A stretch of DNA of 32,816 nucleotides. Source: Thermoanaerobaculia bacterium (GTDB lineage: Bacteria > Acidobacteriota > Thermoanaerobaculia > UBA5066 > DATFVB01). Below the pieces are notes generated by a model. That model was not told the origin of the DNA. It worked only from the letters and a program-made list of their open reading frames with translations, and did no database searches. Below, one piece after another: positions 1 to 32,816 of the stretch (its first letter is position 1; every line of letters begins with the position of its first letter). The position numbers and the translations under genes are program-made. The DNA lies in assembly GCA_035717485.1 (NCBI GenBank), contig DASTIQ010000149.1, positions 1 to 32,816 of the forward strand, given 5' to 3'.

Positions 1-2453
1 ATCCACTCCCCCGCCGCCGGCCGGCGCGCCGACCCGCCGGGACCCGCGGGCGCATCCGAGCGGCCCAGGACGTCGCGATCCGGGCCGTACGCGCTCACGC
101 GCCGCCGGAGCCCGCCCAGCGCCGTCTCCCGATCCCTCGGAAGGACGTACTCGGGGTGAACGGTGAGGGCCGAATACGCGACGCGGCCGTCGCGGTCCAG
201 GAATTCGAGGGAGTAAACGATGCCCGGCGAGCCGCCGGACCAGCGCACGACCGATCGGCCGGTCGCGCGATCACGCTCGATCGACGGCGGGCCGAGAGCG
301 ACCCGACGGGGAACGACGATCAGGCGCTTCCACGGCGTCGGCTCGCCGTCGACGTCGACCGGAAAGATGGGCCGGACGCGCCATCGCATCGGGCCCGTTC
401 CCATCTCCGCGAGATCGCGCGGCGACGGCCGCCAGGCGGGATCCGCCGTTCGCCAGCTCCGCGGCGGCGATCCCGACTCCGGCGCCACTTCGATCCGGTA
501 TCCGCTCGCGCCCGGCGTCAACGTCCAGGAAAACCGGGGCGGAGCGCGCCCGAAGACCGCGTCCTCCGGCGGATCGATCGTACGAAACGCCTCGGCCGAT
601 CCGCTGATCGCGATCACCGCGACCGGCGGGGATTCGAGCCGCTGCGGAGATTCGATCGCGATCGAGATCCGGTGTCCCCCCGCGTAGGAAAACGGCATCG
701 GCACGTGAGCCTGGACCTCGACCGGCTGACCCGCGGTCACCGCCGCGACGAAACGGTCGAACGGAAAGCCGTCGAAGAGCCACGAACCCCGGACGGTTCC
801 CGTTCCCGACGTCGCGAGGAGACCCCGGGGATAGACCGTCTCGCCCTGTCCGATCGCCGCGCCCTCGACGGGAAAGACGACGGCCGCCGTCGTCACGCCG
901 ACCGGGGCGCCGACGGCCCCCGCCGGGTAGACGAGGAGGGGCGCCGCGCTCGGAGAAGCGGACCCGTCCGGATTGCGAACGCCGATGCCGACGGCTCCCG
1001 CCGGCGCGTCGCCGGAAACCGAGACGACCGCGTGGAGCTCCGAAGCGGAGACGAATGTCGTCTGGTCGGCCGAAACGAACTGCGAATTCGACGTGACGGC
1101 CGCGCCGGGCGCGAAGTTCGAGCCCGCGATCACGAGGCGCGCGCCCCGTGTTCCCGCCGCCACACCGCGCGGAGAGATCGAGGCGATCTGCGGCCCGACG
1201 GACGGAGCCGCGACGGAGAGAGAAAGAGAATTCGACGTTTGCCCGTCCGGGTTTCGGACCGTGACGCTCCTCGTCCCCGGCGTCGCCCCGGGAATCGGCG
1301 AAAACGTCGCGGAGATCTGCGTGGGCGAGATCACGGCGACCGATGAGACCGTGACGTCTCCGCCCGATACCTGAACCGACGCGCCGGGCTGGAAATGGGT
1401 GCCGGTGAGGACCACGGAAGCGGGCGATCCCGCGACGATCGCCGCCGGCGTGATCGACGAGAGCGCGGGCGGGGGCGGCGGGACGACGGTGAACGACAGG
1501 GCATTCGAGATCTGGCCGTCGGGGTTCTTCACCGTCACCGCACGCGGGCCGGGAGGCGCGGCCGCCGGGGTCGCCAACGTCACCGAGATCTGCGTGGGAG
1601 ATGTGATCACCACCATCGACACCGCGACGTCGCCTCCGGACACGAGAACGGTCGCGCCGGGAAGGAAGTTGGCGCCCGAGAGCGAGACCGCAACGGACGC
1701 GCCCGCCGGCGCGGACGCCGGCGCGACCGCCGTGAGGAGCGGCGCGGGAGGGTTCGTGACCTGGACGGAAAACGGGGACGTCTTCGTCGTCGCGCCGCTC
1801 GTCGCGACGAGCGTCCCCGCGTAGGTTCCGGGCACCGCTCCCGGGCCCGCCGCGAACGCGAACGAGAGCGCGGGATAGGGCGGCCCCGCCGTCTGCGGGC
1901 CTCCGAAAGCGATGAACGAGGGAAGGCCCGAAAACGAGTAGGTGATCGGCGCGGTGAAGCCCGGGTCGGTCGTCGTCGTCACGGAGACGCTTCGGGCGGG
2001 ACCGAAAGCCTCGAGGGCGAGCGGATCGGGGCTCGCCGCCGCCTGGAACGAGGGCGTCTTCACCTGGAGGAGAACCGTGGCGCTGCCCCCCGACTCCTTC
2101 GAAAGATTCGGCGGATCGGTGATCTTGACCGCATAGGAGCCGGGCGGAGTCTGGGCCGACGTCACGAAATGGAAGATCACCTGCGAGAAGACGCTGTTCT
2201 TGGCGAAAGAGTATTTCGGGACCGGATCCGCGGACACGCCGGCGGGAAGACCGCCGAGCTGGAGCGTGCTGGAACCGAAACCCGAGGCGGGCGCATAAGA
2301 GATCGAGACGACGAGACTCGAACTCGTCTGCGTCGGAAAGACGGAGACCGTCGTGGGAGACACGCTGACTTTGGAGGTTGCCATCGCCGGAGACGCGGCG
2401 GCCATCGCGAAAGACGCGATGATCATAGTCGCCCGCACTCGAGGCTTCAGCAC
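1..2453 (-). CDS. Secreted protein with three IPT/TIG repeats, 3' end beyond window
   Basis: An open frame of 817 codons runs from a GTG at 2453 to the left edge, so the C-terminus is missing. The GTG is chosen because AGGAGG lies 9 nt upstream; an in-frame ATG follows at 2426. The N-terminus is a signal peptide (KPRVRA, hydrophobic stretch, cleavage near SPAMA|TS at residue 25). Residues about 30-230 are beta-rich Ig-like sequence. Three IPT/TIG-type repeats follow at about 234-318, 320-405 and 410-500, each opening with an I/V-x-P motif plus an AG turn and ending near an NPDG motif. Residues 500-817 look like fibronectin-like beta domains with many Tyr/Trp. IPT folds in secreted bacterial proteins usually mediate adhesion or carbohydrate contact; the actual ligand is unknown. 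It is not obviously co-transcribed with the upstream gene, 162 nt away. TATAGT at 2505-2510 could be a -10 box, but no good -35 was found. Confidence 0.85.
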   Translation of the reverse strand, partial: MLKPRVRATMIIASFAMAAASPAMATSKVSVSPTTVSVFPTQTSSSLVVSISYAPASGFGSSTLQLGGLPAGVSADPVPKYSFAKNSVFSQVIFHFVTSAQTPPGSYAVKITDPPNLSKESGGSATVLLQVKTPSFQAAASPDPLALEAFGPARSVSVTTTTDPGFTAPITYSFSGLPSFIAFGGPQTAGPPYPALSFAFAAGPGAVPGTYAGTLVATSGATTKTSPFSVQVTNPPAPLLTAVAPASAPAGASVAVSLSGANFLPGATVLVSGGDVAVSMVVITSPTQISVTLATPAAAPPGPRAVTVKNPDGQISNALSFTVVPPPPPALSSITPAAIVAGSPASVVLTGTHFQPGASVQVSGGDVTVSSVAVISPTQISATFSPIPGATPGTRSVTVRNPDGQTSNSLSLSVAAPSVGPQIASISPRGVAAGTRGARLVIAGSNFAPGAAVTSNSQFVSADQTTFVSASELHAVVSVSGDAPAGAVGIGVRNPDGSASPSAAPLLVYPAGAVGAPVGVTTAAVVFPVEGAAIGQGETVYPRGLLATSGTGTVRGSWLFDGFPFDRFVAAVTAGQPVEVQAHVPMPFSYAGGHRISIAIESPQRLESPPVAVIAISGSAEAFRTIDPPEDAVFGRAPPRFSWTLTPGASGYRIEVAPESGSPPRSWRTADPAWRPSPRDLAEMGTGPMRWRVRPIFPVDVDGEPTPWKRLIVVPRRVALGPPSIERDRATGRSVVRWSGGSPGIVYSLEFLDRDGRVAYSALTVHPEYVLPRDRETALGGLRRRVSAYGPDRDVLGRSDAPAGPGGSARRPAAGEW

Positions 2454-2594
2454 GGCAGACGGCCTCCTGATTCTCGGCGAACTCCGGAGAGAGAAGTTGA
2501 GGGGACTATATCGGACGACGCGCGGAACCGCGCCACCAGACCAAACGAATCGAATCGCTCTGGGGGGCGACTCGCGCCGACCGCGAACGATCAT

Positions 2595-2612
2595 CTCCGG
2601 GACGACCCGGAG
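2595..2612 (-). terminator. Short hairpin after the deoxyhypusine-synthase-like gene
   Basis: CTCCGGG and CCCGGAG form a 7-bp stem with a 4-nt loop, starting 4 nt beyond the stop of the preceding minus-strand gene. No U-run follows, so it is either a weak terminator or a 3'-end stabilising hairpin. Confidence 0.35.
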
Positions 2613-2615
2613 ACG

Positions 2616-3743
2616 CTATTTCGCCGTCATGCTCTCCAGGATGTCTTCCTTCCAGACGTACTTGAGGCGTCTGCGCCCGCGCGCCGCGTTCTTCTGGAGC
2701 GCGTAGGCGTAGAGCATCGGGAGCGCGACCGACGTCTCGACGAACGCCATCTCGTGCGTCGCGGTCTTCGAGACCTTGCCCCACGACGTCGCCTCCGAGA
2801 GCGTCGAGCCGCCGAGGCCGCCCCAGTGCGGCGCGTCGGTCGTGATCTGCAGCGCGTAGCGGTGGCCCCCGGTGTCGAGCCCGAAGATGTAGCTCATCAC
2901 GATCGAGTCGTTGATGTAGTTCTTCGGCACTCCTCCCGAGATGTAGAGCGCCGCCGTCGCCTTCGACTTCACGACGATCTGGGTCAGCTCGTAGTTGTCG
3001 CGGATCGAGGAGATGATGAACGGCTCCTTCCCCTGCTGCCGCGCGCGGTGATAGTGCTCGGTCAGCCCGATCCCGATCGACGAGTCGTTCAACGCCGGAA
3101 CGAAGAGCGGGACGTTGCGGCGCGCGCAGGCGCCGAGGATCGATCCCTCGTCGTGGCGGGCCGTCTCGGCGAGCAGCCGAAGGAACGCGCGAGACGAGAG
3201 CGCCTTCCCGGCGAGCCGGTCCGCGAACTGCGATACGGCCATGTCCGTCTCCCAGTACTTCTCCTCGTCGATGAACGTGTCGTAGAGGCGGTCGATGTAG
3301 AGGTCGCGGAGCATGCGGTCGTCGATGTCGGGAGTGCCGTGATAGTGCCGACCGCCCCGCACCTGGTAGTAGTCCTGCGAGATGATCGCGCCGGTCGAGA
3401 CGATCACGTCGACCATGTTGTTCTCGACGAGATCGACGATCACCTGGCGCATTCCCGCGGCGATCAGGGATCCGGCGAGGCCCAGGAAGATCGTCGGCCG
3501 GTCCTTGTCCCGGAGCGCCTTCTCGAAGACTTCCGCGCAGCGGCCGAGCGCGCGCGCCTGGAAGGAGATGTCCCGGTATTTGTCCAGGAGCTCCGAGACC
3601 GTCGTATCGGCCTCGATCCGGACCGGCGTCGTCGGACGGCCTAGGAGCGCTTTCTTCTTGCGGCGGTCGACGCCGACCGCCGCGCCGTGGACGTACTCCT
3701 CGGCCGTCTTCCCGACGCGCCGCTTTCCCTGGGGTTTTGCCAT
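2616..3743 (-). CDS. Deoxyhypusine synthase-like protein
   Basis: The 375-residue product belongs to the deoxyhypusine synthase (DHS) family, NAD-dependent enzymes that transfer the aminobutyl group of spermidine to an acceptor. The family signature is visible: GLAGSLIAAG near residue 88, STGAIISQDYY near 116, LFVPALNDSSIG near 213, and SWGK with K323, which aligns with the lysine that forms the enzyme-imine intermediate in eukaryotic DHS. The ATG at 3743 has AAAGGA 8 nt upstream. The first 103 nt overlap the larB 3' end in another frame. Bacteria do not carry eIF5A, so the acceptor here is unclear; some bacterial homologues make homospermidine or act on other amines. The reaction is therefore inferred only to the family level. 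Confidence 0.85.
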   Translation of the reverse strand: MAKPQGKRRVGKTAEEYVHGAAVGVDRRKKKALLGRPTTPVRIEADTTVSELLDKYRDISFQARALGRCAEVFEKALRDKDRPTIFLGLAGSLIAAGMRQVIVDLVENNMVDVIVSTGAIISQDYYQVRGGRHYHGTPDIDDRMLRDLYIDRLYDTFIDEEKYWETDMAVSQFADRLAGKALSSRAFLRLLAETARHDEGSILGACARRNVPLFVPALNDSSIGIGLTEHYHRARQQGKEPFIISSIRDNYELTQIVVKSKATAALYISGGVPKNYINDSIVMSYIFGLDTGGHRYALQITTDAPHWGGLGGSTLSEATSWGKVSKTATHEMAFVETSVALPMLYAYALQKNAARGRRRLKYVWKEDILESMTAK

Positions 3744-4408
3744 GTCTTCGGTCCTTTCGCCAGAATCCGGTAGGCCGCCATCGCGGCGCCGTACCCGGAG
3801 TCGATGTTGACGGCCGCCACTCCGTTCGCGCACGAAGCGAGCGCGGAAAGGAGCGACGCGAGCCCGTCGAAGTTCGCGCCGTAACCACGCGAGGTCGGAA
3901 CGCAGATGATCGGCCGGCCGACGAGGCCCCCGATCACGGAGAACATCGCCCCTTCCATTCCGGCGACCGCGATCACGACGTCCGCGCGCTCGATCTCCTC
4001 GAGCTTTCCGAGGAGCCGCACGACGCCCGCGACCCCGACGTCGGCGATGACGCGGGAAGCGACGCCGAGGTACTCGAGCGTCCGCCGCGCCTCGTGCGCG
4101 ACGTCGACGTCCGCGGTCCCCGCCGTCACGATCGCGACGTCCCCGGGGAGCGGCCGGCTGGGCTTCCCGACGTGGACGACGAGCGTTCGCGAGCGCGGGT
4201 CGTAGTCGGCCCGGCCGGGAAGCGCCTCGCGCGAGATCTCCTCCCAGGCGTCGGGGAGCAGCCGCGTGACGAGCACGTCGTTCTCCCGCGCGAGCTGGCG
4301 GACGATCGCGACGATCTGCGCCGTCTCCTTGCCCGAGGCGAGGACGACCTCGGGGAACCCGAGGCGGCGCACCCGGTCGAAATCGAGGATGAAATCGGAT
4401 GGGGCCAT
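3641..4408 (-). CDS. larB: LarB-type nickel-pincer cofactor biosynthesis protein
   Basis: The 255-residue product matches LarB, which carboxylates and hydrolyses nicotinic acid adenine dinucleotide on the way to the nickel-pincer nucleotide of lactate racemase-type enzymes. The C-terminal part is related to PurE-type AIR carboxylases. Diagnostic stretches are RLGFPEVVLASGKE (residues 15-28), VTAGTADVDVA (94-104), VAGMEGAMFSVIGGLV (148-163) and the PTSRGYGANFDG loop (171-182). The conserved domain ends near residue 219; the remaining 36 residues are Arg/Ser-rich and mostly read the 5' end of the next gene in a different frame, so the tail may have no function. An in-frame stop lies 10 nt before the ATG, fixing the N-terminus and making it shorter than in typical LarB. 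larC and larE are not in the window. Confidence 0.87.
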   Translation of the reverse strand: MAPSDFILDFDRVRRLGFPEVVLASGKETAQIVAIVRQLARENDVLVTRLLPDAWEEISREALPGRADYDPRSRTLVVHVGKPSRPLPGDVAIVTAGTADVDVAHEARRTLEYLGVASRVIADVGVAGVVRLLGKLEEIERADVVIAVAGMEGAMFSVIGGLVGRPIICVPTSRGYGANFDGLASLLSALASCANGVAAVNIDSGYGAAMAAYRILAKGPKTWQNPRESGASGRRPRSTSTARRSASTAARRKRS

Positions 4409-4416
4409 CGGGCCGG

Positions 4417-4422
4417 ATCATA
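4417..4422 (-). promoter_or_regulatory. -10 box implying a leaderless larB transcript
   Basis: TATGAT (5 of 6 consensus) ends 8 nt before the larB ATG, and no Shine-Dalgarno sequence lies between. Transcription would begin at or next to the ATG. The -35 is weak (AAGACC with 18-nt spacing). Confidence 0.45.
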
Positions 4423-4554
4423 CAGGCGCGAGGCCGCCCCGGTCTTCATCGAACTCTGAAAAATGAAAGCGGCGCCGGGCGGCGCGATCCCCCGGAAACA
4501 ATGGGGCGGCGCCGGGGTCTTCGGACACGCCGGCGCGGAAACGGAGGGAGGACG

Positions 4555-4929
4555 ATGGAACGACGAATCGACGGAGGGCTCCCCTTCCTGTGGGCGGCGC
4601 TGGCGCTGGCGGCCATGACGGCGCTCGCGGCGCGGGGATCCGACCGCGCCTCTCCGGGGGACGATCGGGACGGCCAGGCGCTCTACGCGAAGAACTGCCT
4701 TTCCTGCCATGGCGATTCGGGACGCGGCGACGGGCCGAGCGGCCTCTTCCTGAAGCAGAAGCCGGTGGACCTCCGGTCGGGTTCGGTCCGGAAGATGAGC
4801 GACGACGAGCTCTTCTCGCGAATCACGGAGGGCAAGCCGCCGATGCCGGGTTTCGGGAACCGTCTGAGCGCCGAAGACCGGCGGGCGCTCGTTCGCTACG
4901 TCCGGGAGCTCGTCGCCCGCGATCGCTGA
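4555..4929 (+). CDS. Small class I c-type cytochrome, exported
   Basis: The 124-residue product has a hydrophobic N-terminal signal or anchor (residues 9-27) and then one haem-binding motif, CLSCH (C48, C51, H52), followed by the GDSGRGDGP stretch common in cytochrome cbb3 subunit III-like mono-haem domains. M97 in PPMPGF is the likely axial haem ligand. It should act as a periplasmic electron carrier; its partner cannot be named. The ATG at 4555 follows a GGAGGGAGG purine run. An earlier in-frame extension to 4399 lacks a ribosome-binding site and would bury the signal peptide. The decarboxylase gene starts 39 nt downstream on the same strand. Confidence 0.88.
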   Translation: MERRIDGGLPFLWAALALAAMTALAARGSDRASPGDDRDGQALYAKNCLSCHGDSGRGDGPSGLFLKQKPVDLRSGSVRKMSDDELFSRITEGKPPMPGFGNRLSAEDRRALVRYVRELVARDR

Positions 4930-4968
4930 AGCGAGCTCGCCCGCGGGACGTCGTGGTAGAAGGTCCCG

Positions 4969-6381
4969 ATGACGCCCGAAGAATTCCGCCGCTGGGGCCA
5001 CGCGATCGTGGACTGGATCGCCGACTACCGGGAACGGGCGCCATCGCTGCCGGTCCTGCCGTCGGTCGAGCCGGGCGCCCTCGCCGCCGCGCTTCCGGCC
5101 GCGCCCCCCGAGACCGCCGAGCCGTTCGAAAACGTGATCGCCGACCTCGACCGTCTCGTCGTCCCCGCGACGACGCACTGGCAGCATCCGGGGTTCTTCG
5201 CGTTCTTCCCCTCCAACGGCGATCTCGCCTCGGTACTGGGGGACTTCGTCTCGACGGGTCTCGGCGTGGTGGGGCTGTCCTGGCAGGCGTGCCCGTCGCT
5301 GACCGAAGTGGAGGAGGTCGCGACCCGGTGGCTCCGCGACATGATGGGACTGTCGTCCGCCTGGAGCGGCGTGATCGCGGACACGGCGTCGACCGCGACT
5401 CTGCAGGCCCTCCTCTGCGCCCGCGAGAGGGCGACCGGCTATTCGCTGGCGCGCGGAGGGCTCGCGGGAGAGGCCCCGCTTTCCGTGTATTGTTCGGAGC
5501 AAAGCCACAGCTCGGTCGAGAAAGCGGCGCTGCTGGCGGGTTTCGGCCGCGCGCACCTCCGGAAGGTCGGGGTGGACGCGGCGTACGCGATGCGGCCGGA
5601 CGCGCTCGCCGAGGCCGTCGCCAGGGACGTCGCGGCGGGCGTCCGTCCGTGCGCGGTCGTCGCGACCTCGGGAACCACCGCCGTGACGGCGTTCGACCCG
5701 CTCGCCGCGATCGCGGAGGTCGCCCGCGCCCACGGCCTCTGGCTCCACGTCGACGCGGCGATGGCCGGCCCCGGGATGATCCTCCCGGAGCTCCGCCCGC
5801 TCTGGGAGGGCGTCGAGGGCGCCGACTCCCTCGTCGTCAATCCCCACAAGTGGCTCGGCGTTTCCTGCGACTGCTCCGTCTACTACGTCCGCGATCCCGA
5901 GCATCTCGTGCGCGTGATGAGCACGAATCCGAGCTATCTCCGGAGCGCCGTGGACGAGAAGGTGACCAACTACCGCGACTGGGGCATCCCCCTCGGCCGC
6001 CGGTTCCGGGCGCTGAAGCTCTGGTTCCTCATCCGGTCCGAAGGCGTCGAGGGCCTCCGCCGCAGGCTCCGCCGCGACCTCGACAACGCGCGCTGGCTCG
6101 ACGGAGAGGTCCGGAAGCGTCCCGGGTGGCGCGTCGTCGCGCCGGTGCGGCTTCAGACCGTCTGCATCCGCCACGAGCCGGGCGGGCTCCCGGGTGACGC
6201 CCTCGACCGGCACACGCTCGCCTGGGCGGAGGCCGTGAACCGGTCCGGCGAGGCGTTCGTCACGCCGGCGACCCTCGACGGCCGATGGATGGTCCGCGTC
6301 TCGATCGGCAACCTGGGGACGGAACGCGAGCACGTCGTCCGGCTGTGGCGCCGGATGATCGCCGAAGCCGAGGTTGACTAA
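4969..6381 (+). CDS. PLP-dependent group II amino-acid decarboxylase (aromatic type)
   Basis: The 470-residue product is a fold-type I PLP enzyme of the aromatic-L-amino-acid/glutamate decarboxylase family, which releases CO2 from an amino acid to give the amine. Visible signatures are HWQHPGFFAFFP (70-81), H180 in SEQSH (cofactor-stacking His), D262 in HVDAA (pyridine nitrogen) and NPHKW with K294, the Schiff-base lysine. The length fits the aromatic decarboxylases (tyrosine, tryptophan, phenylalanine). The substrate cannot be fixed from sequence. The ATG at 4969 has only a weak GAAGG upstream. The small gene at 6406 begins 24 nt after the stop, so the two are probably co-transcribed. Confidence 0.92.
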   Translation: MTPEEFRRWGHAIVDWIADYRERAPSLPVLPSVEPGALAAALPAAPPETAEPFENVIADLDRLVVPATTHWQHPGFFAFFPSNGDLASVLGDFVSTGLGVVGLSWQACPSLTEVEEVATRWLRDMMGLSSAWSGVIADTASTATLQALLCARERATGYSLARGGLAGEAPLSVYCSEQSHSSVEKAALLAGFGRAHLRKVGVDAAYAMRPDALAEAVARDVAAGVRPCAVVATSGTTAVTAFDPLAAIAEVARAHGLWLHVDAAMAGPGMILPELRPLWEGVEGADSLVVNPHKWLGVSCDCSVYYVRDPEHLVRVMSTNPSYLRSAVDEKVTNYRDWGIPLGRRFRALKLWFLIRSEGVEGLRRRLRRDLDNARWLDGEVRKRPGWRVVAPVRLQTVCIRHEPGGLPGDALDRHTLAWAEAVNRSGEAFVTPATLDGRWMVRVSIGNLGTEREHVVRLWRRMIAEAEVD

Positions 6382-6405
6382 GATAGGGAATTCGGGAGGT
6401 GAACC

Positions 6406-6705
6406 ATGGTCGTCGTCCGCAACGTCTTCCGCCTCAAGTTCGGCAAAGCCCGCGACGCGCAGGAAGCGATGAAGAGCCTCCTCGCGATCAACCGCCGGGC
6501 CGCGACCACGAGCGAGATGCGGGTCCTGACCGATCTGACCGGACCGTTCTACACGCTGGTCCTGGAGCTGACGTTCCCGACCATGTCGGCGCTCGAGCAG
6601 GGGGAGTCCGCGGCCATGACCGATCCCGCCTGGAAGGACGCCTACGCGAAGTTCGTCCCGAACGTCGAGTCGGGATTCCGCGAGATCTTCCGCGTCGTCG
6701 AGTAG
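6406..6705 (+). CDS. Small dimeric alpha/beta-barrel-like protein
   Basis: The 99-residue product has no membrane segment or signal peptide. The pattern beta (VVVRNVFRLKFG), helix (KARDAQEAMKSLLAINRR), beta (MRVLTDLTGPFYTLVLELTF), helix (MSALEQGE...) and a final beta/helix with PNVESGFREIFRVVE resembles the ferredoxin-like dimeric barrel fold of NIPSNAP/antibiotic-monooxygenase-like proteins. The family assignment is by fold pattern only. GGAGGTGA lies 4 nt before the ATG, a strong ribosome-binding site. It sits between the decarboxylase and the Asp-box exoprotein on the same strand. Confidence 0.75.
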   Translation: MVVVRNVFRLKFGKARDAQEAMKSLLAINRRAATTSEMRVLTDLTGPFYTLVLELTFPTMSALEQGESAAMTDPAWKDAYAKFVPNVESGFREIFRVVE

Positions 6706-6730
6706 GACTGCGCAGAAAACAGAGGACACG

Positions 6731-9700
6731 ATGAAGCCGATCCGCCGGGTGCTCGCCGCGGCCGCGGCGCTGGGATGCTCCTTCGCCGCCGCGGGAGCGA
6801 CGGCCCCCGCCTCCGCTCCCTTTTCCGGGCTCCACTGGCGGTCCATCGGACCGTTCCGCGCCGGATGGGCGACCTGCATCGAGGGGATTCCCGACCGGCC
6901 CGACACCTTCTACTTCGGCGCCGCGGTCGGCGGGGTGTGGCGGACCGACGATGCGGGCCGGACGTGGAACCCGCTGTTCCAGAACGAGAAGACGGCTTCG
7001 GTCGATGCGCTGGCGATCGCCCCTTCGGACCCGAACGTGATCTACGTCGGCACGGGCCAGGTCGAAACGCGCTACGACATCCCCTCCGGGCGCGGCGTCT
7101 ACCGGTCCGACGACGCCGGAAAGACGTGGCGGCATCTGGGTCTCGACGCGACCCGCGCGATCGGGCGCATTCTGGTCGATCCGAAGAACCCCGACGTGGT
7201 GCTCGCCGCCGCGCTCGGACACATCTTCGCGGCCAATTCCGATCGCGGCGTCTACCGGTCGGAAGACGGCGGCCGGACGTGGAAGAAAACGCTCTTCGTC
7301 GACGAGAACACGGGTGCCGTCGATCTCGCGGCCGATCCGCGGAACCCCGCGGTCGTGTACGCGGCCGCATGGCAGGCGCGGAACTATCCCTGGCTTTCCT
7401 ACTTCCAGCCGAACGTCGGCCCGGGGAGCGGCGTCTACAAGTCCGAGGACGAGGGCCGGACGTGGAAGCGGATCTCGGGCGGCGGCTGGCCGGCGGGGAA
7501 CCTCGGCCGCATCGGCCTCGCGGTTTCGAGCAACGGCCGGGTCTGGGCCGCCATCTCCGCGAGCTCCTCGAGCGGCAACTTCGATCTCGGCGCGGAGGAG
7601 GGAAACCAGACCGGCCTCTACCGGTCCGACGACGGCGGCGCGACGTGGACGCTCGTCTCCTCGGAAAAATGGATCGGCAGCGACTACTTCGGCCGCGTCA
7701 CGGCGGACCCCGTCCATCCCGACATCCTGTACATGACGGGGCAGTCGATCCGCCGATCGACGGACGGCGGAAAGACGTTCGAGGTCTTCAAGGGCGCGCC
7801 GGGAGGAGACGACTACCACTTCGTCTGGATCAACCCGAAGCATTCCGACCACATCGCGACGGGGAGCGACCAGGGCGCGGTCGTCTCCGTCAACGGCGGG
7901 CAGACCTGGAGCAGCTGGTACAACCAGCCGACGGGCCAGTTCTACCATCTCGCCGCCGACGACCGCTTCCCGTACTGGATCTACAGCGGCCAGCAGGACA
8001 GCGGTACGGTCGGCATCGCGTCGCGGAGCGACTACGGCGCGATCTCCTTTCGCGAATGGCACCCCGTCGGCGGCGACGAGCGCGATTACGACGTGCCCGA
8101 TCCCGGCGATCCGCTGACGATCTACGCGAGCGGCCTCGGCGGGAACCTCCGCCGCTTCGACACGCGAACCGGACAGAGCGCGGCGATCGACCCCAACGTC
8201 GTCTCGGTGTATGCGCAGCGCGCGACCACCGTGAAGTACCGGTACACGTGGATCACGCCGATCGCCGTCTCCCCGCGCGAGCCGCACGCGGTCTACCAGG
8301 GCGCCCAGGTGCTCTTCCGGTCGCGCGATCGGGGCCAGTCGTGGGAGATCATCAGCCCCGATCTCTCCCGCGCGGTGGCGGGAACGAAGGGATGCGACGG
8401 GGCGATCACGATCGCCAATGCCGCCCCCTGCGGCTTCGGGGTGATCTTCTCGATCGCGCTCTCGCCGCGATCGGACGACGACATCTGGGTCGGCACGGAC
8501 GACGGTCTGATCCAGCGGACGCGGGACGGCGGAAAAACGTGGGTGAACGTCACGCCCCGCGGGCTCGAGCCCTGGAGCAAGATCGCCTCGCTCGACGTTT
8601 CGGCGCTCGATCCCGAGACCGCCTACGCGGCGGTCGACCGGCAGCGCCTGGACGACTTCACGCCGCACGCGTACCGGACGCACGACGGCGGCAGGACCTG
8701 GACGGCGATCACGGGCGGGCTTCCCGCGGACGGCTTCGTCGACGTGGTCCGCGCCGACCCGGAGCGCCGCGGGCTGCTCTATGCGGGAACCGACGCCGGC
8801 GTCTTCGTCTCGTTCGACGACGGCGACCACTGGCAGTCGCTCCAGCTCGACCTTCCGACGACGTGGGTCCGCGATCTCCTCGTCCACGGCGACGACCTGA
8901 TCGCCGCGACGCAGGGTCGCGCGATCTGGATCCTCGACGACGTCTCGCCGCTCCGCCAGGCCGAGGCCGCGACGGCGACGACCGCCGTTCGCCTCTTCCG
9001 CCCCGCCGACGCCTACCGCCTGCGGCGGAGCGAAGCCTCGGACACGCCGCTTCCGCCCGAGACGCCGCTCGGCGAGAACCCTCCGGCGGGCGCCGTGATC
9101 GACTACTGGCTGGGCTCCGCGGCCCCGGGACCCGTGGTCCTCGAGATCCTGGACGAGAAGGGGCGAACCGTCCGTCGATTCTCGAGCGAAGACCGCCCCG
9201 AATCGATCAAGACCAACCGGTACTTCGCGGCGGCGTGGTTGAAGCCCGCCGCGGTTCCGTCCCGCGAGGCCGGCCATCACCGGGTCGTGTGGGACCTCCG
9301 GTATCCGCGCCCCCGCGTCGAAGAATACGAGTACACGATCGCGGCGATCTGGGGAAAGGACACGCCCGCGGAGCCCGAAGGCGCGCTCGCCGCGCCCGGC
9401 AAGTACACGATCCGGCTCACCGCCGCGGGGAAAATCGAAACCCAGCCGCTCGTCCTGCGGATGGACCCGCGCGTTTCCGTGCCGGCCGGGGCGATCGCGC
9501 GCCAGCTGGAGGCCGCCCTCGATGCCGCCGTCCAGATGGAGCGCTCGTTCGCGGCCGCCGAGGAGCTCGGGACGTACCGCAGGAAGATCGCCCCCTCCGG
9601 ACCGCCGCCCGAAAAGACGGCGCTCGAGCGCCTCGCGCCGTTCGAGGGCGCCGGCGGATTCGCCCGGCTCAACCGCCGCTTCGCCGCGGTCTTCGAAGCC

Positions 9701-9808
9701 GTCGAGAGCGCCGACAACGCTCCGACCGCGCAAGCCGAGGCGGAGCTTCAGCGAACCAAGAGCGAGTTCGAGGCGCTGCTGGCGAAATGGAAGGAGCTAC
9801 CCCGATAA
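6731..9808 (+). CDS. Secreted Asp-box (BNR/sortilin-like) beta-propeller protein
   Basis: The 1,025-residue product begins with a signal peptide (KPIRR, then an Ala-rich core, cleavage near residue 22-28). About eleven Asp-box motifs follow, for example RTDDAGRTW (71-79), RSDDAGKTW (125-133), RSEDGGRTW (176-184), KSEDEGRTW, RSDDGGATW, VSVNGGQTW, RSRDRGQSW, RTRDGGKTW and RTHDGGRTW. They are spaced as in the VPS10/sortilin and exo-sialidase-like propellers. After about residue 730 there is a beta-sandwich stretch (IDYWLGSAAPGPVVLEILD, HHRVVWDLRYPRP) and a helical C-terminus of about 100 residues. Such proteins are abundant in Acidobacteriota and are often labelled glycosyl hydrolase, but no catalytic residues can be assigned. 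AGAGGA precedes the ATG by 4 nt. Confidence 0.88.
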   Translation: MKPIRRVLAAAAALGCSFAAAGATAPASAPFSGLHWRSIGPFRAGWATCIEGIPDRPDTFYFGAAVGGVWRTDDAGRTWNPLFQNEKTASVDALAIAPSDPNVIYVGTGQVETRYDIPSGRGVYRSDDAGKTWRHLGLDATRAIGRILVDPKNPDVVLAAALGHIFAANSDRGVYRSEDGGRTWKKTLFVDENTGAVDLAADPRNPAVVYAAAWQARNYPWLSYFQPNVGPGSGVYKSEDEGRTWKRISGGGWPAGNLGRIGLAVSSNGRVWAAISASSSSGNFDLGAEEGNQTGLYRSDDGGATWTLVSSEKWIGSDYFGRVTADPVHPDILYMTGQSIRRSTDGGKTFEVFKGAPGGDDYHFVWINPKHSDHIATGSDQGAVVSVNGGQTWSSWYNQPTGQFYHLAADDRFPYWIYSGQQDSGTVGIASRSDYGAISFREWHPVGGDERDYDVPDPGDPLTIYASGLGGNLRRFDTRTGQSAAIDPNVVSVYAQRATTVKYRYTWITPIAVSPREPHAVYQGAQVLFRSRDRGQSWEIISPDLSRAVAGTKGCDGAITIANAAPCGFGVIFSIALSPRSDDDIWVGTDDGLIQRTRDGGKTWVNVTPRGLEPWSKIASLDVSALDPETAYAAVDRQRLDDFTPHAYRTHDGGRTWTAITGGLPADGFVDVVRADPERRGLLYAGTDAGVFVSFDDGDHWQSLQLDLPTTWVRDLLVHGDDLIAATQGRAIWILDDVSPLRQAEAATATTAVRLFRPADAYRLRRSEASDTPLPPETPLGENPPAGAVIDYWLGSAAPGPVVLEILDEKGRTVRRFSSEDRPESIKTNRYFAAAWLKPAAVPSREAGHHRVVWDLRYPRPRVEEYEYTIAAIWGKDTPAEPEGALAAPGKYTIRLTAAGKIETQPLVLRMDPRVSVPAGAIARQLEAALDAAVQMERSFAAAEELGTYRRKIAPSGPPPEKTALERLAPFEGAGGFARLNRRFAAVFEAVESADNAPTAQAEAELQRTKSEFEALLAKWKELPR

Positions 9809-9820
9809 AGGGGGGGTAGC
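9796..9820 (+). terminator. Hairpin spanning the stop codon of the Asp-box gene
   Basis: GCTACCCC (9796-9803) and GGGGTAGC (9813-9820) form an 8-bp stem whose 9-nt loop contains the TAA stop. No T-run follows. It may act as a weak terminator or protect the 3' end of the mRNA. Confidence 0.35.
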
Positions 9821-9975
9821 CCGAATCCCGGACACACTTCGGAAATCGCCAGGCGATTCCCGCAGCCGTGCTGCTGCAACGAGGAGCCGGGCGAGCCGGA
9901 TGAGCAGACTGTCAGGCGATTCCGAGCGACGATCTTGGACGTCCCGAGATGAAGATCGCCGGATTCCCGGACCTT

Positions 9976-10027
9976 CGCATCGCCTGATTTTTCGCCGAAG
10001 TGACTGAGGCGAAAGATCTGCGATGCG
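9976..10027. repeat. Long bulged hairpin, about 19 bp
   Basis: CGCATCGC (9976-9983) pairs with GCGATGCG (10020-10027). After a small internal loop, GATTTTTCGCC (9986-9996) pairs with GGCGAAAGATC (10008-10018) with a single G-T wobble. The apical loop is 11 nt. The pairing is far longer than expected by chance and suggests a structured RNA or a dispersed palindromic repeat. Confidence 0.65.
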
Positions 10028-10049
10028 GGAGCGGGAGCGCTGCGAGGGG

Positions 10050-10101
10050 GTGCCCGTCGGCGCGGTCGAGCCGCTCGTTCGGCGAGCCGCGCGACGGGCA
10101 C
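10050..10101. repeat. GC-rich bulged hairpin, 15-bp main stem
   Basis: GTGCCCGTC (10050-10058) pairs with GACGGGCAC (10093-10101) and, past one bulged G, GCGCGG (10060-10065) pairs with CCGCGC (10087-10092). A further GCCG/CGGC stem closes a 6-nt apical loop at 10074-10079. Confidence 0.65.
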
Positions 10102-10142
10102 GAGCTCCGGTCCCCGAGCAAGCCCGCGACGGAATGGCGGGT

Positions 10143-10179
10143 GGGGCGCGGAGCTGATCTTTCGATCGTTCCGCGCCCC
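10143..10179. terminator. Perfect 10-bp hairpin between convergent genes
   Basis: GGGGCGCGGA (10143-10152) and TCCGCGCCCC (10170-10179) are exact inverted repeats, with GATC/GATC able to pair inside the 17-nt loop. It lies 77 nt past the phzF-like stop on the minus strand. No strong U-run is present in either direction, so a bidirectional terminator role is inferred from position. Confidence 0.45.
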
Positions 10180-10255
10180 TTCTGCAATTGGTGAGATGTT
10201 TTGGAGAGGCGCGAGGGATTTCCCCTCGCCCATGAAAACCGGACCTCTCCCGCGT

Positions 10256-11059
10256 TTATTCCGGAACCGCGAGCTCTCCGCGAAAAATCGTGACCGCGGC
10301 TCCCCCGAGATAAACCCTTCCGTTGCCGCGGGTTCGAACCGAGACGGCTCCTCCGCGCGCAGAAGCCTGAAATCCCCGGAGATCGTTCTTCCCGAGACGC
10401 TCGGCCCAGAACGGTCCGAGGCAACAGTGCGCGGATCCCGTGACCGGATCCTCGTCGATTCCGGACGAGGGGGCGAAAAACCGGGAGACGAAGTCGAACG
10501 CCGGGTCCTCCGAGCGAGCCGTGACCATCACGCCGCGCCCCTCCGAACACGCGGTCGCCAGCCGGGCGAAGTCGGGCCGCAGACCCCGGACTTCCGACTC
10601 CCGTTCGACGAGCACGAGGTAATCGAGACGATTTCTCCCGAACCACCGGGGATCGACGCCCAGCGCGTCGACGATCCCGGACGGCGGCGGGACTTCCCGC
10701 GCCGTCTCCTCGGGGAAATCGAGCTCGATCGCTCCTTCGGACCCGCGGGCGAAGAGAGAACCGCTCTTCGATTCGAAGCGAATGGGCCGCCCCGCCATCG
10801 CGATCTTTCCTTCCCAGAGAAAATGGGCGCTCGCCAGGGTCGCGTGGCCGCAGAGGTCGACCTCCATCGTCGGGGTGAACCAGCGGATCTCGATCGCGTC
10901 GGACCCGAGCGGGCGGAGAAACGCGGTCTCCGAATAGCCGAGCTCCCGGGCGACGGACTGCCGCCACGAGGCCGACGCATCGCGGTCGAGCAGGCAGACG
11001 GCGGCGGGATTCCCCGCGAACGGGACGTCGGTGAAAGCGTCGACGAGCGAGAGCTTCAT
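10256..11059 (-). CDS. PhzF-family epimerase/isomerase
   Basis: The 267-residue product belongs to the PhzF family, diaminopimelate-epimerase-fold enzymes named for the phenazine pathway isomerase. The N-terminus LVDAFTDVPFAGNPAAV is diagnostic; YSETAFL (around residue 42) carries the catalytic Glu of PhzF; GIDEDPVTGSAHC marks the second lobe. Most chromosomal members are not involved in phenazine synthesis and their substrates are unknown, so the name should not imply phenazine production. The start at 11059 is chosen because the family always begins near this MKLSLVDAF; a longer frame to 11224 overlaps ilvE and is Arg/Ser-rich. ilvE ends 34 nt upstream, making an ilvE-phzF-like transcription unit. 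Confidence 0.9.
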   Translation of the reverse strand: MKLSLVDAFTDVPFAGNPAAVCLLDRDASASWRQSVARELGYSETAFLRPLGSDAIEIRWFTPTMEVDLCGHATLASAHFLWEGKIAMAGRPIRFESKSGSLFARGSEGAIELDFPEETAREVPPPSGIVDALGVDPRWFGRNRLDYLVLVERESEVRGLRPDFARLATACSEGRGVMVTARSEDPAFDFVSRFFAPSSGIDEDPVTGSAHCCLGPFWAERLGKNDLRGFQASARGGAVSVRTRGNGRVYLGGAAVTIFRGELAVPE

Positions 11060-11093
11060 CGGGAGCGCGAGATCGGCCGGAGGCGTCCCGGCG

Positions 11094-12041
11094 TCAGGCG
11101 ACCTCGACGCGCTGGATCGACTTTCCCACCGGCCGGCACCACGAGCGGTAGGCGGCGAGCTTTCCGCGGGCCGCGTCGAAGTAGAGCCGGCGGATGGAGC
11201 CGGTGATCTCGCCGGTCCGACCATCGCCGATCGGGCGGTGATCGACGCGCGTGATCGGCACGATTCCGATTCCGGTGCCGGCGAGGAAGGCTTCTTCCGC
11301 GAGGAGCAGTTCCGTCCGGTCGATCGTCCGTTCGCCGACTTCGATTCCGAGCTCGCGCTTGGCGAGCTCCATCACGGTTCGACGGGTGATCCCTTCGAGG
11401 ACCCCGTCGGTGACCTGCGGCGTGAGCAGCTGTCCGCGCCGCACGAGGAAAATGTTCGACACGGTCGCCTCGCTGATCTTTCCGCGGCCGTCGAGGAGAA
11501 TCGCGTCGTCGAAGCCCGCCTTCTGGGCGTCGTTCTTCGCGAGCGCCGAATTGATGTAGCCGCCCGTCACCTTGCCGCGCGGGGGGATCACCGCGTCGTC
11601 GATCCGCCGCCAGGAGGAAACCGTCAGGTGCGCGCCTTCGTCGCGGTCGAGATACTTGCCGAACGGGAACGCGACCATCGACACCGACGGCGTGAGGCCC
11701 TGGAGCCGGACGCCGATCGTCTCGTCGGACAGGAAGGCGAGCGGTCGGATGTAGCAGTCTTCCCGGTATCCCTCGGCGCGGAGCAGCGCGACGAGGCTCT
11801 CGGCAAGGTCGTCGGCGGAATACGGGAGGTCCATCGAGAGCAGCCGCGCGGACTCGAGGAATCGCTGGAAGTGGTCCCGGGCGCGGAAGATGAAGAGCTC
11901 TTCCTCTTCCGGGTTCCAGAATGCGCGCACGCCGGCGAAGCAGCCGGTGCCGTAGTTGAGCGCATGCGTCAGAAGACCGACCTTGGCTTCGCCGTAGGGA
12001 AGGATTCGCCCGTCGAAGAATGCGAATTTCGGGAGAACCAT
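11094..12041 (-). CDS. ilvE: Branched-chain amino-acid aminotransferase
   Basis: The 315-residue product is a fold-type IV PLP aminotransferase of the IlvE family, which interconverts Leu, Ile or Val and their 2-oxo acids with glutamate. Visible signatures are THALNYGTGCFAGVRAF (25-41), K157 in PPRGKVTGGYINS (Schiff-base lysine), ISEATVSNIFLV (189-200, Glu near the PLP ring) and LEGITRRTVMELA. Length is normal for the family. GAGGAGGTGA ends 4 nt before the ATG, a very strong ribosome-binding site. The gene is divergent from a MocR-type regulator. Some relatives in this family are D-amino-acid or aminodeoxychorismate enzymes, but the motifs fit IlvE best. Confidence 0.9.
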   Translation of the reverse strand: MVLPKFAFFDGRILPYGEAKVGLLTHALNYGTGCFAGVRAFWNPEEEELFIFRARDHFQRFLESARLLSMDLPYSADDLAESLVALLRAEGYREDCYIRPLAFLSDETIGVRLQGLTPSVSMVAFPFGKYLDRDEGAHLTVSSWRRIDDAVIPPRGKVTGGYINSALAKNDAQKAGFDDAILLDGRGKISEATVSNIFLVRRGQLLTPQVTDGVLEGITRRTVMELAKRELGIEVGERTIDRTELLLAEEAFLAGTGIGIVPITRVDHRPIGDGRTGEITGSIRRLYFDAARGKLAAYRSWCRPVGKSIQRVEVA

Positions 12042-12101
12042 ACGCTCACCTCCTCAAGCCACTTGATCCAGTTTCCTCGCTTCGCCTCGGATTCTTGGGC
12101 A

Positions 12102-12130
12102 ATTGTAATGCCACTTCAATATCCAATCCA
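12102..12130 (-). promoter_or_regulatory. Candidate promoter of ilvE
   Basis: Read on the minus strand, TGGATT (12125-12130) and TACAAT (12102-12107) are separated by 17 nt; the -10 matches 5 of 6 consensus positions and the -35 matches 3. Transcription would start near 12095, giving a leader of about 55 nt. Confidence 0.4.
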
Positions 12131-12141
12131 GTATAATTGGA
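12122..12141. promoter_or_regulatory. Candidate operator in the divergent ilvE/mocR region
   Basis: TCCAAT (12122-12127) and ATTGGA (12136-12141) form an inverted repeat with an 8-nt spacer. It covers the -10 of the regulator gene and the -35 of the ilvE promoter, so one bound protein could control both. Confidence 0.45.
12132..12137 (+). promoter_or_regulatory. -10 box of the MocR-type gene, leaderless start
   Basis: A perfect TATAAT ends 7 nt before the ATG at 12145. No ribosome-binding site fits in between, so the transcript is probably leaderless. No convincing -35 lies at the right distance. Confidence 0.6.
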
Positions 12142-12144
12142 CTG

Positions 12145-13617
12145 ATGTCGGGAACGGACGCGTTCGAATTGGTGTCGGCGCTCGGAGGGTGGAGAGAGAG
12201 GCGGGGCCCCTCGTATCGCCGGCTCGCGGAAGCCCTGCGCGACGCGCTCGTCGCGGGACGATTCCCCGTCGGAACGGTGCTGCCGCCGGAGCGGCGATTC
12301 GCCGAAGCGCTCGGCGTGAGCCGCACGACGGTCGTCGGCGCGTACGAAATGCTCCGGGCCGAAGGGTGGCTCGAGTCGGTCCAGGGAAGCGGCACGCGCG
12401 TGCGCCGCGAGGCCCCGTCGCGGGCGAGCGCGGCGCCGCTCGCCGCGCAGCGCCGGCACAGCGCGTTCCGCGGCCTCGTGGATTCGGGCGGGACCGCGGT
12501 CTCGTTCCTCGGTCTCCATCTTCCGGCCATCGCGCCGGACTTCGAAGAAACGCTCGCCGAGACCGCGCGCGACTCCCGCTCGCTCCTGCGCGGACACGGC
12601 TACAGCGGCCTCGGCCTCGCGCCGCTGCGCGAGGCGATCGCGCGGCATCTGACCACCGGCGGGCTTCCGACACGATCTTCGGAGGTGCTCGTCACCCACG
12701 GCGCGCAGCAGGCGATCGGTCTCGCCGCGCAACTCCTTCTCCGCCGGGGCGACGCCGTCGTCCTCGAAGACCCGACGTATCTCGGCGCGATCGATCTGTT
12801 CGAGGCGACCGGCGCGCGGCTCGTGACGGTCCCGGTGGGCCCGGCCGGCGTCCGCCTCGAACGGCTCGCGGCGGCCGTCGAGCGCGAACATCCGCGGGCG
12901 ATCTATCTCATGCCCACCTTCCAGAACCCGGTCGGCCCCGTCATCCCGGAAGAGGCCCGGCGAGAAATCGCGGCGATCGCCGATCGCCACGGAACCGTCG
13001 TCGTGGAAGACGGGACGCTCGAGGACCTCGATTTCGGAACGCGACCGCCGCCGCCCATCGCCGCGTTCTGCCGCAGCGGGCGAGGGGTGACGATCGGCTC
13101 GCTCTCCAAGCTCATCTGGGGCGGCCTTCGCGTCGGCTGGCTGCGCGCCCCGGCCGCCCTTCTGGACGCCGCCGCGGAGCTCAAGGTGATGAGCGATCTC
13201 GGGAACTCTCCCCTCTCGCAGACTCTCGCCACGCGCCTCATGCGGCGGCTTCCGGACATTCGAACGCGCCGGCGCGCCGAAATCGTCGAGCGATTCGAAG
13301 TCCTCGCGAGCGAGCTCACCCGGCGGCTCCCCGAGTGGGAGTGGACGCGGCCGCTCGGCGGGCTGTCGGTCTGGGTCCGCCTCCCGCGCGGCGACGCCGA
13401 GGAATTCGGGGCGGTCGCGCGGCGGCACGGCGTCGCGATCCTCCCCGGATCGGTCTTTTCCCCGTCGAACGGACATGCCGACCACATCCGCCTTCCGTTC
13501 TGCCTCGAGCCCGACGAGATCCGCGACGGCATCGCGCGGCTCTCGCGGGCGTGGGCGGAGTACGTGCCCGCGTCGGCCGGACGGCCGTCGGAGAGACCTC
13601 TTCACGTGGTCGTCTGA
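12145..13617 (+). CDS. MocR-type (GntR/aminotransferase) transcriptional regulator
   Basis: The 490-residue product has a GntR winged helix at about residues 20-88 (YRRLAEALRDALVAGRF, LPPERRFAEALGVSRTTV, GWLESVQGSGTRV) and then a fold-type I aminotransferase-like domain. GYSGLGLAPLREAIA (152-166), N261 in FQNPVG and K322 in GSLSKLIWGGLRVGW (PLP lysine) are all present, so PLP binding is expected. MocR proteins such as PdxR and GabR sense PLP or amino-acid external aldimines and control neighbouring genes. Here the divergent neighbours are ilvE and a phzF-like gene, which makes them the likely targets along with its own promoter. The length is usual for the family. Confidence 0.92.
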   Translation: MSGTDAFELVSALGGWRERRGPSYRRLAEALRDALVAGRFPVGTVLPPERRFAEALGVSRTTVVGAYEMLRAEGWLESVQGSGTRVRREAPSRASAAPLAAQRRHSAFRGLVDSGGTAVSFLGLHLPAIAPDFEETLAETARDSRSLLRGHGYSGLGLAPLREAIARHLTTGGLPTRSSEVLVTHGAQQAIGLAAQLLLRRGDAVVLEDPTYLGAIDLFEATGARLVTVPVGPAGVRLERLAAAVEREHPRAIYLMPTFQNPVGPVIPEEARREIAAIADRHGTVVVEDGTLEDLDFGTRPPPPIAAFCRSGRGVTIGSLSKLIWGGLRVGWLRAPAALLDAAAELKVMSDLGNSPLSQTLATRLMRRLPDIRTRRRAEIVERFEVLASELTRRLPEWEWTRPLGGLSVWVRLPRGDAEEFGAVARRHGVAILPGSVFSPSNGHADHIRLPFCLEPDEIRDGIARLSRAWAEYVPASAGRPSERPLHVVV

Positions 13618-13650
13618 CGGCCGAGCCGTCGGACGGACCACCCGGTCGCG

Positions 13651-13685
13651 AGTCGCAAGTCGCAAGTCGCAAGTCGCAAGTCGCA
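13651..13685. repeat. Heptamer tandem repeat AGTCGCA x5
   Basis: Five exact copies of AGTCGCA run head to tail, preceded by a related GGTCGCG. The unit resembles, on the opposite strand, the GACTCGC repeats at 13747-13770 and 22474-22499. Confidence 0.85.
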
Positions 13686-13746
13686 AAAAGGACAATCGGC
13701 GAATTCCGGCCGCAGATCGCGGACTCGGCACCTGGCATCGACTTTC

Positions 13747-13770
13747 GACTCGCGGACTCGCCGACTCGCC
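13747..13770. repeat. Octamer tandem repeat GACTCGC(G/C) x3
   Basis: Three adjacent copies of GACTCGC followed by G or C. The 15-nt stretch at 13755-13769 recurs exactly at 22481-22495, upstream of the RNase HI gene. Confidence 0.75.
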
Positions 13771-13778
13771 ACTCGGAA

Positions 13779-13807
13779 TTGCGCTCCGCGCGAACCGGGC
13801 GTATATT
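13779..13807 (+). promoter_or_regulatory. Promoter of the B12 riboswitch operon
   Basis: TTGCGC (13779-13784) and TATATT (13802-13807) are separated by exactly 17 nt. The predicted transcript starts near 13814, about 17 nt before the riboswitch closing stem. Confidence 0.6.
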
Positions 13808-13830
13808 CGCGCTCCTTCGCGATCTTTGAA

Positions 13831-14019
13831 TTCTTCGGTGCCCTTCCCCCCGAATTCCCGGGGGAGGGTGAAAAGGGAAGCGGGTGAAAAACCCGCACGG
13901 CTCCCGCCACTGTAACCGGGGACGCATGCGCCAGATCCACTGAACGCCGGGATGCAAGTTCCGCGTTTGGGAAGGGGCGAGATGCGGTCGATCCGGAAGT
14001 CAGGAGACCTGCCGAAGAG
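13831..14019 (+). ncRNA. Cobalamin (B12) riboswitch
   Basis: The conserved core is easily read: a GGTGCC near the 5' side, AAAAGGGAA at about 13872, the hairpin GCGGGTGAAAAACCCGC, then GGCTCCCGCCACTG (B12-box region) at about 13900-13913, and the 3' segment GGAAGTCAGGAGACCTGCC at 13995-14013. TCTTCGG (13832-13838) and CCGAAGA (14012-14018) form the closing P1 stem. It lies just upstream of a TonB receptor/transport fusion and a cobalamin adenosyltransferase. Adenosylcobalamin or methylcobalamin binding is expected to switch expression off. The 3' strand of P1 runs into an AGGAG at 14018-14022. Confidence 0.95.
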
Positions 14020-14052
14020 GAGTTGCGATGTTTCGTCGAGCGGGAGGCTTCG

Positions 14053-16404
14053 ATGGACACGATTCTTCTCATCTTTCTCGCCGCACTCTCCCGATGGGTT
14101 CCCCACATTCCCAATTTCACGGCGGTCGGCGCCATCGCGATCTTTTCCGGCGCCCGGCTTTCCCGGCGGAGGGGAGCCTTCTTCATCCCTTTCGCGGCAA
14201 TGGCGATCTCCGATTTCTTCATCGACTTCGGCACGGGCCGCGCGATCCTGACCCCGATCCGAATCGCCGTCTACGCCTCGTTCGCCGCGTCGCTGTTCCT
14301 CGGAAGGCTCCTCCCGGCGCGATCCTCCGTCGCACGGACGGCGGCCGTGGTGTTCGCTTCGTCGTTCGCGTTCTTCGTCGTCACGAATCTGGCGGTCTGG
14401 GCATCGAGCGGGATGTACCCGCACTCGCCGGCGGGCGTTTTTCGCTGCTATGCCGCGGCGCTCCCCTTCTTCCGGAACGACCTCTTCGGCACGCTCGCAT
14501 GGACCGGGATTCTCTTCGCCGCCGAGGCCGTGGCCCGGCGGCATCGCGAGAAGCGCCGGACGGCCCTGGCGGTGCTGACGGTCGCCGCGCTCGTCCTGCC
14601 CTCCTCTTCCCGCGCCCAGGCCCTCCCCCCCGTGGCCGAAAACGTCGTGGTCTCCGCGTCGATCGCGCCGGAGGTCGAGCCGTCGATTTCGGCCTCCGTG
14701 ACGGTGATCCCGCGCGAGCAGATCGAGAAGAGCGGGAAGACGGACGTCCTCGAGCTCCTGCGGGAGGTGCCGGGCGTGGACGTCGTCCAGAGCGGAGGAG
14801 CGGGCACCGTCGCGAGCGTCTTCATCCGCGGCGCGACCTCGTTCCAGACCCTGGTCCTGATCGACGGCGTCCGCGTGAACAGCCCCTACGGGGCGGGCTA
14901 CGACTTCTCGAGCCTCCCCGCGCAGAACGTCGAACGGATCGAGGTCGTCCGCGGGCCGTTTTCCGCGCTCTACGGAGCGGACGCCGTCGGCGGAGTCGTC
15001 TCGATCCTGACGCGGGCGGCCTCCTCGACTCCTTCCGGCCGGGTCACGGCGGCGGCCGGCAACCGCGGGTTCCACGAAGAAACGCTCTTCGCGACCGGCG
15101 GCGCCGGACCGTTCTCGCTCGCGCTTTCGGGCCGCGACGTCCACGACGGCGGCGATCCCCAGGTCGTCGCGGGAACGGCGGTCGACAACGGCGCGTGGCG
15201 CGACCGGACCGGCTCGGCGCAGTTCGCGTGGACTCCGACCGACGGGTTCCGCGCGGGGTTGAACGTCGACCGGACGTTCGCCCGGACGGAGATTCCGTCG
15301 GACGGGTCCGCCGCGACGCCTCACCGCACGACGGATTTCGGCCAGACGATCTGGACGGTGCCGGTCCGGGCGCGCCTCGGCGACGACAACACTCTGACGG
15401 GATCGCTGTCGGAGGTCGATCTGCACCCCACCGCGTCCGATCCCGACGACGCGAGCGGCTTCTTCGCGAGCGACACCGTCGCGAAGACCCGCGGAGCGCG
15501 CGCCGCGGACAGCTGGTCGATTTCCCCGCAGAACACGCTCTCCGGGGCGGCCTCGTGGGAGCGATCCACGGTCGACTCCCAGGGCGCCTTCGGGCCGATC
15601 ATCGCGGACCGCCGAATCTCCACCTGGGGAATCGCCGGGGAGGACCAATGGACGTTCGCGGGCGGCCGCTTCAAGGCGGTCGGCGGCGTTCGATACGACC
15701 GGCATTCGCAGTTCGGGTCCGCGACCGATCCGCGGGTCTCGCTCGTCTGGAACGTCGATTCTCTCGACTCGCTCCGCGCCTCGTACGGCACCGCGTTTCG
15801 GGCGCCGTCGATCGTCGACCTCTACTATCCCTTCTACGGGAACCCCGACCTCCAGCCGGAACGCTCGCGGAGCTACGAGGTCGGCTTCTCTCGATCCCCC
15901 GATCCGTGGCGCCTGGACGTCGCGCTCTTCCGCAACGACATCCGGGACCTCATCCAGTACGACGTCGTGCGGCAGCTGCCCGGCAACGTCGGTCGGGCGC
16001 GAACCGAAGGCGTCGAGGCTTCCGCCGTCTTCTCGGCCCGGTCGCCGCTCTCGGGACGCCTCTCCTACACCTACCTCCGCGCGGTCGACGAGACGACGGG
16101 AGACCCGCTCGTCCGCCGTCCGCGGCATCGCGGCGCGCTCGACCTCGCGTGGAACGCCCGGCCGTGGCTCGTTTTCGCTTCGGCGATCTGGGTCGGGCGC
16201 CGCGCCGACTTCGAGGCGGGCTATCCCTACGGGCCGACGGAGGATCCTTCGTACCTGCGCCTCGATGCCCACCTCGAATACCGCTGGCGGAGCGTGGCTC
16301 CGTTCGTGACGCTCGAGAACGCCCTCGATCGGAAATACGCCGAAGCGAACGGATTCCCCGCGACCCGGCGCCGCGTCTCGGCGGGCATGATCGCGACGTT
16401 CTGA
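14053..16404 (+). CDS. Fusion of a DUF6580-type membrane protein and a BtuB-like TonB receptor
   Basis: The 783-residue frame has two parts. Residues 1-160 have about six hydrophobic segments and match DUF6580 putative transport proteins: SRWVPHIPNFTAVGAIAIF, ISDFFIDF, FFVVTNLAVWA, MYPHSPAGVFRCYAAALPFF. Residues 161-190 (ARRHREKRRT, hydrophobic core, SSSRAQA) look like a signal peptide cleaved after AQA. Next come a TonB box (ENVVVSAS), a plug domain (VTVIPREQIEKSG, VFIRGATSFQTLVLIDGVRVNS, VEVVRGPFSALYGADAVGG-like) and a beta-barrel ending in the terminal Phe of outer-membrane proteins. The cobalamin riboswitch and adenosyltransferase neighbours indicate B12 or corrinoid uptake. The start at ATG 14053 has GGGAGG 5 nt upstream. 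The frame has no stop at the junction; a GTG at 14530 (residue 160) could start the receptor alone. Native fusion versus assembly frameshift is open. Confidence 0.88.
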   Translation: MDTILLIFLAALSRWVPHIPNFTAVGAIAIFSGARLSRRRGAFFIPFAAMAISDFFIDFGTGRAILTPIRIAVYASFAASLFLGRLLPARSSVARTAAVVFASSFAFFVVTNLAVWASSGMYPHSPAGVFRCYAAALPFFRNDLFGTLAWTGILFAAEAVARRHREKRRTALAVLTVAALVLPSSSRAQALPPVAENVVVSASIAPEVEPSISASVTVIPREQIEKSGKTDVLELLREVPGVDVVQSGGAGTVASVFIRGATSFQTLVLIDGVRVNSPYGAGYDFSSLPAQNVERIEVVRGPFSALYGADAVGGVVSILTRAASSTPSGRVTAAAGNRGFHEETLFATGGAGPFSLALSGRDVHDGGDPQVVAGTAVDNGAWRDRTGSAQFAWTPTDGFRAGLNVDRTFARTEIPSDGSAATPHRTTDFGQTIWTVPVRARLGDDNTLTGSLSEVDLHPTASDPDDASGFFASDTVAKTRGARAADSWSISPQNTLSGAASWERSTVDSQGAFGPIIADRRISTWGIAGEDQWTFAGGRFKAVGGVRYDRHSQFGSATDPRVSLVWNVDSLDSLRASYGTAFRAPSIVDLYYPFYGNPDLQPERSRSYEVGFSRSPDPWRLDVALFRNDIRDLIQYDVVRQLPGNVGRARTEGVEASAVFSARSPLSGRLSYTYLRAVDETTGDPLVRRPRHRGALDLAWNARPWLVFASAIWVGRRADFEAGYPYGPTEDPSYLRLDAHLEYRWRSVAPFVTLENALDRKYAEANGFPATRRRVSAGMIATF

Positions 16405-16429
16405 CGGCGCGACCGAATAGAATCGGAAC

Positions 16430-16993
16430 ATGCCCCGCATCACGAAGGTCTACACGCGCACGGGCGACGACGGTACGACGGGACTGGGAGGAGGGCAGCG
16501 CGTGCCGAAGGATTCCGCGCGCATCGCCGCCTTCGGAACCGTCGACGAGCTCAACTCGCAGATCGGCGCCGCGATCGCGGCGGGGCTCGATCCGGCCGTT
16601 TCGAGCCGCCTTTCCACGGTTCAGAACGAGCTCTTCCACCTCGGCTCGGATCTCTGCACCCTCGAGGACGACAAGGTGAAACGCCCCGTTCCGGTCATCG
16701 AGCAGCGGCACGTCGACGCGCTGGAAAGCTGGATGGACGAGATGTCGCGGGAGCTCCCCCCGCTCGAGAACTTCGTGCTCCCGGGCGGCGCGCCGGGTGC
16801 CGCCCGGCTCCATCTGGCGCGAACCGTCTGTCGCCGCGCCGAGCGCGAGGCGATCGCCCTTTCCCGGAAGGAGAGAATCGGCGGGCATGTCGTGCCGTAT
16901 CTGAACCGCCTCTCCGATGCGCTCTTCGTCGCGGCCCGATTCGAGAACCGGCGGCGCGGCGCGCCCGACGTCCTCTGGAACAGCCGGGTGTAG
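16430..16993 (+). CDS. PduO-type ATP:cob(I)alamin adenosyltransferase
   Basis: The 187-residue product transfers the adenosyl group of ATP to cob(I)alamin to make adenosylcobalamin. It is PduO/MMAB-type rather than CobA-type: [14 protein letters not shown] (9-22) is the ATP-binding N-terminus, FGTVDELNS (35-43), FVLPGG near 118, [11 protein letters not shown], and [14 protein letters not shown] near the C-terminus carry the other active-site residues. It begins 25 nt after the TonB-receptor fusion and shares its riboswitch, so uptake and activation of B12 are encoded together. The ribosome-binding site is weak (CGGA shortly before the ATG). Confidence 0.93.
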
Positions 16994-17055
16994 AATCCCC
17001 GGCGAGCGTTCCCGGTTCTCGTCGGAAAAGAAGGACGCGCTCCAAGGAGCGGCAC

Positions 17056-17946
17056 ATGAGGCCTCGACGGATTCTCGGGATTCCCTTCCTTCTTGGATCC
17101 CTGCTGACGGTCTGCGGCTGCGCGTCCCACTCGCTCTCCTCGAGCAATCCCCCGCCGCCGTACGCGCCCCCTTCGGCTCAGCCCGCGCCGCCTCCGCCGG
17201 CGCCGCCCCCGGTCGTCCCTCCGCCGCCCGCCGCTCCTGCCCCGGCGAACCCGCCCGCTCCGATCGAGCCGGCTGCTCCGGCGGGAGACTTCGGCTCGGG
17301 GAGCGGAGCGTCCTATGCGGCGCCGCCCCCCATGGGGGCGCCGGCTCCGTCGCTCTCTCCGGCCACGACCGAAATCCTGCGTCTGAAGGACGCCGGCTAC
17401 ACCGAAGACTTCCTGTTGAACAAGATCCGCGCGGACAACACGTCGTATCGGCTGACGGTCGACGACCTCGTCGCGCTGCGGCGGGCCGGCCTTTCGGAGA
17501 CGGTGATCGACGCGATGCTTCGCGCGGGCGCTCCCGCGGCCTCCGCGGCCGCCGAGCCGGTGCAGCCGGTCGCCCGCCACGCGGAGTTCGACGGCCTGGT
17601 GCGCCAGAAGCAGGGATTCCTCGGCGTCGGCAGCTCGAAGAAGAAGAAGGTCGGAAAGTTCGTGATCGACGGGGAGCGGATCAACTGGTACCAGATGATC
17701 GACCCGGAAGACAACTTCTCGATCTCGGAGCGGAACATCCGCGAGCTGTGGTTGAACTGCGCTCCCCGGGCCGGAGAGAACCTCTGCCTCGAGCTGTGCT
17801 TCCGGACCTTCTCGGGCCAGGAGGGATGCTTCCGCGACGCGGGATGGGAAAACGGCGAAAACCGCCAGATCCTCGCGATGTACGACTACTTCCAGAAGGC
17901 ATTCCCGAACACCTTCTTCTCGAAGCGCGAGAAGAAGACTTTCTGA
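17056..17946 (+). CDS. Proline-rich putative lipoprotein, function unknown
   Basis: The 296-residue product starts with a lipoprotein-type signal (RPRR, hydrophobic core, VCGC with acylated Cys22). Residues 32-105 are a Pro/Ala-rich linker likely to span the periplasm or cell-wall zone. Residues 105-158 form a helical region with LRLKDAGYTEDFLLNKI and LVALRRAGLSETVIDAML, a repeat type seen in SHOCT-like envelope proteins. The last 120 residues are beta-rich, with KQGFLGVGSSKKKKVGKFVI and four cysteines (LNC, NLCLELC, EGC) that could form disulfides. AAGGAG lies 6 nt before the ATG. It is 62 nt after the adenosyltransferase but is not obviously linked to B12. No function can be assigned. Confidence 0.8.
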   Translation: MRPRRILGIPFLLGSLLTVCGCASHSLSSSNPPPPYAPPSAQPAPPPPAPPPVVPPPPAAPAPANPPAPIEPAAPAGDFGSGSGASYAAPPPMGAPAPSLSPATTEILRLKDAGYTEDFLLNKIRADNTSYRLTVDDLVALRRAGLSETVIDAMLRAGAPAASAAAEPVQPVARHAEFDGLVRQKQGFLGVGSSKKKKVGKFVIDGERINWYQMIDPEDNFSISERNIRELWLNCAPRAGENLCLELCFRTFSGQEGCFRDAGWENGENRQILAMYDYFQKAFPNTFFSKREKKTF

Positions 17947-17960
17947 ATCGAAGGCGGATC

Positions 17961-18149
17961 ATGGACCAACCCGACGACCGAACCGACGGAAAGATCGCCG
18001 ACGAGATGCGCCTCCTCGGCGACTCGCTCTTCCAGCTCGGAAAGATCGCTTTCTCGAAGGGCCGCGCATTTTCGATCGACGCGCTCCGGCGCGCGCGGGC
18101 CGCGGTGGAGAAGGCCGCGGAAGAGCTCGAGAAGACCGGCAAGAAATAG
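17961..18149 (+). CDS. Small helical protein, unknown
   Basis: A 62-residue product, MDQPDDRTDG then mainly amphipathic helix (ADEMRLLGDSLFQLGKIA, RRARAAVEKAAEELEK). It begins 14 nt after the lipoprotein gene with AAGG upstream, and its third-position GC matches its neighbours. It has no signal peptide or membrane segment. It may be a small cytoplasmic partner of the lipoprotein operon, but the family is not recognised. Confidence 0.55.
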   Translation: MDQPDDRTDGKIADEMRLLGDSLFQLGKIAFSKGRAFSIDALRRARAAVEKAAEELEKTGKK

Positions 18150-18404
18150 GACGCGGCGCGGCGCGTCGGGCTCATCGACCGACGGCGGCGTACTGAGTCT
18201 GTTCCGTCAGCCGGTGTCGCGCTCCGGAAAAACGACATCGCGACCGCAGAGGTCGTTCTCGACGTTTGTCCGTTGAGAGCGAGTTCGCGGCGCGGTGAGA
18301 CGCGAGCCCGACGGGATGCGGGCCGCCCGGGGGGTACCGGAACGTACGCCGGAGGGTCACACAGGCGGCACGCGCCCGTCCGGCTCGATGTATCGCCGGG
18401 CCGG
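18150..18404. other. Intergenic region between convergent genes
   Basis: No gene was seen in these 255 nt. A short GACGCG/CGCGTC hairpin (18150-18167) directly follows the small-protein stop and may serve as its terminator. A weaker CGACC/GGTCG stem lies near 18250. Confidence 0.4.
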
Positions 18405-19037
18405 CTACTTGGAAAACGACTTGCGGACGAGCGCAATGACCTGCGCCCGGAGTCTCTCCACGTCCCCCGAAATCTTCGCGGTCTCCTTCTCCATCGCCTG
18501 GACGACCGCCGGATCCTTGATCGAGCCGAGATTGATGCCGACGTTCAGCAGCGCGCCTTCCGCCGCTGCCGCGAGGAGCAGCGCCGCGACGCCGGCGTCC
18601 GAGGCGGCGTTCGGATTTCCCTTCTCCGCGACGAGCGGAACGCGAGAAAGGAGGGTCGCCGCGCAGCGCGCCGTTTCCATCGGCACGTCCGCCGCGTGAC
18701 GCGCGGCTTCCTGCATGGCGCGGGACCGCGCTTCCTTCTCGTCGTCGGTCTCCTTCGGCAGCTTTCGCGCCGCGACCATGGCGTCGAAGGAGGCGGCGTC
18801 CTCGTTCATCAGCGCTTCGAGGCGCGCGCCGGCGCGATCGGCCTCTTCGGCGATCGGGCGGAGTTCGTCGGCCACGGACGCGAACTTCTCCTTCGGCAGC
18901 GTCAGCCCCAGCACCATCGACAGGAGAGACGCTCCCATCGCGCCCGCGCCGGCCGAGGCCGTCCCGCCTCCCGGCGTCGGCGCGTCCGATGCGAGGGACG
19001 CCCGGAAATCGCGGAATGCCTGTCGCTCAAAATTCAT
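18405..19037 (-). CDS. Cyclodeaminase/cyclohydrolase-family protein (FTCD C-terminal domain type)
   Basis: The 210-residue all-helical product matches the formiminotransferase-cyclodeaminase C-terminal family, which converts 5-formimino-tetrahydrofolate to methenyl-THF, or in some members hydrolyses methenyl-THF (FchA). The signature LASDAPTPGGGTASAGAGAMGASL is at residues 15-38, with PMETARCAATLL and GNPNAASDAGVAALLL further on. Its start overlaps the hutI stop by 11 nt, indicating translational coupling and a role in handling the one-carbon unit from histidine breakdown. The formiminotransferase partner is not in the window. Confidence 0.9.
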   Translation of the reverse strand: MNFERQAFRDFRASLASDAPTPGGGTASAGAGAMGASLLSMVLGLTLPKEKFASVADELRPIAEEADRAGARLEALMNEDAASFDAMVAARKLPKETDDEKEARSRAMQEAARHAADVPMETARCAATLLSRVPLVAEKGNPNAASDAGVAALLLAAAAEGALLNVGINLGSIKDPAVVQAMEKETAKISGDVERLRAQVIALVRKSFSK

Positions 19038-20289
19038 GCACGCGCCCTCCGATGATCGTGTGGGTGACCAGGGGCAGGCCCCAATGATAGACGAGGTGGC
19101 GATAGTCGGGAGCGTCCAGGATCACGAGGTCGGCGCGCTTGCCCGGCTCGACGGAGCCGCGGTTGGCGGCGAGCCCCAGGGATGCCGCTCCGTTCAGGGT
19201 GATCGCGGTCAGCGTCTCCTCGATCGACAGCCCGTAATCGTGGCAGGCGTGCCCCGCCACCGCCGGGAGCGATTCCGTGTTGCACGAGCCGGGATTCGCG
19301 TCGGTCGCGACGGCGACGGGTACGCCGGCCTCGACGAGCTCGCGCGCGGGGGCGCGACGCGACCGGAGCCACCACGCGGTGCCCGGAAGGAGGGTCGCGA
19401 CCGTTCCGGCGCGCGCGAGCGCTTCGATCTCCCCGGGACCGATGAACAGGAGATGGTCGGCCGACGCCGCGCCGAGCTCCGCGGCGAGGAGGGCACCGCC
19501 GGAGCGGGCGAGCTCGTCCGCGTGGATGCGGATCCCGAGCCCGAGCTCCTTCGCGCGGAGGAGAATCGCCCGCGACTCCTCCATCGTGAAGACGCCTTCC
19601 TCGCAGAAGACGTCGCAGAAGACGGCGAGCCGCGCCGACGCGACGCGCGGCAGGATCTCGTCGACGTTCGCCCGGACCCAGCCGGCGCGGTCGCCCCGGT
19701 GCTCGACCGGGATCTCGTGCGCGGCGAGCAGCGTCGGAACGATGGAGACGATCTCCTCGGAAGCGAGGTCCCGCAGGATCTCGAGCGACCGGATCTCGCC
19801 TTCCACGTCGAGCGCATACCCCGACTTGGCCTCGGCGGTCGTCGTGCCGGAGCGGCGCATCGCGATCAGCCGCGAGCGCGTGGCCGCGGTCAGCGCCGGC
19901 CGGGAAGCCCGCCGCGTCGCCTCGACCGTCGCGACGATCCCGCCGCCGGACGCGGCGATCGACGCGTAGCTCTCTCCGGCCAGCCGCCGCGCGAACTCCG
20001 CCGCGCGGTCGCCGGCCCATACCGGATGCGTGTGGGCGTCCACGAATCCGGGGAGGAGCGTCTTTCCCGTGCCGTCGATCTCCCGCGCGGGCTCCGGAAA
20101 GCGGCCGCGCAGGTCCGCTTCCGTTCCGGCGAAGACGATCCTCTCCCCTTCGCACCGGACGGCCGCGTCGCGGATCACGACGAGCTCGCCCTGCGCGCGC
20201 CCGCGCCGCGCCGAGCGCCCGGTCGCCGTCGCGAGGCAGGAGAGGTTCCGGATTTCGAGGGACGAGGGCGCCGGCCGCTCAGCCGACAT
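19027..20289 (-). CDS. hutI: Imidazolonepropionase
   Basis: The 420-residue product hydrolyses 4-imidazolone-5-propanoate to N-formimino-L-glutamate, step three of histidine degradation. It is an amidohydrolase-fold metalloenzyme: PGFVDAHTHPVWAGDRA (80-96) supplies two metal-binding His, EAKSGYALD the substrate loop, LLAAHEIP and IRIHADE further His ligands, and VATDANPGS the metal-binding Asp. Length is normal. No hutH or hutU is nearby; the co-transcribed gene is the cyclodeaminase-family protein. The ATG at 20289 lacks a recognisable ribosome-binding site, so a start a few codons away cannot be excluded. Confidence 0.93.
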   Translation of the reverse strand: MSAERPAPSSLEIRNLSCLATATGRSARRGRAQGELVVIRDAAVRCEGERIVFAGTEADLRGRFPEPAREIDGTGKTLLPGFVDAHTHPVWAGDRAAEFARRLAGESYASIAASGGGIVATVEATRRASRPALTAATRSRLIAMRRSGTTTAEAKSGYALDVEGEIRSLEILRDLASEEIVSIVPTLLAAHEIPVEHRGDRAGWVRANVDEILPRVASARLAVFCDVFCEEGVFTMEESRAILLRAKELGLGIRIHADELARSGGALLAAELGAASADHLLFIGPGEIEALARAGTVATLLPGTAWWLRSRRAPARELVEAGVPVAVATDANPGSCNTESLPAVAGHACHDYGLSIEETLTAITLNGAASLGLAANRGSVEPGKRADLVILDAPDYRHLVYHWGLPLVTHTIIGGRVHEF

Positions 20290-20341
20290 GATTCGCAGAC
20301 GCCATTTGCGAGAAGGAGAGTCCGATGCGCGCTCCCGCGAC

Positions 20342-20395
20342 GCGGGATTCTCCCGCCGAGTTAAGCGGCGCGGATCGCGTCCGCTTCAACTCGGC
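20342..20395 (-). terminator. Two adjacent hairpins after the divIVA-like gene
   Basis: GCCGAGTT/AACTCGGC plus AAGCGG/CCGCTT (20355-20395, one bulged base) form a 14-bp stem with an inner CGCG/CGCG pair. A second stem, GCGGGA/TCCCGC (20342-20356), adjoins it. They lie 33 nt past the divIVA-like stop and before hutI. There is no U-run, so termination is inferred from position. Confidence 0.5.
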
Positions 20396-20427
20396 CTGAG
20401 CGTCTTCGATACTTCGCCGGCATATCA

Positions 20428-20940
20428 CTATGCGCTATTCGTGTCCTGGGGGCGCACGAGATAGGACACCGTCGAGGAGTTCTCCTCCTCCTCGCGGTCG
20501 AAATCGAGGACCTGCTGGAACATGTCGAGCATCGATTTCAGCTTCAGCCGGAAGTTGGCCCGCTGGATCTTCAGGTCCCGCATCGCCTTTTCGATCCGCG
20601 CCGACTGCTGCAGGGCTTCGGCCGTGAGCTGCTGGCCGGCGAGCTCCGCCTGGCGAACGACGTTCTCCGCCTCCCGGCGCGCCGTGTTCTTCATCTCCTC
20701 GGAGAGGCGCTGCGCGGAAAGGAGGGTCTCCTTCAGGATCTTCTCGCGGTCGCGGTGATCGAAGTTCTCCTCCTCGAGGTGGCGCACGCGCGTCTCGAGC
20801 TCGGCGTTCTGCCGGATCAGCTCGTGGAAGTCCTCGGCGATCGACAGCAGGAACCCGCGGACGGCCTCGGGGTCGTAGCCGCGGCGCTTCGTCGGGAACT
20901 CGTGTTTCTGGATCTCGAGAGCGGTGATCTTCGGTGTCAT
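20428..20940 (-). CDS. DivIVA-domain coiled-coil protein
   Basis: The 170-residue product opens with KITALEIQKHEFPTKRRGYD and PEAVRGFLLSIAEDFHELI, the lipid-binding N-terminal DivIVA domain, followed by a long coiled coil (residues about 40-150, HLEEENFDHRDREKILKETL). DivIVA proteins mark curved membrane at poles and septa and recruit division or growth factors. GAGGAG is 7 nt before the ATG. It lies last in a minus-strand run after YggS and YggT, an arrangement like the ylmE-ylmG-divIVA cluster of Gram-positive bacteria, which supports a cell-division or growth role. Confidence 0.9.
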   Translation of the reverse strand: MTPKITALEIQKHEFPTKRRGYDPEAVRGFLLSIAEDFHELIRQNAELETRVRHLEEENFDHRDREKILKETLLSAQRLSEEMKNTARREAENVVRQAELAGQQLTAEALQQSARIEKAMRDLKIQRANFRLKLKSMLDMFQQVLDFDREEEENSSTVSYLVRPQDTNSA

Positions 20941-20951
20941 GGACGTTCTCC

Positions 20952-21257
20952 TCAGAGTGCCGAGACGGCTCCGCCCGTCATCAGCGACAGGACGACCGCA
21001 CGGAGCAGGACGAGAAGGAGGATCGCGATGATCGGCGAGAAGTCGATTCCCCCCGTGATCCGGGGCGGAAGGATCTTCCGGCACGGCTTCAGCAGCCATT
21101 CCGTCGAGCGGTAGAGGAACTGGACGACCGGGTTGCGCGGATCTGGAGAGACCCACGTGACGAGCGCCGCCGCGATCACGAGCCAGATCACGAGCTGGAA
21201 GAGCATCGAGACGACCTGGACGAGACCGATCGCGACACCGGTGCCGAGCGCCCTCAC
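20952..21257 (-). CDS. YggT family membrane protein
   Basis: The 101-residue product has two hydrophobic segments (residues about 8-37 and 72-97) and between them the YggT/YlmG signature VSPDPRNPVVQFLYRSTEWLLKPCRKILPP. YlmG proteins are integral membrane proteins linked to division-site and osmotic functions. The GTG start at 21257 overlaps the YggS stop as GTGA. The DivIVA gene begins 11 nt downstream. Only one YggT repeat is present, as in YlmG, rather than the double repeat of E. coli YggT. Confidence 0.9.
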   Translation of the reverse strand: MRALGTGVAIGLVQVVSMLFQLVIWLVIAAALVTWVSPDPRNPVVQFLYRSTEWLLKPCRKILPPRITGGIDFSPIIAILLLVLLRAVVLSLMTGGAVSAL

Positions 21258-21976
21258 GCCGATTCCCTCGCGCCGAAGAGGGCCGTGCCGACGCGGACGA
21301 CGGTCGCACCTTCCTCGATGGCGACCTCGAAGTCGTGGCTCATGCCCATCGACAGTCCGGGAATCGGCGACCCCGTCTCGTCCTGGAGGCGGTCCCGGAG
21401 CGAACGAAGCTGGCGGAAGAAGGGACGCGAAGCCGCGGGATCGTCCGAGAACGGCGGAACGGTCATCAGCCCGCGGAGCTCGATCGCCGGGGCCGCGAGC
21501 GCGCTCCCGACGAGCGCCGCCGCGCCCCCGGGGTCGACCCCTCCCTTGCTCGCCTCGCCGCCGACGTTCACTTCCACGTAGATCGGGAGCCGGCGACCCG
21601 AGGCGCCAGCCTCTCGCGAGAGAATCTCGAGCAAAGAACTCCGGTCAACCGATTGAATCTCCTCGAAATATCTTACCGCGGTTTTGGCCTTGTTGGACTG
21701 GAGCCGCCCGATCAGCCGCCAGGAAAGCCCCGGGAAATCGGGGCGGAGCGCCTCGATCTTGGCCACCCCCTCCTGCACCCGGTTCTCTCCGAAGACGGTC
21801 AGCCCCGTCTCGGCGGCGCGCCGGACGGTGTCCACGGGATGGGTCTTCGTCACGGCCACGAGAGTAACGCCGGACGGGTCTCGCTTCCCGGTCTCGCACG
21901 CGCGAGCGATCCTTTCCCGGACCTCCCGGACACGGCGGGACAGCCCGGCCGGATCCGCCCCGGACGGGCCGCTCAC
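21254..21976 (-). CDS. YggS/PROSC-type PLP homeostasis protein
   Basis: The 240-residue product is a single-domain PLP-binding TIM barrel of the YggS/YlmE family, which buffers free pyridoxal phosphate rather than catalysing a known reaction. LVAVTKTHP with K44 carries the Schiff-base lysine, and FGENRVQEG, WRLIGRLQSNKAK, YVEVNVGGEASKGG and SMGMSHDFEVAIEEGATVVRVGTALFG are all typical. It starts with GTG at 21976, overlapping the RNase HI stop by 4 nt, and overlaps YggT by 4 nt, so translation is coupled along the operon. Confidence 0.93.
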   Translation of the reverse strand: MSGPSGADPAGLSRRVREVRERIARACETGKRDPSGVTLVAVTKTHPVDTVRRAAETGLTVFGENRVQEGVAKIEALRPDFPGLSWRLIGRLQSNKAKTAVRYFEEIQSVDRSSLLEILSREAGASGRRLPIYVEVNVGGEASKGGVDPGGAAALVGSALAAPAIELRGLMTVPPFSDDPAASRPFFRQLRSLRDRLQDETGSPIPGLSMGMSHDFEVAIEEGATVVRVGTALFGARESA

Positions 21977-22377
21977 ATCGCTTCCGAGGCGTCGGCGCCG
22001 AGGTTCGCGAGCCGGTCCGCGTCGCGATTCTTCTCGCGGCGCACGTGCGCGATCGAGAATTTCGGAAACGTCTTCGCGCGCAACACCGCCTCGCGCGCGA
22101 GCGGCTTCAGGTTCTCGGCCTTGATCCGGAAACGGCCGTTGATCTGTTCGACGAGGAGCAGCGAGTCGGAGAAGATCGTGACTTCCGTCGCGCCGCGCCG
22201 CTCGGCTTCCCCGAGCGCCAGCAGGAGCGCCCGGTATTCCGCCTCGTTGTTCGTCGCCCGCCCGAGAGCCTCGAAGAGCTCGCGCGCGGGCTCTTCGCCG
22301 GCCGGGAAATAAGCTCCCGCGCCGGCGGGACCGGGATTGCCGCGCGCGGCGCCGTCGATGAAGGCGGTGACTTTCAT
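21973..22377 (-). CDS. Ribonuclease HI family protein
   Basis: The 134-residue product has the RNase H fold and its catalytic carboxylates: D8 in FIDGAARGNPGPAG, E45 in NNEAEYRALLLAL, D71 in FSDSLLLVEQ and D121 in EKNRDADRLAN. This is the short RNase HI type common beside zinc-ribbon proteins in many bacteria; it should cut RNA in RNA-DNA hybrids. A strong hairpin (22403-22436) lies 26 nt upstream of the ATG, and the ribosome-binding site is weak (ACGGAG farther than usual). The stop overlaps the YggS GTG. Confidence 0.9.
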   Translation of the reverse strand: MKVTAFIDGAARGNPGPAGAGAYFPAGEEPARELFEALGRATNNEAEYRALLLALGEAERRGATEVTIFSDSLLLVEQINGRFRIKAENLKPLAREAVLRAKTFPKFSIAHVRREKNRDADRLANLGADASEAM

Positions 22378-22402
22378 CGTTGCGCGGCGCGGCGCTCCGT
22401 TG

Positions 22403-22436
22403 CAGCGATCGCCGGGTCGGGGACCCGGCGTCGCTG
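22403..22436. repeat. Strong hairpin before the RNase HI gene
   Basis: GCCGGGTC/GACCCGGC (22411-22418 with 22422-22429) form an 8-bp stem with a 3-nt loop, extended past a small internal loop by CAGCGA/TCGCTG (22403-22408 with 22431-22436). No U-run follows in either direction. It could attenuate read-through from the zinc-ribbon gene, or be a processing site or dispersed repeat. Confidence 0.5.
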
Positions 22437-22473
22437 AACTCGCTCCGGAGAAAAAGGAATCGTCACGCTTCGG

Positions 22474-22499
22474 GACTCGTGACTCGCCGACTCGCGACC
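22474..22499. repeat. GACTCG-type repeats related to those at 13.7 kb
   Basis: GACTCGT, GACTCGCC and GACTCGCGACC stand in tandem. The 15 nt at 22481-22495 equal 13755-13769, and CGACTCGCGACC is the reverse complement of 13644-13655. Confidence 0.7.
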
Positions 22500-22503
22500 G
22501 TTC

Positions 22504-23226
22504 CTACGACGACGCGGCCGCGTCGTCCTGGTAGTAGAGGATTCTCTTGCAGGAGTCGCAGGTGATGACTTCGCCGCCGAGACGCAGCGCCTGGTAGAGC
22601 GCGGGCCGGAGTCGCACGTGGCAGGCCGAGCACGATCCGGCGACCGCGCGGACGACGGCGTGGCCTCCCTTGCGTTCACAGAGCCGGTAGAACTCCGCGA
22701 GCTTCTTCGGGGTGAACTTCTTTTCGATCTCGGCGGTCTGCGTCCGCGCCTCCTCGATCTCGCGGTCGATCTCGCGCTGCGTTTCGCGCCAGCCCGAAAG
22801 CTGGTTCTCGTGCTCTTCCGTCTCCCCAGGAAACTTCGCCTCCCGCTCGGCGAGCTCGGTCCGGGCGGCTTCGATCGTCTCCATGAATCCGACGACCTCG
22901 TCCTCGACTCCGCGAAGCTCCCGCTTGACCTGGTCGATCTCGTTCAACATCGCGCCGTATTCGCGGGAGTTCTTCACGGCCATCAGCTGCGCCTGGTACT
23001 TCTTCTGACGGTCCGTGAGCTCGGCGAGCTTCCCCTCCGACGCGCGGCGCGAGCGCTCGGCTTCGTCGATCGTCGCCTTGAGGTTTTCGATCGCGGTCAT
23101 CTTCTCCCGGTACTCGCGATCGACGTCGGCGAGCTCGGGGGGAAGGGTTTCGCGCTGGCGGGCCTTTGATTTCTGGAGGAGGAAGAGCTCCTGGAGCCTG
23201 ATCAGATTTTCTATTTCACCGGTCAC
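22504..23226 (-). CDS. Coiled-coil protein with C-terminal C4 zinc ribbon
   Basis: The 240-residue product has a long coiled coil over about residues 5-180 (ENLIRLQELFLLQKSKARQ, YQAQLMAVKNSREYGAMLNEIDQVKRELR) and a C-terminal zinc ribbon with CSAC and CDSC pairs (GSCSACHVRLRP, ITCDSCKRILYY). This is the zf-RING_7/CT398-like family, thought to bind nucleic acid or flagellar/secretion partners; the role is not established. The GTG at 23226 is chosen: GGAG lies 6 nt upstream, and longer frames run into a terminator and a tRNA. The gene heads the RNase HI-YggS-YggT-DivIVA run. Confidence 0.88.
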   Translation of the reverse strand: MTGEIENLIRLQELFLLQKSKARQRETLPPELADVDREYREKMTAIENLKATIDEAERSRRASEGKLAELTDRQKKYQAQLMAVKNSREYGAMLNEIDQVKRELRGVEDEVVGFMETIEAARTELAEREAKFPGETEEHENQLSGWRETQREIDREIEEARTQTAEIEKKFTPKKLAEFYRLCERKGGHAVVRAVAGSCSACHVRLRPALYQALRLGGEVITCDSCKRILYYQDDAAASS

Positions 23227-23232
23227 GCCGTC

Positions 23233-23267
23233 TCCGCGAGTGCATAAAAAAGGGGCGCACTCGTGGA
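23233..23267 (-). promoter_or_regulatory. Hairpin competing with the terminator and masking the ribosome-binding site
   Basis: TCCGCGAGTGC (23233-23243) pairs with GCACTCGTGGA (23257-23267): 11 bp with one G-U and a 13-nt loop. It uses the loop and 3' half of the terminator stem, so the two folds exclude each other, and it includes most of the GGAG ribosome-binding site of the zinc-ribbon gene. Confidence 0.5.
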
Positions 23268-23277
23268 GAGTCGCCCC
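23246..23277 (-). terminator. Intrinsic terminator between the tRNA and the zinc-ribbon gene
   Basis: On the minus strand GGGGCG-ACTC pairs with GAGT-CGCCCC (one bulge, 5-nt loop) and is followed by six Ts. It ends 20 nt before the GTG of the zinc-ribbon gene. This is the clearest intrinsic terminator in the window. Confidence 0.8.
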
Positions 23278-23355
23278 GTTTCCTCGATTTCGTCCTTGGG
23301 GACAATGTCGCGTGTTCTTGCCTGATCCACGAATCCCTTTCCCGTCTGCCGGTCC

Positions 23356-23429
23356 TGGGTCCACCCGGATTCGAACCGGGGTCTGGCCGGTTATGAGCCG
23401 GTGGCTCTGGACCGCTGAGCTATGGACCC
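23356..23429 (-). tRNA. tRNA with CAU anticodon (Met elongator or Ile2)
   Basis: The cloverleaf is complete: acceptor GGGTCCA/TGGACCC with discriminator A, D arm GCTC/GAGC, anticodon loop CTCATAA (anticodon CAT), T arm CCCGG-TTCGAAT-CCGGG. The 3' CCA is not encoded. The outermost anticodon-stem pair is an A-C mismatch and position 26 is C, both slightly unusual. CTCATAA fits both elongator Met and lysidine-modified Ile2 tRNAs, so the amino acid is not decided. TAGGAT at 23436-23441 may be its -10 box. Confidence 0.93.
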
Positions 23430-23472
23430 GTGGGGATCCTAGCCCAAGCAGGAAAATATAGCACGGAACCCG

Positions 23473-23492
23473 GGGGCCTCGCCGGAGGCCCC
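23473..23492 (-). terminator. Hairpin after the Oar-like TonB receptor gene
   Basis: GGGGCCTC (23473-23480) and GAGGCCCC (23485-23492) form a perfect 8-bp stem with a 4-nt loop, 10 nt past the stop codon. A U-rich stretch (TATATTTT) follows only after about 13 nt. Confidence 0.5.
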
Positions 23493-23502
23493 AAATGAGC
23501 GA

Positions 23503-26433
23503 TCAGAAGCTCAGTCGCACCCCGAATCGGAGTGTCCGCGGCGCCTGGATCTCGTAGATCTCGTTGGCCGTCGCCCCGCTCCCGTTGACCGCACCAGCGT
23601 TGCTCTTGGAGGCGAGGATCTGCTTCTGCAGAACGGTGTTCGAATTGAAGACGTTGAACACGTCCATCGAGAGCGTCAGGTCGGCCTTCTGGAAGAGCGG
23701 GACGATCTTCTCGAGCCGCATGTCGAGCTCGTAGAGATCCGAGTTGCGGTGGCGGGCAGGATCGCCGATGGCGACGTTCCGATTCCCGAGCTTGTCGCCC
23801 GGATTCACCCGGATGGAGTACGGGATGGGATACCCCTCGCGGCCGTACAGGTTCGCCGACGCATTGAAGTTCATCGGGAGCTGGTAGAGGCCGCTCACGT
23901 TGAAGCTCCAACGGGCGTTGATGTAGACGTACGGTCGCACGCCGGCGTCGCCGCCGAACCAGGCGAGCGAGCCGTCCTTGCAGGCCGGGCCGGTCGCCCC
24001 GCGGATGACGTTCGTCGGATCCTGGCAGGCGTTCGAGCCGACGTCCTGGTTCCAGCTCATCCACGTGAACGAGCCGTGCGCCATCCACCGGTTGGTGAGG
24101 CGCTTGGTCGCCTGGAGCTCCACGCTGTCGTACTTCGTGCCGTAGCCGGGGCGGTTCGTCTCGAGCCTGCCGAAGTTTCCGTGGTAGCCGCCGGTGACGC
24201 CGTAGACCGGATCCGACACGCCGAGGGAGTTTCCCTGCCAGTCGTAGCCTTCGACACCCGGCGAGTAGACCGAGTAGTCGGCGCTGGTCAGGCCGATGAG
24301 CGGTGTCCAGACGAAGTTCTTCCGGTCCCGATGCGTGTAGGAGAGGCCGGCCACGAACTCCGGCGAGATCTGGTGGTCGACGCCGATCGTGTATTCGTCC
24401 GTCGTGGGTGCCCGAAGGTGGCGATCGATCTGGTTGACCGAGACCTGGGCCGTCGGGTTGTTCGGGTCGACGCCGTACGCGTAGGAGAAGCCGGCGAGAT
24501 CGCCCGGGCCCGTGATCGTATGGTTGCCGGCCGCCGCGTGAGCTCTGTAGGAGTCGGAAAGGTAACAGTAGAGGTACGAGTAGCCGAGCGGGTTGTCGTA
24601 ACTGACCGTGGCCTGCCCGAGCTGGTCGGCAAAGCGCGCGTACGACGCGCGAATCAGGGTTTCCCTGTGCGCGCCGATCGCCCAGGTCAGACCGACCCGG
24701 GGCTCCCAGTTCTTCCAGCGGACTTCGGCGTCGCCGCCCGGATACGACAGCGTCGGCAGGCACGGGTTCGCTTCGGAGGGAGGCTGTTTCGAATCGCAGA
24801 GCACGTCGTTCCAGGAGCGTGCCGGGGACGTGGTCGGCAGGTTCCGGCCGTACTGTTCGTCGTAGCGCACGCCCAGATTGACCGTCAGGTTCGAGATCGT
24901 CATCGTGTCCTGCAGGAAAGCGCTTCCGTACCGGGTGTCCAGGGCGATGATGTTCGCACGAGTGAGCTTGACGATGCCAGAGTCTTCGAGCGGAATCGCC
25001 CCGCTCCCCGGCCACGTCGCGTTCGATTTCAGGTCCACTTTCCGGTAGCCGAACCCGAACTTCAGCTCGTGGCCCACGCCGCCGGTGTTGAAGAACGAAG
25101 AGAGGTTCCCGTCGACCTGGTGCTGCGGACGATAGGTCGAGTAAAAATCGTAGGAGTTCTGCCATACGCCCTGCACGTCGCGGTACATGTCCCGGTTCCC
25201 GCCCTCGGGAACGAACTTGAAGCCGCCGTCGACGTAGTCGTAGGAGATGTCCGCGACGAAGGTCGGCCCGAAGACCTGCGAGTCCTCCCCCTTCCAGATC
25301 GTCGTCGGTCCGGACTGGTCCCACGTGGTCGGCTGCGGCCGATTCGGTCCCCCGCCCCGCCCGAACTTCAACTTGTCGCCGCGGAAGTAGAAACCGGTCA
25401 TCGAGTTCGACTCGATCGGCTGGACGTTGAGCTTCCCGGAGAAGTCCTCGAGCGTCGTCTTGTCGGGCGTGCCCGACGCCTGAAGCCGGTCGATCTGGTT
25501 CCTTCCGTAGCTGCCCCAGAGCCAGGCCTTGCCGGGCCAGAGCGGTCCGCCCGCTTCGACGCCATAGTCCTGGATGTTGTCGATCCGATTCTGCGCGCTG
25601 CTCTTTCCGAGCGCCTGCTGCTGCTCGCGAAAATCGGTGCGCGTGTTGTAGGCCTCGAGCTGACGCGGCGTATCGAAGAACCGGGCGGAACCGTGCACCT
25701 CGTTCGTGCCGCGCTTGGTCACCATGTTGAGGGTCACGCCGGGCACCGCGATCGAGGGATCGCTGCCGCCGGTCGTCGCCTGCATCTCCTGGAAGGCATC
25801 GAAGTCGTAGTAGGTCGGGGACGATCCGGCCGCCGACATGTCGGTGATCGTCACGCCGTCGACGTTCCACGCATTCTGGGACGGGTCGGTACCCTTGCCG
25901 ACGTAGAGCGACTGCGCCCCACTCTCGCTGCCGCCGACGTTCTGGTTGTCGACGAGGACGCCCGGCGTCTGCTGCAGGATGACCCATGGGTCGCGAACCG
26001 TCGGGATTGACTTCAGCTCCTGCTGGCTGAAGTTGGCTCCCGCCGCCTGCTTCCTCGAATCGAGGAGCGGCGATTCCGAAGTGACCGTGACCGTCGCCTC
26101 GACGGCGGCGATCCTCATCACGATCGAAAGCTCCGTGTTCGCCCCCAGGTTGACCACCACGTTGTCGCGCTCGACCGTGGCGAAGCCGGAAAGCTCCGTC
26201 CGGAGCGAATAGAGGCAGGGAGCGAGGTTCAGGAAGCGGAAGTCGCCCTGCGTTCCGGTGGTCGTCGTCATCGGAGCGCCGCAGCCGGAGAGCGTCGCCG
26301 CGACACCCGGAAGCACGCCGTTCTGCTCATCCAGGACGCGAACGTAGAGGTTCCCCGTCGTCGCCTGTCCGGCGAGCGACGCCGCGACGCCGATCCCCAG
26401 GACGAAGATCGCGAGCCGTCGAATACGGGCCAT
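23503..26433 (-). CDS. Oar-like TonB-dependent receptor with carboxypeptidase-regulatory domain
   Basis: The 976-residue product has a signal peptide (ARIRR, hydrophobic core, cleavage near AGQA at 24). Residues 25-110 form a carboxypeptidase-regulatory-like Ig domain (VRVLDEQNGVLPGVAATLSG, LAPCLYSLRTELSGF). A plug domain follows (VTVTSESPLLDSRKQ, ELKSIPTVRDPWVILQQTPGV, WNVDGVTITDM, VTKRGTNEVHGSARFF) and then a large barrel ending RFGVRLSF. This architecture is the Oar/SusC-like type abundant in Acidobacteriota, probably importing oligomeric substrates across the outer membrane. The substrate is unknown. The ATG at 26433 has AAAGGGGG 5 nt upstream. It diverges from the kinase gene at 26584. 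Confidence 0.92.
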   Translation of the reverse strand: MARIRRLAIFVLGIGVAASLAGQATTGNLYVRVLDEQNGVLPGVAATLSGCGAPMTTTTGTQGDFRFLNLAPCLYSLRTELSGFATVERDNVVVNLGANTELSIVMRIAAVEATVTVTSESPLLDSRKQAAGANFSQQELKSIPTVRDPWVILQQTPGVLVDNQNVGGSESGAQSLYVGKGTDPSQNAWNVDGVTITDMSAAGSSPTYYDFDAFQEMQATTGGSDPSIAVPGVTLNMVTKRGTNEVHGSARFFDTPRQLEAYNTRTDFREQQQALGKSSAQNRIDNIQDYGVEAGGPLWPGKAWLWGSYGRNQIDRLQASGTPDKTTLEDFSGKLNVQPIESNSMTGFYFRGDKLKFGRGGGPNRPQPTTWDQSGPTTIWKGEDSQVFGPTFVADISYDYVDGGFKFVPEGGNRDMYRDVQGVWQNSYDFYSTYRPQHQVDGNLSSFFNTGGVGHELKFGFGYRKVDLKSNATWPGSGAIPLEDSGIVKLTRANIIALDTRYGSAFLQDTMTISNLTVNLGVRYDEQYGRNLPTTSPARSWNDVLCDSKQPPSEANPCLPTLSYPGGDAEVRWKNWEPRVGLTWAIGAHRETLIRASYARFADQLGQATVSYDNPLGYSYLYCYLSDSYRAHAAAGNHTITGPGDLAGFSYAYGVDPNNPTAQVSVNQIDRHLRAPTTDEYTIGVDHQISPEFVAGLSYTHRDRKNFVWTPLIGLTSADYSVYSPGVEGYDWQGNSLGVSDPVYGVTGGYHGNFGRLETNRPGYGTKYDSVELQATKRLTNRWMAHGSFTWMSWNQDVGSNACQDPTNVIRGATGPACKDGSLAWFGGDAGVRPYVYINARWSFNVSGLYQLPMNFNASANLYGREGYPIPYSIRVNPGDKLGNRNVAIGDPARHRNSDLYELDMRLEKIVPLFQKADLTLSMDVFNVFNSNTVLQKQILASKSNAGAVNGSGATANEIYEIQAPRTLRFGVRLSF

Positions 26434-26489
26434 GGCGGCCCCCTTTCGATTGTTGACTGCCACTGCTACGCGATTCGCCGCCCACTCGC

Positions 26490-26507
26490 ATGATCCAGAT
26501 GGATCAT
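26490..26507. promoter_or_regulatory. Palindrome in the TonB receptor/kinase divergent region
   Basis: ATGATCC (26490-26496) and GGATCAT (26501-26507) form a perfect inverted repeat with a 4-nt spacer, in the middle of the 150-nt divergent region. It looks like a dimeric operator; the regulator is unknown. Confidence 0.5.
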
Positions 26508-26547
26508 TCATTCGAAGCCGCGGGCCTGTAGCCTCGAAAGAGGTCAG

Positions 26548-26563
26548 CAATCGAGTTCGATTG
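26548..26563. promoter_or_regulatory. Second palindrome, upstream of the kinase gene
   Basis: CAATCGA (26548-26554) and TCGATTG (26557-26563) form an exact inverted repeat with a 2-nt spacer, 20 nt before the kinase ATG. A single TCGATTG half-site recurs at 26446-26452, 13 nt before the TonB receptor ATG. Confidence 0.5.
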
Positions 26564-26583
26564 TGAGCCGGGGCGAGGCGAAG

Positions 26584-29151
26584 ATGAACCTCGCAGCGGG
26601 GTGCCGTCTCGGTCCTTACGAGGTCCTCTCCCCGCTTGGCGCGGGCGGGATGGGCGAAGTGTACCGGGCGCGAGACACGCGGCTCGGGCGCGAGGTCGCC
26701 GTCAAAGTCCTCCCGGAAGATCTCGCCCGCGACCCGGAGCGGCTTCGGCGGTTCGAGGGAGAGGCCCGCGCGGCCTCCGCTCTGACCGATCCCCACATCG
26801 TGGCCGTCTACGACGTCGGCGAAGAAGACAGCGTCCACTTCTTCGCCTCCGAGCTCGTTGACGGTTCCGACCTGCGCCGCCTGATCGATGCCGGACCCGT
26901 GCCGTTGAAGAAGGCCCTCGATCTGGCCGAGCAGATCGCTTCCGGCCTCGCCGCCGCTCACGAGAAGGGAATCATCCATCGGGACCTGAAACCGGAGAAC
27001 GTCCTCATCACGAAGACGGGCATCGCCAAGATCGCGGACTTCGGCCTGGCGAAGTTGACCGAGTCGACCGCGCGAGACGTCTCCCAGCTTCCCACGACCG
27101 ACGGGCACCAGACGACGGCGGGCGTCGTCATGGGCACGGTCGCGTATATGTCGCCGGAGCAGGCTCAGGGCAAGGCCGTCGACTTCCGCACCGACCAGTT
27201 CTCGTTCGGGACCGTCCTCTACGAGATGCTGACCGGAAGACGGCCGTTCGCCGGCGCTTCCCCTCCCGAAACGCTGACCGCCGTCATCCGCGAGGAGCCC
27301 GAGCCGCTCGAGAAGGCCGCGCCGGCCGTTCCCGCTCCCGTCCGCTGGATCGTCGAGCGGTGCCTCGCCAAGGATTCCGCCGAACGATTTTCTTCGACGA
27401 GCGACCTCGCCAAGGAGCTGCAGGACCTGCGATCCCATCTTTCCGAGGCGATCCGCGCCCCGGCCGTCGCCCCCGCCGAAACGCGCCGGTCCCGTCGTCG
27501 CCTGCCGTTGCCGGCGGCCGTCGCTCTGGCGGCGGCAAGCGTCGGCGCCGGTTATTTCGCCGCCGGCCGGCGCACCTCGAATGCGCCGCCGTCGTTCCGC
27601 GCTCTCACGTTTCGACGGGGCACGATCACGGGGGCCCGATTCGGACCGGACGGCAAGAGCGTGTATTACAGCGCGGCCTACGGCAGCGAACCGTCGCGGG
27701 TCTTCGTCACGCGGATCGACGGCACCGAGTCGGCACCGCTCGACCTTCCGCCCGCGATCCTGCTCTCGGTCTCGCAGAAGAACGAGCTCGCGGTGCTGTT
27801 GACGAACGAACGCAACCCGCACAACTCGCACGGAACGCTCGCCCGCGTCGCGGCGCTGGGGGGCACGCCGCGGCCCCTCGCGACCGACGCGATCGACGCC
27901 GACTGGGCTCCCGACGGGGAGCAGATGCTCCTCAGCCGCGGCGCGTCCCAGATCGAGTTTCCCCTCGGACATCCGCTGGCGCTGCGGGGTCAGGACCCGC
28001 GCTTCTCCCCCGCGGGCGATCACATCGCCTTCGCCGGTCGCGACGAGCGCGGCGCGCAGGTCGAACAGATCACCGACGTCGGCGGCAAGATCGTCACTTC
28101 GCATCCGATCGAATGGCAGTTCGGCAAAGCCTGGACGCCCGACGGGAAGGAGCTCTGGTTCACCGGCTCGGAGAGCGGAGCGGGCTACGACCGCGCCCTC
28201 TACGCGCTCTCTCTGACCGGCAAGCTGCGCCTGGTCCTGCGGGCACCGGTGGCGCTGACCGTGTGGGACGTCGGCTCCGATCGCCGTGCGCTCCTTTCCC
28301 CGGGCGCCGCCTGGCTCGGAATCGCTGCCGGCCGGGCCGGTTCGCCGAAAGAGCAGCCACTCGATCTTCTGGGGCGAACCTTTCCCATCGCCCTCTCGGC
28401 GGACGGCCGGTGGGTCCTGGCGTGGGAGCGTCGCGAGGTGGGAGGGGGCGCCTACCTGCGGTCGACGGACGGCGCCCAGACCCTGCACCTCGGAAGCGAC
28501 GAACCGCTCGGGCTGTCCCCCGACGGAGCCTGGGTGCTCACGAGCAGCAAAGCGGATCCGCTCCGGCTGATCCCGATCGGGCCCGGCCTGCCGCGGCAGA
28601 TCCCGACGTCGGGCCTCGGGCGGCCGCCGGGCGGCGCGATCGCCGGATCGGCTCGGTGGTCCCGCGACGGACGCCGGCTCTTCCTGTCGCAGCGCGATCC
28701 GGCCGCGGGCGCGACACCGGACTCTCGCATCTACGTGCGCGACGGCGACCGGCCGTGGCGACCGATCACGCCGGGGGGGATCGCGGGTCGCTTCGCCGTC
28801 TCCCCGGACGGCCGGAAGCTGGCGATCCGGGACGGTTCCGGTGTCCTCACCGTTTACCCCGTCGACGGCGGTGCTTCGGTCTCGTTCGCCGGGGAGACCG
28901 GAACTCCGATTCTTTGGAGTCCGGACGGCCGCTGGCTCTACCTCCAGACGTCGACGCTCGCCCTCGCGTCACGGGTGTACCGCCGCGAGATCGCGACCGG
29001 ACGCGTCGAACCCTGGAACGAGGTTTCTCCCGCAGATCTGACCGGAGTGAGCATGATCGGAGAGGTGCTGCTGAGCGACGATGCGCAGTCGTACGTCTAT
29101 CGGTACGCTCGGCTGTCGAACGAGCTCTACCTCGCCGAGGGGCTGCGATGA
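26584..29151 (+). CDS. Transmembrane Ser/Thr protein kinase with TolB-like propeller
   Basis: The 855-residue product has an N-terminal Hanks-type kinase: glycine loop LGAGGMGEVYRARD (18-31), K41 in VAVKVL, catalytic loop IHRDLKPENV (131-140), DFG (152-154), GTVAYMSPEQ (184-193) and DQFSFGTVLYEMLTG. All catalytic residues are present. A single membrane span (about 307-327) separates it from a 530-residue C-terminal propeller with repeated SPDGRKLAI/SPDGRWLYL motifs of the TolB/WD40-like type, which would face the periplasm as a sensor. ATG 26584 has GAGG 5 nt upstream; an earlier GTG at 26563 lacks a site. Its stop overlaps the next kinase gene as ATGA. Confidence 0.93.
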   Translation: MNLAAGCRLGPYEVLSPLGAGGMGEVYRARDTRLGREVAVKVLPEDLARDPERLRRFEGEARAASALTDPHIVAVYDVGEEDSVHFFASELVDGSDLRRLIDAGPVPLKKALDLAEQIASGLAAAHEKGIIHRDLKPENVLITKTGIAKIADFGLAKLTESTARDVSQLPTTDGHQTTAGVVMGTVAYMSPEQAQGKAVDFRTDQFSFGTVLYEMLTGRRPFAGASPPETLTAVIREEPEPLEKAAPAVPAPVRWIVERCLAKDSAERFSSTSDLAKELQDLRSHLSEAIRAPAVAPAETRRSRRRLPLPAAVALAAASVGAGYFAAGRRTSNAPPSFRALTFRRGTITGARFGPDGKSVYYSAAYGSEPSRVFVTRIDGTESAPLDLPPAILLSVSQKNELAVLLTNERNPHNSHGTLARVAALGGTPRPLATDAIDADWAPDGEQMLLSRGASQIEFPLGHPLALRGQDPRFSPAGDHIAFAGRDERGAQVEQITDVGGKIVTSHPIEWQFGKAWTPDGKELWFTGSESGAGYDRALYALSLTGKLRLVLRAPVALTVWDVGSDRRALLSPGAAWLGIAAGRAGSPKEQPLDLLGRTFPIALSADGRWVLAWERREVGGGAYLRSTDGAQTLHLGSDEPLGLSPDGAWVLTSSKADPLRLIPIGPGLPRQIPTSGLGRPPGGAIAGSARWSRDGRRLFLSQRDPAAGATPDSRIYVRDGDRPWRPITPGGIAGRFAVSPDGRKLAIRDGSGVLTVYPVDGGASVSFAGETGTPILWSPDGRWLYLQTSTLALASRVYRREIATGRVEPWNEVSPADLTGVSMIGEVLLSDDAQSYVYRYARLSNELYLAEGLR

Positions 29152-32100
29152 GCCGCGAGGAGGATCGATTCCTCTCCGCCACCGAAGCCGCTCCGGCAGT
29201 CGCCCCCGCGGAGGCACCGACGATCGACGCGTCGGCCCGCGGGTCTGGCATCCCTCTCGCCGCTCGTCGAGTGCTGGGCGGGCGCTACGAGGTCCGCGGC
29301 GTCCTTGGCCGGGGCGGCATGGGCGAGGTGTGGCTCGCCCGGGATCTGAAGCTCCAGGTCGACGTGGCGCTCAAGGTCGTTCGCTCCGAGAGGCTGAGCG
29401 AGTCCGGCGCGCTCGACCGCCTGCGCGCGGAGGTCCGGGCCGCTCGCGCGGTCGCCTCCCCGCACGTTTGCCGCGTCTACGACCTGGTCGAGGCCGAAGG
29501 CCTCGAGTGCATCTCGATGGAGTACGTCGACGGCACGACGCTGCGCGAGATCCTCGCGACGCGCACGCCGCTCGACCTCGGTGAGGCGCGGGAGATCGCC
29601 CTCCAGTTCCTGTCGGGGCTCGGAGCGATTCACGACGCGGGCCTCGTCCACCGCGACGTCAAGCCCGAGAACATCATGCGGACGCGCGCGGGCCGCGTCG
29701 TCCTCATGGACTTCGGCATCGCCAAGGCCGCCGCGGCGGGAGGGACGATCGCCGGCACACCCGCCTACTGGTCTCCCGAGCAGGCCGCCGGCGCGCCCGC
29801 GGACCGCCGCGCCGACATCTTCGCCGCGGGACTCGTCCTCGCCGAGATGGTGGCGCCGTCCGGCGTTCGCCGGCACGAACTGCAGGAGGCGCTCCTCCAG
29901 GGCCTTCGCGCGCATCCGTTGAAGGTGCCGGACATGCCCTGGGCCGAGGCGATCCGGAAAGCGGTCGCCCGGGATCCGGGCGATCGTTACGAATCCGCGC
30001 GGGCGCTCGCCCGGGCGCTCGAGGAGATCGCCGAGCGGCTGCCCGGCACGACGATCGAGAAGACCCGGCCGTATCCCGGTCTTTCGGCATTCACCGAGGC
30101 GGACGCGCGGTTCTTCTTCGGCCGCGAAGCCGAGATCGAGTCGGCGTGGAAGCGGCTGCCGAACCGGCATCTCCTCGCGATCGTGGGACCCTCCGGAGCC
30201 GGAAAGAGCAGTTTCCTCCGAGCCGGCGTGATCCCGGCGAAGCCCGAAGGCTGGGCGCACCTCATCTGCACGCCCGGCGACGCGCCGTTCGTCGCGCTCG
30301 GCCAGGCGCTGGTCCCCGAGATCTCGCGCGACACCCAGGCGATGCGCCAGATGCTGCGCTTCGAGAACGCCGATGTCGCGGTGGATCTCTTCCGCCGCTG
30401 GCGGAGCGCCCACCCCGAGGCCCTCGTCATCGTCGACCAGTTCGAGGAGCTCTTCACGCTCAATCCGACGGAGGTGCAGGCGCGATTCGCTTCGCTCCTC
30501 GGACGGCTCGTCCTCGAGTCCGACGTCCACGTGCTCCTCTCGATGCGCGACGACTTCCTGCTTCGCTGCCAGGATCACGAGGCGCTGAAGCCCGTCTTCA
30601 GCGACCTCATGCCCCTCGGCGCGCCGGCGGGTGACGCTCTGAGGCGGGCGCTCGTCCAGCCGGCGCTCCGGTGCGGTTACCGTTTCGAAGACGAAGCGCT
30701 GGCCGCCGAGATGCTCCGCGTCGTCGAAGGGGAGCGCGGGGCGCTGCCGCTCCTTGCCTTCGCCGCGAACTCGCTCTGGGAGCGGCGCGACCGCGAGAAC
30801 GGTCTCCTCACGCGCGCGGCATACGAGGCGATCGGCGGAGTCGGCGGGGCCCTCGCGCGGCATGCGGAGGAAACGCTCGAGCGCGTCGGAAAGGAAAAGC
30901 TTCCGATCGTCCGGGAGATGTTCCGGAATCTCGTCACGCCGGAGGGCACCCGCGCCGTCCGCGACGTGGACGACCTGTTCACGGTGTTTCCCGAGGCCAA
31001 GCGCGGCGACGCGGAAGCAGTCCTGAAAGCTCTCGTCGACGCGCGGCTGCTGACCCGGTACGACGCGCACGCCACCGAGCCCGCGCAGACCGCCGGCCGG
31101 CGGGTGGAGGTGGTGCACGAGTCGCTGCTGTCGGCATGGCCACGCCTGGTTCGCTGGCGCACCGAGGACGAAGGCGGTGCGCAGCTGCGCGACCAGCTGC
31201 GCCAGGCCGCCCGCCTCTGGGACGACAAGGGACGAACGAGCGACTTGCTCTGGACGGGCACGGCGTTTCAGGAATTCGAGGTCTGGCGAAGCCGGTATCC
31301 GGGAGCCTTGACCGCCATCGAGGAAGACTTCGGCCGGGCGATGCGGGCGTGGGCGCAACGGCGCCGGCGGCGGCAGACCGCCGCGGTCGCGGGAGTGATC
31401 GCGGTCCTCGCGGCGGTGGCGATTGCGGTCGGCATCTCGCGGCACAGAGCGGTCGTCGCGGCGCGGCGGGCCGAGGCGAGCAAGCTCCTCGCTTTCGGCC
31501 AGGAGCGCCTCGCCGAGGACCCCACCGAAGCCCTCGCCTATACGACGGCGAGCCTCGAGCTGAACGACAGTCCCGAAGCGCGCCTCTTCGCCCTGAAGAC
31601 GCTCTGGGAGGCTCCGCCGGCACTCGAGTTCGGAATCGGCAAGGTCGTCTGGCTGCCCGCCTTCAGCCCCGACGGTCGGCAGCTCGCGGCCGGGGGTTAC
31701 ACGGGAGACTCCCACGTCTTCCGCGAGGACGGCGGCCCACCGCTCGTCCTGGCCGGGAACGGAAACCCGTTCTGGGTCGCCGGGCGGATCGTCCTGTTCG
31801 TGTCTTCGGTCGGCCGGGCCTCGGTTTTTCTGCCTGACGGCAGGCTCGAGCGAACCGTCCAGTTCGGCGGCCTCTGCAGGGCCGTCGTCCTCCTCGACTC
31901 GCGGCTGTACGGCGCCACCGAGATCGAAGGAAAGGAAGGCCGGCCACCCGAATTCGCGCTCTGGAATTGGGGGCCGGTCGAGGGAGACCCCGTCGAGGTC
32001 GGTCGGGTCCCTCGCAGCGGTGCCTACGCATGGGGGCCGGGCGGTACGAGCTGGCTGTACGCGCGGGGAGGCACCCTGCTCGCGCACCCGCTCGCGGCAT

Positions 32101-32816
32101 CACCCCGGAGCGCCGACCTCGTCCTGGGGGAGCACCTTCCGGAGATCGTGGCGATCCGGTCGATGGAGGTCAATCAGGTGGTGACGGTCAACCGCGCCCG
32201 GGAGCAGCGCCTCTGGACGCTCGACTCCGGGCAGACTCCACGAACGGAAAATCTCTCCTCCCCGGAGACCGCCCCGGACGCCGCGTTCAAGGGCGGATGG
32301 TTCTTCGAGCGGGTCGCGGAGGGCCTTCGTCTGTGGAGGCGGGGCGGGTGGCCGGCGGCGCGCCCCCTCTTCCTGCGGAGAAACGCGTCGTGGTACATGG
32401 CGAATTGGGACATCCGTGCGGCCGGCGACTGGCTCGTGGCTTCCACGCATGGCTACAGCCGGATGACGTTCTGGCCGCTCCTTGGCCCGCATCCGCTCGT
32501 CGTCGATGGGTTCAACCTCGACCACAAAGTCGAGGCCTTCAGCCCGGACGGCCGCTGGCTCGCGACGTCGTGGCGGGGCGCGTCGATCCGGCTCTGGCCG
32601 CTCACTCCCAGCTCGGCCGGCCCGCGGACCCTGGCGGTGCCGGGCCTGACCGGTCCGCCGAGAGGGATGTCGTTCGATCCCGGCGGCCGATTCCTGTTCT
32701 GTGTCGGAAGCAGCGTCTGGGTCGTGCCCGTCGATGGCCGGCCGCCCGTCAAGCTCGAGGGCTTCTCCAAGGTTCCCTGGATGAACGCGACGGCGGTCTC
32801 GCCGAGCGGGCGGTTC
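29148..32816 (+). CDS. Kinase-nSTAND-propeller signalling protein, 3' end beyond window
   Basis: 1,223 codons are visible and the frame is still open at the right edge. Residues 46-300 are a Ser/Thr kinase (GRGGMGEVWLARD, K76, HRDVKPEN with D170, DFG 188-190, AGTPAYWSPEQ), with a short C-lobe that lacks the usual TGRxPF segment. Residues 307-740 form an nSTAND1-type NTPase: YPGLSAFTEADARFFFGRE, Walker A GPSGAGKS (347-354), Walker B ALVIVDQFEELF (425-436) and VVHESLLSAWPRL. A membrane-like helix at about 742-765 (AAVAGVIAVLAAVAIAVGI) and a basic helix lead into a WD40/TolB-like propeller (FSPDGRQLAAGG). The gene is coupled to the preceding kinase by ATGA. STAND proteins act as ligand-triggered switches; the signal is unknown. 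Confidence 0.92.
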   Translation, partial: MSREEDRFLSATEAAPAVAPAEAPTIDASARGSGIPLAARRVLGGRYEVRGVLGRGGMGEVWLARDLKLQVDVALKVVRSERLSESGALDRLRAEVRAARAVASPHVCRVYDLVEAEGLECISMEYVDGTTLREILATRTPLDLGEAREIALQFLSGLGAIHDAGLVHRDVKPENIMRTRAGRVVLMDFGIAKAAAAGGTIAGTPAYWSPEQAAGAPADRRADIFAAGLVLAEMVAPSGVRRHELQEALLQGLRAHPLKVPDMPWAEAIRKAVARDPGDRYESARALARALEEIAERLPGTTIEKTRPYPGLSAFTEADARFFFGREAEIESAWKRLPNRHLLAIVGPSGAGKSSFLRAGVIPAKPEGWAHLICTPGDAPFVALGQALVPEISRDTQAMRQMLRFENADVAVDLFRRWRSAHPEALVIVDQFEELFTLNPTEVQARFASLLGRLVLESDVHVLLSMRDDFLLRCQDHEALKPVFSDLMPLGAPAGDALRRALVQPALRCGYRFEDEALAAEMLRVVEGERGALPLLAFAANSLWERRDRENGLLTRAAYEAIGGVGGALARHAEETLERVGKEKLPIVREMFRNLVTPEGTRAVRDVDDLFTVFPEAKRGDAEAVLKALVDARLLTRYDAHATEPAQTAGRRVEVVHESLLSAWPRLVRWRTEDEGGAQLRDQLRQAARLWDDKGRTSDLLWTGTAFQEFEVWRSRYPGALTAIEEDFGRAMRAWAQRRRRRQTAAVAGVIAVLAAVAIAVGISRHRAVVAARRAEASKLLAFGQERLAEDPTEALAYTTASLELNDSPEARLFALKTLWEAPPALEFGIGKVVWLPAFSPDGRQLAAGGYTGDSHVFREDGGPPLVLAGNGNPFWVAGRIVLFVSSVGRASVFLPDGRLERTVQFGGLCRAVVLLDSRLYGATEIEGKEGRPPEFALWNWGPVEGDPVEVGRVPRSGAYAWGPGGTSWLYARGGTLLAHPLAASPRSADLVLGEHLPEIVAIRSMEVNQVVTVNRAREQRLWTLDSGQTPRTENLSSPETAPDAAFKGGWFFERVAEGLRLWRRGGWPAARPLFLRRNASWYMANWDIRAAGDWLVASTHGYSRMTFWPLLGPHPLVVDGFNLDHKVEAFSPDGRWLATSWRGASIRLWPLTPSSAGPRTLAVPGLTGPPRGMSFDPGGRFLFCVGSSVWVVPVDGRPPVKLEGFSKVPWMNATAVSPSGRF

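Follow-up and report, generated by a model that had tools for sequence, protein, structure and literature searches.

A cobalamin riboswitch-controlled gene joining DUF6580 to a BtuB-type receptor: a likely polyprotein of two membranes in Thermoanaerobaculia

BtuM of Thiobacillus denitrificans is an ECF-independent importer of vitamin B12 that spans the membrane six times and has its two termini in the cytoplasm; it was found through its link to btuB, and its essential cysteine, Cys80, sits in L3 (PMC6072759). About 10% of the B12-importing prokaryotes covered by a survey were without BtuFCD and should have another route across the inner membrane (PMC2667541). The domain family DUF6580 (PF20221) was not mentioned in the open literature searched. 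Here, a stretch of 32,816 nucleotides (contig DASTIQ010000149.1, hereafter the window) from a fragmented 3.8-Mb draft genome of a Thermoanaerobaculia bacterium (339 contigs) is described, in which DUF6580 and a BtuB-type TonB-dependent receptor share one reading frame. Acido-Lenti-1 RNA was seen in relatives of this genome, in keeping with a place in the Acidobacteriota. The component parts are of known kinds, while the inner/outer-membrane polyprotein and the role proposed for DUF6580 appear to be new.

Anatomy, regulation and junction of the fused gene

An initial annotation, made from the sequence alone, had claimed one uninterrupted frame encoding a DUF6580-type protein and a BtuB-like receptor under a B12 riboswitch, and this was confirmed. 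The gene (Table 1) is a single open frame of 783 aa, with its ATG at 14053 and its stop at 16404. Pfam analysis of the protein placed DUF6580 at residues 4–164 (151.5 bits against a curated cut-off of 27), Plug (PF07715) at residues 212–315 (1.7e-32, 112.6 bits) and the TonB barrel (PF00593) at residues 380–745 (2e-52, 179.9 bits). With plug and barrel both over their cut-offs, the C-terminal half satisfies the criterion for a TonB-dependent receptor. The best of all NCBIfam models for this half was TIGR01779 (321.5 bits, below the equivalog cut-off of 599.7), and ranks 1–12 of its Foldseek search were all BtuB. Together with the RF00174 riboswitch upstream, this meets the criterion for a BtuB-like receptor (BtuB fold plus B12 regulation), with cobalamin binding and transport remaining inferred.

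The riboswitch ends 22 nt before the ATG and is the sole cobalamin riboswitch found in the window's genome, one per genome also being the case in 17 of 19 genomes of the order. The start context (cgGGAGGttcgATG) was found to be alike in the fused genes and their nearest unfused relatives. No terminator-like site was detected on the + strand between aptamer and start codon. Control at the level of translation is inferred; folding of the leader RNA did not settle whether the start site is hidden. The gene for a PduO-type adenosyltransferase, next in the probable operon, also lies directly downstream of the receptor in three related genomes (G001, G005 and G007). The heptamer GTCGCAA is repeated six times in tandem at 13645–13686, shortly before the riboswitch.

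Table 1. Features of the fused gene and its surroundings (window coordinates; the arrow marks the predicted cut)
Feature	Position	Strand	Evidence or remark
Cobalamin riboswitch RF00174	13819..14030	+	cmscan, 123.5 bits vs gathering 31.5
Shine-Dalgarno GGGAGG	14042..14047	+	Sequence; single start region for both halves
Fused gene, DUF6580 + signal peptide + BtuB-type TonB receptor	14053..16404	+	Open frame, Pfam; fusion kept in G007, G005, G404
DUF6580 part, residues 1–164	14053..14544	+	PF20221 3e-44; AF2 pLDDT 94.4; Foldseek best match BtuM 8ovv, TM 0.73
Basic n-region RRHREKRR, residues 162–169, predicted cytoplasmic	14536..14559	+	Sequence
Hydrophobic core LAVLTVAALVL, residues 172–182, of the putative internal signal peptide	14566..14598	+	Aligns with BtuB signal-peptide columns (TIGR01779, NF007926) and G001 signal peptide
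Predicted mature BtuB receptor from Q189 (after SRA↓QA), TonB-box-like ENVVVSA	14617..16401	+	TIGR01779 1.1e-95; Foldseek
PduO-type cob(I)alamin adenosyltransferase, next gene of probable operon	16430..16993	+	TIGR00636 204.1 bits vs cut-off 108.45; PF01923 6.6e-61

The resemblance of the junction to a signal peptide had also been claimed, and this part held and was strengthened. In the window the basic stretch is followed by the core (mean Kyte-Doolittle 2.95) and by SRA↓QA, with the likely cut after residue 188. Across the four fusions identified (see below), 4–6 K/R occur in the 20 residues preceding the core, the cores have a mean Kyte-Doolittle of 2.6–2.95 and the likely cleavage sites are SRA↓QA, ASA↓QV, AIG↓QP and ARA↓QV, so that basic stretch, hydrophobic core and AxA↓Q or AxG↓Q are kept in all four despite drift of the linker. 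Similar signal-peptide ends are seen in unfused receptors of the order (AGA↓QT, VRA↓QQ, ALG↓QA). The unfused receptor of the congener G001 has its own signal peptide, which aligns across the fusion junction, and the BtuB profiles TIGR01779 and NF007926 align from fusion residue 172, corresponding to profile columns 6–8, their signal peptide. Unfused DUF6580 proteins have short tails after the last span with no such hydrophobic core.

It is likely that the junction represents the receptor's own signal peptide, and the sequence and model criteria for a polyprotein processed by signal peptidase are met, with cleavage itself inferred in the absence of protein-level data. The most positive loops, RLSRRR, PARSSVAR and RRHREKRR, alternate along the DUF6580 part, from which we infer by the positive-inside rule that both of its ends are cytoplasmic. 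In the full-length AF2 model the junction (residues 137–202) is of low confidence, and the model therefore speaks neither for nor against cleavage. The suggested release of the receptor by signal peptidase, with 1:1 output of the two parts, is thus supported as a reading, in which cleavage, 1:1 output and transport are still inferences.

Conservation and history of the fusion

The in-frame fusion was also found in G007 and G005, two genomes of other genera in another family of the order (first 101 genomes searched), and in G404, assigned to another class (phylum sample), giving a spread of four genomes and three families with the window's included. The junction is open in all three of these genomes, their DUF6580 identity is 44–47%, and RF00174 lies directly upstream in all four. 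It should be noted that G404 is 75% complete and that misbinning of its fusion-bearing contig is not excluded; its receptor part is interrupted by a frame break and lacks a stretch, and only the N-terminal part entered the tree. On one contig of this genome (L079) the fused gene and the genes for BtuF, BtuC and BtuD are in convergent orientation (1215–4214, +; 4277–6549, −), forming a compact B12-uptake locus.

It had been pointed out that the frame might be an artefact of a frameshift or stop loss near position 14530. This is excluded, albeit without read-level data, by three other genomes, belonging to two further families, in which the frame is kept. Relatives with two genes and a stop codon between them, the other outcome that would have refuted the claim, were not found among close relatives, which have either the fusion or no DUF6580 (G001, G003); two-gene encoding was seen only in more distant relatives and in the reversed order, btuB then DUF6580. 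As this unfused order is the opposite of that in the fusion, simple stop loss did not give rise to the fused gene. Between G007 and G005 dN/dS was ~0.26 for DUF6580 and ~0.28 for the receptor, indicating purifying selection on both halves, with the linker (~1.0) drifting. A further candidate, a 1032-aa open frame in G158, was rejected, the receptor there being a separate gene in another frame.

The four fused DUF6580 parts formed one clade (support 95/92), and the receptor tree placed the fused genomes to match. DUF6580 is absent from G001, of the same genus as the window, and from G003; the G001 locus has riboswitch, receptor, PduO and then a lipoprotein-like gene, as in the window but without DUF6580. 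The best joint reading of both trees is likely to be a single fusion event followed by loss of DUF6580 in G001 and G003. In the G003 receptor gene (L118), which has no DUF6580, the ribosome-binding site and first four codons (ATGACGACCGCG) match the fused G007 gene exactly, and the middle may have been deleted in frame, for which this is suggestive rather than proof.

Several other genes of these neighbourhoods were noted. In G005 and G007 an AIR-carboxylase/LarB-like gene lies near the fused gene (L027 2845–3687; L028 10117–10902); in the window such a gene is found at 3641–4408 (−), ~9.6 kb from the fused gene, in a neighbourhood conserved with these two genomes. Elsewhere in the window, an FTCD_C cyclodeaminase gene (18405–19037, −) and a HutI-looking amidohydrolase gene (19027–20289, −) overlap by 11 bases and are likely to represent a histidine-degradation pair.

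Fold, context and distribution of DUF6580

The claim of about six membrane segments in DUF6580 held at model level, with the helices of its AF2 model being consistent with six spans. A Foldseek search of this model against 350,542 PDB chains gave as top match BtuM with hydroxycobalamin (probability 1.00, E 0.019), followed by ECF S-components for folate, thiamin, pantothenate and riboflavin. Although no match has an E-value under 0.001, a six-helix ECF S-component/BtuM-like fold is predicted by the model with confidence. The proposal of a B12-related role for DUF6580 was thereby supported and sharpened, its fold being closest to that of a B12 importer. A DUF6580 sequence profile found nothing up to E 10 among PDB chains, BtuM included, and no NCBIfam model matched the DUF6580 part. 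The family shows a conserved PHxPN in loop 1 and a frequent, not invariant, Cys132 after span 5. Cys132 was considered as a counterpart of BtuM Cys80 and rejected on position (after span 5 versus L3). With the loop-3 cysteine of BtuM unmatched, the same binding chemistry is unlikely, and DUF6580 fails both criteria for the BtuM family proper, namely sequence homology and an invariant loop-3 cysteine. EcfT (PF02361) was detected in none of 14 genomes, which meets the criterion of a solitary importer (no ECF module). A plasmid search found no DUF6580. The family might conceivably be the BtuN of some annotations, a name that two papers give with no sequence attached.

The order riboswitch, TonB receptor, DUF6580, with the two genes unfused, was found in eight genomes (G029, G068, G038, G158, G487, G449, G428 and G358). 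The riboswitch directly precedes DUF6580 in G129 and lies upstream of DUF6580 and a receptor in G435, and a btuF-like gene is added at the DUF6580 loci of G487 and G269. Approximately half of the unfused loci examined had no B12 riboswitch nearby, as in family f25. A PP-loop ATPase domain (PF01902, Diphthami_syn_2) recurs beside DUF6580 in two phyla (L021, L028, L029, L030, L032, L072 and L073).

Within the phylum sample of 396 genomes, DUF6580 was detected in 55 and FecCD, the BtuC-type permease, was missing in 48. DUF6580 was present in 33 of the 48 genomes without FecCD versus 22 of the 348 with it (Fisher p ~4e-22); conversely, FecCD was missing in 33 of the 55 DUF6580 genomes versus 15 of the 341 others. 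The 33 span seven families, with 24 in f25, and this phylogenetic clustering means that the p-values overstate independence; with f25 left out of the DUF6580 set p was ~2e-6. In the window's class only four good-quality genomes lack FecCD, and all four carry DUF6580, three of them belonging to one genus. The clearest example among the FecCD-less genomes, G029 (99% complete), has MetH and a BtuB-DUF6580 pair under a B12 riboswitch; CbiQ/EcfT, CbiB and ABC_membrane_2 were likewise not found in it. The window's genome has MetH and no CbiB and should thus need outside B12. It also carries BtuFCD-type genes, so DUF6580 is not its only possible B12 route. The matches to the MetH activation domain (PF02965) in G003, G005, G007 and G487 are weaker than in the window's genome (G000) and include one in-frame stop each; MetH is possibly split or altered in these genomes.

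Alternative readings and comparison with known systems

The fragmented state of the draft and the lack of DUF6580 in the congener G001 could raise the suspicion that faulty assembly or sequencing, or a stop codon lost recently in one lineage, produced the fused frame. Such an origin is all but ruled out by the open fusions in three other genomes at the identities given above, by their shared riboswitch and similar start context and by the purifying selection on both halves. It could also be held that two proteins arise through an internal translation start near residue 160, giving a normal pre-BtuB without any cleavage of the fusion. GTG codons at window residues 160 and 174, with similar codons in the other fusions, and the ordinary signal-peptide precursor that would result speak for this. 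However, no Shine-Dalgarno sequence was present at the candidate codons in the window, G007 or G404, their positions are not conserved and, without a stop after DUF6580, the long product would be made anyway and would still need a cut for release, leaving this explanation highly improbable. An uncut protein forming a tethered chain between the two membranes would agree with the lack of processing data and with the low-confidence linker of the AF2 model. The periplasm is ~20 nm wide. The ~15 residues from the hydrophobic core to the TonB box are too short to cross it, and the cleavage motif is kept in all four fusions while the linker sequence drifts, so that this possibility too can practically be set aside.

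A further alternative accepts the polyprotein but not the B12 importer, with DUF6580 instead moving or sensing cobinamide, a lower-ligand base or cobalt, or modifying corrinoids. In its favour, S-components of one fold serve many substrates, as the Foldseek list itself illustrates, the window's genome already has BtuFCD-type genes, and many unfused DUF6580 genes, for example in f25, have no B12 riboswitch nearby. Against it, the closest fold is BtuM and not another S-component, the recurrent partners are btuB, btuF-like and PduO genes, and the DUF6580 genomes without FecCD are spread over seven families. This alternative is considered unlikely.

The preferred reading is that the gene encodes a polyprotein from which signal peptidase generates two proteins, an inner-membrane B12 importer resembling BtuM and the receptor BtuB. 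This is likely; anatomy, conservation, regulatory element, predicted-fold similarity and distribution are directly shown, and topology, cleavage, transport, 1:1 output and translational control are inferred. Under scarce B12 the start site would be freed, and DUF6580 would insert into the inner membrane as a six-span protein whose two ends face the cytoplasm, as is the case for BtuM. The basic stretch would then start Sec export of the receptor, and signal peptidase I would cut after residue 188, with BtuB going to the outer membrane and DUF6580 remaining in the inner membrane, where what had been the signal peptide would form its seventh span. BtuB would carry B12 into the periplasm, DUF6580 would move the corrinoid across the inner membrane as a solitary S-component-type importer, like BtuM, and PduO would adenosylate it. 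It is proposed that DUF6580 acts alongside BtuFCD in the window's organism and takes its place in some relatives, among them G029, and that the fusion serves to tie both halves to a single riboswitch-controlled start.

A bolder reading, which is somewhat more probable than not, is that of a true two-membrane polyprotein with DUF6580 as a new class of B12 importer replacing BtuFCD in many bacteria of the phylum, and possibly in Bacteroidota. It counts against the importer reading that G001 and G003 do without DUF6580. With its fitting fold, operons and distribution, DUF6580 is a testable candidate for part of the BtuFCD-less gap, and this case for a BtuM-like importer, by which an uncharacterised family gains a putative job in B12 import, is the most valuable addition made here. 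The fusion also suggests that, via an internal signal peptide, two membranes can be supplied from one frame, and it provides physical evidence, beyond co-occurrence, for an inner- and an outer-membrane protein sharing one pathway.

Compared with BtuM, DUF6580 has six spans and cytoplasmic ends (both predicted), a length of ~170–200 aa, a link to btuB, genomes without EcfT and BtuM as best fold match; it differs in having no detectable sequence relation, in missing the loop-3 cysteine and in being fused to BtuB. The receptor half shares with BtuB its top fold matches, TIGR01779 as best model, a TonB-box-like N-terminus and the cobalamin riboswitch, whereas it scores under the equivalog cut-off and is produced as the C-terminal portion of a larger protein. 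The unfused btuB-DUF6580 riboswitch operons contain the same protein kinds and riboswitch family as the fusion, but as two genes with the receptor first. Bradyrhizobium FbcH is a cytochrome b/c1 polyprotein whose single frame encodes a polytopic inner-membrane protein, then an internal cleavable signal and then an exported protein; the literature searched contained no paper on it. The fused gene shows this same arrangement, its internal signal sequence being putative. They differ in that both FbcH products belong to one inner-membrane complex, whereas the second product of the fused gene is predicted to be an outer-membrane barrel.
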